A DNA stretch of 64,000 nt from Ferrovibrio sp. MS7. GTDB lineage: Bacteria; Pseudomonadota; Alphaproteobacteria; Ferrovibrionales; Ferrovibrionaceae. Both the position numbers and the translations under genes were made by a program. The notes beneath the pieces were generated by a model. The model was given only the letters and a program-made list of their open reading frames with translations, did not search any database and was not told where the DNA came from. Of this stretch, positions 1-64,000 are shown piece by piece (the stretch's first letter is position 1; every line of letters starts with the position of its first letter). The stretch is taken from positions 310,001 through 374,000 of the forward strand of contig NZ_JBBKBA010000002.1 in the NCBI RefSeq assembly GCF_038404985.1, given 5' to 3'.

Positions 1-133
1 CGCCGACCTGCTCGACGATATCGGCCAGGATCGAGAAACTGGCAATGACCTTCAGCTTTTCCTGGGTCTGGGCCTGGGCGTGAACCGGCGGGGCGGCGAA
101 CAGCAACATCAGGGCAAACAGCATGGCGCGCAT
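1..133 (-). CDS. znuA: Metal ABC transporter substrate-binding protein (ZnuA-like), N-terminal fragment
   Basis: Only the first 44 codons lie in the window; the gene runs off the left edge. The peptide starts MRAMLFALMLLFAAPPVHA, a signal sequence with a likely cleavage near VHA-QA, followed by KLKVIASFSILADIVEQVG. That opening strand is typical of TroA/ZnuA-type periplasmic metal-binding proteins. It lies on the same strand as znuC and znuB and behind a Zur-like operator, so zinc is the likely ligand. The metal-binding histidines are outside the window. The ATG at 133 is three bases from the inverted-repeat element and has no visible Shine-Dalgarno sequence; ATG 124 is an alternative. Confidence 0.7.
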   Translation of the reverse strand, partial: MRAMLFALMLLFAAPPVHAQAQTQEKLKVIASFSILADIVEQVG

Positions 134-136
134 GGT

Positions 137-403
137 TAGGGTCCAGACTCATTGGGGATAGGCCCGGGATTGGTCTGGGAAGGCCACCGGTTAGGAGCAA
201 ATCGCAGCGCGTAGTAGGACTACGGGCAAGATTTGCGACGACATCCGGCGGCCTTCCCAGACCAACCCTTGCGGGCGATGTGCTTTTCTTGCCTGGCGTT
301 GTCGAAAACCCTCACCGATGCCCCACATCGCTTTCGGCCTTTCTCCTAGCCAGGCAAGAAAATCACAACGTCACGGGCCTATCCCCAATGGGTCCGGACC
401 CTA
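137..403. repeat. Nested inverted-repeat element between znuB and znuA
   Basis: The outer arms 137-166 and 374-403 are inverted copies matching at 28 of 30 positions. Inside lie two independent palindromes. In the first, arms 171-190 and 245-264 match at 19 of 20, enclosing gcaaatc/gatttgc (197-203 and 230-236) and gtagt/actac (211-215 and 219-223). In the second, arms 284-297 and 349-362 match at 14 of 14, enclosing cgaaa/tttcg (303-307 and 332-336) and cgatg/catcg (316-320 and 326-330). As RNA it would form a three-way junction with long stems. The right outer arm contains the znuB stop codon and the left arm ends beside the znuA start. I saw no second copy here and no transposase. Its identity is unknown. 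Confidence 0.9.
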
Positions 404-1273
404 GGCCTCCAGATGCCGTGCCGGCAGCAGCCGCAGCAGGATGCCCTGCACGCGGCCGAAGAACAGCGACACGATGTAAAGGCTGCCGCAGGCCAGCACG
501 ATGGCCGGGCCGGACGGCAGGTTGGCATGGAAAGACAGCAGCAGGCCGGCATAGCCGGAAATCGCGGCGATCAAGGCCGCCACCGCCATCATGCCCGGCA
601 GCGAGCGTGCCCAGAAGCGCGCCGTCACCGCCGGCAGCATCATCAGGCCGACCGCCATCAGCGTACCGAGTGCCTGGAAGGCGGCGACCAGATTCACCAC
701 CACCAGGCCAAGGAAAATCAGATGATACAGCGTGCCGCCGCCGGTGCCGCGCAGGCTGCGCAGGAATTCGGGATCGAAGCCATCGAGCAGCAGCGGGCGG
801 TAGAGCGCCGCCAGCAATGCCAGGCTGATGCTGCTGATCACGCCGAGCAGCAGCAGGGCGGCTTCATCCACCGCCAGCACACTGCCGAACAGAATATGCA
901 TCACATCGACGCTGGAGCCGCGCATCGAGATCAGCGCCACACCAAGCGCCAGGGCGATCAGGTAGAAAGCCGCGACCGAAGCGTCTTCGCGCTGGTCGGT
1001 GGCGCGCGTGGCTGCACCCGCCGCCAGCACCACCACAAGGCCGGCGATCACGCCACCGATGGAAATCGCCGGCAGCGAGAAACCAGCGATCAGGAAGCCG
1101 GTGGCGGCACCGGGCAGGATGGCATGGCTCATTGCCTCGCCGAACAGGCTCATGCGCCGCAGCATCAAGATCACGCCGATCGGTGCCGAGCCCAGCGCCA
1201 GAGCGAAGCAGGCAACCAATGCCCGCTTCATGAAAGCGAATTCGATGAATGGCTGGATGAAGAACTCGAGCAT
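401..1273 (-). CDS. znuB: Zinc ABC transporter permease ZnuB
   Basis: A 290-residue polytopic membrane protein of the ABC-3 permease family, which forms the channel of high-affinity zinc or manganese importers. The diagnostic segment is LRRMSLFGEAMSHAILPG at about residues 38-55, followed by several hydrophobic helices and a central Gly/Ala-rich core (TLMAVGLMMLPAVTARFWA). Its start lies two bases after the znuC stop, so the two genes are cotranscribed and probably translationally coupled. Its stop codon is inside the right arm of the inverted-repeat element. Zinc rather than manganese is inferred from the upstream Zur-like box. Confidence 0.9.
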   Translation of the reverse strand: MLEFFIQPFIEFAFMKRALVACFALALGSAPIGVILMLRRMSLFGEAMSHAILPGAATGFLIAGFSLPAISIGGVIAGLVVVLAAGAATRATDQREDASVAAFYLIALALGVALISMRGSSVDVMHILFGSVLAVDEAALLLLGVISSISLALLAALYRPLLLDGFDPEFLRSLRGTGGGTLYHLIFLGLVVVNLVAAFQALGTLMAVGLMMLPAVTARFWARSLPGMMAVAALIAAISGYAGLLLSFHANLPSGPAIVLACGSLYIVSLFFGRVQGILLRLLPARHLEA

Positions 1274-1275
1274 GG

Positions 1276-2022
1276 TCAGGCCGCCGTATCGGCGGCGCAG
1301 ACCGCCGCATGCTCAGACCAGGATTCCGCCATGCGCCGGGCGCGCAACTGGTTTTCCGCCGTCAGCACTTCCGCCGTGCGACCCCAGGCAACCGGTTCGC
1401 GCGCCAGATACAGCGCTTCCGGGAAACGGCTCTGCACCAGATCGAAATCATGCAGTACCGCCACAACGGTACGCGCTTCACCATGCCAGCGATGCAGCAG
1501 CTCAACCAGATCGCTCACCGTGCGGGCATCCAGCGCGTTGAACGGCTCGTCCAGCAGGATCAGGCGGGCATCCTGCACCAGCACGCGGGCAAACAGCGCG
1601 CGTTGCAACTGGCCGCCAGACAGCGTTGCCAGCGGGCGCTTTTCGAAACCTTCGAGACCGACGGCGGCGAGTGCTTCGCGCGCCGCTGTAATGCCGTGCC
1701 GGCCAATGCCGCCGAAGGGACCAACATGCTGCCATTGCCCGAGCAGCACCAGTTCCAGCACCGAAATCGGGAAAGCGCGATCAAGACTTGCCTGCTGCGG
1801 CAGATAGGCGATATCGCGCTGCCGCAGTGGACCGCGTTCGATGCTGCCGCCGGCCAGCGGCAGCATGCCGGCCATGGCCTTCAGCAGCGTGCTCTTGCCG
1901 GCGCCATTCGGCCCGACCACGGCGGTGAGCGAGCCCGCTGTGAAGCAGCCGCTCAGGTGATGCACCGCCGGGTGGCGGTCATAGGCAACGGTAACATTGC
2001 GGCAGGAAATATCGGCGCTCAT
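1276..2022 (-). CDS. znuC: Zinc ABC transporter ATP-binding protein ZnuC
   Basis: A 248-residue ABC ATPase that energises the ZnuB permease at the inner face of the membrane. Visible motifs are Walker A GPNGAGKST, signature LSGGQ, Walker B LILLDEP and the H-loop LHD. The ATG at 2022 (MSADISCRN) is chosen. A TTG at 2037 in the same frame overlaps the stop of the upstream mini-protein (TTGA) and is a possible coupled start that would add five residues (MKPAA). The Cys and His residues near the C-terminus are not family hallmarks. The neighbours znuB and the znuA-like gene complete a standard importer. Confidence 0.92.
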   Translation of the reverse strand: MSADISCRNVTVAYDRHPAVHHLSGCFTAGSLTAVVGPNGAGKSTLLKAMAGMLPLAGGSIERGPLRQRDIAYLPQQASLDRAFPISVLELVLLGQWQHVGPFGGIGRHGITAAREALAAVGLEGFEKRPLATLSGGQLQRALFARVLVQDARLILLDEPFNALDARTVSDLVELLHRWHGEARTVVAVLHDFDLVQSRFPEALYLAREPVAWGRTAEVLTAENQLRARRMAESWSEHAAVCAADTAA

Positions 2023-2033
2023 GGCGGCAGGCT

Positions 2034-2219
2034 TCAATCGCTGAGCAAGGCCCAGGCGATCAGGCCCCAGAGGGCCGCCAGCAACGGCAGCAGCCAGAGC
2101 AGGCGCTGCACCAGGCCGGCCGCCAGGAAGCTGACCGCCATACCCGCGCCAGCCAAAGCCGGCGAAGGGCCATGGCTGCCATGGTGATGATGGCTATGAT
2201 CGTGGTGTTGATTGGACAT
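2034..2219 (-). CDS. Small His-rich membrane protein, first gene of the Zur-controlled zinc operon
   Basis: A 61-residue protein starting MSNQHHDHSHHHHGSHG, with eight histidines in the first 16 residues, then one or two hydrophobic helices (GMAVSFLAAGLVQRLLWLLPLLAALWGLIAWALL, quoted here only as residues about 26-59) and a short tail. I recognise no named family. The His cluster suggests zinc binding at the membrane surface, perhaps as a buffer or an accessory to the importer; this is inference. It ends immediately before znuC. There is no Shine-Dalgarno sequence, and the inferred promoter -10 lies about ten bases upstream of the ATG, so translation is probably leaderless. Confidence 0.7.
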   Translation of the reverse strand: MSNQHHDHSHHHHGSHGPSPALAGAGMAVSFLAAGLVQRLLWLLPLLAALWGLIAWALLSD

Positions 2220-2257
2220 GTTACTTTATAACATACGGGGAAAAACATCCCGGTCAA
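2218..2257 (-). promoter_or_regulatory. Zinc operon promoter with Zur-like operator
   Basis: On the minus strand, TTGACC (2252-2257) and TATGTT (2230-2235) are spaced 16 bases apart, a plausible sigma-70 promoter. The interval 2218-2234 reads ATGTTACTTTATAACAT, an inverted repeat with six-base arms ATGTTA/TAACAT that resembles the AT-rich Zur boxes of proteobacteria. It covers the -10 and reaches the start codon, so bound Zur would block transcription when zinc is plentiful. Zur as the ligand is inferred from the downstream genes. Confidence 0.65.
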
Positions 2258-2368
2258 GCCCCCTGCCCTAAAGCCGACATATTCTGCCGCCAATCAGGCC
2301 CCAAGCCGCCCCTTGTTTCAGCATACGGGGGCTACCATTCCGTAACCCTGGTCCTGTAAGCCTGCCCC

Positions 2369-4453
2369 ATGTCCACATCCTCCTCCGGTAAGTCCAGCCG
2401 CAAGAAGTCCACGCCCAAGGCGCGCAAGCTCCTCAGGGGCGGTTGGCTGCGCCGGATACTGGTCGGCATTGCCTTGCTCGGCATCTGGAGTGTGGTCATG
2501 GTCGGTGGCGTGGTGGCCTACTACGCCTATACCTTGCCGAGCTTCAACGAGCTTTATGTCATCGAGCGGCGGTCCTCGATCTCGCTGCGCGCAGCGGATG
2601 GCAGCATGCTCGCCACTTTCGGCGACCTCTATGGCGAACACCGCAATCTCAAGGAATTGCCCAAGCATCTGCCGGAGGCGCTGATCGCCACCGAGGACCG
2701 GCGCTTCTACAGCCATTTCGGCATCGATCCGATCGGCCTGGGCCGTGCCACCTTCGCCAATATCCGCGCCGGCCGCGTGGTGCAGGGTGGCTCCACGCTG
2801 ACGCAGCAGCTCGCCAAGAATGTGTTCCTCGATACCAGTCGCACCATGAAGCGCAAGGTGCAGGAATTGCTGCTCGCCTTCTGGCTGGAGCGCAATTTCA
2901 CCAAGGACCAGATCCTGGAGATGTATCTCAACCGCGTCTATTTCGGCGCCGGCGCCCATGGCGTCGAGGCTGCGGCGCAGCGTTATTTCGACAAGCCGGC
3001 AAGCAAGCTGAATCTGACCGAGAGCGCCATGCTGGTCGGGTTGCTGAAGGCACCGTCCCGCCTGGCGCCTACCGGCAACATCAAATCGGCGCAGAGCCGC
3101 GCGGCGCAGGTGATCGACAACATGGTGGCTGCCGGCTTTATCGACGAAGCCGCAGCCAAAGCGGCGGCAGCCAAGCCAGCACAGCTTGCCCGTTCGCGCC
3201 TGCCGATGCCGAATGCACGCTACTTCGCCGATTGGGCGGTGGAGGAAATCTACCAGCTTGTCGGCCGCGACCAGCCCGACCTGATCGTGTGGACAACGCT
3301 GGATGCACGCCTGCAGCAAGCCGCCGAACGGGCGGCGGAAGCGGCCTTGAGCCGCGATGGCGAGAAGCTGGATGTCGACCAGGCGGCGCTGGTGGCGCTA
3401 TCGCCCGATGGCGCTGTGCGCGCCATGGTGGGCGGCCGCGACTATCTTGAATCGAGCTTCAACCGCGCCACCCAGATGCGCCGCCAGCCGGGCAGCGCCT
3501 TCAAGCCGATCCTGTTTCTCACCGCGCTGGAAAACGGCATCCACCCCGAGGACAGTTTCATCGACGGCCCGATCAGCGTGGAGAACTGGGCGCCACGCAA
3601 CTACAACGGCAAGTTCCAGGGCCCGACCACGTTCCGCGAAGCCGCTGCGCAATCCACCAATACCGTGGCGGTGCAACTCTCCGAACGCGTCGGGCGCCAG
3701 CGCGTGATCGAGACGGCGCGGCGGCTTGGTATCGTCAGCGACCTCAAGCCGCATCCCTCCCTGGCGCTGGGCGCCTTCGAGACCGGCCTGCTCGAACTCA
3801 CCAACGCCTACACCACCTTTGCCAATGGCGGCTACACCGTGATGGCCTATGCCGTGCTGGAAATCCGCGACACCAGGGGCAACGTGCTATTCCGCCGCGA
3901 TGGACAGAGCGTGATGGCGCATATGATCGACCCCGAGCCGTTGAGCGAATTGAACGAATTGCTGCAAGGCGTGGTGGATAACGGCACCGGTCGCGCCGCC
4001 CGTATCGGCCGCCCGGTAGCGGGCAAGACCGGCACCACGTCGGATTACCGCGACGCATGGTTCATCGGCTATACGCCGGACCTGATCACCGGCGTATGGG
4101 TTGGCAACGACAATAACGCACCGATGAACAAGGTTACCGGCGGCGGCATGCCGGCGCAGATCTGGCGCGCCTTCATGCAGGAAGCGGTGAAGGGCAGTGA
4201 GGCCAAGCCGCTGGTCCGCCAGCCGCCGCGCAGCGAAACCCCGCTGGCCGGCATCACCTCGCTGTGGGACCGCATCCTGCAGCAGTTCAATGGCCGTCCC
4301 GCCACGCCTGCGCCTTCACCCGCACAAGGCAATGCGCCGCCACCGCCACGCCAGACGCCGCTGTCGGACAACAGCATGCCCCAGCCCGCAGCCCCGGAAC
4401 CCGCCGAACCGCGCATGATCTGGCAGGTTGGCCCGCAGCCGATTAGGCAATAA
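2369..4453 (+). CDS. Bifunctional penicillin-binding protein (class A, PBP1A type)
   Basis: A 694-residue peptidoglycan synthase that polymerises glycan strands and cross-links stem peptides in the periplasm. The basic N-terminus is followed by one membrane anchor at about residues 31-53. The GT51 transglycosylase has catalytic Glu109 in ATEDRRFYSHFG and QGGSTLTQQLAKN at about 139-151. The transpeptidase has nucleophile Ser376 in PGSAFKP, the second motif STN and KTGTT with Lys553. The C-terminus is a Pro/Ala-rich tail of about 50 residues. It is shorter than many PBP1A proteins, perhaps lacking the OB insert. It is divergent from the zinc operon, and the next gene starts one base after its stop. 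Confidence 0.9.
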   Translation: MSTSSSGKSSRKKSTPKARKLLRGGWLRRILVGIALLGIWSVVMVGGVVAYYAYTLPSFNELYVIERRSSISLRAADGSMLATFGDLYGEHRNLKELPKHLPEALIATEDRRFYSHFGIDPIGLGRATFANIRAGRVVQGGSTLTQQLAKNVFLDTSRTMKRKVQELLLAFWLERNFTKDQILEMYLNRVYFGAGAHGVEAAAQRYFDKPASKLNLTESAMLVGLLKAPSRLAPTGNIKSAQSRAAQVIDNMVAAGFIDEAAAKAAAAKPAQLARSRLPMPNARYFADWAVEEIYQLVGRDQPDLIVWTTLDARLQQAAERAAEAALSRDGEKLDVDQAALVALSPDGAVRAMVGGRDYLESSFNRATQMRRQPGSAFKPILFLTALENGIHPEDSFIDGPISVENWAPRNYNGKFQGPTTFREAAAQSTNTVAVQLSERVGRQRVIETARRLGIVSDLKPHPSLALGAFETGLLELTNAYTTFANGGYTVMAYAVLEIRDTRGNVLFRRDGQSVMAHMIDPEPLSELNELLQGVVDNGTGRAARIGRPVAGKTGTTSDYRDAWFIGYTPDLITGVWVGNDNNAPMNKVTGGGMPAQIWRAFMQEAVKGSEAKPLVRQPPRSETPLAGITSLWDRILQQFNGRPATPAPSPAQGNAPPPPRQTPLSDNSMPQPAAPEPAEPRMIWQVGPQPIRQ

Positions 4454-4454
4454 C

Positions 4455-5498
4455 ATGCCCGCCATGCGTCCGTTTGTCCGCCTCACTTTTATTCTCACCC
4501 TGCTGCTGAGCGCCGGCCTCGCCCGCGCATCGGAGACCGCCACCGTGCTGCAAGGTATTGCGCAAGGCGCCGGCAACACGCCGTTGGCCCTTACCCTGGT
4601 GATGCCTGCCGGCAAACAGCAGCCGGCCAAGGGCTGGCCTGCCCTGCTGCTGATCCAGGGCAGCGGCCCCACCGACCGCGATGGCAACCAGCCGCCGCAT
4701 ATCCGCACCGACCTGCTGCGCCAAATCGCCGAGTATCTCGCGGCGCAGGGTGTTGCCACGCTGCGCTACGACAAGCGTGGCATGCATGCCAATAATGCCA
4801 GCCTGCCCGCCGATGCCTCGGCCTATCCCGAATTCTTCCGCTGGGAGAATTTTGTCGGCGACGCCATGGCTGCCTTCCGCTTCCTGGCCGAGCATCCCGG
4901 CATCGACGGCAGCCGCACAGGCATCCTGGGCCATTCCGAAGGCGGCATGATTGCGCTGTCGGCGGCGGCGCAGTTGAAACCAGCGCCGGCCGTGCTGGTG
5001 CTTGCTGCCACGCCGGGCCGGCGCATGGATGCGGTGATCCCGGAACAACTCGAGCGGCTGCTGATCGAACAGCAGGCCCCGGCCAACCAGAGCCGGGCGC
5101 TGCTGGCGGCCAACCGCCGCATCATGGAAACCATCATCAATACCGGCCAGGTGCCCGCCGAAATGCCGCGTGGCTTGGCGCCGCTCTACCCGGCCTATGC
5201 CGGCCCCTTCCTGCAGGCTTTCCTGAAACTGGAACCGGCCAGCCTGGCGCGCAGCTTCCCCGGCCCCGTCCTGGTGCTGCAGGGCCAGGGCGACACCCAG
5301 GTCTCGGCCGAGCGCGATGCCCCGGCACTGGACAATGCCTTCGCCGCGCGCGGGCCGGCGCCGCACAGCCTGCGCCTGTTCCCGCAGCTCAGCCATAATT
5401 TCAAGAGCCGCACGGTGCCGGACCTGTCAGGCCCGGTAGGTGAGGAAATGCTGCGGGCGCTGAGCGAATGGCTCGGCCCGGCGCTAGGCAGTGACTAA
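4455..5498 (+). CDS. Secreted alpha/beta hydrolase (S33-like)
   Basis: A 347-residue hydrolase with a signal peptide (MPAMRPFVRLTFILTLLLSA) and likely cleavage after LARA, so it should act in the periplasm. The fold markers are LLIQGSGPTDRDG (oxyanion-hole strand), DKRGMH and the nucleophile elbow GILGHSEGG. A late Asp in QGQGDTQV and His in QLSHNFK complete a plausible catalytic triad. The substrate is unknown; esterase or peptidase activity are both possible. ATG 4455 lies one base after the stop of the penicillin-binding protein gene, so the two are probably cotranscribed. Its stop directly abuts the stop of the convergent exporter gene. Confidence 0.8.
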   Translation: MPAMRPFVRLTFILTLLLSAGLARASETATVLQGIAQGAGNTPLALTLVMPAGKQQPAKGWPALLLIQGSGPTDRDGNQPPHIRTDLLRQIAEYLAAQGVATLRYDKRGMHANNASLPADASAYPEFFRWENFVGDAMAAFRFLAEHPGIDGSRTGILGHSEGGMIALSAAAQLKPAPAVLVLAATPGRRMDAVIPEQLERLLIEQQAPANQSRALLAANRRIMETIINTGQVPAEMPRGLAPLYPAYAGPFLQAFLKLEPASLARSFPGPVLVLQGQGDTQVSAERDAPALDNAFAARGPAPHSLRLFPQLSHNFKSRTVPDLSGPVGEEMLRALSEWLGPALGSD

Positions 5499-6701
5499 TT
5501 AGCTGCGCCGCACAATCAGCCAGTAGGACGCCGCGTTCAGCACGCCCATGGCAGCGATAGTCGCCGCCAGCGGCAAGGCCGTGCCATCCAGCGCGTGGCC
5601 GACGAAAATGCCAACACAGGCCGCTACCGTCATCTGCGTGAAGCCCATCAGCGACGCCGCTGCGCCGGCCATTTGCGGAAATGGCTGCAGGCCGCCGGCC
5701 TGGGCCTGCGGCATGGTAAGCCCGACACCCGCCGTATAAAGCAGCATCGGCAGCACCACGGCGAGCCAATGGCCCTGGCTGCCCCGGACCAGGAAATACA
5801 GCACCGCCGCCAGCATCAGCAGGCCGCCGCCGGCGCATAACCCGACGCCGAGTTGCAGCATGCGGTCAACGCCGAGGCGCACAGTGAACCGCGCACCGAT
5901 CAGTGCACCGGTGATATAGCCGATCACCACCATGCCGAAGTAGAAGCCATAGGCGGTTTCCGAGACGCCGTAGACCCCGATCAGCACGAAGCTGGAGCCG
6001 GAGATGAAGGCGAACAGGCCGCCGTAGCAGAAGGCGATGCAGCCGGCATAGCCACGAAACCGCTGGTGCCGCAGCAGGGCGCCGAAATTGCGCAGCATCG
6101 GCAGCGGCTGCGTTGCGGTGGGGTCCAGCCGTGTATTGCTTTCTGCCAGCAGCAGCGCAATGGCCAGCCACAAGGAGAGGCCGATCAAGGCCATGGCGAT
6201 GAAGTTGGCTTGCCAGCCGATATAGCTGTGCAGGAAGCCGCCCAGCACCGGCGCCACCGCCGGCGTGAGGCCGAGCGCCATGGCGATCATCGACATCATG
6301 CGCGCGGCGCGTTCGCGGTCGAACAGGTCACGCACCACGGCGCGGCCCAGCACCACGCCGGCACAGGCGCCACAAGCCTGCACGAAACGCCAGGCAATCA
6401 GTGCCTCGATACTCGGCGACAGGGCACAGGCGATGCTGGCCAGGATGAAGATGGCGACCCCGACCAGCAGCACCGGCTTGCGGCCGAAGCGGTCGGAGAG
6501 CGGACCATGGATGAGCTGGGTCACCGCGAAGCCGGCAAGGAAGGCAGATAGCGTGAGCTGCACCGTGGCGGCATCGGTCTGGTAGAGACGCGCCAGACTC
6601 GGCAGCGAGGCGAGGTACATATCGGTGGAAAGCGGGCCCAACGCGGTGATGCAGCCGAGCAGCACCACCATCGCCAGCGAATCCTTGTTCAGCTTGGCCA
6701 T
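5499..6701 (-). CDS. MFS drug efflux transporter, Bcr/CflA family
   Basis: A 400-residue major facilitator protein with about twelve predicted membrane helices. The N-terminal stretch GPLSTDMYLASLPSLA and motif A GPLSDRFGRKP are characteristic of the Bcr/CflA subfamily, proton-driven exporters of drugs, sulfonamides or small metabolites. The native substrate cannot be told from sequence. ATG 6701 (MAKLNKDS) is chosen because longer in-frame starts would overlap the upstream metallopeptidase gene. Gene order suggests cotranscription with that gene, ten bases away. Confidence 0.88.
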   Translation of the reverse strand: MAKLNKDSLAMVVLLGCITALGPLSTDMYLASLPSLARLYQTDAATVQLTLSAFLAGFAVTQLIHGPLSDRFGRKPVLLVGVAIFILASIACALSPSIEALIAWRFVQACGACAGVVLGRAVVRDLFDRERAARMMSMIAMALGLTPAVAPVLGGFLHSYIGWQANFIAMALIGLSLWLAIALLLAESNTRLDPTATQPLPMLRNFGALLRHQRFRGYAGCIAFCYGGLFAFISGSSFVLIGVYGVSETAYGFYFGMVVIGYITGALIGARFTVRLGVDRMLQLGVGLCAGGGLLMLAAVLYFLVRGSQGHWLAVVLPMLLYTAGVGLTMPQAQAGGLQPFPQMAGAAASLMGFTQMTVAACVGIFVGHALDGTALPLAATIAAMGVLNAASYWLIVRRS

Positions 6702-6711
6702 CCGCTTTTGC

Positions 6712-7449
6712 CTATCCCACCAGATGCAGGGCGGCGCCATGGCGTTTGAGCCAGTGCCGGGCGGTGCGCATTTCCGCCTCACCGCCGCTTAAGCGCGCCA
6801 CCAGCCGCCAGAACGCGTCGCTATGATCCATATGACGCAGATGCGCCACTTCATGCGCCACCATGTAACGCACGATGGCCGGCGGCGCCATGATCAGGCG
6901 CCAGGAGAAGGAGAGATTGCCGCCGGCCGAGCAACTGCCCCAGCGGCTCGACGTATCGCGCACCGTGACGCGACTGATGGCGAGTCCCTCGCCTGCGGCC
7001 AGGCTGCGGGCCTGGACGGTGAATTCCTCCCGCGCCCGCACCTTCAGCCAGTCGCGCAGCCGCCGCGCCAGATGTTCCGGCTGGCCGGCGACCAGCAGTT
7101 CCCCGCCCTCGCGCCATACCGCGCCGCGTGCCCGTGCCTGCGGGCAGTGCCGGATGGTGAGTGTTTCACCGAGAAATGGCACAGAGCCGCCATCCGCCCA
7201 CGGAGGGGATTGCGGCCGTTCCGCCTGGCGCGCCAGGATCCAGCCGGCCTGTTCCGCCATAAACTGCCGCCCGGCCTGCAGGCTGGCGCGTTTCGGCAGC
7301 ACCAGCACAACCGCACCATCACGCGGCATGACGCGCAGCAGCATACGGCGGGCCCGTGCATCGCGACGCAGCGTAAAGGGATAGGAGCGACCGTCTACGA
7401 GCACCTGGTCGGCGGCCCATTCGATTGTGTGCGAATAACCCTTGGTCAC
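6712..7449 (-). CDS. YgjP/SprT-like zinc metallopeptidase (DUF45, M48-like)
   Basis: A 245-residue cytosolic protein of the YgjP-type family. The zinc site is visible as HEVAHLRHMDHSDAFW: an HExxH helix followed by a third His about five residues on and a conserved DHS. The preceding RDTSSRWGSCSAGGNLSFSW block is also diagnostic of the family. The N-terminal half is a beta-rich domain with no catalytic residues that I can name. The protease substrate is unknown in most bacteria. It is divergent from ugpB with only 113 bases between the starts, so its promoter shares the space holding the PhoB half-sites. Confidence 0.88.
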   Translation of the reverse strand: MTKGYSHTIEWAADQVLVDGRSYPFTLRRDARARRMLLRVMPRDGAVVLVLPKRASLQAGRQFMAEQAGWILARQAERPQSPPWADGGSVPFLGETLTIRHCPQARARGAVWREGGELLVAGQPEHLARRLRDWLKVRAREEFTVQARSLAAGEGLAISRVTVRDTSSRWGSCSAGGNLSFSWRLIMAPPAIVRYMVAHEVAHLRHMDHSDAFWRLVARLSGGEAEMRTARHWLKRHGAALHLVG

Positions 7450-7458
7450 AGACGGCCC

Positions 7459-7515
7459 CTGTCATATAACTGTAACCATGCTGACGCGGAACCGTCGCGG
7501 CATGAAAACTATAAG
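7459..7515 (+). promoter_or_regulatory. PhoB-dependent promoter of ugpB (four phased half-sites)
   Basis: Half-sites CTGTCAT (7459), CTGTAAC (7470), CTGACGC (7481) and CCGTCGC (7492) repeat every 11 bases, the helical spacing of a Pho box. The first two match the consensus closely and the last two weakly. A TATAAG -10 (7510-7515) follows 11 bases after the last half-site with no good -35, as expected for a PhoB-activated promoter. The downstream leader has a small hairpin (gtcggg/cccgac at 7515-7520 and 7525-7530) and a GGAG ribosome-binding site at 7551-7554. Confidence 0.75.
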
Positions 7516-7562
7516 TCGGGCTCCCCCGACAGGGTGGGAAATTTAGCATTGGAGACGGAATA

Positions 7563-8927
7563 ATGAAAACCACAGGGACTTCTGTTGGCTTTGGCGCGCG
7601 CCTGGCGCTGACGCTGCTTGCCGGCACCGCGTTGATCGCCTCTTCCTCGGCTGCCCTGGCGCAGGCCAAGGACAACCGGATCGAGCTGCAGTGGTGGCAT
7701 GCCATGACCGGCGCGCTGAATGACCGCGTCAATGAAGTTGCCGACGGCTTCAACAAGGGCCAGGACAAGTACAAGATCGTCGCGGTCAACAAGGGCAGCT
7801 ACCCTGAGACCCTGACCGCTGCCATGGCCGCCTTCCGCGCCGGCAAGGGCCCGCATGTCGTGCAGGTGTTCGAAGTCGGCACCGGCACCATGATGGCCTC
7901 CCGCGCCGCCATCAAGCCGGTCTATGAGCTGATGGCCCAGAACGGCTACAAGTTCGACCCGGGCTCCTATATCTCGGCGGTGACGGGCTATTACAGCACC
8001 TCGGACGGCAAGATGCTGTCCTTCCCGTTCAATTCCTCCACCCCGGTGATGTATTACAACAAGGACGCCTTCGAGAAGGCCGGCCTGAACCCGAACCAGC
8101 CGCCGAAGACCTGGCAGGAAATGGACGGCGTGATCCGCAAGCTCAAGGCTTCCGGCTCCACCTGCCCGTTCCAGTCCAACTGGCAGACCTGGATTCAGCT
8201 CGAGAATTTCTCGGCCCTGCATAACGTGCCGTTCGCCTCGAAATCCAACGGCTTCGACGGCTTCGACACCGTGCTGCAGTTCAACAGCCCGCTGCATGTG
8301 CGCCACATCACCACGCTTTCCAACTGGATGAAGGAAGGCCTGATGACCTATGGCGGCCGCAAGAACGAGCCGAACGCCAAGTTCGTCTCGGGCGAGTGCG
8401 CCATCCACATGGAAAGCTCGGCTGGCTATGCCACCTTTGCCCGCGGCGCCAAGTTCAAGTGGGGCATTTCGATGCTGCCCTACTACAGCGACGTGGCCGG
8501 CGCGCCGCAGAACTCGATCATCGGCGGCGCCTCGCTGTGGGTGTTGGCCAAGCACAAGGCCGAAGAATACAAGGGCGTTGCCCAGTTCTTCGATTACCTG
8601 GCCGCTACCGAAAGCCAGGTTGCGTGGCACAAGGCGACCGGCTATCTGCCGATCACCCCGATGTCCTATGAGGCCACCAAGGCCCAGGGCTTCTACGCCG
8701 CCAACCCGGGCACCGACACTTCGGTGCAGCAGATGATGCTGAAGCCGCCGACTGCCAACTCGAAGGGCCTGCGCCTCGGTAACTTCGTCCAGATCCGCGA
8801 TGTGATGGACGAAGAACTCGAAGCGGTGTGGTCGGGCAAGAAGTCGCCGAAGGAAGCCCTTGATACCGCCGTCGAGCGCGGCAACCGCCTGCTGCGCCAG
8901 TTCGAGCGCGACAACAAGCGCTCTTAA
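7563..8927 (+). CDS. ugpB: sn-glycerol-3-phosphate ABC transporter substrate-binding protein UgpB
   Basis: A 454-residue periplasmic binding protein that delivers glycerol-3-phosphate or glycerophosphodiesters to the UgpAE channel. It has a long signal peptide (residues 1 to about 32, cleavage near ALAQA), then IELQWWHAMTGALNDRV, a hallmark of UgpB. Other recognisable segments are NSSTPVMYYNKDAFEKAGL and FYAANPGTDTSVQQM. ATG 7563 is preceded by GGAG at eight bases. It is first in ugpBAEC and sits behind PhoB half-sites, so phosphate starvation is the likely inducer. A hairpin terminator follows, which would keep the binding protein in excess over the membrane subunits. Confidence 0.95.
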   Translation: MKTTGTSVGFGARLALTLLAGTALIASSSAALAQAKDNRIELQWWHAMTGALNDRVNEVADGFNKGQDKYKIVAVNKGSYPETLTAAMAAFRAGKGPHVVQVFEVGTGTMMASRAAIKPVYELMAQNGYKFDPGSYISAVTGYYSTSDGKMLSFPFNSSTPVMYYNKDAFEKAGLNPNQPPKTWQEMDGVIRKLKASGSTCPFQSNWQTWIQLENFSALHNVPFASKSNGFDGFDTVLQFNSPLHVRHITTLSNWMKEGLMTYGGRKNEPNAKFVSGECAIHMESSAGYATFARGAKFKWGISMLPYYSDVAGAPQNSIIGGASLWVLAKHKAEEYKGVAQFFDYLAATESQVAWHKATGYLPITPMSYEATKAQGFYAANPGTDTSVQQMMLKPPTANSKGLRLGNFVQIRDVMDEELEAVWSGKKSPKEALDTAVERGNRLLRQFERDNKRS

Positions 8928-8944
8928 GCGCACCTGAGAGGATC

Positions 8945-8982
8945 GGCCCGCGTCTTGACTTTGTCAGGCGCGGGCCTTTTCT
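8945..8982 (+). terminator. Attenuating terminator between ugpB and ugpA
   Basis: Perfect stem ggcccgcg (8945-8952) with cgcgggcc (8969-8976), a 16-base loop, then ttttctt (8977-8983). It lies between the first and second genes of the operon, where partial termination would give more ugpB than ugpAEC mRNA. Confidence 0.75.
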
Positions 8983-9008
8983 TGGGGCGAATCTAGAGAA
9001 TCGCGAGC

Positions 9009-9890
9009 ATGGAAAAGCGCGTCGTCTTCAACCATAAGCTGCTGCCCTACCTGCTGCTGGCACCGCAGATCGCGATTACCATCGTGTTCTTCTTCTGGCC
9101 GGCAGGCCAGGCCGTGGTGCAGTCGGTGCTGCGCGAGGATGCTTTCGGCACCTCCAGCCAGTTCGTCGGGTTGGAGAATTTCGTCAACCTGCTGGAAGAC
9201 GAATACTACCTGAATTCCTTCAAGGTCACGGCGATATTCAGCCTGCTGGTGACCTCCATCGGCTTGAGCGTCTCGCTGCTGTTCGCCGTGATGGCCGACC
9301 GCATCATCCGCGGCGCCATGGCCTACAAGACCATCCTGATCTGGCCCTATGCCGTGGCGCCTGCCGCCGCCGGTGCGCTGTGGAGCTTCGTCTTCCTGCC
9401 CGGCCAGGGCATTGTCGCCTACCTGCTGAAGCAGATGGGTTATGACTGGAACTTCCTGATCAATTCCGGCCAGGCCATGTTCGTGGTGGTGATCGCCGCC
9501 ACCTGGAAGCAGATCAGCTACAATTTCCTGTTCTTCCTGGCCGGCCTGCAATCGATCCCGAAATCGCTGATCGAGGCGGCCGCCATCGATGGCGCCAGCC
9601 CGACCCGGCGCTTCTGGACCATCGTGTTCCCGCTGCTCTCGCCCACCCTGTTCTTCCTGGTGGTGGTGAACGTGGTCTATGCCTTCTTCGAAACCTTCGG
9701 CGTGGTGCATGCCACCACCCGTGGCGGCCCGGCCAAGGCGACCGAAATCCTGGTCTACAAGGTGTGGTACGACGGCTTCGAGGCGCAGGATCTCGGCGGC
9801 TCCTCTGCGCAGTCCGTGGTGCTGATGCTGATCGTGATTGGCCTCACGGTGCTGCAATTCCGCTACATCGAGCGCAAGGTGCACTACTGA
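9009..9890 (+). CDS. ugpA: sn-glycerol-3-phosphate ABC transporter permease UgpA
   Basis: A 293-residue inner-membrane permease with about six helices. The MalF-type EAA loop that contacts the ATPase is visible as [22 protein letters not shown] at about residues 193-214, and [17 protein letters not shown] is typical of UgpA. It pairs with UgpE to form the translocation path. Its stop shares one base with the ugpE start (TGATG), implying coupled translation. It follows the attenuating terminator, which lowers its expression relative to ugpB. Confidence 0.94.
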
Positions 9891-10747
9891 TGATCGAGCG
9901 CCGCCCTGTTGCCGATTTCATCAGCCATGCCACGTTGACCGTGGCCGGACTGATTGTCGCCTTCCCGATCTATCTGGCGATCATCGCCGCCTCGCATACC
10001 ATCCCGGATCTGGCGCAATCGCCGATGCCGATGCTGCCCGGCGCCGAGTTCTTCAAGAACACCGCGCAGGCGCTGTTCGAAGGGCCACAATTGGTCGGCG
10101 TTTCCGGTGGCACGCCGGCACTGGTGCTGATGGCCAACAGCCTGTTGATGGCGGTGAGCATTGCGGTAGGCAAGATCATCATCTCGCTGCTTTCCGCCTT
10201 CGCCATCGTCTATTTCCGTTTTCCGCTGAAGAACTTCTTCTTCTGGATGATCTTCATCACCCTGATGCTGCCGGTCGAAGTGCGCATCATCCCGACCTAC
10301 AAGATCGTCGCCGATCTTGGCCTGCTCGATACCTATACCGGCCTGGTGCTGCCGCTGATCGCCTCTGCCACCGCCACCTTCCTGTTCCGCCAGTTCTTCA
10401 TGACCGTGCCGGACGAACTGGTGGAAGCGGCACGCATCGATGGCGCCGGCCCGATGCGGTTTTTCTGGGATGTGCTGGTGCCGCTGGCCCGCACCAGCAT
10501 CGCGGCGATGTTCGTGATCCAGTTCATCTACGGTTGGAATCAGTATCTGTGGCCGCTGCTGATCGCCTCGGATGCCAATTACCAGACCATCGTGCTGGCC
10601 ATCGGCCGCCTGGTGCGTGCGCCTGACGCCTTCCTGGAATGGCCGGTGATCATGGGCATGGTCGTGCTGGCACTGCTGCCGCCGGTGGCGGTGGTGGTAC
10701 TGATGCAGCGCTGGTTCGTCAAGGGACTTGTGGAAACGGAGAAGTAA
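9890..10747 (+). CDS. ugpE: sn-glycerol-3-phosphate ABC transporter permease UgpE
   Basis: A 285-residue MalG-type permease starting [10 protein letters not shown] at the ATG that overlaps the ugpA stop by one base. The EAA loop is VEAARIDGAGPMRFFWDVLVPL at about residues 179-200. FIYGWNQYLWPLLIA is strongly characteristic of UgpE and its relatives. Six hydrophobic helices are apparent. Together with UgpA it forms the pore for glycerol-3-phosphate. The next gene, ugpC, starts six bases after its stop. Confidence 0.94.
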   Translation: MIERRPVADFISHATLTVAGLIVAFPIYLAIIAASHTIPDLAQSPMPMLPGAEFFKNTAQALFEGPQLVGVSGGTPALVLMANSLLMAVSIAVGKIIISLLSAFAIVYFRFPLKNFFFWMIFITLMLPVEVRIIPTYKIVADLGLLDTYTGLVLPLIASATATFLFRQFFMTVPDELVEAARIDGAGPMRFFWDVLVPLARTSIAAMFVIQFIYGWNQYLWPLLIASDANYQTIVLAIGRLVRAPDAFLEWPVIMGMVVLALLPPVAVVVLMQRWFVKGLVETEK

Positions 10748-10753
10748 GCCGCC

Positions 10754-11836
10754 ATGGCAAAGGTGACGCTCAACAGCGTTAAGAAGAACTACGGCTCGCT
10801 CCGGGTCATCCATGGCGTCGACATGGAGATCAAGGACGGCGAATTCATTGTCATCGTCGGTCCGTCAGGCTGCGGCAAGTCTACCCTGCTGCGCATGATC
10901 GCCGGCCTGGAAGCCATCACCGACGGCACGATCAGCATCGGCGAGCGCGTGGTCAACGAAATCGAACCGGCCGATCGCGACATCGCCATGGTGTTCCAGA
11001 ATTACGCGCTCTATCCGCATATGAGCGTGCATGAGAACATGTCCTACGGCCTGCGCATCCGCGGCATGGGCAAGGACGAGATCGCCAAGCGCGTTGCCCG
11101 CGCCGCTGAAATCCTGCAATTGCAGCCCTACCTGCAGCGCCGTCCGCGCGAACTTTCCGGTGGCCAGCGCCAGCGCGTCGCCATGGGCCGCGCCATCGTG
11201 CGCGAGCCGAGCGTGTTCCTGTTCGACGAGCCGCTTTCCAACCTGGATGCCAAGCTGCGCGTACAGATGCGGCTTGAAATCAAGCGCCTGCACCAGCAAC
11301 TCGGCGTCACCTCGGTCTATGTCACCCATGACCAGGTGGAGGCGATGACACTGGCCGACCGTTTGATCGTGATGAACCAGGGCCGCGCCGAGCAGATCGG
11401 CACGCCGGCCGAGGTCTACACCACGCCGGCCACCACCTATGTTGGCGGCTTCATCGGCAGCCCGCCGATGAATTTCCTGAGCTGCCAGGTGGCGGGTGGC
11501 GTGGCGCAATTGCAGGATGGCAGCCGGCTGTCGCTGCCGCCGGCCTATGCCGGTGCTGCCGGCGCCTACACGCTGGGCCTGCGCCCGGAGCATATGCTGC
11601 TTGTCCGCCCCGGTGACACCGGCGCACCCGCGGCTGGCCGCCTCAGCCTGAAGGTGGATGTGGCGGAAGAACTCGGCGCCGATACGCTGCTGCATTGCAA
11701 GATCGGCGGCGAGGATGTGGTGGCGCGCGTGCCGAGCAATGCCGGCTTCCACGACAACAGCCAGCCGACGCTCAGTGTCGACAGCACGCAACTGCATCTG
11801 TTCGACAAGGAAAGCGGCAAGCGCCTCAGCACTTGA
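10754..11836 (+). CDS. ugpC: sn-glycerol-3-phosphate ABC transporter ATP-binding protein UgpC
   Basis: A 360-residue ATPase of the MalK/UgpC class. Walker A is GPSGCGKST, the signature is LSGGQRQR, Walker B is VFLFDEP and the H-loop is YVTHDQ. A C-terminal TOBE/OB regulatory region starts at about residue 240 ([21 protein letters not shown]). It couples ATP hydrolysis to transport through UgpAE, and in other bacteria the C-terminal domain also mediates transport inhibition. It is the last gene of ugpBAEC. I found no convincing terminator in the short gap to the convergent lipoprotein gene, which contains a direct repeat of aaaccgggc. Confidence 0.94.
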
Positions 11837-11862
11837 AACCGGGCGCTTAAAACCGGGCTATA

Positions 11863-12255
11863 CTAGAAAACCAAGCCGGTGCTGAAGCTGCTGGTATCGG
11901 TGGATTGCGCCGGCCGGGCTTCCGCTGCCGTGCGGCTGATCGCGGTGCAGGTGTAGGTGACACGCACCGGTGCGGCCAGCGAGCAGTGATCCAGGTCACT
12001 GCGGTTCTCCAGCGGCTTCGGATTGGCACAATGCTGTACCACCAGATTCCGCACCGCTTCCGCCTTGTGCAGGGTCGAATTGTAGCAGACCGAGAACAAC
12101 GGCAGGGCCGTAGCCGGATCCAGTGTCTGGTCTTGTACCGTTATAAAATATGGATCGCTCAGCGCCCCGGTAACGCCGCCGCAGCCGGAAAGCAGGCCGC
12201 AGCCAAGCAACAGGATGGCAAGACGGCGGCGAGGACGGGCGGTATCGGTCAGCAT
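11863..12255 (-). CDS. Putative lipoprotein of unknown function
   Basis: A 130-residue protein with a clear lipobox: MLTDTARPRRRLAILLLGCG followed by LLSGC, so it should be lipidated at the Cys of LSGC and anchored in the envelope. The mature part contains five further cysteines and no motif I recognise. A longer reading from 12366 is possible but lacks a signal peptide at its start, so ATG 12255 is preferred. It is divergent from the DegT aminotransferase gene and convergent with ugpC. Its function is unknown. Confidence 0.65.
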   Translation of the reverse strand: MLTDTARPRRRLAILLLGCGLLSGCGGVTGALSDPYFITVQDQTLDPATALPLFSVCYNSTLHKAEAVRNLVVQHCANPKPLENRSDLDHCSLAAPVRVTYTCTAISRTAAEARPAQSTDTSSFSTGLVF

Positions 12256-12383
12256 GGCGGCCACTTTGCCGCTCCGCGCCATGACTGGCAAGCCCTGGCG
12301 CAGGCTGGCTGACCCTGGTGAGGGGCCATGATTTCGGCATAATCCCGTGCTGCCATAGCGGCGCATTACAAGAGGCCCGAATC

Positions 12384-13505
12384 ATGATTCCGCAGACCGA
12401 CCCCAAGGCCGCCTACCTGGCGCAACAGGCCGAGATCGACGCCGCTATCCGTCGCGTGCTCGAAGGCGGGCGCTATATCCTCGGTGAGGAAGTGAGTGCC
12501 TTCGAGGCCGAGTTCGCCGCCTATGCCGGCGCCAAGCAGGGCGTGGCGGTGGCCAGCGGCACCGATGCACTGATCCTCGCCTTCCGCGCCCTCGGCCTTG
12601 GTCCAGGCGATGCCGTATTCACCGTGTCGCATACCGCTGTCGCCACTGTCTCGGCCATCGAACTGGTCGGCGCCACGCCGGTGCTGCTGGATGTGGATGC
12701 CTATTACGGCATCGATACGGCGCAACTGGAAAAGACCCTGGCCGCCTGGCCCGCAGGCGCCGCCAAGCCCAAGGCGATCGTGCCGGTGCATCTCTATGGC
12801 CAGGCTGCCGACATGCCGGCCATCGCGGCCATCGCCGGCAAATACGGCCTTGCCATCATCGAGGATGGCAGCCAGGCCCATGGCGCGCGTCTCGGCGGCA
12901 TCGGTATCGGCCATTGGGGTCAGCTCACCGCCTACTCGCTCTACCCGACCAAAAATCTCGGCGCCATCGGCGATGGCGGTATCATCACCACCGAGGATGC
13001 CGCAGTGGCTACCCGGCTGAAGGAATTGCGCGAATATGGCTGGCGTGACCGCTATGTCAGCGCCATCACCGGCATGAACAGCCGTCTTGATCCACTGCAG
13101 GCGGCGATCCTGCGGGTGAAGCTGACACGCCTCAAGGCCGATACGGCGCGGCGCCAGGCGATTGCCGCCCGCTACGATGCCGGCCTGAAGAACCTGGATG
13201 GCGTCAGCCTGCCGGCGACCCGTGCCGGCGCCGAACCGGTCTACCATCAATATGTCATCGATGTCGGCGCAGCACGCCGCGATGCCATGCGCGAGGCATT
13301 GACCAAGGCCGGTGTCGGCACGCTGATCCATTATCCGGTGCCGATCCACTTGCAGCCGGCCTATCAGGGTCGCGTGCCGCTGGGCGTCGGCGGCCTGGCG
13401 CGCACCGAGGCCGCGGCCAAGAGCATCATCAGCCTGCCGATGTTCCCGCAGCTCAGCGATATTCAGGCGGACGCCGTGGTGGCGGCTGTCAGGCAATCAG
13501 CCTGA
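12384..13505 (+). CDS. DegT/DnrJ/EryC1-family sugar aminotransferase
   Basis: A 373-residue PLP enzyme that transaminates a nucleotide-linked keto sugar to an amino sugar. The family opening IPQTDPKAAYLAQQAEID, the cofactor site VASGTDAL, EDGSQAHGA and the Schiff-base lysine Lys190 in LYPTKNLGAIGDGG are all visible, as is HYPVPIHLQPAY near the C-terminus. ATG 12384 starts the conserved region; an upstream in-frame extension has no homology signal. The convergent SMR, GT2 and methyltransferase genes and the GT-C gene beyond suggest that its product is attached to an envelope lipid or glycan. The exact sugar is unknown. Confidence 0.88.
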   Translation: MIPQTDPKAAYLAQQAEIDAAIRRVLEGGRYILGEEVSAFEAEFAAYAGAKQGVAVASGTDALILAFRALGLGPGDAVFTVSHTAVATVSAIELVGATPVLLDVDAYYGIDTAQLEKTLAAWPAGAAKPKAIVPVHLYGQAADMPAIAAIAGKYGLAIIEDGSQAHGARLGGIGIGHWGQLTAYSLYPTKNLGAIGDGGIITTEDAAVATRLKELREYGWRDRYVSAITGMNSRLDPLQAAILRVKLTRLKADTARRQAIAARYDAGLKNLDGVSLPATRAGAEPVYHQYVIDVGAARRDAMREALTKAGVGTLIHYPVPIHLQPAYQGRVPLGVGGLARTEAAAKSIISLPMFPQLSDIQADAVVAAVRQSA

Positions 13506-13521
13506 CGGCTGATTGCAACGG

Positions 13522-13863
13522 TTAAGCGGTGCGCGTGACGAGGATGACGCCGGCGCAGATCAGCGCGATGCCGGCCAGCTTGGGCAGGCCGAGCGGCTCG
13601 CCATAGAGCCAGTAGGCCGCCAGCGCCACCACCACATAGGACAGCGACACCATCGGGAAAGCGACCGAGACCGGCAGCTTGCGCAAGGCATACATGTAGC
13701 AAAGCGCGGCGAGGAAATAGAGCCCGAGGCCGAGGATCGATTGCGGCGCCAGGAATTGCGCCAAGAGCCCTTCCTGGCCCGCATCGGCGCCGGATTTCAG
13801 CAGCATCTGTCCAGCGACACCGATCAGCACGCCAAGCGCCAGCACAATATAGAACTGCATCAT
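13522..13863 (-). CDS. Small four-helix transporter (SMR/EamA-like, ArnE/F-type flippase subunit)
   Basis: A 113-residue protein with four hydrophobic helices, the size and pattern of the small multidrug resistance/EamA half-transporters. The segments GVAGQMLLKSGAD (helix 1) and LPVSVAFPMVSLSYV (helix 3) resemble ArnE/ArnF-type subunits that flip undecaprenyl-linked sugars. Its start overlaps the stop of the ArnC-like glycosyltransferase gene by four bases, which supports a role in moving that enzyme's lipid-linked product across the membrane. A drug exporter role cannot be excluded. A second in-frame ATG at 13860 is possible. Confidence 0.75.
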   Translation of the reverse strand: MMQFYIVLALGVLIGVAGQMLLKSGADAGQEGLLAQFLAPQSILGLGLYFLAALCYMYALRKLPVSVAFPMVSLSYVVVALAAYWLYGEPLGLPKLAGIALICAGVILVTRTA

Positions 13864-14831
13864 GGCGCGGCCCCCGCCTCAGCTTTCTCATTGCGCTGCA
13901 CGTCGCGCACCACGAATTGCGGCCGCTTGTTCACCGCCAGGAACATGCGGCCAAGATACTCGCCGACCAGACCGAGCATGATGAGCTGCACGCCGGCCAG
14001 GAGCAGCACCGCAGCCATCAGCGAGGCCCAGCCTTGCGGCCGGTCGGCGGAGATCAGTGCCTCCACCAGCACCACGACGAAGCCGAGTACACCAAGGCCC
14101 GCCATCGCCACGCCGACCATGGTGCCGACACGCAGCGGAATCACCGAGAAATTCAGGAACATCGACAGGAACAGGCGGAACAGGCGGGCGAGCGTGTAGT
14201 TGCTGCGGCCCTCGGCGCGCGGCAGATGCGCTACCTGCAGGCGGCCTATATTCTGCGTGATCTGCATGATCAGGCCGTCGATATAAGGGAACGGCCCATC
14301 GTGATCCACCACTGTGCGGGCAAGGAAGGCGCTCATGCAGCGAAAGCTGGAAAGGTAGAGACCCTTGGGCTTGTCGAGCAGATGGTCGGCACACCAGTTG
14401 GTGAAGCGGCTGCCGAGATTGCGCCAGGATTCATGCTGCTTCTCGGCATAATAGGTGTAGACGACATCGAAGCCGCCATCCCGGGTATGGCGCCACAGCC
14501 GCAGCACCTCTTCTGGCGGGTTTTGAAGATCATCGTCCATGGTGATGATATGCGCGCCGCGGGCATGCTTCAGGCCGGCCATCACCGCGTTATGCTCGCC
14601 GTAATTCCGCGACAGGTTGACCACGCTCAGCGCCACGCTGTTGGCGGCACAGAGTTCGCGGCAGACGGCGAGCGAATTATCCGGGCTGCAATCATTTACC
14701 AGCACGATCTCCAGGCCACCCTCGACCTCGAGCCGGGCGAGCGCATCGACCAGGGTCGGTACGCTGTTGGCACCATTATAGACCGGCACCACGATGGACA
14801 GGGCAAAGAGCGGCGCAGGACTGGTGTTCAT
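13860..14831 (-). CDS. Polyprenyl-phosphate glycosyltransferase, GT2 family (ArnC/GtrB-like)
   Basis: A 323-residue enzyme predicted to transfer a sugar from a nucleotide donor to a polyprenyl phosphate on the cytosolic face. The GT-A domain carries SIVVPVYNGANSVPTLVDAL, VNDCSPDNS and the metal-binding ITMDDDLQNPP. Two membrane helices follow at about residues 225-255 and 262-290, with the family tail LVGEYLGRMFLAVNKRPQF. ATG 14831 is chosen because the upstream frame belongs to the methyltransferase. It overlaps the methyltransferase by four bases (ATGA) and the SMR gene by four, so the three form one tight operon. Confidence 0.9.
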   Translation of the reverse strand: MNTSPAPLFALSIVVPVYNGANSVPTLVDALARLEVEGGLEIVLVNDCSPDNSLAVCRELCAANSVALSVVNLSRNYGEHNAVMAGLKHARGAHIITMDDDLQNPPEEVLRLWRHTRDGGFDVVYTYYAEKQHESWRNLGSRFTNWCADHLLDKPKGLYLSSFRCMSAFLARTVVDHDGPFPYIDGLIMQITQNIGRLQVAHLPRAEGRSNYTLARLFRLFLSMFLNFSVIPLRVGTMVGVAMAGLGVLGFVVVLVEALISADRPQGWASLMAAVLLLAGVQLIMLGLVGEYLGRMFLAVNKRPQFVVRDVQRNEKAEAGAAP

Positions 14832-15562
14832 GGTTTTCTCGCTTGCACCCAGACGGAGCCGCCAAAGGGCAGGCCAAGACCCAGCCGGGCCAGGGCGCGC
14901 TCCAGGGCGGTGACGGCAAAGAATAACCGGTCGAGCAGCGGCGGAAACGGTTTCACGTCGCTTTCCTGCTGCGTCTGGCCGGCGGTCAGCCGATGCAGCA
15001 GCATTAGAGGAAACAGCAGGCTGTTCCAATAGCCCACGGCCTCAACCCGGAACCCGGCCCGCTCCAGCGCTGCCCGGGCAGAGCCGGCGGTGTAGCGGCG
15101 GGCATTATGCACATGGCGGTCATGGGCCGAGGCCATCCAGGCATAGGCCGGCAGGCTCAGCAGCAGCCGGCCGCCCGGCACCAGGCAACGGCGAAACTCG
15201 GCCAGGGCCACTGCCTCGTCCACGGCGGCATGGCTGAGCACGTCATTGGAAACGATGACATCGAAGCTGCCCTCGGCATAGGCCAGGCCGTTCACCGAGC
15301 CAACCGCCACCGGCAGGCCGGTCTTGTCCCGGGCGACGGCGGCGGCTTCCGCGTCATACTCTACCCCCTGGGGCAGAACCGGCAGCCCTGACAGCTTCAG
15401 ATAGCGGAGAAAGCCACCGGTACCACAGCCGGCATCCAGCAGCCGGGAACCGGCAACCAGTCCAAGCCGCTGGATGCGCTGCAACACGCCGGCATGCAGC
15501 GCCCGGTACCACCACATGCTCTCTTCCAGCGCCGCCATGCGGCGGTATTCCTCGCGCTGCAT
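14828..15562 (-). CDS. SAM-dependent class I methyltransferase
   Basis: A 244-residue methyltransferase with the SAM-binding loop LLDAGCGTGGFLRYL at about residues 39-53, the acidic motif II around VEYDAEAAAVA and the post-motif FDVIVSNDVLSHA. The C-terminal part (NARRYTAGSARAALERAGF) is typical of methyltransferases near glycan genes. The likely target is a sugar or lipid intermediate of the linked pathway, which is inference. ATG 15562 (MQREEYRRM) is preferred because the upstream frame lies in a short divergent promoter region shared with the GT-C gene. Confidence 0.82.
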   Translation of the reverse strand: MQREEYRRMAALEESMWWYRALHAGVLQRIQRLGLVAGSRLLDAGCGTGGFLRYLKLSGLPVLPQGVEYDAEAAAVARDKTGLPVAVGSVNGLAYAEGSFDVIVSNDVLSHAAVDEAVALAEFRRCLVPGGRLLLSLPAYAWMASAHDRHVHNARRYTAGSARAALERAGFRVEAVGYWNSLLFPLMLLHRLTAGQTQQESDVKPFPPLLDRLFFAVTALERALARLGLGLPFGGSVWVQARKP

Positions 15563-15626
15563 CCCTAGATACCCGTTGATTCCGAATGAAGTGAATGATT
15601 TACCAAGTCCCGGTAGATTTGTCCCG

Positions 15627-15642
15627 GCCCCCTGGAGGGGGC
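15627..15642 (+). promoter_or_regulatory. Ribosome-binding site inside a hairpin
   Basis: gccccct and agggggc form an inverted repeat around gg. The purine-rich right half (ggaggggg at 15634-15641) is the only Shine-Dalgarno candidate for the ATG at 15654. Pairing of the two halves would mask it, which could dampen translation of the GT-C gene. The effective loop would be about five bases. Confidence 0.4.
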
Positions 15643-15653
15643 GTAACGATAGC

Positions 15654-17318
15654 ATGAGCCATATCCAGCCCGCCGACCTGCCGCCTGCCAACATGGCATT
15701 GGAGCGCCGCGACCCCAGCCGTCCGCTGCTGATGCGGCTGGACTGGTCTCGCCTGCTCTATGGCTTCCTGCTGGTGCTCTGCACTGCCTGGATCGTCGGT
15801 TACTTCTTCCCGCCGATCAATCATGACACGGCGGTGCTGCTCTATATCTCCAAGGTCTGGCTCGAGGGCGGCAAGCTCTATGTCGATGCCATCGACATGA
15901 ACACGCCACTGACCTTTGTGCTGCATCTGCTGCCCGAAGCGCTGGCGAAAGTCACCGGCCTGCCTGGCACCACGTTGCTGGTGGTCTGCCTCGCCATCGG
16001 CATTGCCGCCTCCTACCTGACCTGCCGCTGGGTGCTGGCCGCCAGCCTCGACCCGGCGCATGCCACCGCCGACGCCCTGCTGCCGCTGCTGCTGCTGTTC
16101 CTGCTGATCGTGTTTCCGAACCAGACCTTCGGCCAGCGCGAACATATCCTGCTGGTGCTCTGCATACCCTATCTGCTGGTCGCCTCCGGCCGCGCCCAAG
16201 GCGAAAGCCTGAGCCAGCGATTGCGCATCACCACAGCCCTGCTGGCCGGATTGGGTTTCTGCATCAAGCCCTACTTCATCGCCATCCCGGCCCTGGTGGA
16301 AATCTACATACTGGCGCGGCGCGGCTGGCGGGCCGAACTGCGTGATCCGGTGCCCTGGAGCATGCTGTCGGTGGGCGTGGCGCATGCACTGTTCGCGCTG
16401 TTCGTGACGCCGGAATACTTCACCATCGCGCTGCCGATTGCGCGCGAATTCTATTCCGTGGTCAGCGACACTGACTGGCTGAACCTGATCACCGGGCCGC
16501 ATCTTGGGCCCCCAACCGTGATCCTGCCGCTGCTCGGCATTCCGGCCTGGTTCGCCATCCGCTCGGATCTGGCCCGCGTGATCTGGCTCGCCGGCCTCGG
16601 CGCGTTGTTCTCCGCCTATGCCCAGGGCAAGGGCTGGCCCTACCAGGCGATGCCGGCGCAGGCGCTCACCCTGCTGCTCGCCGCCGTGATCATCGCCCAT
16701 GTCATGGACCACCAGGTGTGGCCGCGCCGCACCATCGTCGGCGGCCAGCCGCGCCAGCAGGGCCCGCGCCTGTTCGCTGCCGCGCTGATGCTGCTGGTAT
16801 TCTACCAGGAAGGCCTGCATACGCGGCCCTTCTTCAAGCAACTCGAATACGCCAATTCGGAAGTGCCGCGCCTGCTGCATATCATCAAGCAGGAGGCCTA
16901 CAACAACCGCGTGCTGGTGCTCTCGCCCGGCATCTACCCGCATTTCCCGATCATGAACTATGCCGGCGCCCGCATGACCATGCGCTTCGAGAGCATGTGG
17001 GTGCTGCAGGGCGCCTATGCCGACTGCTCGGAATTCGCGCCACTGTATAATCCGCCGGAAGCCATGAGCCGGGGCGAATCCTTCGTGTTCCGCTCGGTGG
17101 CTGAGGATTTCTACAAGAAGAAGCCGGCGCTGCTGATCGTCGACAAGGTGGCCGGCATCCCGCGCTGCCAGGGCGAGGTGTTCGACTACCTCGACTATTT
17201 CCTGCGCAACCCGCTGTTCGCCAAGCGGTTCGAGGACTATGACCAGCTCATGGAATTCGACCGCTACGTGATCTACAAGCGCCGCCAGCCGGCGCCGCAG
17301 GTGCAGGCGGCTTCCTGA
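15654..17318 (+). CDS. Polytopic GT-C fold membrane glycosyltransferase (ArnT/PMT-like)
   Basis: A 554-residue integral membrane protein with about ten or more hydrophobic helices and a C-terminal soluble part. After helix 1 comes PPINHDTAVLLYISKVWLEG followed by GKLYVDAIDMNTP. The acidic first periplasmic loop and the G-x-x-x-Y-x-D pattern are features of GT-C transferases that use polyprenyl-linked sugar donors. ATG 15654 follows a purine-rich ribosome-binding site. It is divergent from the methyltransferase-GT2-SMR operon, and an ArnC-like GT2 plus an SMR flippase is the usual supply line for such an enzyme. The acceptor (lipid A, capsule or protein) is unknown. Confidence 0.65.
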   Translation: MSHIQPADLPPANMALERRDPSRPLLMRLDWSRLLYGFLLVLCTAWIVGYFFPPINHDTAVLLYISKVWLEGGKLYVDAIDMNTPLTFVLHLLPEALAKVTGLPGTTLLVVCLAIGIAASYLTCRWVLAASLDPAHATADALLPLLLLFLLIVFPNQTFGQREHILLVLCIPYLLVASGRAQGESLSQRLRITTALLAGLGFCIKPYFIAIPALVEIYILARRGWRAELRDPVPWSMLSVGVAHALFALFVTPEYFTIALPIAREFYSVVSDTDWLNLITGPHLGPPTVILPLLGIPAWFAIRSDLARVIWLAGLGALFSAYAQGKGWPYQAMPAQALTLLLAAVIIAHVMDHQVWPRRTIVGGQPRQQGPRLFAAALMLLVFYQEGLHTRPFFKQLEYANSEVPRLLHIIKQEAYNNRVLVLSPGIYPHFPIMNYAGARMTMRFESMWVLQGAYADCSEFAPLYNPPEAMSRGESFVFRSVAEDFYKKKPALLIVDKVAGIPRCQGEVFDYLDYFLRNPLFAKRFEDYDQLMEFDRYVIYKRRQPAPQVQAAS

Positions 17319-17345
17319 TCCGAGAGGCGGGCAAATGCCACGCCA

Positions 17346-17366
17346 CCTGAAATCAGGCTTATTTTT
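17346..17366 (+). terminator. Intrinsic terminator after the GT-C gene
   Basis: Short stem cctga (17346-17350) with tcagg (17353-17357), followed by cttattttt. The T-rich tail is on the plus strand, so it ends the GT-C transcript and faces the convergent suf operon. The stem is only five base pairs, so strength is uncertain. Confidence 0.5.
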
Positions 17367-17406
17367 CTGAAATTACCGAACTATCGAGAAAAGCCCTGAC
17401 GCCACT

Positions 17407-17790
17407 TTAAACGTGGAAGCTTTCGCCGCAGCCGCAGCGGCCCTTTTCGTTGGGATTGCGGAACACGAAGCCGGCCTGCAGCTTGTCCTCCACCCAGTCG
17501 ATCTCGGTGCCGAAAATGAACATCTGCGCCTTCGGGTCGATGAAAATGGTGACGCCCTTGTCGGTCACTTCCTCATCGAACTTGGCCTTTTCCTCGGCAT
17601 AGGTCACATCGTAGGCCATGCCGGAGCAGCCCTTGGTCTTGACCCCGATGCGCAGGCCGAGCACCGGCTTGTCGCTGCGCGCGATCAGTGTGCGCACGCG
17701 CTCTGCGGCAGCCTCGGTGAGCGTCACCGGCGGCGGCAATGCGCGACGCACCGGCTTCGGCGCCTCAGTCTGTTGTGTATCCATGCTCAT
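17407..17790 (-). CDS. sufA: A-type iron-sulfur carrier protein (SufA/ErpA type)
   Basis: A 127-residue A-type carrier that accepts clusters from SufBCD and passes them to apo-enzymes. The three cluster-binding cysteines are visible in KTKGCSGMAYD and GRCGCGESF, the standard spacing. LRIGVKTKGCSG and FRNPNEKGRCGCG are diagnostic. It has a short extra N-terminal tail of about 20 residues before PVTLTEAAAERV. It is last in the suf operon, 27 bases after sufT, so it probably serves this system rather than acting alone. Confidence 0.9.
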   Translation of the reverse strand: MSMDTQQTEAPKPVRRALPPPVTLTEAAAERVRTLIARSDKPVLGLRIGVKTKGCSGMAYDVTYAEEKAKFDEEVTDKGVTIFIDPKAQMFIFGTEIDWVEDKLQAGFVFRNPNEKGRCGCGESFHV

Positions 17791-17817
17791 GACGTCACCC
17801 TTACATCATGCCCAATT

Positions 17818-18159
17818 TTACATCATACCAAGTTCGAGGCGGGCTGCCTCGGACATGTTTTCCTGCGTCCACGGTGGATCCCACACGACCTCGACCGTGA
17901 CTTCGCCGACACCCTCTACCTCGCGCGCCTTGACCTCGACTTCGCCCGGCATCGACTGCGCGGCCGGGCAATTGGGCGAAGTAAGCGTCATCTCGATGGC
18001 AACATCGTGGGTGTCGTCGTTCACATCCACTTTGTATATAAGGCCCAATTCGAAAATGTTAACCGGGATTTCCGGGTCGTAGACGGTTTTCAGCGCCTCG
18101 ATCACCTGGTCCCGGATCTGTTCCGGCGCAACCGCCGGCTTTTTCGCCTTCGCGCCCAT
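17818..18159 (-). CDS. sufT: SUF system assembly protein SufT (MIP18/DUF59 family)
   Basis: A 113-residue MIP18-family protein involved in iron-sulfur cluster maturation. The conserved core VYDPEIPVNIFELGLIY and TLTSPNCPAA, with the characteristic cysteine, are clear, and VVWDPPWTQENMSEAARLEL is the usual C-terminus. ATG 18159 shares one base with the sufS stop (TGATG), so translation is coupled. SufT is an accessory factor needed under high demand for clusters in other bacteria. Longer upstream in-frame starts lie inside sufS and are rejected. Confidence 0.9.
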   Translation of the reverse strand: MGAKAKKPAVAPEQIRDQVIEALKTVYDPEIPVNIFELGLIYKVDVNDDTHDVAIEMTLTSPNCPAAQSMPGEVEVKAREVEGVGEVTVEVVWDPPWTQENMSEAARLELGMM

Positions 18160-19406
18160 CAGCCGAAAATCTCCATCACCCGCTTCAGCCCGGCGCAGAG
18201 CGCATCCACTTCCGCCCGGGTGTTGTACATGCCGAAACTCGCCCGCACCGTGGCATTGACGCCGAAACGCTCCATCAGCGGATGGGCGCAATGCTGGCCG
18301 ACCCGCACCGCGATGCCCTCGCGGTCGAGAATGGTGCCGACATCATGGGCGTGGATGCCTTCGAGTACGAAGGAAATCACCGCACCCTTTTCCGGCGCCT
18401 CGCCGATGATGCGCAGGCTGTTGATCTCTTTCAGCTTCGCCGTGGCATAGAGCAGCAGATCATGCTCATGGGCGGCGATCTGTTCGATCCCGACCGACTG
18501 CACATAGTCGATGGCGGCGCCAAGCCCCACGGCCTCGATGAAAGCAGGCGTGCCGGCTTCGAATTTATGCGGCAGATCGGCCCATTCGTTCTTCTCGAAA
18601 GTGACCGAGAGGATCATGTCGCCACCGCCCTGCCAGGGCGGCATGGCTTCCAGCAAGGCGGCCTTGCCGTACAGCACACCGATGCCGGTGGGGCCGTAAA
18701 GCTTGTGGCCGGTGAAGACGTAGAAGTCGGCATCCAGGGCCTGCACATCCACAGGCATGTGCTGCACCGCCTGGCTGCCATCGATCAGTGCATGGGCGCC
18801 GGCGGCATGGGCCAGCCGGATGATCTCGGCCACCGGATTGACGGTGCCAAGCACATTGGAAACATGGGCGATGGCAACCAGCTTGGTGCGTGGCCCGAGC
18901 AGCGCCTTGAAGCCAGCCATGTCGAGGCTGCCGTCATCCAGCACCGGCGCCACTTTCAGCACGATGCCATGGCGGTCGCGCAGCAACTGCCAGGGCACGA
19001 TATTGGCATGGTGCTCCATGTGGCTGATCAGCACTTCGTCGCCCGGCTTGAGCAGGCCGAAGCCATAGGAATTGGCCACCAGATTGACCGCTTCCGTGGC
19101 ATTCCGGGTGAACACCACTTCGCGCAGATCGCCGGCATTGATGAAGGCCCGCACCTTCTCACGCGCCGCCTCATAGGCATCGGTAGCGAGCTGGCTGAGC
19201 TGGTAGATGCCGCGATGCACATTGGCATATTGCGTGGCAAAAGCCCGGCTCATGGCGTCGATCACCACCTGCGGCTTCTGCGCGCTGGCACCTGAATCGA
19301 GGAATACCAGCGGCTTGCCATAGACCTGCTGCGACAGGATCGGGAAATCCTGGCGAATGCGCTCGACATCAAAGCCGGTGGGAATGCTATTCAGCTTGGC
19401 ACTCAT
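18159..19406 (-). CDS. sufS: Cysteine desulfurase SufS
   Basis: A 415-residue group II cysteine desulfurase that takes sulfur from cysteine as a persulfide for cluster assembly. PLP lysine is in FTGHKLYGPTGIGVLYGK; the persulfide cysteine is in RVGQHCAHPLM. VFLDSGASAQKP and THMEHHAN-type residues (SHMEHHANIVPW) are typical. ATG 19406 overlaps the sufD stop by three bases (ATGA). No sufE or sufU activator gene is present nearby, although group II enzymes usually need one. Confidence 0.95.
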   Translation of the reverse strand: MSAKLNSIPTGFDVERIRQDFPILSQQVYGKPLVFLDSGASAQKPQVVIDAMSRAFATQYANVHRGIYQLSQLATDAYEAAREKVRAFINAGDLREVVFTRNATEAVNLVANSYGFGLLKPGDEVLISHMEHHANIVPWQLLRDRHGIVLKVAPVLDDGSLDMAGFKALLGPRTKLVAIAHVSNVLGTVNPVAEIIRLAHAAGAHALIDGSQAVQHMPVDVQALDADFYVFTGHKLYGPTGIGVLYGKAALLEAMPPWQGGGDMILSVTFEKNEWADLPHKFEAGTPAFIEAVGLGAAIDYVQSVGIEQIAAHEHDLLLYATAKLKEINSLRIIGEAPEKGAVISFVLEGIHAHDVGTILDREGIAVRVGQHCAHPLMERFGVNATVRASFGMYNTRAEVDALCAGLKRVMEIFG

Positions 19407-20584
19407 GCGGCGAACCAATCTTCAAGCGCGGCAATGAAGGGCAGCCGCAGGTCGCCGGCCGGGATCGCCTCCAGGATTTCGGCAGCGAAGCCTTCCAGCA
19501 GCAGGCGGCGGGCCAGGGCCGCATCGATGCCACGGGCGCGGAGATAGAACAGCATGTTGGCATCCAGGTCGCCAACCGTGGCGCCATGGCTGCATTTCAC
19601 GTCGTCGGCCAGGATCTCAAGCTCGGGCTTGGTGTCGATGGCGGCATCGTCGGAGAGCAGCAGCGTGCGGCAGAGCTGCTGCGCATCGGTCTGCTGTGCG
19701 CCCGGCGCCACACGGATGCGGCCCTGGAACACGGCATGGCCGTGATCGTCGACCACATTCTTGAACAACTGGTTGCTGTTGCAGCCCGGCGCCTCATGCG
19801 CCAGCCGCAAGGTGTGATCGAGATGCGCCTTGCCACGCGCCAGGCTCAGGCCCTGGGCGTCTAGCTGCGCGCCCTCGCCTGCCAGCGTTACCGCCAATTC
19901 GTGGCGTGCAATGGCAGCACCCAGCATCAGCGAGATATGGCGGTATTCGGCACCAGCACCAAGCCGCGCTTCGGTGAGGCCGGCATGGTAGGCATCGGCA
20001 GCCTGGCGCTGCAAACGGGCATGGAACAACCTCGCGCCCGGCGCCAGTTCGATCTTGATGCGGCTGTTGGAAAAGCCACCGCCTTCATGGCTTTCAAACA
20101 AAGCAGCGGAAGCGCCGTCGCCGAGCCGCAGCAGGCAGGTGATATTGGCCAGGCCATCGGCATCATCATTGCGCAGATCGAGATGGATCGGCTTCGGCAA
20201 CTGCACGCCGGGCGCCACATCCAGCAGCCAACCATCCCTGAGCAAGGCCGCGTTCAGCGAGACCAGGGCATCGGCCGGCTCATGGCCCGCAGGCGCCAGG
20301 GCCTTGGCCAGGGCCTCGCCCTGCTCAGCCAGGGCCTCGGCGATTGGCACCAGCTTCACGCCTTGGGGCAGCGGTGCTGCAAAGGGCGCAGCGCCATTGG
20401 CAGCCAGGCGCCAGCCGCGCTTTTCCACCGGCTGCAGCGAAGTGAATTTCCACGCCTCGACCTTGCGGCCCGGGAGCCCGGTGCGGCGCAGATCGGCCAG
20501 CCCGCTCCTGCGCAGGGCCTGCGCGGCGGGCAAAGCCGGCAGTTCCGCCTGCAACGTGGCGATATGGTCGGCGAAACCGCTCAC
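19403..20584 (-). CDS. sufD: Iron-sulfur scaffold subunit SufD
   Basis: A 393-residue beta-helical partner of SufB in the SufBC2D scaffold. Family features are [15 protein letters not shown] near residues 36-50, [21 protein letters not shown] with a distal His (quoted in two parts: [12 protein letters not shown] and CNSNQLFKN), FQGRIRV and [14 protein letters not shown]. The start is a GTG at 20584 that overlaps the sufC stop (GTGA). SufD helps iron entry and complex stability; it is catalytically silent itself. Confidence 0.94.
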
Positions 20585-21339
20585 GCCGCCTCCGACACGA
20601 TATCGGCATAGCCCTTGGCCTCGAGTTCGAGCGCCAGTTCCTTGCCGCCCGACTTCACGATGCGGCCCTTGGCCAGCACATGCACATGATCGGGCACGAT
20701 GTAATCCAGCAGACGCTGGTAATGGGTGATCACCAGGGCGGAACGCTCCGGGCCGCGCAGCGCATTGACGCCCTCGGCAACGATCTTCAGCGCATCAATA
20801 TCGAGGCCGCTGTCGGTCTCGTCCAGCAGCATCAGGCTCGGCTCCAGCATCAGCATCTGGAACACTTCGTTGCGCTTTTTCTCGCCGCCAGAGAAGCCGA
20901 CATTCACCGGGCGCTGCAGGAACTTCTCGTCCATCTGCAACTGCTTCATCTTGGCTCGCGCCAATTTCAGGAAGCTCATGGCATCCAGTTCCGGTATGCC
21001 GCGATGCTTGCGCACGGCATTGACGGCGGAGCGCAGGAACACCGCGTTGGCGACGCCGGGAATCTCCACCGGATACTGGAAGGCCAGGAACACGCCTTCG
21101 CGGGCGCGTTCCTCAGGCTCCATGCTCAGCAGGCTCTGGCCATTGAACAGGACGTCGCCTTGAGTGACCTCGTAGCCATCGCGGCCGGCCAGCACATAGG
21201 AGAGCGTGGACTTGCCCGAGCCGTTCGGCCCCATGATGGCGTGGATCTCGCCGGGTCGCATCACTAGGTCGATGCCGCGCAGGATGTCCTTGCCATCAAC
21301 ACGGGCATGCAGGTTCTTGATCTCAAGCATGGCACTCAT
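20581..21339 (-). CDS. sufC: Iron-sulfur assembly ATPase SufC
   Basis: A 252-residue cytosolic ABC-type ATPase that drives conformational change in the SufBC2D scaffold. Walker A is GPNGSGKST, the signature region [11 protein letters not shown] is the SufC variant, and [16 protein letters not shown] holds Walker B. ATG 21339 (MSAMLEIKN) lies two bases downstream of the sufB stop; upstream in-frame codons lie within sufB and are rejected. It overlaps the sufD start by four bases. Confidence 0.95.
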
Positions 21340-21341
21340 CC

Positions 21342-22820
21342 TTAACCTACCGAGCCTTCGAGGCTGACGCCCAGAAGCTTCTGCGCCTCGACGGCGAATT
21401 CCATGGGCAGCTTCTGCAGCACATCCTTGCAGAAGCCGTTGACGATGGTTGACACGGCATCTTCCGCCGAGAGGCCGCGCTGGCGGCAATAGAACAACTG
21501 GTCGTCGGAAATGCGCGAGGTGGTGGCTTCATGCTCCACCTTGGCGGAGCGGTTGCGCACTTCAATATACGGCACGGTATGGCCGCCGCACTTGTCGCCG
21601 ATCAGCAGGCTGTCGCATTGCGAGTAGTTGCGCGCATTCTTGGCGCCGCCCTGCATCCGCACCAGGCCGCGATAAGTATTCTGCGCCCGGCCGGCGGAGA
21701 TGCCCTTGGAAATGATGGTCGACTTGGTGTTGGCGCCGAGATGGATCATCTTGGTGCCGGTATCAGCCTGCTGCGCATTGTTCGCCACCGCCACCGAGTA
21801 GAACTCGCCGACACTGTCGTCGCCCTGCAGGATCACGGACGGATATTTCCAGGTGATCGCCGAACCGGTCTCGACCTGGGTCCAGGAAATCTTCGAGCGC
21901 GCACCGCGACAGGCGCCGCGCTTGGTGACGAAATTGTAGATGCCGCCCTTGCCGTTCTTGTCGCCCGGATACCAGTTCTGCACCGTGGCATAGCGGATTT
22001 CGGCGTCTTCCATCGCCACCAGCTCGACCACCGCCGCGTGAAGCTGGTTGTCATCACGCATCGGCGCGGTGCAGCCTTCGAGGTAGGACACATAGGCGCC
22101 CTTATCGACGACAATGAGCGTGCGCTCGAACTGGCCGGTCTTGGCCTCGTTGATGCGGAAATAGGTGGAAAGCTCCATCGGGCAACGCACGCCCGGCGGC
22201 ACATAGACGAAGCTGCCGTCCGAAAACACCGCGCAGTTCAGCGTGGCGTAATAGTTGTCCGCCATCGGCACCACAGAGCCGAGATACTTCTGCACCAGTT
22301 CAGGATGCTCGCGGATCGCCTCCGACATCGAGCAGAAGATGATGCCCATCTCCTTCAGCTTGCCCTTGAAGGTGGTGGCGACCGAAACGCTGTCGAACAC
22401 CGCGTCCACGGCGATGTTGCTGCCGCCTTCCCTCTCGATGCCGAGCAGGGCTTCGCGCTCGCGCAGCGGGATGCCGAGCTTTTCATAGGTGGCGAGTAGT
22501 TCGGGATCCACTTCGTCCAGGCTTTTCGGGCCCTTCTTCTGCTTCGGCGAGGCGTAGTAGTGGATGTCCTGGAAATCGATCTTGGGATAGCTGACGCGCG
22601 CCCAGGTCGGCTCGCGGTCTTCCATCTTCTGCCACATCCGGAAAGCCTTGAGGCGCCATTCCAGCATCCATTCCGGCTCGTTCTTCTTGGCCGAAATGAA
22701 GCGCACCACATCCTCGTTCAGACCCTTGGGCAGAACCTCGGATTCGATGTCGGTGACGAAGCCGTATTTGTAGTCGCCAAGCTTGGCGACGGTGTCGATG
22801 GTTTCAAGGGCGGCAGGCAT
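21342..22820 (-). CDS. sufB: Iron-sulfur scaffold subunit SufB
   Basis: A 492-residue core scaffold on which clusters are built. Strong family segments are [53 protein letters not shown] and the C-terminal [19 protein letters not shown], which holds the conserved cysteine associated with cluster binding. The N-terminal FeS-binding segment of some SufB proteins is not evident. It starts 23 bases after the Rrf2 regulator and is the first structural gene of the operon. Confidence 0.96.
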
Positions 22821-22843
22821 GGGGCACCTGGGCTGCTACTGGT

Positions 22844-23302
22844 TCAAGTCGGGCGGCTCGCCGCCGGTCGCTCGGCTGGCGGCTGCATGAAGTCGTAGGC
22901 CGGCCGCGCCAGTTCGGCGAGGCTGACCGATTCCAGCGCCTGACGGATGGCGCTGTTGATCTTGTGGATGCCGCGCCGCGAGACGCAGAGGTTTTCGCGG
23001 TCGCAGGCGCTCGGCTGGTGTTCGGAACATTGCGTCAGCGCGATTGGGCCATCCAGCGCCGAGACGATATCGGCCACCGTCATCGCCTGCGGCTCGCGGC
23101 TGAGCGAATAGCCACCCCGCGCACCGCGCTGGGACGCAAGCAGGCCGGCGCGGCACAGCTTGGCCATCAGCTTGGCCACCGTCGGCCCCGGCAGGCCGGT
23201 GGCGGCAGCGGCGGCATCCGCCGTATGCACGGCGGCGGGGGCGGCAGCCACATGGGCCATCACCATCACGCCATAATCCGCCAATCGGCTGAGCCGCAGC
23301 AT
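22844..23302 (-). CDS. iscR: Rrf2-family SUF operon regulator (IscR-like)
   Basis: A 152-residue winged-helix regulator. The N-terminal helix-turn-helix starts MLRLSRLADYGVMVMAHVA, the recognition region is GLPGPTVAKLMAKLCRAG, and the wing holds RGARGGYSLSREP. Three cysteines in TQCSEHQPSACDRENLC (spacing 7 and 5) are positioned like the cluster ligands of IscR, so it probably senses iron-sulfur status and represses its own operon. ATG 23302 starts the conserved domain. It is first in the suf operon and sits behind a palindrome in its own promoter. Confidence 0.9.
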   Translation of the reverse strand: MLRLSRLADYGVMVMAHVAAAPAAVHTADAAAAATGLPGPTVAKLMAKLCRAGLLASQRGARGGYSLSREPQAMTVADIVSALDGPIALTQCSEHQPSACDRENLCVSRRGIHKINSAIRQALESVSLAELARPAYDFMQPPAERPAASRPT

Positions 23303-23346
23303 AATCCGGTTCCACCTTTGCGTATTCGGGTTGCTTGTTCGCGCGC

Positions 23347-23375
23347 AAATAAGACCATTTTGGTCCGGTTTGCAA
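23347..23375 (-). promoter_or_regulatory. suf operon promoter with palindromic operator
   Basis: On the minus strand TTGCAA (23370-23375) and TTATTT (23347-23352) are 17 bases apart. The spacer contains gaccattttggtc (23353-23365, plus strand), a perfect GACCA/TGGTC palindrome. A dimeric repressor bound there would occlude RNA polymerase. The Rrf2 protein encoded next is the obvious candidate, but this is inferred from position. Confidence 0.55.
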
Positions 23376-23449
23376 GATGGTGGCCTGCCCAGCGAAGTCA
23401 AGCCGCCGAAAAGATTGCGCTATTTGCGAATCAGCCGCATCTTGGGGCC

Positions 23450-23965
23450 ATGTCTGACCCCTGCTTTCCTGCCTCCCCCCCTGGTCTGGATGGCGACTTC
23501 CGCGCCGCCATGCGCCGGCTCGCCGCCACGGTCACTGTGCTGTCGGCCCGCGACCCGCTGGGCCGGCGCTGCGGCATGACCGCTACGGCGGTCACGTCGG
23601 TCTCGGCCGCACCACCAGCCCTGCTCGCCTGCGTCAACCGCTCGGCGGCTTTGCATGCTCATCTGGGCCTCGGCAACCGCTTCTGCATCAACCTGCTGCA
23701 TACCGGGCAGCAGCCGATTTCGGAAATCTGCAGCGGCGGCGCCGAAGGCGAAGCCCGGTTCAATACCGGCGACTGGCGCGACGATGACGAGGCCGTGCCC
23801 TACCTGCACGATGCCCAGGCCAATATCTTCTGCGCCGTGGAAGCCGTGCATGCCTATGGCTCGCACGGCATCTTCATCGGCCGGGTGCTGCGGGTGCAAA
23901 CCCGCGACGCCATCGCGCCGCTGGTCTACCAGGATGGCCGCTATATGCGGACGGAACCGCTTTAG
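23450..23965 (+). CDS. Flavin reductase family protein
   Basis: A 171-residue FMN-binding split-barrel protein. DFRAAMRRLAATVTVLSARD, the loop GMTATAVTSVSAAPPALLACVNRS (two parts: GMTATAVTSVSA and PPALLACVNRS) and FCINLLHTGQQPIS are typical of HpaC/RutF-type reductases that supply reduced flavin to two-component monooxygenases. No partner oxygenase is nearby, so its physiological role is open. It is divergent from the suf regulator. Its stop overlaps that of the next, convergent gene. Confidence 0.85.
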   Translation: MSDPCFPASPPGLDGDFRAAMRRLAATVTVLSARDPLGRRCGMTATAVTSVSAAPPALLACVNRSAALHAHLGLGNRFCINLLHTGQQPISEICSGGAEGEARFNTGDWRDDDEAVPYLHDAQANIFCAVEAVHAYGSHGIFIGRVLRVQTRDAIAPLVYQDGRYMRTEPL

Positions 23966-24678
23966 CCGTAATAGGCCAGCACGGTCAGCAGGCGGCGGAA
24001 CTCGTTCACCACCTGGCGTTCCACCTTCTCGTTCAGCGCCACCACGCTGCGCAGCCGGCGGCGGCGGCTGAGCGGCAGCGGCGGCAGCGGCGCGCGGTTG
24101 GCTCCGGGCGGCGCCGCGAAGGGGCGCAGCGGCACGACTTTAGCGGCAGCCGGCGGTGCCTTCGGCTTCGGCGGCGGCACGGCGATCTGCGGCTTCGGCG
24201 GTGCCGGCTTGGGCAGCGGTGCTAATTTCAGCGGCGGGCGCTGCTTGAAGCCTTCCGAGCCGTAGACCACGATCCGCGCCTTCTCCTCCTGCTCCTCAAT
24301 CATTAGCAGGGTGGGGAAACGCTGCGCCAGCAAGGCAAAGGTTTCCGGCGCCATGAAGGCTGGTTCCGGAATCGCGCACCAGCGGTACTGACCCTCGAAA
24401 CCCAGCGGCTTGCCATGGGCGGCATAGAGCTTGGACAAAGCCTCGGCGAATTTACGATCCTGCTGGAACACCAGCACCACCTGGCGGTGCAGATCCTCGG
24501 GCCGGTAGCGGCGCACCACGATCAGCGCCATCTCGGTCGGCCGCGCACCGATCGCAGCGGCGGCACCATAGAAACCGAATACCGTGCCGGCGGCGCGCAC
24601 ATCCTGAGTCAGGAAAGCCAGCCGCTCGGCATGCGGCACGGTGCCCAGGGCAGCGAAGAAGCGCGGCGCGATGCTCAT
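23962..24678 (-). CDS. Uncharacterised protein with proline-rich linker
   Basis: A 238-residue protein I do not recognise. Residues 1 to about 135 look like a compact globular domain (HAERLAFLTQDVRAAGTVFG, FPTLLMIEEQEEKARIVVYG). Residues about 145-205 form a low-complexity Pro/Lys/Ala linker. The last 35 residues are basic then helical (RRRRLRSVVALNEKVERQVV). There is no signal peptide or membrane helix, so it is probably cytosolic. It overlaps the flavin reductase stop by four bases, tail to tail, and is divergent from the exoD-like gene. No function is proposed. Confidence 0.65.
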   Translation of the reverse strand: MSIAPRFFAALGTVPHAERLAFLTQDVRAAGTVFGFYGAAAAIGARPTEMALIVVRRYRPEDLHRQVVLVFQQDRKFAEALSKLYAAHGKPLGFEGQYRWCAIPEPAFMAPETFALLAQRFPTLLMIEEQEEKARIVVYGSEGFKQRPPLKLAPLPKPAPPKPQIAVPPPKPKAPPAAAKVVPLRPFAAPPGANRAPLPPLPLSRRRRLRSVVALNEKVERQVVNEFRRLLTVLAYYG

Positions 24679-24795
24679 GGCCGCATCCTACCCGGCAAGG
24701 CGGGTCCGAGGCGAGTCTGCAAAGTTTAACAAGCTCCTAACAAGCGTCACCGGGCCGCCATGATCCCGCCCCAATTTCCGGGCCAAGTAACGGAC

Positions 24796-25476
24796 ATGAT
24801 TATGCAATCCCCTGCCACCGGCAGCGCCCCGAACAACGCCGTGGGACAACGCCCGGCCTCGATCGCCCGTGATCTGGCCAAGCTGCGCCGCCTCGGCCGC
24901 GACCGCCCGGTGACGCTGGCGGAGGCCGCCGAATTGTTCGCCGAACGCTCGGCCCTGCTACTGCTGCTGTTCCTCGGCCTGCTCGGGCTGATGCCATCGC
25001 CGGGCCTGCCGCTTGGCTTCCTCACCGGCTCGCTGATCGTGGCAATTGCCGGCGGCATGCTGCTGGCCCTGCTGCTGCGGCGCGACCATGGCCAGGCCCT
25101 GCTGCCCGGCATGCTGGCCCGGCGCGAGCTATCGAGCGGCTTCCTCGACCGCTTCCTGCGCTACACGATTCCCCGCCTGCGCTGGGTGGAACGCCATTTC
25201 CGCCCGCGCCTGACCTGGATGCTTGGCGGCCTCGGCCTGGCCTTGGCGCTGCTCGGCATTATGATTCAGGCCATCGGTCTGGCGCTGCCGATCCCGTTTG
25301 CCAACGCGCCCTTCGCTGTTGGCATCATCCTGATCGCGCTTGGCCTGCTGACCCGCGACGGGCTCGGCGTGCTGGCGGGCCAGACACTGGGCCTGATCAG
25401 CACCGGCATCTGCGTCGGCCTCGGCCTTGCCGCCTGGCGTGCCGGCACCGGCATCGCCGACCTGTTGCCCTGGTAA
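24796..25476 (+). CDS. ExoD family membrane protein
   Basis: A 226-residue protein of the exopolysaccharide synthesis ExoD family. It begins with a cytosolic segment ending in VTLAEAAELFAERSALLLLL and then has about four to six hydrophobic helices; PSPGLPLGFLTGSLI and LPIPFANAPFAVGIILIALG are conserved family signatures. ExoD was first linked to exopolysaccharide and alkaline tolerance in rhizobia, but its biochemical activity is not established. ATG 24796 is chosen over 24760; neither has a strong ribosome-binding site. The downstream lipid-kinase-like gene starts five bases later. Confidence 0.82.
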   Translation: MIMQSPATGSAPNNAVGQRPASIARDLAKLRRLGRDRPVTLAEAAELFAERSALLLLLFLGLLGLMPSPGLPLGFLTGSLIVAIAGGMLLALLLRRDHGQALLPGMLARRELSSGFLDRFLRYTIPRLRWVERHFRPRLTWMLGGLGLALALLGIMIQAIGLALPIPFANAPFAVGIILIALGLLTRDGLGVLAGQTLGLISTGICVGLGLAAWRAGTGIADLLPW

Positions 25477-25480
25477 CGGC

Positions 25481-26392
25481 ATGGCCACGCAAGTGGTGAT
25501 AAACGCCGCCTCAGGCACAGCACGTCGCTATGGCCCGGAGGCGCTTGGCGACTTGATCCGCGAGGCCGCCCTGGCCCAAGGCCAGACCGATATGCGCGTG
25601 CATGTAGTGCCACCGGAGGCGCTGCAAGGCACCTTGCACCGCGCCGCCAATGAGGCCGAGGAAGTCTGGGTCGGCGGCGGCGATGGCACTTTGCGCAGCG
25701 CGGCGGAACTGCTTAAAAAACGTGGCAACCAGCAAGGCGGCATCCTCGGCGTACTGCCGCTCGGCACCATGAACCTGCTGGCCCGCGACCTCAATATTCC
25801 GCTGGAAATCGAGCATGCCGTGGCGGCGCTCTGCCAGGGTGATGTTACCGCCATCGATCTCGGCCGGATCAACGACCGACTGTTCCTCAACAAGTCGGCA
25901 CTCGGCCTCTACCCGGACATGGTGGTGGACCGCGAACGCCGTCGCCGTCTCTGGGGCTTGAGCAAATGGGGCGCCATGCTGCGTGCCGCGTGGCGCGCGG
26001 TGCGCCGCCACCGCATGATGCAGATCGCCATTCAGCATCAGGGCCAGCGGCGTGAGATACTCTCGCCCGCCATCGTGGTGGCGGTGGGTGCCTATGAATT
26101 CCGTGCCGGGCAGCTTTTCGGCCGCCCCGACCTGCAGAGCGGCGAACTCAATGTTTATATCTCGCATGAAAACAACTGGCTCGGCTCGGCCAGCCAGTTG
26201 GCCAAGCTGTTCCTCGGCACGCTGGACAGCGACCCGCGCCTGGAAGTGATCAAGGCCGACCGCCTGCGTATCGACTTCCCGCGGCCCAAGCCGGTCGCCA
26301 ATGACGGCGAAATCGACATGCTGCCCGGCCCCATCGACTATGCCGTGGAGCCGCGCGCGCTGCGCGTAAGATTGCCGAAACCGGCAGTCTGA
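25481..26392 (+). CDS. Diacylglycerol kinase catalytic-domain protein (YegS/DgkB-like lipid kinase)
   Basis: A 303-residue lipid kinase family protein. The nucleotide-binding loop VGGGDGTLRSAAELL at about residues 65-79 and LPLGTMNLLARDLNIP at about 93-108 define the DAGK catalytic domain. FLNKSALGLYPDMVVDRE and the C-terminal beta-sandwich (VANDGEIDML, resembling the conserved xDGE motif) also fit. It should phosphorylate a lipid alcohol such as diacylglycerol, though the substrate varies among homologues. The gene follows the exoD-like gene by four bases and is probably cotranscribed with it. Confidence 0.88.
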   Translation: MATQVVINAASGTARRYGPEALGDLIREAALAQGQTDMRVHVVPPEALQGTLHRAANEAEEVWVGGGDGTLRSAAELLKKRGNQQGGILGVLPLGTMNLLARDLNIPLEIEHAVAALCQGDVTAIDLGRINDRLFLNKSALGLYPDMVVDRERRRRLWGLSKWGAMLRAAWRAVRRHRMMQIAIQHQGQRREILSPAIVVAVGAYEFRAGQLFGRPDLQSGELNVYISHENNWLGSASQLAKLFLGTLDSDPRLEVIKADRLRIDFPRPKPVANDGEIDMLPGPIDYAVEPRALRVRLPKPAV

Positions 26393-26442
26393 GCGCCTGA
26401 TTTTGTGGAGTGGATCGACTGGAAGTCATTCCCGAGGGGGAA

Positions 26443-26518
<76 letters not shown>

Positions 26519-26601
26519 AGTCAAATCCGGCGCGGAAGATACTCGGATTCGCAGCGATTGCAAGGGCTATCAGCAGGGCAAATTCATGCCCTGGGGATAA
26601 C

Positions 26602-27750
26602 CTATAAGCCGCTCATATGCCTGGGGATTTCCACGTCGCGGTGGACATAGACGCCAATCAGCAGGCCGATACCGATCAGCAGCGTCATCATCGCCGTGCC
26701 ACCATAGCTGACCAGCGGCAACGGCACGCCCACCACCGGCACCATGCCGGACACCATGGCGATGTTGATGAAGACATAGAGGAACAGCATGGTGGTGAGG
26801 CCGCCGGCCACTAGGCGACCGAACTGGTTGCGCGAGCGCATGGCGATGGCATAGCCGTAGGCCAGCACCAGGATATAGAGCGTGATCAGGCCGAGCGCGC
26901 CGACCAGACCCTGTTCTTCCGCCAGCATGGTGAAGATGAAGTCGGTCTGCTTTTCCGGCAGGAAACTCAAGTGGCTCTGGCTGCCCTGCAGAAAACCCTT
27001 GCCCATGAAGCCGCCGGAACCAAGCGCGATCTTGGATTGCAGGATGTGATAGCCGGCGCCGAGCGGATCCTGCTCCGGGTTCATGAAGGTGAGCACGCGT
27101 TTGCGCTGGTAATCGTGCATCAGGTTCCAGGCAATCGGTAATGCCGAACCGCCTGCGATGATCACCAGCAGGAATTTCCACAATCGCACGCCGGCATAGA
27201 AGAACACCGCGCCCGAAGTGGCGAGAAGCAGCATGGCGGTGCCAAGATCAGGCTGCTTCATCACCAGCACCACCGGCGCAACCACCAGGCCCAGCGGGAT
27301 GAACAGCCAGCGGATCATGCCGACTTCCTCATGCGACAGGCCATGGAAGTAGCGCGCCAGGGCCAGCACAATGGAAATCTTCATGATCTCGGAAGGCTGG
27401 ATATGGATGACGCCGAGATCAAGCCAGCGCTGCGCCCCCATGCCGACACGGCCAACCAGTTCGACGGCCACCAACAGCACCAGGGCCACGGCGTAGAACA
27501 GATAGGCCGCCCGCATCCAGACGCGTATATCGGTGATCGCGATGATGGTCATGACGCAGAGGCCGATGGCAAAGCGCAGCATCTGGCGGTCGGCCCAGGG
27601 ATCGATATCGCCGCCGGCAGCCGAGTAAAGCTGGATGAAGCCGACGCTAGCGATCATGCAGATCAGCAGCACCAGGCCCCAGGTGATATCGCGCAGCTTG
27701 CGGCCAAAAGTGAGGTCGTTGCCACGGCTGAGCAGGGAGGTACGGCGCAT
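26602..27750 (-). CDS. rodA: Rod-shape peptidoglycan polymerase RodA
   Basis: A 382-residue SEDS glycosyltransferase that polymerises lipid II during elongation, with about ten membrane helices. Hallmarks are MGAQRWLDLGVIHIQPSE, MKQPDLGTAMLLL, ILQSKIALGSGGFMGKG, DFIFTMLAEEQG and GVPLPLVSYGG. ATG 27750 (MRRTSLLSRG) lies just after the mrdA stop, so the pair is coupled; its partner PBP2 is the matching transpeptidase. It is the last gene of mreB-mreC-mreD-mrdA-rodA. Confidence 0.95.
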   Translation of the reverse strand: MRRTSLLSRGNDLTFGRKLRDITWGLVLLICMIASVGFIQLYSAAGGDIDPWADRQMLRFAIGLCVMTIIAITDIRVWMRAAYLFYAVALVLLVAVELVGRVGMGAQRWLDLGVIHIQPSEIMKISIVLALARYFHGLSHEEVGMIRWLFIPLGLVVAPVVLVMKQPDLGTAMLLLATSGAVFFYAGVRLWKFLLVIIAGGSALPIAWNLMHDYQRKRVLTFMNPEQDPLGAGYHILQSKIALGSGGFMGKGFLQGSQSHLSFLPEKQTDFIFTMLAEEQGLVGALGLITLYILVLAYGYAIAMRSRNQFGRLVAGGLTTMLFLYVFINIAMVSGMVPVVGVPLPLVSYGGTAMMTLLIGIGLLIGVYVHRDVEIPRHMSGL

Positions 27751-27752
27751 GC

Positions 27753-29684
27753 TCAGCCCTCCCGCGGCTTCGGCGCCGGCGCCGGTTGCGGCGCTGACGG
27801 CGTATCGGCAGTGGTGCCAGGCGGCGGGCCGGGCGCGCGGTTGCGGCGCGAGGGGTCGAGGCGCTGGGTTTCCAGCAGGATGTCGCGGGCAATCGGCGCC
27901 GCCGCCTTGGAGCCGGAACCGCCATGCTCGACGATCACGGCAATGCAATAGCGTGGATTGCCGATCGGGGCATAGGCCACGAACAAGGCGTGGTCGCGCT
28001 CTTCCCAGGGCTTTTCTTCGTTCTTGCGCACACGGGTATCGCGTTCCGCCTTGGAAATGCGGCGCACCTGGCTGGAGCCGGTCTTGCCGGCCATGGCGAA
28101 TTGCGGCTGGGTGATGCGGGCGCCGTGGGCGGTGCCGCGCGGCGGCGTGGTGACACGCACCATGCCCTCCTGAACCACCTCGAGATGTTCGCGCTTGATA
28201 TTGAGTGAATTGTAAAGCTGGCTGGCGGGGCGCTGTTCCGGCGACGGGCCCAGCACATCGTCATGCCGCACCAGGCGCGGTCGCACCGCATAGCCGCCAT
28301 TGGCCAGCCGTGCTGTCATGACACAAAGCTGCAGTGGCGTTGCCAGCACATAGCCCTGGCCGATGCCGACCACCAGGGTTTCGCCTTGCGCCCAGGGCTG
28401 GCCCAGAGCGCCCTGCTTCCAGGCACGGGTCGGGATCAGGCCGCGGCGCTCGCCGGTAACATCCAGGCCACTGACATCGCCAAGGCCGAGCCGCTTGGCC
28501 ATGTCGGCGATCTTGTCGACACCGATGCGGCGGGCAGCTTCGTAGAAATAGACGTCGCAGCTCTCTTCCAGGGCCTGCACCAGATTCATGCTGCCATGGC
28601 CGCCCTTCTTCCAGCAATGGAAGGTGTTGTTGCCGAATTCCATATGGCCGGGGCAGAACACACGGCTATCGGGCGTGACGGCGCCAGCTTCCAATGCGGC
28701 CAGGCCCACCACCATCTTGAAGGTGGAACCGGGCGGGTACTGGCCCTGCACCGCTTTGTTGGTCAGCGGGCGGTATTTGTCGCCGTTGAGCTGGCGCCAC
28801 TGCGCCGTGGTGATGCCGACATTGAACCAATTCGGATCGAAACCGGGATTCGACACCAGCGTCAGCACTTCGCCGGTATGCACATCCATCACCACGGCTG
28901 CCGCACTTTCATCCTTCAGCCGCTCGGCGGTGAAACGCTGCAGTTCGGCATCGATGGTCAGCACCACATCGTCGCCGGTGAGGCCATCGGTGCGGTCCAG
29001 CTCGCGGATGGCGCGGCCATAGGCGTTGACCTCGATCTGGCTGTGGCCGGCGCGACCGCGCATATCCTCGTCGAACAGCTTCTCGATACCGCTCTTGCCG
29101 ATGCGGAAGCCTGGCAATTCCAGCAGCGGATCATCGCCAAGCTCGTTTTCCGCCACAGCGCCGACATAGCCGACGACATGGCTGAACACCGCGCCCATGC
29201 CATAGTCGCGCGTCTCGCCAACATCGAGCTGCACGCCGGGCAGGTCCGGGGAATGCAGGTTGATGCGAGCGAAATCCTCCCAGGAGAGGTTTTCCGCCAC
29301 CACCACCGGCACGAATTTGCGCCGCCGCTCAACCTCGCGCTTCACGCGGGCGCGCTGGGTATCATCGATATGGATCAGATCGGCCAGCTTGGTCAGCGTG
29401 GCATCGACATTGCGCGCCTGCTCGGCCACGATCAGCACGCGGTAATTGCGCCGGTTGGAGGCGAGTTCGGTGCCGAAGCGGTCGAGCACGCGGCCGCGGC
29501 GCGGCGGCAACAGCCGCATCGAGATGCGGTTCTCATCCGAGAGCAGCGTGTAACGACCGGATTCGAGGACTTGCAAATAATACAGCCGCCCGGCCAGGGC
29601 GCCGAACAGGGCCAATTGGCCGACGCCGAGCATCAGCGCCCGGCGGGTGAACACGCGTTGCAGATCCTGGTCGCGCCGGTTCAT
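27753..29684 (-). CDS. mrdA: Penicillin-binding protein 2 (elongasome transpeptidase)
   Basis: A 643-residue class B penicillin-binding protein that cross-links new glycan made by RodA. The single N-terminal membrane anchor is at about residues 16-36 (LMLGVGQLALFGALAG). The pedestal domain follows, with RRGRVLDRFGTELASN. Transpeptidase motifs are PPGSTFKM with Ser320, SCD in ALEESCDVYFYE and KTGSSQ. The C-terminus is a Pro-rich tail of about 35 residues that is not conserved. It lies between mreD and rodA, the standard elongation cluster. Confidence 0.95.
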   Translation of the reverse strand: MNRRDQDLQRVFTRRALMLGVGQLALFGALAGRLYYLQVLESGRYTLLSDENRISMRLLPPRRGRVLDRFGTELASNRRNYRVLIVAEQARNVDATLTKLADLIHIDDTQRARVKREVERRRKFVPVVVAENLSWEDFARINLHSPDLPGVQLDVGETRDYGMGAVFSHVVGYVGAVAENELGDDPLLELPGFRIGKSGIEKLFDEDMRGRAGHSQIEVNAYGRAIRELDRTDGLTGDDVVLTIDAELQRFTAERLKDESAAAVVMDVHTGEVLTLVSNPGFDPNWFNVGITTAQWRQLNGDKYRPLTNKAVQGQYPPGSTFKMVVGLAALEAGAVTPDSRVFCPGHMEFGNNTFHCWKKGGHGSMNLVQALEESCDVYFYEAARRIGVDKIADMAKRLGLGDVSGLDVTGERRGLIPTRAWKQGALGQPWAQGETLVVGIGQGYVLATPLQLCVMTARLANGGYAVRPRLVRHDDVLGPSPEQRPASQLYNSLNIKREHLEVVQEGMVRVTTPPRGTAHGARITQPQFAMAGKTGSSQVRRISKAERDTRVRKNEEKPWEERDHALFVAYAPIGNPRYCIAVIVEHGGSGSKAAAPIARDILLETQRLDPSRRNRAPGPPPGTTADTPSAPQPAPAPKPREG

Positions 29685-29697
29685 GTCGCCGCCCTAC

Positions 29698-30216
29698 TCA
29701 TGTAGGCAGACCGGGGCGCAGATAGCGCTGCTCCAAACGGCTCAGCAGCCAGTAGATCGCCGGATAGAGGCCTAGCGAAAGCAGGAGCTGCGCCAGCAGC
29801 GGACGGAAGGCATGGATCTGCCAGTGCAGCAGGCTCGCCACCACCCAGCCGATTAGGCTGGCGCCGATGGCGACCAACGCGAAGGCCCACCAATTGACCA
29901 GAAAGGAGGAACCGAGGAAGACGCGGCGCTGCGACACACCGAGTTCGTGGGTCAGCAGCAGGATCAGCGCGTTGAGGCCGAGCGGGCCGGCAGTGATCAG
30001 ATCAACCACCAGGCCGATCAGGAAAGCGCCCAGCATCGACATCAGGTCGGCGCGGAAGATGCTCCAGTAAAATACCGCCATCAGGGCAAGCGCCGGGGAG
30101 ACGGTGGCGAAATACGGCAGGCCAACCGGGGCCAGGCCGACCGCGACCAGCAGCAGGCAGGAAACGATGGGCAGGAACCCGCGCATCCGTCGGGTTGCAT
30201 TCGCCAGGGGCTTCAT
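29698..30216 (-). CDS. mreD: Rod shape-determining protein MreD
   Basis: A 172-residue inner-membrane protein with about five helices and little soluble sequence. FYWSIFRADLMSMLGAFLIG and LVVDLITAGPLGLNAL carry the family pattern of charged residues between helices. It links MreC to the cytoplasmic MreB and RodA complex. ATG 30216 (MKPLANATRRM) is chosen since upstream codons lie in mreC. It begins 22 bases after the mreC stop. Confidence 0.88.
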   Translation of the reverse strand: MKPLANATRRMRGFLPIVSCLLLVAVGLAPVGLPYFATVSPALALMAVFYWSIFRADLMSMLGAFLIGLVVDLITAGPLGLNALILLLTHELGVSQRRVFLGSSFLVNWWAFALVAIGASLIGWVVASLLHWQIHAFRPLLAQLLLSLGLYPAIYWLLSRLEQRYLRPGLPT

Positions 30217-30238
30217 GGCTGCGCCCCAGAAATCAGGG

Positions 30239-31117
30239 TCACGGCTTACGCGCGGCGGGCCGCGGCGCCTCCTCGGTATCCAGCCGGGTTTCGTCGAACT
30301 GCACCACGCGCAGGAAATCCAGCCGGCCCAGATCGACAAAGGGCCGCAGCCGCACATTGCCTTCCGAGGCGGAAACGATTTCGCCGACCGGGATGCCGGC
30401 CGGGAACTGGCCGCCATCGCCGGAGGTGACGACCATCTGGCCGACCTGCGGCTTGGCGCCGGCGGGCAGGTATTCCAGCTTCGGCTGCGGCGAGTTGTCG
30501 CCCGCCAGCACGGCGCGGTGCCCGCCTTCCTGGATCATCACCGGCAGGCGCGAATTCAAGTCCGTGAGCAGCAGGATGCGCGCCGCGCGCTGGCCGACCT
30601 CGGCAACGCGGCCGACATAGCCACCCTCGCCGATGCTGGCCTGGCCCTTCTTCACGCCTTCCTTGGCGCCGATATTGATCAGCGCGGTGCGCACGAAGGG
30701 GCCGCCGCCATCGGCGATGACACGACCGGTGACGAAGCTGTGGCTGAGATCCGGGCCGGCAGCAAGCAGACGGCGCAGGCTGGCATTGTCCTGTTCCAGG
30801 CGGCGGGCCACGTCCTGCCATTGCAGCAGGCGGGCATTCTCGACACGCAGCCGGACGTTTTCCTCATGGGCGAACAGCAGATCGTCGACGATGCCGACAA
30901 TGTTGCCGACGAAGGCGATGGGCTGCGAGACCGCCGACAGCACAGGCTCGAAGATATCGGCGGTGACGGCGCGCACGCGCTCCACGGCCGGGCGGTCGAT
31001 GCGGCTCAGCAGGATCAGGCCGAGCGCGGCACCGACGAGCAAGAGGAAAGCAAAACGCTGCGCCAGCGCCTTGATCGGCGCAGCCAGCCCCATGCCACGT
31101 CCACTCCTCAACCGCAT
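30239..31117 (-). CDS. mreC: Rod shape-determining protein MreC
   Basis: A 292-residue bitopic protein: a short cytosolic start, a membrane helix at about residues 22-41 (FAFLLLVGAALGLILLS), a coiled coil at about 80-115 (HEENVRLRVENARLLQWQDV) and two periplasmic beta-barrel domains (VTGRVIADGGGPF, GDGGQFPAGIPVGEI). It activates PBP2-RodA and organises the elongation complex. It follows mreB by 54 bases and is followed by mreD. Confidence 0.93.
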   Translation of the reverse strand: MRLRSGRGMGLAAPIKALAQRFAFLLLVGAALGLILLSRIDRPAVERVRAVTADIFEPVLSAVSQPIAFVGNIVGIVDDLLFAHEENVRLRVENARLLQWQDVARRLEQDNASLRRLLAAGPDLSHSFVTGRVIADGGGPFVRTALINIGAKEGVKKGQASIGEGGYVGRVAEVGQRAARILLLTDLNSRLPVMIQEGGHRAVLAGDNSPQPKLEYLPAGAKPQVGQMVVTSGDGGQFPAGIPVGEIVSASEGNVRLRPFVDLGRLDFLRVVQFDETRLDTEEAPRPAARKP

Positions 31118-31171
31118 CTAAGCCCCTATTAAATCCAGTCCCCTGGTTGCGGCCCCCGCTCCTATCCCAGC

Positions 31172-32263
<1,092 letters not shown>

Positions 32264-32322
32264 TCAGGACTGGATAAGCAAGGCTTCGCCCCCGCTATTT
32301 CCGCGGCCTTAACGCCAGGGGA

Positions 32323-33909
32323 TTACGCACTCAGTGCAGCCGGCGCGGTTTTCTCCCGCTTCACCAGCAGCTTGTTCAACGCATGGATATACGCACGGGC
32401 CGAAGCCACCAGGGTATCGGCATCGGCGCCCTGTCCGTTCACGGTTTTGCCGCCTTCGGCGAGTCGCACCGTCACCTCGGCCTGAGCATCGGTGCCTTCG
32501 GTAACCGCATGGACCTGATAGAGCTGCAACTTGGCGTCGTGTGGATAAAGCGCCTTGATGGCATTGAACGTGGCATCCACCGGGCCGTTGCCGGTGGCCT
32601 TCACGGCGGCCGGCTTGCCATCGATCTCGAGTTCCAGTTCCGCCGATTGCGGCCCCTTGGAACCGGCCACCACCTGCAGGCTCTGGAAGCGGATGCGGTC
32701 ATTCTCGCGGCCCGTGGTGTCGTCCACCAGCGCCACCAGATCCTCGTCGAACACATCTTTCTTGCGGTCGGCGAGATCCTTGAATCGCGCGAAGGCATCG
32801 TTGAGCTGGTTGTCGGCAAGCTGGAAGCCGAGCTCCTCCAGCTTCTTGCGGAAGGCATGGCGGCCGGAATGCTTGCCCATCACCAGGGTCGAACGATTCA
32901 GGCCGACCGATTCCGGCGTCATGATCTCGTAAGTGCCGGCATGCTTCAGCATGCCATCCTGGTGGATGCCGCTTTCATGCGCGAAGGCATTGGCGCCGAC
33001 GATGGCCTTGTTCGGCTGCACGTTGAAGCCGGTGACCGAGGAGAGCAGCCGCGACGCTTTGGTGATATCGGTGGTGCGGATACCGGTATCGAAAGCCATC
33101 GCATCGCCGCGCGTGCGCAGCGCCATCACGATCTCTTCCAGCGCGGCATTGCCGGCGCGTTCGCCGATGCCGTTGATAGTGCATTCCACCTGCCGCGCGC
33201 CGCCGATGACGGCCGCCAGCGAATTCGCGACAGCCAAGCCGAGATCATTATGGCAATGCGCCGAAAAGCGCGCCAAATCACTGTTTGGCACGTTTTCGAT
33301 GAGATAGCGCATCAGTCGTGTATATTCCGCCGGCACGGTGTAACCGACCGTATCAGGCACATTGATGGTGCGTGCGCCGGCCTTGATCGCGCTCTCGATC
33401 AGGCGGCAAAGGAAGTCGGGATCAGAGCGGGTGCCGTCCTCGCAACTCCACTCGACATCGTCGCAAAGATTGCGCGCATGGGTGACGGAATCGATCACAG
33501 CCTGATGCACCGCATCCGGCTCCATCTGCAGCTTGTACTTCATATGCAGCGGGCTGGTGGAGATGAAGGTGTGAATGCGGGCGCGCTTCGCCGGCTGCAA
33601 TGCTTCCCAGGCGCGGTCGATATCCTTGCGACCGGCGCGGCTGAGCCCGCAGACCACGGAATTCTTCACCCGCTTGGCAATTTCATGCACGGCTTCGAAG
33701 TCACCGTTCGATGCAATCGGAAAACCGGCCTCGATGACATCAACACCCATCGCTTCCAGCGTCTCGGCAATGCGCAGCTTCTCTTCCAGATTCATCGAGC
33801 AGCCTGGCGATTGCTCGCCATCGCGCAATGTAGTGTCGAAAATAATGACGCGTTCACGCGCCGCGATTTTCGATTCGCCGCTCAGGTTGTTTGCTGCAAT
33901 GCTGTTCAT
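32323..33909 (-). CDS. leuA: 2-Isopropylmalate synthase LeuA
   Basis: A 528-residue enzyme that condenses acetyl-CoA with 2-ketoisovalerate, the first committed step of leucine synthesis. The catalytic TIM barrel carries FDTTLRDGEQSPGCSM, SAHCHNDLGLAVANSLA and INGIGERAGNAALEEIVMAL. The C-terminal LeuA allosteric domain (residues about 400-510, KATGNGPVDATFNAI) mediates leucine feedback inhibition in the family. ATG 33909 is chosen; a longer in-frame start adds a non-conserved Arg/Gly-rich stretch. I saw no leader peptide or attenuator upstream. Confidence 0.95.
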   Translation of the reverse strand: MNSIAANNLSGESKIAARERVIIFDTTLRDGEQSPGCSMNLEEKLRIAETLEAMGVDVIEAGFPIASNGDFEAVHEIAKRVKNSVVCGLSRAGRKDIDRAWEALQPAKRARIHTFISTSPLHMKYKLQMEPDAVHQAVIDSVTHARNLCDDVEWSCEDGTRSDPDFLCRLIESAIKAGARTINVPDTVGYTVPAEYTRLMRYLIENVPNSDLARFSAHCHNDLGLAVANSLAAVIGGARQVECTINGIGERAGNAALEEIVMALRTRGDAMAFDTGIRTTDITKASRLLSSVTGFNVQPNKAIVGANAFAHESGIHQDGMLKHAGTYEIMTPESVGLNRSTLVMGKHSGRHAFRKKLEELGFQLADNQLNDAFARFKDLADRKKDVFDEDLVALVDDTTGRENDRIRFQSLQVVAGSKGPQSAELELEIDGKPAAVKATGNGPVDATFNAIKALYPHDAKLQLYQVHAVTEGTDAQAEVTVRLAEGGKTVNGQGADADTLVASARAYIHALNKLLVKREKTAPAALSA

Positions 33910-34420
33910 GACAGGCCCTCTCCACCCTGACGCATAGCCGCCACGGCCATGGGGATCACGGGCCGGGCTGCGCGCCAATGCCCGCGCCTAACCCGATCCG
34001 ACCAATATTTCCGTGGTTTAGCGATAGTGTACACGCTTCGACGGGTCCTCGGCAAAGGCGATCCCGGCTGGCCGGGATGGCGGCAATACGGATTGGTGAC
34101 GCCTAACACTGTGCTTTGCCGGGCTTAAAAGAGCGTGAACAGTTAACCATGTCAGGTTGCCGGGCGATTACGGCAATTTCATGGTAATACAACTAAAAAG
34201 GTTATGGTTGCGGTACCACGAGCCGAGCATAACCAACGATATAGGAACGCGTGACTCGATATTAGCGATAATTAACGCGTAACTCCTTAAAATCAAAGAT
34301 AAAATCTCCCCTGAAAGATGCCAAAGGCATCCGGCTGGTGGGAAAATTACGAAATACAGTCTAGACTTGTTGAATCTAGTCGCCCAAAGCCGGCATGCCT
34401 GACTCTTGAAGGAGAATATC
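33910..34420. other. AT-rich intergenic control region between leuA and the XRE regulator
   Basis: About 510 bases with no convincing gene. From about 34135 to 34380 it is clearly more AT-rich than its surroundings. It holds a seven-base inverted repeat ggttatg/cataacc (34200-34206 and 34228-34234), two direct copies of aacgcgt (34246 and 34274), a hairpin gatgcc-aaa-ggcatc (34317-34331) and ctaga/tctag (34361-34365 and 34375-34379). These look like operator and promoter parts for the divergent leuA and XRE genes; I cannot assign them individually. Confidence 0.55.
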
Positions 34421-34906
34421 GTGCCGACTACCACCGAGGGCAGCATCGCCGGCCGCTCCAAAGGCGCCAAGAGCCGCGGCCCCAACCAGTTCGATAGCCA
34501 TGTCGGTCGGCGGCTGCGTGCCGCCCGCACCCTTGCCGGCATCAGCCAGACCCGGCTGGGCGAAGCGGTTGGCCTCACCTTCCAGCAGATCCAGAAGTAT
34601 GAGAAGGGCATGAACCGCATCGGCGCTAGCCGCTTGCAGCAATTCGCCCATATCCTGAATGTGCCGCCGTCCTATTTCTTCGAAGGCCAGATGGATGAAG
34701 GCGCCGCGATTGCCGCCACCCCGGCTGTCGATGAGATCGATGCCGAGACTTCGGGCCGCGTATCGCAGCGCCAGGCCATGGAGCTGGTGCGCTACTTCAG
34801 CCGCATCGACTCGAAAAGCCTGCGCCGCCATATCTTCGATCTGGTGAAGGCCGCCGGTGCACAGCCGGGCGAAGTCGCCGGCCCGTCGCTGGAAGAGATC
34901 GACTGA
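34421..34906 (+). CDS. XRE-family transcriptional regulator
   Basis: A 161-residue DNA-binding protein. After a basic Gly/Ser-rich N-terminus, the Cro/CI helix-turn-helix spans about residues 27-85: VGRRLRAARTLAGISQTRLG, then LTFQQIQKYEKGMNRIGASR. The C-terminal part may dimerise. The start is GTG 34421, fixed by AAGGAG at 34409-34414 six bases away; a TTG at 34406 has no site. It probably binds the AT-rich region upstream and regulates itself or leuA. A cyclase-like gene starts 42 bases after it, separated only by a cgaaggc/gccttcg hairpin (34921-34937). Confidence 0.87.
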   Translation: MPTTTEGSIAGRSKGAKSRGPNQFDSHVGRRLRAARTLAGISQTRLGEAVGLTFQQIQKYEKGMNRIGASRLQQFAHILNVPPSYFFEGQMDEGAAIAATPAVDEIDAETSGRVSQRQAMELVRYFSRIDSKSLRRHIFDLVKAAGAQPGEVAGPSLEEID

Positions 34907-34948
34907 CACCCGCTTTGACGCGAAGGCACGGCCTTCGATCGAGGTCGC

Positions 34949-36052
34949 ATGCAAGGCGACGAACGCAGCGGCGATAGCGCCGGCTATGGCGAAATCTACA
35001 ATGTGCTGTTCGATCTGTGGCGCTTCGGCAGCAACGCCCTGGTCGGCTGGCGTCCCAGCCGTCTCGGCATCGAAGTCATCACCGTGCCCAAGGTGCGGCT
35101 GTTCTTTGCCGACACCGCCAACCCGCGAATCTTCGCCGGCAGCCGCCAGATGGGCGGTCATACCTTCGACATGGTGGCGCAGGAACTGAATGTGCAGCCG
35201 ATCGAGATCCGGCTCGACCAGGCCATCGGCACCGAACCAGGCGAAGCGCATCCCGAGCGCGTCGATGAGCTTTTCGCTGCCTTTGCGGTAACGCTAACCC
35301 AGCACCGCGCCGTGCTGCTGATCGATATTGTCGGCTTCTCGCATCGCAGCCCGGCGGAACAGGCGGCCCAGCTCGCCACCCTGGAATTCGCCATCAATCT
35401 GGCCGAGGAAATAAGCCGCAAGCGCGGCCTCAAGGTGGAACTGGCCCGCACAACTACCGGCGACGGCTTCTATGTCTGGAACCGGCTCAAGGGCTTCACC
35501 GAGGATATCGATTTCTTCTGCTGCTTCGCGCTGTTCGTGATGATGTTCAAGACGCTGGAGCGCACTACACGCGTGCCTGCGGCGATCCCGGAACTGCGGC
35601 TCTGCCTCGGCATCGGCAGCCATTTCCAGTATGGCCAGCCACGCGCCAATGGCGGCATGGCAGGGGAATTCATCGTCGGCAATGTCACCATAGAAGTCGC
35701 CCGCCTGATCGGTGCGGCTAAGGCAGGGCAGATCCTGGTCGGAGATTTCCGCCGCCCAATCTCAGATGGCGGCACGCTCTGCGGCACGGAAGTATTCCTC
35801 GCCGCCGTATCCGAGCGCATCAATGGCCTTGGCGAGTTGCGGCTGTTAAACATGCCGGTGGAACGCCTCGCCTTTTACCTGACCGGACAGCGTGCAGCCG
35901 ACGGCAGCTATCCGCCACAGGCGATAACAGTGCTCGACAAGCATGGCTTCGAGCATCGCTGCTTCAACGCCAAGCTCAACGCACATCCGGTTGGCGCTGA
36001 ACCGATCTTCGGCGGCCTGCAGCACACCGACATGATTCAAGCCCCAGACTGA
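34949..36052 (+). CDS. Class III nucleotide cyclase-like protein with a novel N-terminal domain
   Basis: A 367-residue soluble protein. Residues about 15-95 form a domain I cannot name (DLWRFGSNALVGW, QMGGHTFDMVAQEL). Residues about 118-300 resemble a class III adenylate/guanylate cyclase domain: metal-binding Asp126 in LLIDIVGFSHRSP and Asp172 in TTTGDGFYVWN. The usual Lys before the GD motif is Thr/Arg-like, and in GNVTIEVARL the usual catalytic Asn is Ile250-region sequence while Arg252 is kept. Activity is therefore uncertain. A colinear paralogue begins at 63380. It follows an XRE regulator on the same strand. Cyclic nucleotide synthesis or mere nucleotide sensing are both possible. Confidence 0.65.
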   Translation: MQGDERSGDSAGYGEIYNVLFDLWRFGSNALVGWRPSRLGIEVITVPKVRLFFADTANPRIFAGSRQMGGHTFDMVAQELNVQPIEIRLDQAIGTEPGEAHPERVDELFAAFAVTLTQHRAVLLIDIVGFSHRSPAEQAAQLATLEFAINLAEEISRKRGLKVELARTTTGDGFYVWNRLKGFTEDIDFFCCFALFVMMFKTLERTTRVPAAIPELRLCLGIGSHFQYGQPRANGGMAGEFIVGNVTIEVARLIGAAKAGQILVGDFRRPISDGGTLCGTEVFLAAVSERINGLGELRLLNMPVERLAFYLTGQRAADGSYPPQAITVLDKHGFEHRCFNAKLNAHPVGAEPIFGGLQHTDMIQAPD

Positions 36053-36068
36053 AGCTCCAGACTTATGC

Positions 36069-37256
36069 CTAAGACTTCACGCAGGCAGATAAGTCGAAGC
36101 CATCGAGTTCGGCCCGCACCAGATCGGCACCGGAGAAATTCGTTGCGAACTGCCGTCCGGTGAATTGCCCGGTGGGACTGTAGATCGGCACGCTGCCGCT
36201 TTGTGCACCCCGGAAATTCGACAGCCGCAACGTCGCGCCGGTGAAGTTGGTGCCACTGATATGCGCCTCGGTAAAATCGGCACCAATCAGCTTGGCATTT
36301 GAGAAGTTCGTCAGCTTCATCGAGGCTGCGGCAAAACGCGAGCCGCAAAGATCGGCACCGCTGAAATCCACTGCATCCAGCATCAGACCGGAAAAATTGA
36401 AGTAGCGCAGTTGCGCATCCTTCAGGATCAACCGGCGGCCCTGCTGGCCGCGCGTTTCCACCCAGTCGGTATGCAACAGCAATTCGCTTTTGAGGAACTC
36501 GGGAAAATCCTGCGGCTCGGTCAGCAGCGGCGGGCTGGCGGTGAGTTGCTCGATCGCCACGCCCTTGATCACCGCATTGGTGAATTCGGTGCCGAGGCTG
36601 ACTACGCCGCTGACCGTGGCATTGACGATCTGAGCGCCTTCCAGATTGGTGCCGATCAGCTTGGTGCCGATCAGTTTGGTATCGCCGAGATTGGCGCCGG
36701 AGAGATTGGCGTGTGACAGGTCGGCATTGCGCAGGTTGGTGCCGAAGAAATTCGCGCCCGAGAGATCGGCACCAATCATGCTGGCACCGGAAAGATCGAC
36801 GCCGGAAAACTCGGCACGCGATGCGTTGGCGAATTCCAGCAGGCAGTCGGTGAGGTCGGAGGTTTCAAGACCCGTGCGGCCGCCCTGCGCACCCATCATC
36901 ACGCCACCGCGGAAATCAGCACCGCTGAGCTTGGCATGATTGAGGTTGGCGCCCTTGAGGTTGACACCGCGCAGGATCGCATTGGTCAGGTTGGCATGCT
37001 TGAGATCGGCTTGTTCAAGATTGGCGCCGAACAGATCGGCTTCCACCAGATCGGCCTTGGCCAGCCTGGCGCGCGTCAGATCCGAGCCGGAGAGTTTCGC
37101 CTTGGTGAGAACGCGGCCTTCGAAATTGGCCCCGATCAGACTCTTGCGGGTAAAGTCGATGACCTTGACCGTGGTCGGTGCGCGGGAGCGGAAGCGCTCC
37201 TCCATACGCACATCGAAGCCAGGGCCTTCAGGCGGGGTGCGGTCATCAAGCGGCAT
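36069..37256 (-). CDS. Pentapeptide-repeat protein
   Basis: A 395-residue protein largely made of A(D/N)LxX repeats, for example AKADLVEADLFGANLEQADL and ADLSGANFFGTNLRNADL. Such repeats fold as a right-handed square beta-helix. Two helix blocks (about residues 35-235 and 275-390) are split by a non-repeat segment of about 45 residues (LLTEPQDFPEFLKSELLLHT). There is no signal peptide. Some family members mimic DNA and protect gyrase, but most have no known role. ATG 37256 (MPLDDRTP) is preferred; an in-frame start at 37304 is possible. It is convergent with the cyclase-like gene. Confidence 0.85.
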   Translation of the reverse strand: MPLDDRTPPEGPGFDVRMEERFRSRAPTTVKVIDFTRKSLIGANFEGRVLTKAKLSGSDLTRARLAKADLVEADLFGANLEQADLKHANLTNAILRGVNLKGANLNHAKLSGADFRGGVMMGAQGGRTGLETSDLTDCLLEFANASRAEFSGVDLSGASMIGADLSGANFFGTNLRNADLSHANLSGANLGDTKLIGTKLIGTNLEGAQIVNATVSGVVSLGTEFTNAVIKGVAIEQLTASPPLLTEPQDFPEFLKSELLLHTDWVETRGQQGRRLILKDAQLRYFNFSGLMLDAVDFSGADLCGSRFAAASMKLTNFSNAKLIGADFTEAHISGTNFTGATLRLSNFRGAQSGSVPIYSPTGQFTGRQFATNFSGADLVRAELDGFDLSACVKS

Positions 37257-37395
37257 GCATGGGCGTCCTGCGCCGGCAACGCGGCATTGCTGTGTAACGC
37301 GCAATATTAGCTTTGTTGAGAGACAATTCTACTGGTGACTATATCGAATTTATGTGGAATGGCTGCGGCGATTGATTACGCAGAATCCGTCAGAT

Positions 37396-37583
37396 TCACG
37401 CAGCAAGTTTACGCCTTTTGGCGAAAGCCAAACGGATTTCGGCAACCAGGGCAGTGGCAGGCGCGGAAAGCGACCGACCCTTGAGTTGCAGCAGACCGAT
37501 CTGACGGCTGAGCGAGGGCCCGGTCAGCGGTCGCATGGTGAGGCGGTCGCTCGAAAACATCGCGAAGGTAAGCGCCGGGATCG
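37396..37583 (-). pseudogene. 3' remnant of a LysR-type regulator gene
   Basis: The minus-strand frame reads IPALTFAMFSSDRLTMRPLT and then GPSLSRQIGLLQLKGRSLSA, ending LVAEIRLAFAKRRKLAA. This is the typical last 60 residues of a LysR substrate-binding domain, with the usual proline, RPL, R-x-IGL and GRSLS positions. The rest of the domain and the helix-turn-helix are absent; the frame upstream turns into the start of the divergent Ogt-type gene. It appears to be a decayed regulator, not a functional gene. Confidence 0.7.
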
Positions 37584-37633
37584 AACCGGAACAGGCACTT
37601 TCGTTGTCGCTTTTTGCCCGCCACAATCGGGCA

Positions 37634-38155
37634 ATGAGCGACCCCGCCTTCACTCTCGATACAATCAAGACGCCCATTGGCACAGCCCTGATCGCCAGCG
37701 ACGATCAGGGTCATTTGCGTATCCTCGACTGGGAAGAGCATGAGGCGCGCATGCGCCGCCTTGCCGTCAGGCAATACAAAGCTGGCCTGCACCTGACGCC
37801 GGGCCATGCGCCAGCCGCATTGCGCAAGCAGCTCATGGCCTATTTCTGCGGTGATCTGCGCAGTATCGATGCCCTGCCCTGCGCCTTCGAGGGCACGGCA
37901 TTCCAGCAGCGCATCTGGCAGGCGTTGCGCGCCATCCCGGCTGGTAAAACGCTGACCTATGGCGCGCTGGCGAAACGGCTCAAGCTGTCGCCGGCCTCTG
38001 CCCGCGCTGTCGGCCTGGCCAATGGCGCCAACCCGATCAGCGTGGTGATCCCCTGCCACCGCCTGATCGGTGCCGATGGCAGCCTCTCCGGCTATGGCGG
38101 CGGGCTGCACCGCAAGGAATGGCTGCTGCGGCATGAAGGCGTCGCAATAGCATAA
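37634..38155 (+). CDS. ogt: Methylated-DNA-protein cysteine methyltransferase (Ogt type)
   Basis: A 173-residue suicide DNA-repair protein that removes methyl groups from O6-methylguanine. The acceptor cysteine is in VIPCHRLIGADG, the DNA-binding segment is TLTYGALAKRLKLSPASARA, and the N-terminal RNase H-like domain begins TPIGTALIASDDQGHLRI. ATG 37634 (MSDPAFTLD) is chosen because the upstream reading lies in the LysR remnant. A shared terminator separates it from convergent ilvC. Confidence 0.93.
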   Translation: MSDPAFTLDTIKTPIGTALIASDDQGHLRILDWEEHEARMRRLAVRQYKAGLHLTPGHAPAALRKQLMAYFCGDLRSIDALPCAFEGTAFQQRIWQALRAIPAGKTLTYGALAKRLKLSPASARAVGLANGANPISVVIPCHRLIGADGSLSGYGGGLHRKEWLLRHEGVAIA

Positions 38156-38165
38156 GCGGGCCGCA

Positions 38166-38200
38166 CAAAAGCAAACGGCCGCCGGATCACTCCGGCGGCC
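38166..38200 (-). terminator. Intrinsic terminator of ilvC
   Basis: Perfect ten-base stem ggccgccgga (38177-38186) with tccggcggcc (38191-38200), loop tcac. On the minus strand the stem is followed by GTTTGCTTTTG, so it mainly terminates the ilv transcript. It lacks a T-run in the plus direction but could still slow the ogt transcript. Confidence 0.75.
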
Positions 38201-38222
38201 GTCCTGTTAAGCGGAATGCCGC

Positions 38223-39807
<1,585 letters not shown>

Positions 39808-39839
39808 GATGATGGTTTCCCGTATTCCTTGATCAGCGC

Positions 39840-41621
39840 TCAGACGAGCGCCATGCCCTCTTCGCTCACCGCCGGCTCCGGATCAGCGTCGCCGTGGTTG
39901 GGCAGGATCATTTCGTTATGGGCGGCGCCCGAAGGCACCATCGGGAAGCAGTTCTCGTTCTTCGAGACCGCAACATCGACCAATACCGGGCGGTCGATCT
40001 TGATCATCTCGTCGATCACGCCATCAAGGTCGCCCGGCTTGGTGCAGCGCAGACCAACGCAATGGAAGGCTTCCGCCAGCTTCACGAAGTCCGGCAGGGC
40101 TTCGGAATAGCTTTCGGAATAGCGGCTGCCATGCAGCAACTCCTGCCACTGGCGCACCATGCCCATATATTCGTTGTTCAGGATGAACACCTTCACCGGC
40201 AAACGGTATTGCGCCGCGGTGCCGAGCTCCTGGATGTTCATCAGGATCGAGGCTTCGCCGGCGATATCCACCACCAGCTTGCCGGGATGGCCAAGCTGCG
40301 CGCCGATCGCCGCCGGCAGGCCGTACCCCATGGTGCCAAGGCCGCCCGAGGTCATCCAGCGGTTCGGTTCATCGAACTTGTAGAACTGCGCCGCCCACAT
40401 CTGGTGCTGGCCCACTTCCGTGGTGATGAAGGTCTCGCGGTGCTTGGTCTTTTCATACAGCCGCTGGATGGCGTATTGCGGCTTGATGATCTTGTCGTCC
40501 TGGGTGAAACGCAGGCAGTCGCGGGCACGCCACTGGTCGATCTGCTGCCACCAGGCATCCAGCGCCTTCACCTTCGGCTTATAGCCGGCTTCCTTCCACA
40601 CCGCGATCATGCGTTCCAGCACGCGGGCGGCATCGCCGACGATGCAGAGATCAGCCCGCACCGTCTTGTTATGCGACGACGGGTCGATATCGACATGGAT
40701 CTTCTTCGAACCCGGCGAGAAGGCATTGAGGCGGCCGGTGATGCGGTCGTCGAAACGCGCACCGATATTGATCATCACGTCGCAATCATGCATGGCATGA
40801 TTGGCTTCCCAGGTGCCGTGCATGCCAAGCATGCCGAGGAACTGCCGGTCAGTGGCCGGATAGGCGCCCAGGCCCATCAGCGTCGAAGTGATCGGGAAGC
40901 CAGTGAGCTTCACCAATTCGCGCAACAGCTTGGCGGCCTTCGGGCCGGCATTGATGATGCCGCCGCCGGTGTAGAAAACCGGGCGTTCGGCCTGCGCCAT
41001 CAGCGCCACCGCTTCGCGGATCTTGTTGTCGTCGCCTTCGACACGCGGGCTGTAGGTCTTGTGGCGCACATTGGCCGGGCCGGTATAGGGGCCATGCGCC
41101 ACCTGCACGTCCTTCGGCAGGTCAATCACCACCGGGCCGGGCCGGCCATTGGTGGCGACATAGAAGGCTTCATGGACGATGCGCGCCAAGTCGGCCGGGC
41201 TCTTCACCAGGTAGTTATGCTTGGTGCAGGGCCGGGTGATGCCGGTGGTGTCGCATTCCTGGAAGGCATCGGTGCCGACCAGATGCGTCGCCACCTGGCC
41301 GGTGAGGCAGATGATCGGGATCGAATCCAGCAGCGCGTCGGTGAGGCCAGTGACGGCATTGGTGGCGCCAGGGCCGGAGGTGACCAGCACCACGCCGGGC
41401 TTGCCGGTGGAACGGGCATAGCCCTCCGCCGCATGCACTGCGCCCTGCTCATGGCGCACCAGGACATGGCGAATGGCGTTCTGCTTGAACAGGGCATCGT
41501 AAATCGGCAGTACCGCGCCGCCCGGATAGCCGAAAATGACCTCGACGCCCTGATCTACAAGCGCCTTGATCACCAGCTCCGCGCCGGACATGGTCTGCTG
41601 TTCACGCTGCTCGGTCTGCAT
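39840..41621 (-). CDS. ilvB: Acetolactate synthase large (catalytic) subunit IlvB
   Basis: A 593-residue thiamine-diphosphate enzyme that makes acetolactate or acetohydroxybutyrate from pyruvate. GVEVIFGYPGGAVLPIYDAL opens the PYR domain with the activating Glu nearby. FAD-binding residues are in the central domain and the ThDP/Mg segment is VVDIAGEASILMNIQELGTA, then LNNEYMGMVRQWQELLHGSR. The usual GD of the ThDP motif is GE here, a variant I associate with alphaproteobacterial proteins. I saw no Leu/Val-rich leader peptide upstream. Confidence 0.95.
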   Translation of the reverse strand: MQTEQREQQTMSGAELVIKALVDQGVEVIFGYPGGAVLPIYDALFKQNAIRHVLVRHEQGAVHAAEGYARSTGKPGVVLVTSGPGATNAVTGLTDALLDSIPIICLTGQVATHLVGTDAFQECDTTGITRPCTKHNYLVKSPADLARIVHEAFYVATNGRPGPVVIDLPKDVQVAHGPYTGPANVRHKTYSPRVEGDDNKIREAVALMAQAERPVFYTGGGIINAGPKAAKLLRELVKLTGFPITSTLMGLGAYPATDRQFLGMLGMHGTWEANHAMHDCDVMINIGARFDDRITGRLNAFSPGSKKIHVDIDPSSHNKTVRADLCIVGDAARVLERMIAVWKEAGYKPKVKALDAWWQQIDQWRARDCLRFTQDDKIIKPQYAIQRLYEKTKHRETFITTEVGQHQMWAAQFYKFDEPNRWMTSGGLGTMGYGLPAAIGAQLGHPGKLVVDIAGEASILMNIQELGTAAQYRLPVKVFILNNEYMGMVRQWQELLHGSRYSESYSEALPDFVKLAEAFHCVGLRCTKPGDLDGVIDEMIKIDRPVLVDVAVSKNENCFPMVPSGAAHNEMILPNHGDADPEPAVSEEGMALV

Positions 41622-41686
41622 AACTCCATTCCTTAAGTTGCGGGCACACGAAACCCTCGCGCACCCCTGTAAAAAAGCGCGCCACC

Positions 41687-42667
41687 CTAAACACCGCCAT
41701 AGCCGACGGTCAACAGATATCCCATAAGAAATGGAAAGATTTTTGCCTCTGGGTTGAAATTTTCTTTCTCCCCGAGGTCGGTTTCCTCAACCAGGTCCGG
41801 CTGCATCTGATGCCGGAACCATGTGGTCTGACGCTTAGCGTAATGCCTTGTATTCGTTTGGGCAATCGCAATCGCCTGGCCCAATGGCAGTTCACCGCGC
41901 AGGTATTGCAGCAATTCCGGCAGGCCATGCGCCTTGCGCACCGGCGCATCGGCCGGAATATCCCGCCGTTCCGCGAATTTCCTGGATTCCTCAAGGGCGC
42001 CGGCGGCCATCATCGCCTCAAAGCGCCGGTCAATCCGGGCGTAAAGCAGCCCGCGCGGCGGCCGCAGCAGGATGCGGCAGACCGGATTGGGCAGGCCCGG
42101 CTCGGCCGCCTCGCGCTGCCAGGCAGCCAAGCCCCGGCCCGTCGCCAGCCAGACTTCCCAGGCCCGTACCACCCGCTGGCTGTCGCCGGTTTTGAGCCTT
42201 GCTGCGGTTTCCGGGTCGGCGGCTGCCAGTCTGCCATGCAGGCCGGCGGTACCCAGCTCGGCCAGCGCCGCTACCGCCTGGTCGCGGATATCCGCCGGGA
42301 TGGCCGGAATCCGCGCCAGGCCCTCGGTCAGCGCCCGCATATACATGCCGGTGCCACCGCACAGGATCGGCAGCAGGCCTTTTTCGGCCGCCTCCGCGAT
42401 GGCTTGTCGGGCCAGCCCGCACCAGACCGAGGCGGTGCCATGCTCGGCGGCATCCAGCACGCCATAGAGCCGGTGCGGCGCGCGGGCCTCCTCCGCCGGG
42501 CTTGGCCGGGCGGTCAATACATGCAGGTCGCGGTAGACCTGCATGCTGTCGGCATTGATCACCATGCCCCGGAACCGTTCGGCAATTGCCAACGCCAGGG
42601 CCGACTTGCCGCTGGCGGTCGGCCCGGCAACGATGACAAGCGGCAGGCTGGAAGGTATATCGGTCAT
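41687..42667 (-). CDS. miaA: tRNA dimethylallyltransferase MiaA
   Basis: A 326-residue enzyme that adds an isopentenyl group to A37 of tRNAs that read UNN codons. The P-loop VAGPTASGKSALALAIAERF, NADSMQVYRDL, and GGTGMYMRALTEGLA are diagnostic. Later conserved DSQRVVRAWEVWLATGRGL and TRHYAKRQTTWFRHQ carry tRNA contacts. It has a C-terminal extension of about 30 residues (EKENFNPEAKIFPFLMGYLL). It is divergent from serB with only 27 bases between starts. Confidence 0.95.
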   Translation of the reverse strand: MTDIPSSLPLVIVAGPTASGKSALALAIAERFRGMVINADSMQVYRDLHVLTARPSPAEEARAPHRLYGVLDAAEHGTASVWCGLARQAIAEAAEKGLLPILCGGTGMYMRALTEGLARIPAIPADIRDQAVAALAELGTAGLHGRLAAADPETAARLKTGDSQRVVRAWEVWLATGRGLAAWQREAAEPGLPNPVCRILLRPPRGLLYARIDRRFEAMMAAGALEESRKFAERRDIPADAPVRKAHGLPELLQYLRGELPLGQAIAIAQTNTRHYAKRQTTWFRHQMQPDLVEETDLGEKENFNPEAKIFPFLMGYLLTVGYGGV

Positions 42668-42694
42668 CCGTTCTTCTTACCCTGGTTGGCCCCC

Positions 42695-43594
42695 ATGCAA
42701 AACATCCTCACCCTGATCAGCGATCCGCGCGGCGGCATCCTGAGCGAACGCATGGCCGGCGCGGTACGCGATGCCCTGGCACTGGCCGGCGCCCGGGTGG
42801 CCAAGGCTGACTGGCTGGACCCCGGCGTGGCCTGCGACATCCCGTTCGACCGCATCGCCCCCGCCACCGCGACCCAGGCCGCCAAGGTGGCCCTGCGCGG
42901 CGCCCCGGTGGACCTGCTGGTGGTGAACCCGGAGAACCGCCGCAAGCAGGTGCTGGTGGCGGACATGGAATCCACCATCATCAAGAACGAGATGCTGGAC
43001 GAGCTGGCCGACCTCGCCGATCTCGGCCCCGGCATCGCCGAGATCACGCGCCGCGCCATGAATGGCGAACTGGATTTCGAGGCCGCGTTGCGTGAGCGTG
43101 TGGCACTGCTGAAGGACCTGCCGGAAGCCCTGCTCGACCGCGCTGCCGCGCGCATCCAGCCGATGCCGGGTGCGGCCACCTTGCTGCGCACGCTGAAAAG
43201 CCAGGGCGTCTATTGCGCCCTGGTTTCCGGCGGCTTCGATTTCTTCACCCGGATGATCCAGGAACGTTTCAGCTTCGACGAGCAGCAGGCCAATCATCTG
43301 GTGGTGACCTTCGACCGCCTGGCCGGCAGCGTACGCGAGCCGATCCTGGGCCGCGAAGCCAAGCTCGAGGCATTGAAGCGCATCGCCATCGCGCGCCATG
43401 TCGATCTCGCCGATTGTCTCACGGTCGGCGATGGCGCCAACGACCTTGCCATGCTGCAGGCCGCCGGCATGGGCATCGCCTTCCGCGCCAAGCCGGTGGT
43501 GCAGGCCCAGGCCCGCTTCAGCATCCAGCATGGCGACCTCACCGCGCTGCTCTATGCGCAAGGATACAGGCGGGACGAGATTCTGGGGCGTTGA
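42695..43594 (+). CDS. serB: Phosphoserine phosphatase SerB
   Basis: A 299-residue HAD phosphatase that performs the last step of serine synthesis. Motif I is VADMESTIIKNEMLDELADL at about residues 88-107: the nucleophile Asp is present, while the usual second Asp of DxDST is Glu. Motif II is in ALVSGGFDFFTRM, the Lys of motif III in GREAKLEALKRI, and motif IV is VGDGANDLAML. The first 85 residues are a degenerate ACT-like domain. ATG 42695 is chosen because the upstream frame lies antisense to miaA. Confidence 0.92.
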   Translation: MQNILTLISDPRGGILSERMAGAVRDALALAGARVAKADWLDPGVACDIPFDRIAPATATQAAKVALRGAPVDLLVVNPENRRKQVLVADMESTIIKNEMLDELADLADLGPGIAEITRRAMNGELDFEAALRERVALLKDLPEALLDRAAARIQPMPGAATLLRTLKSQGVYCALVSGGFDFFTRMIQERFSFDEQQANHLVVTFDRLAGSVREPILGREAKLEALKRIAIARHVDLADCLTVGDGANDLAMLQAAGMGIAFRAKPVVQAQARFSIQHGDLTALLYAQGYRRDEILGR

Positions 43595-43707
43595 CATCGG
43601 TCCGTTTACGCCCTAGCTTTCCTGCCATGCACAGCCGCGCCGTCTTTAACTATTGGTATTTTACACTGCTGACATAGCGGTGACGGTTCGTATGTGACAA
43701 ACGACCC

Positions 43708-43743
43708 AATGCCGCCGCAGCCAACCGGCGGCATTCGTTTTTT
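43708..43743 (+). terminator. Intrinsic terminator downstream of serB
   Basis: Perfect ten-base stem aatgccgccg (43708-43717) with cggcggcatt (43726-43735), loop cagccaac, then cg and six T (43738-43743). It is a strong rho-independent terminator that isolates serB from the S4 gene. The 110 bases before it hold no open frame; see the finding on a possible short RNA. Confidence 0.88.
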
Positions 43744-43796
43744 CCCACATAATTCGATGCTTCCGGCCTCCGGCGGAAACCCCAAGGAGAAGTACC

Positions 43797-44066
43797 GTGA
43801 GCACGCTTACAACCCATATTGAAACCCTGGACCTGCCGCGCGAGGCATTGCGCCAGGGCATGGACCTGGTTGACCTGCTGGTCACCACCCGACTGGCCAA
43901 TGACCGCAGCGATGCGCGCCACCTGATCCGCTCCGCCAAGGCACGGATGAATGGCCGCGTGGTGGCACACGAAGGTGTCACTGCCGGACTTGACGATCTC
44001 GACACCAATGGCCTGCTGCGGCTGGCCGCCGGCGATGGCACCGAGATGCTGGTGCGCGCGGCTTAA
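43797..44066 (+). CDS. Stand-alone S4 domain RNA-binding protein
   Basis: An 89-residue protein consisting of little more than an S4 domain: GMDLVDLLVTTRLANDRSDA then HLIRSAKARMNGRVVAHEGV. The arrangement LVDLLV-x-TxLAxSxSxARxLI resembles the C-terminal S4 tail of tyrosyl-tRNA synthetase, suggesting a detached relative. It probably binds structured RNA; the target is unknown. It starts 53 bases after the serB terminator with AAGGAG upstream (43784-43789 region), and its stop overlaps that of the convergent dehydratase. Confidence 0.8.
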   Translation: MSTLTTHIETLDLPREALRQGMDLVDLLVTTRLANDRSDARHLIRSAKARMNGRVVAHEGVTAGLDDLDTNGLLRLAAGDGTEMLVRAA

Positions 44067-44998
44067 AGCTGCATGTAGCCATGGTCGGCGGCATTGCCGC
44101 CGCAGACCATGATGCCGACGCGCTCACCATGCGCCGGCTTGTAGGCGCCAGAGAGCAACGCCGCGAAAGCCGTGGCGCCGCCCGGTTCGGTGGCGAGCCG
44201 CAGCTTGTCCCACAGCACCGCCTGCGCCATGCGGATGGCATCGTCGGGCACCAGAACGCTCGCAGCGACAAACTGCTGCGCGATCGGGAACATCAACTGC
44301 CCGACCTGGCGCGGCGCCAGCGAGTCCGACGCGATGCCGCCGGCCGGCGCATCCACCGGCTGTCCGGCCTTGAGCGCCATGTTTAGTGTCGGCGCGGTTT
44401 CCGGCTCCACGGCGATAACGCGCGTGCGGCCCCGATACCAGGCGGCGATGCCACCGATGAAACCGCCGCCACCGACCGCAACCAGCACGCTATCGAGGTC
44501 CGGCACCTGCTGCTCGAATTCGAGGCCGCAGGTGCCTTGGCCGAGCAAGGTTTCCGGCTGGTCATAAGCATGTACCGGCAGCGCGCCGCTTTCCGCGCGC
44601 CAAGCCTCCGATGCCGCCAAGGCATCGGCATAGCGTTCGCCTTCGATCACCAGATCGGCGCCATAGGCGCGGATACGGGCAATCTTGGCGCGCGAGGCGA
44701 CACTCGGCACATAGATGCGCGCCGGCAGGCCGAGCCGCATCGCCGCATAGGCCACCGCCGCGCCGTGATTGCCGCCAGAGGCCGCCACCACACCCGCTTT
44801 TGGCACAGTGCTGCCAAGCAGGTTGGCGAAAGCGCCACGCGGCTTGAACGAGCCGGTATGCTGCAGCAATTCCAGTTTAAGCTGGATATCGCCGCCATCG
44901 AGGCCGAAATCACTGGCCGCCACGGCGATCACCGGGGTGCGCCGCACATGCGGGCGAATGCGCCCCTCGGTAGCGGCAATGGCCTCTCGATTGATCAT
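44063..44998 (-). CDS. PLP-dependent threonine/serine dehydratase family protein
   Basis: A 311-residue fold-type II PLP enzyme. The Schiff-base lysine is in LLQHTGSFKPRGAFANL and the phosphate-binding loop is VGGGGFIGGIAAW, with ASGGNHGAAVAYAA also conserved. It lacks the C-terminal ACT regulatory domains of biosynthetic IlvA, so it is more like catabolic threonine dehydratase, serine dehydratase or serine racemase. Distinguishing them by eye is not possible. Its stop overlaps that of the S4 gene by four bases. Confidence 0.85.
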   Translation of the reverse strand: MINREAIAATEGRIRPHVRRTPVIAVAASDFGLDGGDIQLKLELLQHTGSFKPRGAFANLLGSTVPKAGVVAASGGNHGAAVAYAAMRLGLPARIYVPSVASRAKIARIRAYGADLVIEGERYADALAASEAWRAESGALPVHAYDQPETLLGQGTCGLEFEQQVPDLDSVLVAVGGGGFIGGIAAWYRGRTRVIAVEPETAPTLNMALKAGQPVDAPAGGIASDSLAPRQVGQLMFPIAQQFVAASVLVPDDAIRMAQAVLWDKLRLATEPGGATAFAALLSGAYKPAHGERVGIMVCGGNAADHGYMQL

Positions 44999-45017
44999 GG
45001 GCGATCTCCTTGTACCG

Positions 45018-45043
45018 CGGCCTTCTGCGGCGGCCTTCTGCGG
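45018..45043. repeat. Tandem 13-bp repeat upstream of the dehydratase
   Basis: Two exact adjacent copies of cggccttctgcgg (45018-45030 and 45031-45043), followed by an inverted repeat ggcgg/ccgcc (45042-45046 and 45051-45055). It sits in the divergent gap between the dehydratase and HIG1 genes. It may be replication slippage or an operator; nothing else supports either. Confidence 0.6.
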
Positions 45044-45110
45044 CGGTATGCCGCCACCTGCTAACCTGCCCGGGGCTGGACCGCAAGCCGGCGCGCGCTA
45101 TGATCAGACC

Positions 45111-45308
45111 ATGAGCTCATTCGTCCATGCTATGATTCCGGTTGCCATCGGCGCCACCTTCATCGTGCTGTGCATTGGCATCTATGCCCTGTTCCGCGGC
45201 GGGCGGTTCAACCGGTCCTATTCCAACCTGCTGATGCGCTGGCGCATCCTGCTGCAATTCATCGCCATCTGCCTGATCGCCCTGGCCGGCCTGGTGCTGG
45301 GGAAGTAG
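45111..45308 (+). CDS. HIG1-domain twin transmembrane protein
   Basis: A 65-residue protein with two helices (residues about 8-28 and 45-63) joined by a polar loop, FRGGRFNRSYSNLLMRWRIL, which matches the hypoxia-induced HIG1 domain pattern. Bacterial and mitochondrial HIG1 proteins associate with respiratory complexes. ATG 45111 (MSSFVHAM) is chosen because the frame upstream lies in the divergent dehydratase region. PduO starts four bases after its stop, a pairing often seen in alphaproteobacteria. Confidence 0.85.
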   Translation: MSSFVHAMIPVAIGATFIVLCIGIYALFRGGRFNRSYSNLLMRWRILLQFIAICLIALAGLVLGK

Positions 45309-45312
45309 CCCC

Positions 45313-45882
45313 ATGGTCAAGCTGGACAAGATCTATACGCGCGGCGGCGACAAGGGCCAGACCTCGCTGGTCGACGGCACCCGCGTGCCCAAGCACGACC
45401 TGCGCGTCGCCGCCTACGGCACTGCCGACGAGACCAATGCGGCGCTCGGACTGGCACGCCTGCATACCAAGGACCTGCCGGACCTCGATGCTATGCTCGG
45501 GCGTATCCAGAATGATCTGTTCGATCTCGGCGCCGACCTTGCCACGCCGGAGCAGGAGGCACCGAAATGGGAGCCGTTGCGCATCGTGCAGGCGCAGGTC
45601 GACCGCCTGGAAGCCGAGATCGATGCGATGAACGCGCAGATCCCGCCGCTGCATTCCTTCATCCTGCCGGGCGGTTCGCCGGCCGCCGCCTATCTGCATC
45701 TGGCGCGCACGCTGTCGCGCCGCGCCGAGCGGCTTGCCGTCGAGCTCACCGAACGCGAGACGATCAATCCGATGGTGGTTAAATACCTGAACCGGCTCTC
45801 CGACCACCTGTTCGTGGCCGCGCGGCATGCCAACAACAACGGCGCCAGCGATGTGCTCTGGGTGCCGGGCCAGAACCGCTAG
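45313..45882 (+). CDS. pduO: Cob(I)alamin adenosyltransferase, PduO type
   Basis: A 189-residue enzyme that transfers the adenosyl group of ATP to cobalamin. Opening KLDKIYTRGGDKGQTSLVDG contains the ATP-binding loop, and AAYGTADETNAALG plus HSFILPGGSPAAAYLHLART (containing conserved Arg) and RYLNRLSD-like NRLSDHLFVAAR are diagnostic of the PduO class. No cobalamin biosynthesis genes or riboswitch are in the window, so it may serve cobalamin salvage. It is cotranscribed with the HIG1 gene. Confidence 0.93.
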   Translation: MVKLDKIYTRGGDKGQTSLVDGTRVPKHDLRVAAYGTADETNAALGLARLHTKDLPDLDAMLGRIQNDLFDLGADLATPEQEAPKWEPLRIVQAQVDRLEAEIDAMNAQIPPLHSFILPGGSPAAAYLHLARTLSRRAERLAVELTERETINPMVVKYLNRLSDHLFVAARHANNNGASDVLWVPGQNR

Positions 45883-45888
45883 ACCCGG

Positions 45889-46383
45889 TCAGAGTTCGCT
45901 GCCGGTTTCCTCGGCCACCTTCTGGCGGATCACGCGCAGGGATTCCATCAGCTCGCGGCCGATAGCGCCGCCATCACCCTTGATATCGGCGCCGACCACG
46001 GCGCGCAGGGCATCGACATGGGTGCGGACCAGCGGCAGCCGGGCTTCGTCCACATCCTTGATCATATCGAGCAGCTTGCAATAGGAATCGCAGACCGCCG
46101 TGACCAGCGGATAACCGAAAGTACCGCCCTGGCCGCGCAATTCATGCGCCACACGACGCAGGTCGAGCAGGTAACGCTGGCGGCCGGCAAGGTCGGTCTC
46201 GGCATTGCGCAGCAAATCGATGATCGTCTGGGTATCGCGCTTGAGGATGCTGCCGAATTCGTTCTTCAGCGCAGCCACGCGCTGGTCGGCAGTCTTCAGC
46301 ATGTCGTCGGCATTCTTGCCCACCGGCCGCGCCTTGCGCGCGATCAGGTTGGGATTGCCGATGAATTCAACGTCGTCGCTCAT
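45889..46383 (-). CDS. Histidine phosphotransfer (Hpt) domain protein
   Basis: A 164-residue all-helical protein. The phosphoacceptor is likely His80 in LRRVAHELRGQGGTFGYPLV, matching the H-E-x-x-G pattern of Hpt domains. No kinase, receiver or membrane segment is fused. Its start overlaps the stop of the response regulator gene by four bases (ATGA), so the two proteins are made together and probably exchange phosphate. The cognate kinase is not in the immediate neighbourhood. Confidence 0.75.
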   Translation of the reverse strand: MSDDVEFIGNPNLIARKARPVGKNADDMLKTADQRVAALKNEFGSILKRDTQTIIDLLRNAETDLAGRQRYLLDLRRVAHELRGQGGTFGYPLVTAVCDSYCKLLDMIKDVDEARLPLVRTHVDALRAVVGADIKGDGGAIGRELMESLRVIRQKVAEETGSEL

Positions 46384-46868
46384 TGGTCTTCCTTGCGCCG
46401 CTTCGGGCCGCGATAGCTGTCCGCCCGGCGGCGGCGGCGATCCGGCCCGAAGAAACTCTTGGTCTTCACGAACTGCCTGGGCCGCTCGATCACTTCCACC
46501 ACACGGCCATACAAGGCCTGGGCCGAGATCGGCTTGGCGAGGAACTCGGTGACGCCGGCATCGCGCGCGGTAAAAATGTTGGTGCGCGTGGTGTTGGCGG
46601 TAAGCATGATGATCGGCAGCAGCCGCATCGACTTGTTTGCACGGATCCGGCGGATCAGCTCGATGCCGGATTTCTCGCCCATATCCCAGTCGCTGATCAC
46701 CAGATCGACGGCGATTTCGGCAAGCTGCTCCAGGGCCTGATCGACGCTATCGGCCTGCGCCACACTGCGCACGCCGATGCCGTTCAAGGTATTGGCGACG
46801 ATGTTGCGCATGAACCGGTTGTCATCGACCACCAGAACACTGACTGAACCAAGATCATAAAGCTGCAT
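46380..46868 (-). CDS. CheY-like single-domain response regulator
   Basis: A 162-residue receiver protein. The acidic pocket is VVDDNRF at Asp15/16, the phosphoacceptor is Asp60 in LVISDWDMGEKSG, with Thr90 and Lys112 (FLAKPIS) completing the site. No DNA-binding output domain is present. The C-terminus is the basic KSFFGPDRRRRRADSYRGPK, a tail common in alphaproteobacterial CheY-like proteins. ATG 46868 is chosen; a longer reading lies in the promoter gap. It precedes the Hpt gene with a four-base overlap. Confidence 0.88.
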   Translation of the reverse strand: MQLYDLGSVSVLVVDDNRFMRNIVANTLNGIGVRSVAQADSVDQALEQLAEIAVDLVISDWDMGEKSGIELIRRIRANKSMRLLPIIMLTANTTRTNIFTARDAGVTEFLAKPISAQALYGRVVEVIERPRQFVKTKSFFGPDRRRRRADSYRGPKRRKEDQ

Positions 46869-46911
46869 CGACCGCGACTGCCCCCTCTCGCGGGCCAGGA
46901 TTTTACCCGCC

Positions 46912-47823
46912 TTACCCGGTCGCCACAATCGCTGATTGGGTTTCTACCGTATCATTCAATGCCACGCGGATATGCTCGCGTAATACGATAGCTGCCTGGC
47001 CGGGTCCGGATCCTGCTCGCACTGGCGGCAGATGCAGGCAGATGGCGGCACGCGGCAGTGGTGGGAAGCCATCGGCGAGCCCAAGCGGACGCAGGTCGCG
47101 GGCCATGGTGCCGGCCTTGAACACCGAAACCGCCAGCCCGACCCGCACCGCTGCCTCTACCGCCGCGTAATTGGCACTGAGATAGGCCATGCGCCAGGGA
47201 ATGGCCGCCTGTTCCAGCGCCGCGATGGCCCACGCCCGGAACAGGCAGCCACTGGGCGAGAGCGCCAGCGGCAGGGGCCGCCGCTGGGGCACCGCATGGC
47301 CGCGCGCCGTGGCCCAGACTGGCGTCTCATAGCGCAGCAGCTCGCCAGTGCTGTCATCCAGCTTTGCCGCGTCGTGCATGACAATGGCGAGATCGAGTTC
47401 GCGCCCCAATTGCCGGGGCATTTCAGCGGTCAGGCCGGTAATCACCTCCACCTCGATGCCAGGATGGCTGGCGGCGAAACGCGCCAGGATCGGCGGCACC
47501 AGGGTGGCCGAATAATCCGCCATCACGCCAAGCCGCACCCGGCCGCGCAGGCCGGGCCGCGCCACGCTCTGCAAGGCCTCGCGCTGTAACGCCAGCAAAC
47601 GCCGGGCATAACCCAGCATCGCCTCGCCCTCCGGCGTCGCTACCGGACGGCGGCGGTCGCGGTCGAGCAACTTCACGCCGGCCACCGCCTCCAGCCTTTG
47701 CACCTGCATGCTCACCGCCGACTGCGTGCGGTTCAGCGCCCGGGCGGCCGCCGTGAAACCGCCCTGGTCCAGCACCGCCACGAAGGCCGCCAGCAGATCC
47801 GGATCAAGCCGGGTCTCCATCAT
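46912..47823 (-). CDS. LysR-family transcriptional regulator
   Basis: A 303-residue regulator with the N-terminal helix-turn-helix LDQGGFTAAARALNRTQSAV and the start of the effector domain at GRVRLGVMADYSATLVPPIL. Two tandem ATG codons (47823 and 47820) follow AAGGAA; either could be used. It is divergent from the EamA transporter gene with 112 bases between, where TTGA-N12-TCAA (47827 region) resembles a LysR binding half-pair. It probably controls that transporter. The inducer is unknown. Confidence 0.88.
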   Translation of the reverse strand: MMETRLDPDLLAAFVAVLDQGGFTAAARALNRTQSAVSMQVQRLEAVAGVKLLDRDRRRPVATPEGEAMLGYARRLLALQREALQSVARPGLRGRVRLGVMADYSATLVPPILARFAASHPGIEVEVITGLTAEMPRQLGRELDLAIVMHDAAKLDDSTGELLRYETPVWATARGHAVPQRRPLPLALSPSGCLFRAWAIAALEQAAIPWRMAYLSANYAAVEAAVRVGLAVSVFKAGTMARDLRPLGLADGFPPLPRAAICLHLPPVRAGSGPGQAAIVLREHIRVALNDTVETQSAIVATG

Positions 47824-47935
47824 CAATTTCCTTGATTAATACTATTCTCAACATTCTCTTTCATGATGATGCGCTTCCGGGCAGGATCAGGCAACAACAA
47901 ACCGCCTCCCCGCCCGACTCTCCGGCCTGTATCCC

Positions 47936-48847
47936 ATGACTCTGCCTGACACCCGACGCCCGTTGCTCGGCCTCACCGCCGCCTGCTGCTCCAGCCTGCT
48001 GGGCGGCAGCGCCGTGGTCGCCACCCGCTATGCCGTCGCCGGCCTCGATCCGGTGGCGTTGGCGGCTCTGCGCTATGGCCTCGGCGCCATCGTGCTCGGC
48101 GTCCTGGTCCTGCTGCTGCGGCGGGCAACACGGCTGAAACGGCGCGACTGGCTGGCGGTGTTCCTGCTTGGCGCCCTGTTCTTTGCCGCCTTCCCGGCCC
48201 TGTTCAGCGCCAGCCTGGCCTATACCTCGGCGGCGCGCGGCGCGCTGGCGCTCTCCACCCTGCCGTTCCTCACCCTGCTCTGCGCCGCCGCACTGGGCCG
48301 CGAGAAACTCACTGCGCTGAAGCTTACCGGCGTGTTGCTGGCGCTGGGCGGCGTCAGCCTGGCGCTGATCTCGGGCCGCGATTTGGCGGCACCCGATGGT
48401 GCCTGGCGCGGCGACCTGCTGATGGTCGCCACTGCCCTGCTCGGTGCCGTGTTCAATGCCCTGGCGCGGCCCTACATGGCGAAATACGGTGCGCTGGGTT
48501 TCACCGCCTGGGGCATGCTGTTTGGCGCCGTGCTGCTCAACGCCATCGCCTGGGGCGAACCGTCACGCCATGCCGCCACAGCATTGCCGCTGCTGGCCTG
48601 GGCCGCCATCGCCTATCTCGGCATCGTCGGCGCGGCGCTGATCTTCTATCTCTGGAGCCTGGGGCTGGAGTATGCCTCGCCAACCCAGGTGGCGATCACC
48701 GTGGCGCTCAACCCGGTGAGTGCCATGACGCTCGGCGCTCTGCTGCTGCATGAACCGGTCAGCGGCGCGCTGCCGCTGGGGCTGGCGGCGATCCTGCTCG
48801 GGATCGCCTGTGCCAACTGGCCCGCGCCTGCGCCAGCAAAGCCATAG
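47936..48847 (+). CDS. EamA/DMT-family transporter
   Basis: A 303-residue membrane protein with ten helices in two EamA repeats (LLGGSAVVATRYAVAGLDPV near the start; LSTLPFLTLLCAAALGREKL at the end of repeat 1; ALNPVSAMTLGALLLHEPVS in repeat 2). Such proteins export metabolites or amino acids. Its divergent LysR neighbour suggests inducible expression. Its last 89 bases overlap the 3' end of the convergent msrQ gene. Confidence 0.88.
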   Translation: MTLPDTRRPLLGLTAACCSSLLGGSAVVATRYAVAGLDPVALAALRYGLGAIVLGVLVLLLRRATRLKRRDWLAVFLLGALFFAAFPALFSASLAYTSAARGALALSTLPFLTLLCAAALGREKLTALKLTGVLLALGGVSLALISGRDLAAPDGAWRGDLLMVATALLGAVFNALARPYMAKYGALGFTAWGMLFGAVLLNAIAWGEPSRHAATALPLLAWAAIAYLGIVGAALIFYLWSLGLEYASPTQVAITVALNPVSAMTLGALLLHEPVSGALPLGLAAILLGIACANWPAPAPAKP

Positions 48848-49625
48848 CCAGTGCCGCGCCCAATGTGAGCCAGCCTGGCGAGATGCGGAAATCGAACATC
48901 CAGTTCGCCGCAGCCAGGCGGCGCCAGGGCAGTTGCGTGCAGCAGGCAGCCCAGCCGAGTTCGGCACCCGCCGCCACCAGGCCGGCCAGCAATGCCAGCG
49001 GCCAGGCTTCCCAGGCCTTGCGCAACCGGCCCATGGCATAGCCGAGGCGGTAGAGCATCAGCCACAGGAAGATGCCGACCTGCAACATCGGCGGATCGAT
49101 CTCGCGCTTGGCCTGCAGCAGATAATGCACCAGGGCGATCACGGCGATGAGGTAGACAATGCGATGCAGCCTGCCCCAGGCCTTGCCGCCCATGCGGCGG
49201 ATCGCCGAGTCGAAGGAGGTGATGCCGAGCGCGATCAGCCCAAGCACAGCAACAAAACCAATCGTGAGATAGAAGCGCAGCACGATCTCGGTGGCGACGC
49301 GCACCAGATCGAACTTGAGGTCGGCGATATAGATGCTGAGATGCAGCAATGCATAGGCCATGGCGGCAACGCCGATCTGGCGCCGCAGCTTGATCAGGGC
49401 CGGCCAATCGAGCAGCCGGCGCAGCGGCGTGATGCCGAGCGAACCGAGCAGCAGCCAGACCGCCCAGCGGCCGGATTCATGGGTCAGTTCGTCGATCGGG
49501 CGCGGCCCCAGGTCATTCAACGCCAGCCGCGCCGCCAGCCACAGGCCGGGCAGCCAAAGCAGCACGAAGCAGGCCGCCTTCAGCGGCGACAGGCGACCAT
49601 CGCGTTCTTGCCAGGGAAAAGCCAT
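48759..49625 (-). CDS. msrQ: Heme-binding membrane subunit MsrQ of a periplasmic Met-sulfoxide reductase system
   Basis: A 288-residue protein of the YedZ/MsrQ family, which passes electrons from the quinone pool or flavin reductase to MsrP. Six helices are apparent, and heme-ligand histidines lie in YALLHLSIYI, GRLHRIVYL and ALVHYLLQ; GSLGITPLRRL and KLRRQIGVAAMAYALLHL are conserved. The usual molybdoenzyme partner gene msrP is not adjacent. It is longer than most MsrQ proteins by a C-terminal part of about 70 residues that includes one further helix. Its tail overlaps the end of the convergent EamA gene. Confidence 0.85.
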   Translation of the reverse strand: MAFPWQERDGRLSPLKAACFVLLWLPGLWLAARLALNDLGPRPIDELTHESGRWAVWLLLGSLGITPLRRLLDWPALIKLRRQIGVAAMAYALLHLSIYIADLKFDLVRVATEIVLRFYLTIGFVAVLGLIALGITSFDSAIRRMGGKAWGRLHRIVYLIAVIALVHYLLQAKREIDPPMLQVGIFLWLMLYRLGYAMGRLRKAWEAWPLALLAGLVAAGAELGWAACCTQLPWRRLAAANWMFDFRISPGWLTLGAALAMALLAQARASWHRRSRAGSPPAPAAARR

Positions 49626-49688
49626 GGCAGGGAAAATCGCAAGCGCGCGGCGCCAAGGCAAGCGCCGTCTCTGTCACGATGGAGAGAG

Positions 49689-50096
49689 CTATTTCGCCCT
49701 GAGGCAGCGCGCCACGATCTGGCCGCAGGCCACCAGCGTCTCGCGCCCGGTGGCGGTGCGGCCCTTCATCGCCACCTCGGTGACGCGACCCTGGCGCAGG
49801 GCGAAGGTGGTCTCGCAATAGCGGAAATACTCGTATTCGCCGCCCGGACGGCTGAGCGGCGAGTAATCCCGGTCGGTACCGCTGTTCATCGAGGCATAGG
49901 CCGAGCTTTCACGGAAGTAGCTCAGCAGGTCGACGCCGTTTTCACGATTGCGTGCAGTCGGTTCGCCGGCGCAGGAAAGCAATTGCTGCTCGGACAGGCC
50001 GACAAGTTCCTTCTGGCCGCGCAGGGCCAGTTCTTCCTGGCCGGAAGAACAGCCGGCGAGTACCACTAGGAAGGCAAGCGCAAGGACGTGTTTCAT
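49689..50096 (-). CDS. Small lipoprotein of unknown function
   Basis: A 135-residue protein with signal peptide and lipobox MKHVLALAFLVVLAGCSSG. The mature part starts with VGLSEQQLLSCAGEPTARN, a pattern seen in OmlA/BamE-like or small envelope lipoproteins where an early helix is followed by GxP and a beta strand (EYFRYCETTFALRQGRVTEV). Six cysteines include the lipidated one. It precedes msrQ on the same strand by 64 bases. I do not recognise a named function. Confidence 0.75.
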   Translation of the reverse strand: MKHVLALAFLVVLAGCSSGQEELALRGQKELVGLSEQQLLSCAGEPTARNRENGVDLLSYFRESSAYASMNSGTDRDYSPLSRPGGEYEYFRYCETTFALRQGRVTEVAMKGRTATGRETLVACGQIVARCLRAK

Positions 50097-50266
50097 GGCG
50101 GCGGAGCATGCCGGAAGCCGCTGCCGTCGTCAAACGCCGGCACGCCCGGTGCCGCAATTGCGGCCCCAGAATTGCCGACCCCGAATTGCAGCCCTGGGGC
50201 CTTTGCGTTACAGCTTGGCCATAGAAGCGCCCCAGCGCCCCCGAGAAGCATCCTCCAGGAGGAACA

Positions 50267-51352
50267 ATGGCCGAGTATGTGACGGTGATGCCCGAAGCCC
50301 TGCGCCAGACAGTGCGCGCGGTTTGCCGCCAGGGCGGCAGCAACGAGCGCGAAGCGGCCCTGGTGGCCGACAACCTGGTGCTGGCTAACTTGAGCGGCCA
50401 TGACAGCCACGGCGTCGGCATGCTGCCGCAATACTGGCTGGCGGTGCATGAGAAACGGCTCAAGGTGAATCAGAGCGCCCGCGTGGCCCTGGATAACGGC
50501 GCCATGGTGACCATTGATGGCGGTTATGGCTATGGCCAGGTGATCGGCCATGAGGCGATGGAACTGGCGATCCTGCGCGCCCGCGAGCATGGCGTCTGCG
50601 TCATGGCGATCCGTGAAACCCACCATATCGGCCGCATCGGCCATTGGGGCGAGCAATGCGCCTCGGCCGGCATGATCTCGACGCATTACGTCAACGTGGT
50701 GAACCGCTCGCCACTGGTGGCGCCGTTCGGCGGTTCGGATGCCCGCTTCGCCACCAATCCCTATTGCTGCGCCATTCCGGGCCTTGGCGATGCCGAGCCC
50801 ATCGTGCTGGACATGGCCACCAGCACCATCGCCATGGGCAAGGTGCGCGTGGCAATGAACAAGGGCGAACAGGTGCCGCCCGGCATCCTGATCGACAGCC
50901 AGGGCAACCCGACCACCGACCCGAAGGTGATGTTCAACCAGCCCATCGGCGCCATTCGTGCCTTCGGCGAACACAAGGGTTTCGGCCTGGCGCTGATCGC
51001 TGAACTGCTTTCCGGGCCTTTAAGCGGCGGCGGCACCGGCCGCAACCGCTGGGATGTCGGCACCATCACCAACAACATGCTCTCCATCGTGTTTGATCCA
51101 GCCAAACTCGGCGGCGCCGATAGCTGGCAGCAAGAGGCAGAAGCCTTCGTGAATTTCGTGAAGGATTCGCCGCCGGCACCGGATAACAAGACCGGTGGCG
51201 TGCTGGTGGCCGGGGAACCGGAGCGCCGCATGCGCGCCGAACGTAATATCAGCGGCATCCCGATCGATGTGACAACCTGGAACGAGATCGTTGCCGCCGC
51301 CGAAATGCTCGGCCATAAGGCTGCCGAAACGCGCCGCCTGGCCGGCCTGTAA
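50267..51352 (+). CDS. Ldh-family malate/L-lactate/ureidoglycolate-type dehydrogenase
   Basis: A 361-residue NAD(P)-dependent oxidoreductase of the Ldh2/MDH family, unrelated to classical Rossmann lactate dehydrogenases. Family residues are NLSGHDSHGVGMLPQY, ETHHIGRIGHWGEQCA, PFGGSDARFATNPYC and GEHKGFGLALIAELL. Substrates in the family include malate, sulfolactate, ureidoglycolate and delta1-piperideine-2-carboxylate, so the true substrate is open. AGGAGG at 50257-50262 fixes ATG 50267. The adjacent hydratase gene suggests a short catabolic operon. The 170-base leader contains an eight-base inverted repeat ggccccag/ctggggcc (50162 and 50194). Confidence 0.88.
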   Translation: MAEYVTVMPEALRQTVRAVCRQGGSNEREAALVADNLVLANLSGHDSHGVGMLPQYWLAVHEKRLKVNQSARVALDNGAMVTIDGGYGYGQVIGHEAMELAILRAREHGVCVMAIRETHHIGRIGHWGEQCASAGMISTHYVNVVNRSPLVAPFGGSDARFATNPYCCAIPGLGDAEPIVLDMATSTIAMGKVRVAMNKGEQVPPGILIDSQGNPTTDPKVMFNQPIGAIRAFGEHKGFGLALIAELLSGPLSGGGTGRNRWDVGTITNNMLSIVFDPAKLGGADSWQQEAEAFVNFVKDSPPAPDNKTGGVLVAGEPERRMRAERNISGIPIDVTTWNEIVAAAEMLGHKAAETRRLAGL

Positions 51353-51371
51353 TTCCGAGGAGATCAAAACG

Positions 51372-52157
51372 ATGAGCGACGCGATTGCCCAAGCCGCCGA
51401 ACGCCTGCGCCAGGCGGAATCCAGCGTCACCGCCTGCGAGCCGGTGCGCGGCCTGCTGGGCACCGAGACCGACCTGCGCACCGCCTATGCTGTGCAGCGC
51501 GCCAACCGCGAGCATTTCATCAGCCAGGGCCGCCGTCTGATCGGCCGCAAGATCGGCACCTCGAGCCCGGCAGCACTGAAGATGTTCGGCATCAGCGCGC
51601 CGACCTACGCCATGCTGTATCACGACATGGTGCTGAATGACGGCGACACAATTCCCGCCGGCCGGCTGATCCAGCCACGCCTGGAAGCGGAAGTGGCGGT
51701 GGTGCTGGAGCGCGACCTCGACATGCCGAACCCGACCCTGGTGGATACGCTGCGCGCCGTGGGCTACGTGGTGCCGGCCATCGAGGTGGTGGACAGCCGC
51801 ATTATCAACACCGCCACCAATATCGTCGACCTGGTCGCTGATAATGTCAGCGGTGCTTTCTTCGTGCTCGGCAGTGTGGCGCGCAAGCTGGACGGCCTGG
51901 ACCTGCGCCGGGCGAGCGGCCTGCTCTATCGTGGCGACGAGGTAATCGGCCAGGGCACTGGCGCTGCAGTGTGGGGCAACCCGATCAATGCACTGGCCTG
52001 GCTGGCGGCGAAGCAAGTCAAGGCCGAATTGCCGTTGCGCGCTGGTGATGTGGTGATGACCGGCACTTATTGCCCGATGCAGCCGGCCAAGCCGGGCGAC
52101 GCCATCGCCATCGAAATCCAGGGCCTGGGCCGCTGCGAAGTGAATTTCGCCGCCTAA
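51372..52157 (+). CDS. 2-Keto-4-pentenoate hydratase family protein (MhpD/HpaH-like)
   Basis: A 261-residue enzyme of the hydratase/decarboxylase family. [46 protein letters not shown] and IEVVDSRI are conserved; the last two carry the metal-binding acidic residues. In aromatic meta-cleavage pathways such enzymes hydrate 2-hydroxy-dienoates. No ring-cleavage genes are nearby, so the pathway is unknown. It starts 19 bases after the dehydrogenase, with GAGGAG upstream. Its stop overlaps that of the convergent Amt-kinase gene. Confidence 0.85.
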
Positions 52158-54262
52158 ATATCCGCACTGCGGCTGCGCGGGAAGCGCAGTGTCACCTTGG
52201 TGCCACTGCCCTCGCGGCTATCGATGGTGAGCGATCCCTGGTGCAGCCGCATCAGCGACTGCACCAACGGCAGGCCGAGGCCGGCACCGCCATAGCTCTT
52301 GGAGAGATGGTGGTGCAACTGCACGAACGGCTCCAGTGCGCGCGGCACGTCCTCGCGCTTCATGCCGATGCCGGTATCGCGCACCCAGATGGCGAAGCGG
52401 CCATCGTCCTCGACTTCCGCGCCGAGCGTGACGCTGCCCCCGGCCGGCGTGAATTTCAGCGCATTGGACAGCAGGTTCAGCAGCATCTGCCGCAAGGCGC
52501 GAATATCAGCGCGGAGATAAGGCAAGCCATCGGGCAATTCCGCCACCAGCGCCACGTTGCTCTCCTCGGCCTTGTCGCGCAGCATGCGCAGTACGGCATG
52601 GTATTGCTCGTAGATATCGACTTCCTCTTCAGTCAATTCGACGCGACCGGCCTCGATGCGGGTATGATCCAGCAGGTCGTTGACCAGGCTGAGCAGATGC
52701 TTGCCGCTGGCCAGGATGTCGGCGGCATATTCCTTGTAGCGGCCATCGCCGAGCTTACCGAACAATTCACCGGTAAGGATTTCTGAAAAGCCGATGATGG
52801 CGTTGAGCGGCGTGCGCAATTCGTGGCTCATATTGCCGAGAAAAGCGGTCTTGGCCTGGTTCGCCGCCTCGGCTTCGCCCTTGGCCTGCTTCAGCGCATC
52901 AATCACACGCTTGAGCCGTTCGGAATCACGATTCACGCGCTGGATGACACGATTGTACTGCAAGGCGATCGGCTCCACCTCGGAACCAATCACCACGTTG
53001 ACCGGCGCATCGAAGCGGCCTTCAACGCGGTGGCGCTCCATGTCGTTGACCAGATCGAGCATCGCCGAGGTGGCGCCATGCTCGGCCTGATTCAAGCCGG
53101 CCTGCTCGGCCTCCGGCGAGACGCGCAGGGGATGGAAGCGGTTGATGATCTTGAGCCCCACATAGGCCAGGCCGAAGCAATAGACCGCAGCCGCAGCACA
53201 GCCGAGAAGCTGGATGCCGAACTGGCTGATGCGGTCATGCTGCACGGGCCAATTGGCCGGATCACCAAACAAAGCCACGGCCAGCGTGCCCCAGATGCCG
53301 GCGCCGAGATGCGCCGGGACGGCGCCGACTGCATCGTCGATGCGCAGCCGCTCCAGCCATTCGCCGAGCAGGATCGCCACCACGGCGCCAACACCGCCGA
53401 TGATCACAGCGGCCAAAGCCGAGGTGTCATGGCAATTGGCAGTAATGGCGACGAGGCCGGCCAGCGTGCCATTAAGGAAATCCTCGACGCGCGGCAGCGG
53501 ATACATCAGCCGCGAGGCGATCAGCCCGGCAACGCCGCCGGCGCAGCCGCCCAACGTGGTGTTGATCAGCACACTTGGCACATCCGCCGACATCGCAAGC
53601 GTGCTGCCGCCGTTGAAGCCGAACCAGCCGAACCACAGCAGCATGACGCCGAGAGTGGACATGGTGAGGTCATGGCCGCGGATCATCGCCACGCCCTTCT
53701 TGAACCGGCCCATGCGCGGACCGATCACCAGCACGGCGGCCAGCGACACCCAGCCGCCGACCGAGTGCACCACTGTGGAGCCGGCGAAATCGATGAAGCC
53801 GAGCTTGACCAGCCAGCCAGCCTCGCCGCCAAGCTGGCCGTTATTCCAGGCCCAATGGCCAAAGACCGGGTAGATCAGGCCGGAGATGATGACCGTGATG
53901 ATGACATAGGAACTGAACGCCACGCGCTCGGCCACCGCGCCGGAAACGATGGTAGCTGCCGTGCCGCAGAACATGAGCTGAAACAGCAGGAAGCCGCCGA
54001 TCGAGGCATCCTGGCGGGCGTCATACATCCAGGCAGAAGCACCGACCCAGCCGTTCTGGCTGATGCCGAACATCAAGGCGAAACCACACATCCAGAACAG
54101 CAGGCCGGCGATGCAGAAATCGACCAGGTTTTTCAACGCCACGTTGATGCTGTTCTTGGCCCGGACAAAGCCGCTTTCCAGACAGCAGAAACCGGCCTGC
54201 ATGACAAAAATCATGCAGGTGGCCACCATGATCCAGACAAGGTCTACGCGTTCTATGGACAT
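52154..54262 (-). CDS. Ammonium transporter-histidine kinase fusion (ammonium sensor)
   Basis: A 702-residue fusion. Residues 1 to about 395 are a full Amt domain of about eleven helices, with [17 protein letters not shown] (Asp160/His168 equivalents) and [12 protein letters not shown] (the second pore histidine). A linker of about 60 residues leads to a kinase: H box [21 protein letters not shown] box [13 protein letters not shown]1 DTGIGM and G2 [10 protein letters not shown]. Fusions such as Ks-Amt5 of Kuenenia stuttgartiensis signal ammonium across the membrane. The match in layout suggests the same here. No response regulator is adjacent. ATG 54262 (MSIERVDL) starts helix 1; the 54301 start is less likely. 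Confidence 0.88.
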
Positions 54263-54288
54263 GAATTCCGGGGGAGACCGAACACAAC

Positions 54289-54302
54289 CTTGCTTAAGCA
54301 AG
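54289..54302. promoter_or_regulatory. Perfect 14-bp palindrome upstream of the Amt-kinase gene
   Basis: cttgcttaagcaag is a perfect palindrome 27 bases upstream of the Amt-kinase ATG. The rest of the 216-base divergent gap holds a second inverted repeat, ggctaa-aaa-ttagcc (54373-54387). Either could be an operator; the binding protein is unknown. Confidence 0.4.
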
Positions 54303-54478
54303 AGGCATACCAGTGCTAAACCCGCGATATTCGGCCCAATGTGGCGGCAAGCGGCCTTGCCTTAGGCATGATGGCTAAAAATTAGCCGAAACCGGGGTGT
54401 TGGCATTTCCCCTGCGGCGCATTATGTCAGAGACCACGCAAAAAACGGCCACCAGAGCCTTTATCGGACCGCAGCATC

Positions 54479-55432
54479 ATGGAACCCATCAGCCTGAATC
54501 TCGGCGGCACCCCCGCCGCTCCCGCCGCCGCCCCGGGCGCTTCTCCGGCTGGGGATCTGGTGAAGGAAATCGATATCTCCACCTTCATGCAGGATGTGGT
54601 GCAGGCTTCGATGAAGCAGCCGGTGCTGGTGGATTTCTGGGCGCCGTGGTGCGGCCCCTGCAAGCAACTGGGCCCGGCGCTGGAAAAGGCCGCCGTGGCT
54701 GCCAAGGGCAAGTTCAAGCTGGTGAAGGTCAATATCGACGACCCGCGCAATCAGCCGCTGGCGCAGCAGTTGCGCATCCAGTCGATCCCGGCGGTCTATG
54801 CCTTTTCCAAGGGCCAGCCGGTGGATGGCTTTGTCGGCGCCCTGCCCGACAGCCAGTTGAAGAAGTTCATTGAGCAGGTGGTCGGCGAGGCGGTGGGCGA
54901 CAGCGAAGCCGTGCAGCTGATTGAGGCTGGCAAGGCGGCGCTGGCGGCCCAGGACTGGGCGGCAGCCGGCGAAGCCTTCTCCGGCGCGCTCGGCGAGGAA
55001 GCCGAGAATCCGGCAGCGCTGGGTGGCCTGGCCCGCGCCATGGTCGGCCTGGGTGAACTGGAAGCGGTGGACGAAATCCTCGCCCAGGTGCCACCGGCGC
55101 ATGAGAATCATCCCGATGTTGCCTCGGCGCGCTCGGCGCTGCAGCTCGCGCGCGAAAGCGCCGGTGCCGCCGGTGAACTGGCTGGCCTGGAAGCCGCCGT
55201 CAACGCCGATCCGAAGAACCATCAGGCGCGCTATGACTATGCGCTGGCGCTGCTTGGCGATAACCGCCAGGGCGATGCGCTGGACCAGTTGCTCGAGCTG
55301 GTGAAGCTTGACCGCAAATGGAACGATGAGGCGGCGCGCAAGCAGTTGGTGAAGATCTTCGAGGCGCTTGGCCCGATGGACCCGCTGGTGGTGGACGCCC
55401 GCCGCCGCCTTTCCTCGATCCTGTTCGCCTGA
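54479..55432 (+). CDS. cnoX: Thioredoxin-TPR co-chaperone CnoX (YbbN)
   Basis: A 317-residue protein: a thioredoxin domain at about residues 28-135 with an intact WCGPC active site in VDFWAPWCGPCKQLGPALEK, then a TPR-like helical domain (AVQLIEAGKAALAAQDWAAA onward). CnoX holds unfolding proteins for GroEL and DnaK; the E. coli version has lost the redox cysteines, while alphaproteobacterial versions such as that of Caulobacter keep them and add thiol oxidoreduction. It heads a tight run of small genes that are probably cotranscribed. An Ala/Pro-rich stretch precedes the fold. Confidence 0.92.
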   Translation: MEPISLNLGGTPAAPAAAPGASPAGDLVKEIDISTFMQDVVQASMKQPVLVDFWAPWCGPCKQLGPALEKAAVAAKGKFKLVKVNIDDPRNQPLAQQLRIQSIPAVYAFSKGQPVDGFVGALPDSQLKKFIEQVVGEAVGDSEAVQLIEAGKAALAAQDWAAAGEAFSGALGEEAENPAALGGLARAMVGLGELEAVDEILAQVPPAHENHPDVASARSALQLARESAGAAGELAGLEAAVNADPKNHQARYDYALALLGDNRQGDALDQLLELVKLDRKWNDEAARKQLVKIFEALGPMDPLVVDARRRLSSILFA

Positions 55433-55442
55433 CGCCCGCGGC

Positions 55443-56111
55443 ATGGCGGACCAGGAGCCGGAAATCACCGACATCGCCGCGCTCGACGGCACCATACCAA
55501 TCTTTCCGCTTACCGGTGTGCTGCTGCTACCGCGCGGCATGCTGCCGCTCAACATCTTCGAGCCGCGCTACCTGGCGATGACGCGGGATGCCCTGGCAGG
55601 CTCGAAGCTGATTGGTATGATCCAGCCGCAAGAAGCCTTCAGCCGCGAGGCCAAGCCGCCGGTCTACCGCATCGGCTGTTTGGGCCGCATCAACGCCTCG
55701 GTCGATACCGAGGATGGCCGCGTGCTGATCACGCTCAGAGGCGTCTGCCGCTTCGCCGTGGCGAATGAACAAGCGATGACCGAGCCCTACCGTCAGGTGA
55801 CCGCGGATTACGCGCCCTTCGCCAGCGACCTGGCCTCGGCGCCAAACGGCCAGATCGACCGCCAGCGCCTGGTCAATGCCTTGCGCGGCTATCTCGAACG
55901 CCAGAACCTGCCCGCCGACTGGCCTTCCATCGCGGCGGCGAATGACGAAGTACTGGTGCATTCGCTGGCCATGCTCTGCCCCTTCGCGCCGAGCGAAAAG
56001 CAGGCGCTGCTGGAAGCGGAAAGCTTTGCCGCGCGCGGCGCCCTGCTCACTGCCTTGCTGGAAATGGCGCTGCTGGAGCGCCCAGACAGCAGCACGAGTC
56101 GGTTTAATTAA
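55443..56111 (+). CDS. Stand-alone LON substrate-binding domain protein
   Basis: A 222-residue protein with only the N-terminal domain of Lon protease: IPIFPLTGVLLLPRGMLPLN at about residues 21-40, then IFEPRYLAMTRDALAG and a C-terminal helical bundle (NLPADWPSIAAANDEVLVHS). No ATPase or protease domain follows, so it is not Lon. Stand-alone members are widespread in alphaproteobacteria next to CnoX and are suspected of substrate handling; the function is unproven. It starts ten bases after cnoX. Confidence 0.9.
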   Translation: MADQEPEITDIAALDGTIPIFPLTGVLLLPRGMLPLNIFEPRYLAMTRDALAGSKLIGMIQPQEAFSREAKPPVYRIGCLGRINASVDTEDGRVLITLRGVCRFAVANEQAMTEPYRQVTADYAPFASDLASAPNGQIDRQRLVNALRGYLERQNLPADWPSIAAANDEVLVHSLAMLCPFAPSEKQALLEAESFAARGALLTALLEMALLERPDSSTSRFN

Positions 56112-56140
56112 TTGGCCGCTTCAACTGACGGGAACACGCC

Positions 56141-56341
56141 ATGTCGGAAACACCCCAGACCACGCCTGCCCCGGTCGACCCCAAGCTGCTGGAACTGCTG
56201 GTCTGCCCGCTGACCAAGACCACCCTGCGCTATGACCGCGAAGCCAATGAACTGGTGAGCGAGAAGGCGCGACTGGCCTTCCCGATCCGCGACGGCATTC
56301 CGATCATGCTGGTGGACGAGGCCCGCCAGATCGAGGGCTGA
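56141..56341 (+). CDS. Trm112/UPF0434 family small protein (YcaR-like)
   Basis: A 66-residue protein matching the YcaR/UPF0434 family: [20 protein letters not shown] followed by [20 protein letters not shown] and a VDEARQI tail. Only one Cys of the zinc motif remains (VCPLTKT), as is common in this group. Related proteins support methyltransferases or act near lipid A genes; the role here is unknown. It lies between the LON-domain gene and the DUF971 gene in one run. Confidence 0.9.
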
Positions 56342-56346
56342 AAACC

Positions 56347-56736
56347 GTGGACCAGTCTTCCCCCTATACCCTCGCCGGGCGCCCGGCCTGCACCGAATTG
56401 CGGCTGAAGTCGCAGGAGAAGGTGCTGGAAGTCGATTACGCCAATGGCAAGTCATTCCGCTTCACGGCGGAATTCCTCCGCGTGGAAAGCCCATCCGCGG
56501 AAGTGCAGGGCCACGGCCCGCATCAGCGCACCTATATCGGCGGCCGGCGCCATGTGAACATCATCGCCATCGAGCCGGTGGGCACCTATGCCGTGCGGCT
56601 GAAATTCGACGACCTGCACGATACCGGCATCTATAGCTGGGAATATTTCTACGACCGCGGCTACGACCAGGACGAACTCTGGGCGCGGTATCTGGCGGCG
56701 CTGGAAGAACGCGGCCTCAAGCGCGACCCGCGCTGA
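56347..56736 (+). CDS. DUF971/GBBH-like beta-hydroxylase N-terminal domain protein
   Basis: A 129-residue protein of the DUF971 family: CTELRLKSQEKVLEVDYANG, SFRFTAEFLRVESPSAEVQG and DDLHDTGIYSWEYFYDRG are its conserved blocks. The same fold forms the N-terminal domain of gamma-butyrobetaine hydroxylases; stand-alone members are linked to iron-sulfur or iron delivery by context in some genomes. The start is GTG 56347, five bases after the Trm112-like stop. No ribosome-binding site is prominent. Confidence 0.88.
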   Translation: MDQSSPYTLAGRPACTELRLKSQEKVLEVDYANGKSFRFTAEFLRVESPSAEVQGHGPHQRTYIGGRRHVNIIAIEPVGTYAVRLKFDDLHDTGIYSWEYFYDRGYDQDELWARYLAALEERGLKRDPR

Positions 56737-56741
56737 TTTTT

Positions 56742-57983
56742 CTAAAGCGCCCGCCCCTGCAGCAGCTTCGGCAACTTGCCGACATCGCCCATGGCATGGC
56801 GCATGAAGAAGGTCTTGGCCGGCTTCAGCCGCTCGACCAGGCCAAGCCCCAGGTCGCGCGCCAGTTTCACCGGCGCGATATCGTTTGAGAACAGCCGCGT
56901 CAGCCCATCGGTCACCGCCGACAACACGGCGGTATCGACGCGGCGCCAGTTCTCGTAAGACTCCAGCACATCCTGCTGCCCCGGATCGAGGCCGACGCGT
57001 CGTGCCGTCACCACCGCTTCGACCAGGGCGGCAACATCGCGCAGCCCAAGATTGAGGCCCTGGCCGGCAATCGGATGGATGCCATGGGCGGCATCGCCGA
57101 CCAGCGCAAGGCGATGATCAATATAGCGTTCGGCATGCACGAAGGTGAGCGGATAGGACCAGCGTGGGCCGGTCACGGCCAGTGTGCCGAAATGATCGCC
57201 GAAGCGTTGCCGCATCTCCGCGACGAAGGCGACATCATCAAGCGCCAGGATCGCCTTGGCGCGTTCCGGCGGCTCGGTCCAGACCAGGGAGGAGCGGTGT
57301 CGGCCCTCAGCATCATCGGTCATCGGCAGGATGGCGAAGGGACCGGCCGGCAGGAAACGCTCCTGCGCCACACCATGATGCGGCTTCTCATGACGCACAG
57401 TGCAGACGATGCCGGTCTGGGCATAGCTCCATTCCATTGCCTTGATACCAGCCTGCTGGCGCATGAACGATTGCCGGCCATCGGCACCGACCACCAGCCG
57501 GGCGCGCACCTCTCTGCCATCGCCAAGCGTCAGCCGTGCCGGCGCGCCGGAGCCGGGCTGACCGCGTTCCACCATCGCCACACCCAGCGGTGCCAGCAGC
57601 CGGGCTTTGGGCAATTCGGCCAGGGCCGCCTGCTGGGCGGCGCGCATGACGCGGTTTTCCACCAGCCAGCCGAACGGGTCCTCGCCCAGCGCCTTGTGGT
57701 CGTAATGCACGAAAAGCGGCGAGTCGCCGTCCGAAACGCGGATATCCCACATCGGCTGGGCTTCGCTGACATGCTGCCACAGGCCGATGGCCGCCAGCAT
57801 ACGCTGGGAGGCGAGCGCGATGGCCGAGACGCGGCCATCGAAGCCGGCATTCAGCGCCCGGGCCGGGTCCTCGCGGTCGATCAGCAGGGTATCGACGCCG
57901 TGGCGCGCCAGGGCAATGCCCAGCGTCAGCCCGGCCAGGCCGCCGCCGACAATTGCCACTTCCGTCTGGATGATTTCAGCCAT
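56742..57983 (-). CDS. FAD-dependent UbiH/UbiF-family hydroxylase (ubiquinone biosynthesis)
   Basis: A 413-residue flavoprotein monooxygenase. The ADP-binding Rossmann loop is VAIVGGGLAGLTLGIALARH, DG motif VVGADGRQS, and GDAAHGIHPIAGQGLNLGLR is the third FAD motif shared by UbiH, UbiF, UbiI and UbiL. It should hydroxylate the ubiquinone ring, but which position cannot be told from sequence. It is convergent with the DUF971 gene at 5 bases and divergent from the DUF1194 gene. Confidence 0.9.
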   Translation of the reverse strand: MAEIIQTEVAIVGGGLAGLTLGIALARHGVDTLLIDREDPARALNAGFDGRVSAIALASQRMLAAIGLWQHVSEAQPMWDIRVSDGDSPLFVHYDHKALGEDPFGWLVENRVMRAAQQAALAELPKARLLAPLGVAMVERGQPGSGAPARLTLGDGREVRARLVVGADGRQSFMRQQAGIKAMEWSYAQTGIVCTVRHEKPHHGVAQERFLPAGPFAILPMTDDAEGRHRSSLVWTEPPERAKAILALDDVAFVAEMRQRFGDHFGTLAVTGPRWSYPLTFVHAERYIDHRLALVGDAAHGIHPIAGQGLNLGLRDVAALVEAVVTARRVGLDPGQQDVLESYENWRRVDTAVLSAVTDGLTRLFSNDIAPVKLARDLGLGLVERLKPAKTFFMRHAMGDVGKLPKLLQGRAL

Positions 57984-58081
57984 GACACGATTTTAGCCCC
58001 GGCAGCGGTCCTGTTCCAGGCATGGCCGGCGCGGCAAATGGTCATGGACGCCTGGGCTGGGCCGGGTATAGACTCCGAGTC

Positions 58082-58954
58082 ATGCAGTGGCGATGGCTTG
58101 CGATTTTATCCCTGGCGTTGCTTGCGCCGGGTTTCCTCCTTCCCTCCGCCGCCTGGGCGGCAGGGGAGAAGTTGGCCGTCGACCTGGAACTGCTGCTCGC
58201 CATCGACATCTCCGGCAGCGTCGATCCCGATGAGGCCAAATTACAGCGCGAAGGCTATGCCAAGGCCCTGGTCGATCCCCAGGTGGTAAAGGCCATCGGC
58301 AGCGGTATCCATGGCCGCATCGCGATTTCCTATTTCGAATGGGCCGACGCCTATACCGAGAATACCGTGCTGGACTGGACGGTGATCAGCGATATGGCCA
58401 GCGCCAAGGTGGTGGCAGCCAAGCTGCTGGAAGTGCCGATCCGCATCGGCCGGCGCACCAGCATCAGCGGCGCCATCAACGCGGCCATCCCGCGCTTCAA
58501 GGCCTCGCCCTACCAGGGCCTGCGCAAAGTGCTGGATATCTCCGGCGACGGCCCGAACAATGCCGGCGACCCGGTGGACCTGGCGCGCGACAAGGCGCTG
58601 GCCCAGGGCATCGTGATCAACGGCCTGCCGATCATTAACGACCGGCCCAATCCCTGGGGCATGCCGGTGATGGAAGACCTGGACCGCTATTACGAGGGCT
58701 GTGTGATCGGCGGCCCTGGCTCCTTCGTGGTGGTAGCGGAGAGTTTCGATACCTTCCATGAGGCGGTACGGCGCAAGCTGGTGCTCGAAATTGCATCTGC
58801 TCCCATCGTGCCCCGGCAATGGGGCCAAGCCGGCCCGCCGGTGCGTTTGCAGCACCCATTACAATTTGCCCAGGGCGCTTACCGCTACCCCAAGGGCTGC
58901 GATGCCGGTGAACGCCAGAGCCAGGAATTCTGGCGCCGCCGCTTCGACCAGTAA
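58082..58954 (+). CDS. Secreted DUF1194 von Willebrand A-like protein
   Basis: A 290-residue exported protein. The signal peptide is MQWRWLAILSLALLAPGFLL with cleavage near WAAG. The mature part begins VDLELLLAIDISGSVDPDEA, a MIDAS metal site DxSxS, as in von Willebrand A domains. RKVLDISGDGPNNAGDPVDL and GGPGSFVVVAESFDTFHEAV are conserved in DUF1194. It probably binds a partner through a metal ion; function unknown. ATG 58082 is chosen because the earlier in-frame start lacks a signal-like start. Confidence 0.85.
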   Translation: MQWRWLAILSLALLAPGFLLPSAAWAAGEKLAVDLELLLAIDISGSVDPDEAKLQREGYAKALVDPQVVKAIGSGIHGRIAISYFEWADAYTENTVLDWTVISDMASAKVVAAKLLEVPIRIGRRTSISGAINAAIPRFKASPYQGLRKVLDISGDGPNNAGDPVDLARDKALAQGIVINGLPIINDRPNPWGMPVMEDLDRYYEGCVIGGPGSFVVVAESFDTFHEAVRRKLVLEIASAPIVPRQWGQAGPPVRLQHPLQFAQGAYRYPKGCDAGERQSQEFWRRRFDQ

Positions 58955-58960
58955 CCCCCT

Positions 58961-59008
58961 AAATTCCGCCCCTAAACCCCTGGCCCGCCTTGGCGCGGGC
59001 GGAATTTT
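58961..59008 (+). terminator. Inverted repeat/terminator between the DUF1194 gene and glpX
   Basis: An eleven-base perfect inverted repeat aaattccgccc (58961-58971) and gggcggaattt (58997-59007) with one more T after. An inner gcccgc/gcgggc pairing competes with part of the right arm. The four T at 59005-59008 fit a weak intrinsic terminator or an attenuator before glpX. Confidence 0.5.
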
Positions 59009-59055
59009 GCCGTATTTCCAGGCGACAAGAACGAAGCCCGAGAATGGAGTGCCCG

Positions 59056-60021
59056 ATGCCGAGCCCGTTTGCCCGCGCCGATTTCCCCTTTGCCCTGCGG
59101 CATGTGACCGAAGCGGCAGCCGTTGCGGCCCATGACTGGGTTGGCCGTAGCGAAAAGGAAGCGGGCGATGGCGCCGCTGTCGAGGCGATGCGCAAGGCGC
59201 TGGGCGATATCAACATCAATGCGGTGGTGATGATCGGCGAGGGCGAGAAGGACAACGCCCCCCTGCTCTATCGCGGCGAACGCATCGGCAAGGGTGAACC
59301 GGAAATCGAAATCGCCGTGGACCCCATCGAGGGCACCACCAACATGGCCAACGGCGTCGATAATTCCATGGCGGTGATGGCCCTGGCGCCGCGCGGCGCC
59401 ATGTTCGACCTCGGCCCCAGCTTCTACATGGACAAGCTGGTGCTGCCCGCCGCCGCCAAAGGCAAGGTGGATCCGACCTGGCCGGTTAAGCGCAAGCTGG
59501 AGGCACTGGCCGAAGCCCTGAACAAGCCGGTGCGTGAGTTGCGCATCTTCGTGCTGAACCGCAAGCGGCACCATGCCATGATCAAGGAAATCCATGCCGC
59601 CGGCGCGCGCACCATGCTGCAGGAGAATGGCGACGTGGCCGGCGCCTTCATGGCGGTGGACGGCGGCAGCAACGTGGATGCACTGTTTGGTACCGGTGGC
59701 TCTCCGGAAGGCGTCATCACCGCGATCTTCGCCCGCGCCATGGGCGGCGAATTCTTTGGCCGCGTCGATCCGCAGAGCGAAGACGAGGCCGCCAAGGTGA
59801 AGGAATTCGGCCTCGACAGCAGCCGCTGGCTTTCGGGCCAGGAACTGGTGAAAAGCGACGATGCCATCTTCATCGCCACCGGCATCAACAGCGGCCCACT
59901 TTGCCGCGGCGTGCAGATCCATCGCGGCATCGTGCGGCTGCACACCGTGATCCTGATGGCTGCCACCCAGGCGCGGCACGATCTGGTCAGCCAGTTGCGC
60001 CCCAACCCGTCGCACCAATGA
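59056..60021 (+). CDS. glpX: Class II fructose-1,6-bisphosphatase GlpX
   Basis: A 321-residue class II enzyme that hydrolyses fructose-1,6-bisphosphate in gluconeogenesis, with an Mg-binding site in VDPIEGTTNMANG and VVMIGEGEKDNAPLL. KRHHAMIKEIHAAGARTMLQ and VDALFGTGGSPEGVITAIF are conserved. ATG 59056 (MPSPFAR) is chosen since GGAG lies six bases before it; ATG 59044 adds four residues. It overlaps pgm by four bases, forming glpX-pgm-pgi. Confidence 0.94.
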   Translation: MPSPFARADFPFALRHVTEAAAVAAHDWVGRSEKEAGDGAAVEAMRKALGDININAVVMIGEGEKDNAPLLYRGERIGKGEPEIEIAVDPIEGTTNMANGVDNSMAVMALAPRGAMFDLGPSFYMDKLVLPAAAKGKVDPTWPVKRKLEALAEALNKPVRELRIFVLNRKRHHAMIKEIHAAGARTMLQENGDVAGAFMAVDGGSNVDALFGTGGSPEGVITAIFARAMGGEFFGRVDPQSEDEAAKVKEFGLDSSRWLSGQELVKSDDAIFIATGINSGPLCRGVQIHRGIVRLHTVILMAATQARHDLVSQLRPNPSHQ

Positions 60022-61640
60022 ACATCCGCAGCGTCGCATTGCAGCCCTTTGCCGGGCAGAAGCCAGGCACGTCTGGCCTGCGCAAAAAGGTGCGCGAATT
60101 CCAACAGCCGGGCTATCTCGAAGCCTTCGTGCAGTCGCTGTTCGATACTCGGGCCGATCTCAAGGGCGGCACACTGGCGCTTGGCGGCGATGGCCGCTAC
60201 TTCAACCGCGAAGCCGTGCAGATCATCCTGCGGCTGGCGGCGGCGAATGGCGTGGCGCATGTGCTGCTCGGCCAGGGCGGCCTGCTCTCGACGCCGGCAG
60301 CTTCCGCCGTGATCCGCGCCCATGATGCCCAGGGCGGCATTGTGCTTTCGGCCAGCCACAATCCTGGCGGCCCGCACGGCGACTTCGGCATCAAATATAA
60401 TATCGGCAATGGCGGCCCGGCGCCGGAAGCGGTGACGGAAGCGATCTATCGCCGCAGCCAGGAAATCGACCGCTATCTCACCATCGACGCCGCCGATATC
60501 GACCTCGACCGTCTCGGCGCGGCCACGCTCGGCGGCATGCGCATCTCGATCATCGACCCGGTGGCCGATCATGCCGCGCTGCTGCAGACGCTGTTCGATT
60601 TCGATGCCATCCGCGACCTGCTGCATTCCGGCTTCCGCATGCGTTTCGACGGCATGCATGCCGTGACCGGCCCCTATGCCCGCCGTGTCCTTGTGGACAT
60701 GCTGGGGGCGCCGGAAAGCCTGCTGCTCAACGCGGTGCCGCTGCCGGATTTCGGCGGTGGCCATCCCGATCCCAATCCCGCCCATGCCGAAGAGCTGGTG
60801 GGCCTGATGCCAGGCCTGGATTTCGGCGCCGCCTCGGATGGCGATGGCGACCGCAACATGATTCTCGGCCCCGGCATTGCAGTGAGCCCTTCCGACAGCC
60901 TGGCGGTGCTCGCCGCCAATGCGACGCTGGCGCCGGGCTATGCTGCAGGCATTGCCGGCATTGCCCGCTCGATGCCGACCAGTCGCGCCGCCGATGCCGT
61001 GGCGAAGCAGCTCGGCCTTCCCTGTTTCGAGACGCCGACCGGCTGGAAATTCTTTGGCAACCTGCTGGACGCCGGCCGCATCACCTTATGCGGCGAGGAA
61101 AGCTACGGCACCTCGTCGAACCATGTGCGCGAGAAGGATGGGCTCTGGGCCGTATTGTTCTGGCTCAACCTGCTGGCCAAGCGGCGTGAGCCGGTGGCGA
61201 ATATCCTGGCGCAGCATTGGCGGCAATTTGGCCGGCATTATTATTCACGCCACGATTACGAGGCGGTGGAGACCGCCACGGCGCAGGCAGCGATGGCCGA
61301 TCTTGCCAAGGCACTGCCCGGCCTGGTCGGGCGCTCGATTGACGGCATGGCGATCACCCAGGCCGATGACTTCGCCTATACCGATCCCATCGATGGCAGC
61401 GTTTCCAAGGCTCAAGGGCTGCGCGTGATCTGCGGTGAGGCGGCGCGCGTCATCGCCCGCCTTTCCGGCACCGGTACTGAAGGGGCCACGGTGCGGCTCT
61501 ATTTTGAACGCTTCGAGGCCGACCCTGCACGCCAACATGATGATGTGCAGGCCCGCCTGAAACCGCTGATCGATTTTGCTGAAAGCCAGCTTGGCCTACG
61601 CCGCCGCAGCGGCCGGGCCGGCCCCGATGTGGTGACCTGA
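60018..61640 (+). CDS. pgm: Alpha-D-glucose phosphate-specific phosphoglucomutase Pgm
   Basis: A 540-residue enzyme that interconverts glucose-1-phosphate and glucose-6-phosphate. The active serine is in GIVLSASHNPGGPHGDFGIK, the metal site is ASDGDGDRNMIL, and sugar binding is in CGEESYGTSSNHVREKDGLW. It opens with QPFAGQKPGTSGLRKKVREF, typical of PGM1-like bacterial enzymes. It overlaps glpX (ATGA) and is followed three bases later by pgi, so the three genes form one operon feeding glycogen or polysaccharide precursors. Confidence 0.95.
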   Translation: MNIRSVALQPFAGQKPGTSGLRKKVREFQQPGYLEAFVQSLFDTRADLKGGTLALGGDGRYFNREAVQIILRLAAANGVAHVLLGQGGLLSTPAASAVIRAHDAQGGIVLSASHNPGGPHGDFGIKYNIGNGGPAPEAVTEAIYRRSQEIDRYLTIDAADIDLDRLGAATLGGMRISIIDPVADHAALLQTLFDFDAIRDLLHSGFRMRFDGMHAVTGPYARRVLVDMLGAPESLLLNAVPLPDFGGGHPDPNPAHAEELVGLMPGLDFGAASDGDGDRNMILGPGIAVSPSDSLAVLAANATLAPGYAAGIAGIARSMPTSRAADAVAKQLGLPCFETPTGWKFFGNLLDAGRITLCGEESYGTSSNHVREKDGLWAVLFWLNLLAKRREPVANILAQHWRQFGRHYYSRHDYEAVETATAQAAMADLAKALPGLVGRSIDGMAITQADDFAYTDPIDGSVSKAQGLRVICGEAARVIARLSGTGTEGATVRLYFERFEADPARQHDDVQARLKPLIDFAESQLGLRRRSGRAGPDVVT

Positions 61641-61643
61641 CCC

Positions 61644-63314
61644 ATGACCCTGCTGCCGCCCCCCCTCTCGCCCTCCATCGATCAGACCGAAGAATGGCGC
61701 GCCTTGGCGGCCCAGGCGGCAGCCGAGCGCGACATCACGCTGCGCCAGCTTTTCACCGCCGATCCAAAGCGTTTCGAACGCTTCTCTTTCCAGCATGGCG
61801 ACATGCTGCTCGATCTCTCGCGCCAGCGGCTTTCGGCCCAGACACTCGGCCTGCTGCTGAAGCTGGCCCGCGCCGCCGATCTGGAAGGCTGGCGCGAGCG
61901 CATGTTCGCTGGTGTGCATATCAACAGCACCGAGGACCGCGCCGTGCTGCATACCGCTTTGCGGCTGCCGCGCGAGGAAACCCTGGTGGTTGATGGCACT
62001 GACGTAGTGCAGCAGGTGCATGGCGAACTTGACCGCATGGAAGCCATGGTGCAGGCGGTGCGCAATGGGACCTGGCGCGGCGCCACCGGCGAGACTTTCC
62101 GCTATGTGGTGAATATCGGCATCGGCGGTTCCGACCTCGGGCCGCGCATGGTGGTCGATGCCCTGGCCGCCGACCATGAGCCCGGCCTTGACGTAAAATT
62201 CGTCAGCAATGTGGACGGCGCCGATCTGATGCGGGTGCTGGCCGGCTGCGAGCCGGCACGCACCCTGATCATTGTCGCCTCCAAGACCTTCACCACTCAG
62301 GAAACCATGGCCAATGCCGCCAGCGCGCGGCACTGGCTGCAACAGGCCCTGGGCGAAAAGGCCGACTGGGCGGCGCATTTTGTCGCGCTCTCCGCCGCGC
62401 CCAAGGCGGTGGCGGCTTTCGGCCTCAAGGCAGACCGCCGCCTGACCTTCTGGGACTGGGTGGGCGGCCGCTATTCGCTGTGGTCGAGCATTGGCTTTCC
62501 CATCGCGCTCAGCATCGGCATGGAGAAATTCCGCGATCTGCTCGCCGGCGCCCATGCCATGGACGAACATTTCCGCACGGCGCCGCTGATCGGCAACCTG
62601 CCGGTGCTGATGGCGCTCGCCGGCATCTGGAATGTCAACTTCCTCGGCTTCAACTCCCTGGCCGTGCTGCCCTATGACCAGGGCCTCGGTCGCCTGCCGG
62701 CCTATCTGCAGCAGGCCGACATGGAGAGCAACGGCAAGTCCACCGACCGCTGGGGCCGCAGCGTCGGCTATGCCACCGGACCGCTGGTATTCGGCGAGCC
62801 GGGCACCAATGGTCAGCATGCCTTCTACCAGTTGCTGCATCAGGGCACCCCGGTAGTGCCCGCGGATTTCATCCTGCCGCTGGAAAGCCGCTATCCGCTG
62901 GGCCAGCACCACGCCATGCTCACCGCGAATGTGCTGGCACAGGCCGAGGCGCTGATGCTGGGCCGTACGCTGGAGGAAGTCACCGCCGACCTGCGGGCCA
63001 GCGGCATGAGCGATGAGGCCGCAGCGGCCCTGGCGCCACACAAGGTATTCTCTGGCAATCGGCCAAGCGCGCTGATCGCCCTGCCGATCCTTGATCCTTA
63101 CCATCTTGGGATGCTTATCGCGCTCTACGAGCATAAGATTTTCTGCCAGGGCGTGATCTGGGGGGTGAACTCCTTCGACCAGTGGGGCGTAGAACTGGGC
63201 AAGCGTCTGGCCGGCCCGATCCTGGAAGAGTTGACGGACCCGAGCCGGCAACCGCATCATGACGGCGCAACCAGCGCGCTGATTGCACTGGTCCGCCGGG
63301 CAACGCTTCGGTGA
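61644..63314 (+). CDS. pgi: Glucose-6-phosphate isomerase Pgi
   Basis: A 556-residue enzyme that interconverts glucose-6-phosphate and fructose-6-phosphate. Hallmarks are NIGIGGSDLGPRMVVDAL, VASKTFTTQETMANAASARH, the first signature SIGFPIALSIGMEKF region and the second GVNSFDQWGVELGKRLA near the C-terminus. It starts three bases after the pgm stop. A 65-base gap then leads to the cyclase-like gene on the same strand, so readthrough into that gene is possible. Confidence 0.96.
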   Translation: MTLLPPPLSPSIDQTEEWRALAAQAAAERDITLRQLFTADPKRFERFSFQHGDMLLDLSRQRLSAQTLGLLLKLARAADLEGWRERMFAGVHINSTEDRAVLHTALRLPREETLVVDGTDVVQQVHGELDRMEAMVQAVRNGTWRGATGETFRYVVNIGIGGSDLGPRMVVDALAADHEPGLDVKFVSNVDGADLMRVLAGCEPARTLIIVASKTFTTQETMANAASARHWLQQALGEKADWAAHFVALSAAPKAVAAFGLKADRRLTFWDWVGGRYSLWSSIGFPIALSIGMEKFRDLLAGAHAMDEHFRTAPLIGNLPVLMALAGIWNVNFLGFNSLAVLPYDQGLGRLPAYLQQADMESNGKSTDRWGRSVGYATGPLVFGEPGTNGQHAFYQLLHQGTPVVPADFILPLESRYPLGQHHAMLTANVLAQAEALMLGRTLEEVTADLRASGMSDEAAAALAPHKVFSGNRPSALIALPILDPYHLGMLIALYEHKIFCQGVIWGVNSFDQWGVELGKRLAGPILEELTDPSRQPHHDGATSALIALVRRATLR

Positions 63315-63379
63315 ACCAAGCCGCCAGCCGCGCCAGGGTATTTCGCCAATAAGCGTGTGCAAGGGGAAGCCGTCGCGTC

Positions 63380-64000
63380 ATGAGCGACATGGACGCCGTC
63401 CGACAGGGAATGCGGGAGATCGACTTTGTCCTGTATTCCTCCTGGCGCCTGGGCAAGCACATCCTTGCCGGCTGGAGCCATGAAAACAATCAGATCTCCT
63501 TCGCCTTCTCCGCGCCCTACAATGTGCTGGGTAATGCGGAAGCCTATCCGCGTCTGATCCGTGGCCGTCGCCTGATGGGCGGCAAGACTTTCGCCGAAAC
63601 CTGCAAAGTGCTGGGCATCCGGCCGCTGACCATGGACGTGCCGTTCAGCGTCGGTCAGGGCCGCAACGACGTGAACCCGGCGATGATCGAGAATTTGGTC
63701 AAGCGCTATGCCGTGGTTGAAACCGCCAACCGCGCCGTGATGCTGTTCGATATCGTCGGCTTCTCCAAGCATTCGCCGCTGGAGCAGGTGGCGCAGCTTT
63801 CGTCGCTGGAATACTCGATCAACTCGGCCAGCAAACGCCTCAACGAAGTCGGCCTGCGCAACGAACTGGCACGCTCCACCGTGGGTGATGGTTTCTATGT
63901 CTGGAACCGCGCCAAGGGCGTTGAAGCGGATATGCGCACCTATATCGCGCTGATCCTGATCCTGGCCGATAACGCGCTGGCGCGGCGCAAGGGCAATCCG
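63380..64000 (+). CDS. Class III nucleotide cyclase-like protein, second paralogue (3' end beyond the window)
   Basis: The first 207 residues, open to the right edge. They align without net gaps to the protein encoded at 34949-36052 with a constant offset of two residues: SSWRLGKHILAGW, RLMGGKTFAETC, Asp124 in MLFDIVGFSKHSP and Asp170 in STVGDGFYVWNRAKG. Over the 62-residue block from AV to KG I count 39 identities. The N-terminal domain (residues about 14-95) is shared too and I cannot name it. Later helices (TYIALILILADNALARR) may be soluble. Completion of the cyclase signature lies outside the window. Confidence 0.75.
   Translation, partial: MSDMDAVRQGMREIDFVLYSSWRLGKHILAGWSHENNQISFAFSAPYNVLGNAEAYPRLIRGRRLMGGKTFAETCKVLGIRPLTMDVPFSVGQGRNDVNPAMIENLVKRYAVVETANRAVMLFDIVGFSKHSPLEQVAQLSSLEYSINSASKRLNEVGLRNELARSTVGDGFYVWNRAKGVEADMRTYIALILILADNALARRKGNP

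Follow-up and report, generated by a model that had tools for sequence, protein, structure and literature searches.

The window analysed here is a stretch of 64,000 nucleotides from the 4.58 Mb genome of Ferrovibrio sp. MS7 (G000:C2:310001-374000). Near its beginning the minus strand carries, in order, a palindrome (2218-2234), an open reading frame (ORF) of 61 codons, and genes for an ATPase, a permease and a zinc-type substrate-binding protein. The small ORF is a real gene that encodes a protein. The features of the locus are as follows.

2230-2257, minus strand (read 2257-2230): sigma-70-like promoter TTGACC-16-TATGTT, a consensus match only
2218-2234, palindrome, no strand: Zur-type operator of 17 bp, ATGTTACTTTATAACAT, with genome copies before zinc genes and a match to a Caulobacter box
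2034-2219, minus strand: gene of the putative small membrane protein, 61 residues, ATG start, with a counterpart in each of the 8 further genus genomes in which aztA is present
2172-2207, minus strand: N-terminal tail rich in His (8 of them), a feature that other family members may lack; probably cytosolic, without predicted structure
2043-2102, minus strand: predicted transmembrane stretch, residues 40-59 after Arg39, the last part of the helix that the model places at residues 20-59
1276-2022, minus strand: aztA-like ATPase of a zinc ABC importer, 248 residues, NF040873 216.5 bits (cut-off 220)
401-1273, minus strand: aztB-like permease, 290 residues, PF00950, NF040871 254.2 bits (cut-off 280)
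1-133, minus strand: 5' part of an aztC-like substrate-binding protein gene, NF040870 274.4 bits (cut-off 350)

The aztA-like gene begins 11 nt past the small ORF, and the aztC-like gene runs off the window but is complete at L007:6195-7133 (312 residues). AztA, AztB and AztC are the best NCBIfam families of the three importer proteins, yet each score lies below the curated cut-off. The ATPase and permease score far lower against the E. coli-type families (ZnuC 87.9 bits and ZnuB 75.3 bits, against 216.5 and 254.2), and on these scores the importer genes are aztA-, aztB- and aztC-like, not the znuCB that the initial annotation had placed downstream. The binding protein carries its own His-rich loop, and this loop together with the operator suggests that zinc is the substrate. 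No match to AztD (NF038015) was found in the genome at E-values up to 1e-20; nor is AztD supported as a genome-wide substitute, since just 2 of 385 genomes drawn from the class match NF038015 and none does so above its cut-off.

Between the aztC-like and aztB-like genes lies an element of about 270 bp (137-403) bounded by 33-nt terminal inverted repeats (91%), with two inner hairpins in a cloverleaf-like arrangement. Two more near-full copies of 93% identity are present in the genome (C2:27378-27647 and C1:2147440-2147705), and the element looks like a small non-autonomous mobile repeat that has inserted within the zinc operon.

The operator and its likely regulator

Very probably the palindrome serves as a Zur operator. 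Using ATGTTANNNTATAACAT, a pattern derived from the window site itself, we found three sites with at most one mismatch genome-wide, namely the one in this operon and those at C1:1844861 and C1:1983777; at two mismatches the count of strand matches is 12, while the reversed pattern, used as control, gives 4. It is the position of the other two best copies that argues for Zur, because they stand before genes for a ZigA-type GTPase (NF038288, 628.7 bits, cut-off 600) and a ZnuD-like TonB receptor (362.1 bits to its best family, below the cut-off of 950). The window operator also has 16 of 17 letters in common with the Zur box of the Caulobacter crescentus zrpW promoter, which has been tested by gel shift and reporter fusion according to the portion of that report available to us (PMC4176598). 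A box-matching sequence is present in all nine genus loci, and a Zur-like box with at most four mismatches lies upstream of the ORF in 92 of 155 loci, as compared with 1.1% of shuffles. The Zur-like box proposed at the outset is thus borne out at the level of sequence, and the outcome favours Zur over a different regulator. A Fur-family protein is encoded at L012:1360-1893, the best NCBIfam family of which is Zur (102 bits, below the cut-off of 167).

Three further observations concern these genes. The Zur-like regulator has a strongly His-rich stretch at its start. The ZnuD-like receptor gene is directly preceded by two tandem Zur-type boxes placed 1 bp apart (L009 5760-5794), one of which is a weaker match with two mismatches. 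Upstream of the operator a minus-strand block with the motif GGYTTTAGGGC (about 2265-2284) recurs in nine genus loci; in the window it sits between the zinc operon and a divergent penicillin-binding protein gene at 2369.

The promoter TTGACC-16-TATGTT is the sole sigma-70-like match between 2100 and 2400 (one found, 0.1 expected in shuffles). Its second hexamer lies mostly inside the operator, so that the transcript would have only a few leader bases, and the operator shares two bases with the ATG of the small ORF. An earlier start for this ORF is not possible because an in-frame TAA stands three codons upstream. The available part of the Caulobacter study describes Zur operators that overlap the -10 element at znuK, znuL and znuGHI (PMC4176598). 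The near-leaderless arrangement that had been suggested is thus the layout predicted from the sequence of this window, where the ATG and the greater part of the second hexamer overlap with the box, but not for the genus: operator and ATG overlap in G000 and the same-species genome G061 only, and are separated by 10-16 nt in the seven other congeners, which makes the layout a local one.

Conservation of the small protein and its association with the permease

The small protein has 61 residues, with 8 His in an N-terminal tail followed by one hydrophobic segment, as described from the sequence at the outset. A single-sequence structure model has one helix, over residues 20-59, with a pLDDT of about 94 over residues 31-60 and of 56-64 in the His tail. 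The protein appears to belong to no named family: the window protein has no match in Pfam or NCBIfam at E-values up to 1, and 20 chosen members give only single matches there (E 0.05 or weaker) and none among PDB sequences at E-values up to 1. This agrees with its earlier designation as undescribed. In the literature covered we recognised no description of such a protein, although most subscription journals fall outside that coverage and this is no proof. The gene goes unmentioned in the accessible portions of the accounts of aztABCD, two zniCBA zinc importers and the Caulobacter regulon.

Within the genus the ATPase gene is present in nine of ten genomes, the same-species G061 included, and all nine have the box, then the small ORF, then aztA. 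The small ORF is under purifying selection in close pairs, with pN/pS values of 0.14 (G007/G003), 0.16 (G002/G005) and 0.27 (G004/G002) and higher values in the two other reading frames. More distant genus pairs have higher pN/pS, and in 2 of 28 pairs the value exceeds 1 (the window species with G008, 1.48, and with G005, 1.26). A plain search with the 61-residue sequence gives clear matches (E below 1e-6) in the genus only, together with a match in the family (47% identical, E 0.002) and many more near E 1.

The reach of the gene beyond the genus was established with a profile seeded with eight genus proteins and iterated on 109 alphaproteobacterial loci. These comprise one locus in each of the 102 genomes, out of a class draw of 385, that have a related ATPase at E-values up to 1e-45, plus a second locus of G350 and the loci of four more genus genomes and two family genomes. 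In 95 of the 109 loci, which are also those it was trained on, the profile finds an ORF immediately before the ATPase gene and on its strand. Among 6149 ORFs from other parts of these loci, and among 475 residue shuffles, it has no match. Of the 14 loci missed, eight contain less convincing ORFs at that place, and weak candidates above the threshold (G278, G143, G131, G366, G009, G187, G234 and G397; E 0.0015-0.74) were counted as absent.

A draw of 398 genomes from the phylum yielded 105 with a related ATPase at E-values up to 1e-40, 13 of them already counted. In held-out loci, on which the profile had not been trained, the ORF is present in 22 of 32 new alphaproteobacterial and 31 of 32 non-alphaproteobacterial cases, and all 53 profile matches among 4289 ORFs are the ORF just before the ATPase gene. 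The last 28 genomes of this draw, mostly those with the weakest ATPase matches, include 10 with the ORF (9 of 10 non-alphaproteobacterial, 1 of 18 alphaproteobacterial). Taking the best locus per genome, and leaving the second, weaker ATPase matches of G469, G665, G682 and G742 out of the counts, the phylum draw as a whole has the ORF in 40 of 42 non-alphaproteobacterial and 23 of 50 new alphaproteobacterial genomes. Eighteen named loci (16 of 39 plasmid records, Komagataeibacter europaeus and a Proteobacteria MAG) contain the ORF in nine cases, including Azospirillum, Methylobacterium, Skermanella, Bartonella and Neorhizobium. Altogether the ORF is present in 157 of the initial 191 loci, and in 167 when all 219 are taken. 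In three of the named records, from Skermanella, Thioclava and a member of the Paracoccaceae, the ORF is annotated as a hypothetical protein; the gene tables across the collection are incomplete. One scan of genome contigs with a degenerate pattern recovered four loci only, and a plasmid search with a 34-residue non-alphaproteobacterial member gave no matches. The conservation beside zinc genes that was asked of this reading frame is thus observed both in the genus and far beyond it.

Conservation falls on a single helix, with an Arg that hardly ever varies and two Trp, and not on the His tail. Arg39, Trp51, Trp56 and Ala57 are invariant in 20 chosen members; a further set of 21, which overlaps the first, has only Met1 and Arg39 invariant, with Leu50, Trp51, Trp56 and Ala57 found in at least 90%. 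When the 157 members are anchored on the Arg, Trp occurs at position +12 in 92% and at +17 in 78%, and the 19 residues following the Arg have a mean hydropathy of 2.23, exceeding 1.6 in 154 members. Six of the 157 have no in-frame ATG before the Arg. When Lys and Arg residues are counted without the anchoring Arg, the part before the helix has more of them than the part after it in 91 members, the same number in 65 and fewer in one. These counts, and the Arg itself, favour a topology in which the N-terminus, and hence any His tail, is on the cytosolic side. A tail so placed could not catch periplasmic zinc, and in this respect the membrane zinc ligand that had been envisaged is not supported.

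Presence of the ORF follows the type of permease. With identity cut points that were set after the data had been seen, the 219 loci divide into those in which the permease has 45% or more identity to the AztB of the window (ORF in 162 of 190), those at 36-45% (2 of 5), those below 36% (0 of 20) and those with no permease in the stretch (3 of 4). ATPase identity does not discriminate, since in the range 40-44% non-alphaproteobacterial loci have the ORF and alphaproteobacterial loci with another permease do not. This difference points to the permease as the partner of the small protein.

No copy was recognised in 28 of the 190 AztB-like loci, among them all eight named loci of AztABCD type (Paracoccus sp., Sinorhizobium, Shinella, Phyllobacterium, Mesorhizobium, Devosia, Qingshengfaniella and Klebsiella). 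The AztABCD-type importer thus works without the small protein, which is not indispensable. In a quick AztA tree, the deeper support of which is weak, these eight loci form one group (support 98) nested among carriers, which suggests that the AztABCD branch lost the ORF. A W-C motif at the C-terminus of AztA is found in 15 of 34 loci without the ORF and in 1 of 157 with it, and suggests that eight further non-carriers, which lie outside the tree, belong to the same branch. A search for the helix anywhere in 15 ORF-less loci gave a best E-value of 0.022.

Possible roles of the helix and of the histidine tail

From this evidence we consider, with a probability of about 0.7, that the small protein is a genuine single-pass membrane protein and a Zur-controlled accessory subunit of the AztAB-AztC-type zinc importer. 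It is probably an overlooked working part of one zinc importer family in many Proteobacteria. In the hypothetical arrangement that we favour, the protein would be made together with the importer, under Zur control, when zinc is scarce. Its helix, with the Arg on the presumed cytosolic side, about 19 hydrophobic residues that include Trp near +12 and +17, and hardly any residues beyond them, would pack against AztB in the membrane, and as a small accessory subunit it would stabilise or tune the AztA2B2 complex. Packing against AztB seems likeliest on two grounds: the gene goes with the AztB-type permease, and in most loci it touches or overlaps the ATPase gene. In some lineages the N-terminus bears a tail rich in His that probably binds zinc, and in others a comparable tail is found at the C-terminus of AztA.

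The tail is variable. Only 28 of 157 members are His-rich (5 His in 15 residues), comprising 13 alphaproteobacteria of the class set, 13 alphaproteobacteria of the phylum draw and two members from outside the class. Among the eight genus species tabulated the number of His in the tail runs from 11 to 0, with 8 to 11 in four species and none in G002 and G005. The His-rich zinc ligand of the initial annotation is thus not what is conserved, given the 129 members that are not His-rich and these two congeners.

One alternative is that the His tail is a cytosolic zinc sensor, located on either the small protein or the C-terminus of AztA, that restrains the importer under zinc-replete conditions (trans-inhibition). 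Many AztA proteins, for example those of L040, L144, L227 and L266, have a His-rich C-terminus. This is so in 12 of the 157 loci with the small protein, none of which has a His-rich tail on the small protein as well, and more often where the small protein is missing (13 of 34), in a comparison not corrected for the tree. The His counts of the two proteins are reciprocal in the eight genus species (rho -0.81, p 0.015, not tree-corrected). They are likewise reciprocal, with at least 5 His on one side and at most 2 on the other, in nine loci of family f71 and in its close kin Methylobacterium bullatum, although this family (the tenth locus of which, G665, is uncounted) and the others shown were picked after the data had been seen. 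Over all 157 members the counts are uncorrelated (rho -0.05). The mutual exclusion has a one-sided Fisher value of 0.086 when the tree is ignored, and when the AztA tail is simulated on a tree, zero overlap arises in 19% of runs (P = 0.19). Exchange of the tail between the two proteins, striking as it is in the chosen families, therefore failed the tree-based test and is a lead, not a result, and we regard the sensor reading as unlikely.

A second alternative is that the ORF is a leader cistron, the translation of which, ending near the aztA start, opens or couples translation of aztA, the peptide being incidental. The ORF is the first cistron directly below the operator, and in 99 of 157 loci it stops within 6 nt of, or past, the ATPase start (extrapolated as the place matching the first residue of the window's ATPase). 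The gap exceeds 30 nt in 22 of the 157 loci, however, individual residues are conserved throughout Proteobacteria and close pairs show purifying selection. An association that follows permease type is also not expected of a mere coupler. We judge this account quite improbable as a full explanation. Translational coupling could nonetheless be a second or the main function, and a leader-cistron role and a zinc-sensing tail may exist, possibly side by side.

It is more doubtful still that the protein is in essence a zinc-binding accessory factor, in which the tail collects or buffers zinc beside the importer and the helix is only an anchor; the 8 to 11 His of four genus species and the 28 His-rich members would suit such a role, but the helix is kept in the 129 members that are not His-rich and in the two congeners with His-free tails. 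That the frame arose by chance, or is conserved promoter DNA mistaken for a gene, can be dismissed in spite of its shortness and its overlap with a regulatory site, given the empty controls, the 53 of 53 held-out matches at one place, pN/pS values far below 1 in close pairs that rise in the two other frames, and the annotations as a hypothetical protein.

As an extension of the accessory-subunit reading we offer, tentatively and as less probable than not, that AztAB-type importers possess an overlooked ancestral subunit of about 30-60 residues that was lost in the AztABCD branch, and that the cytosolic His tail is a movable zinc-sensing or zinc-buffering module that shifts between this subunit and the C-terminus of AztA. 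Zinc importers have so far been studied as an ATPase, a permease and a binding protein. If there is such a subunit, then reconstitution, structural and mutant work on the AztAB-type branch may have used an incomplete complex, and the first cistron of such operons in several groups of Proteobacteria would need to be re-annotated. A small helix and its importer would also make a clean test system for the tuning of ABC importers by small membrane proteins.

Comparison with known systems

Small membrane proteins that modulate transporters are known, KdpF being one. The accessible portion of a published overview treats AcrZ, MgtS, MntS, MgtR/MgtU and LucB as an established kind of small membrane protein that tunes transporters, LucB being a small transmembrane protein of an ABC importer (PMC10710835). 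The likeness of the window protein to these lies in a length of tens of residues and a link to a transporter; it has 61 residues, one modelled helix and a link to one permease type (162 of 190 loci against 0 of 20). Unlike what we propose for the window protein, none of those named in that portion acts on a zinc ABC importer (PMC10710835).

The ATPase, permease and binding protein come nearest to AztA, AztB and AztC of the AztABCD system of Paracoccus denitrificans, which the available parts of two reports describe as a Zur-controlled operon (PMC5387054, PMC7731109), as we infer here. The window genome differs from it in having no AztD match at E-values up to 1e-20 and in its importer scores, which are below the curated cut-offs. 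The branch without the small ORF is represented by the eight named loci, two of which have an annotated AztD no more than 1.5 kb away; P. denitrificans itself is not among the eight. The Zur regulon of C. crescentus differs from the window in that no small first cistron is reported in the portion of that account available (PMC4176598).

The 'ZniCBA' of Cupriavidus was set aside as an unrelated efflux pump on the available text (PMC11647595). In Rhizobium leguminosarum, by contrast, ZniCBA is encoded by an operon with the order ATPase, permease, binding protein, in front of which, 153 bp from the ATPase gene, lies a Zur box, according to the part of the paper accessible to us (PMC12183173). Operon order and Zur box are as in the window, and the 153-bp gap is space enough for a small ORF; the word 'Hypothetical' does not occur in the main text (PMC12183173). 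The Neorhizobium locus carries the small ORF.
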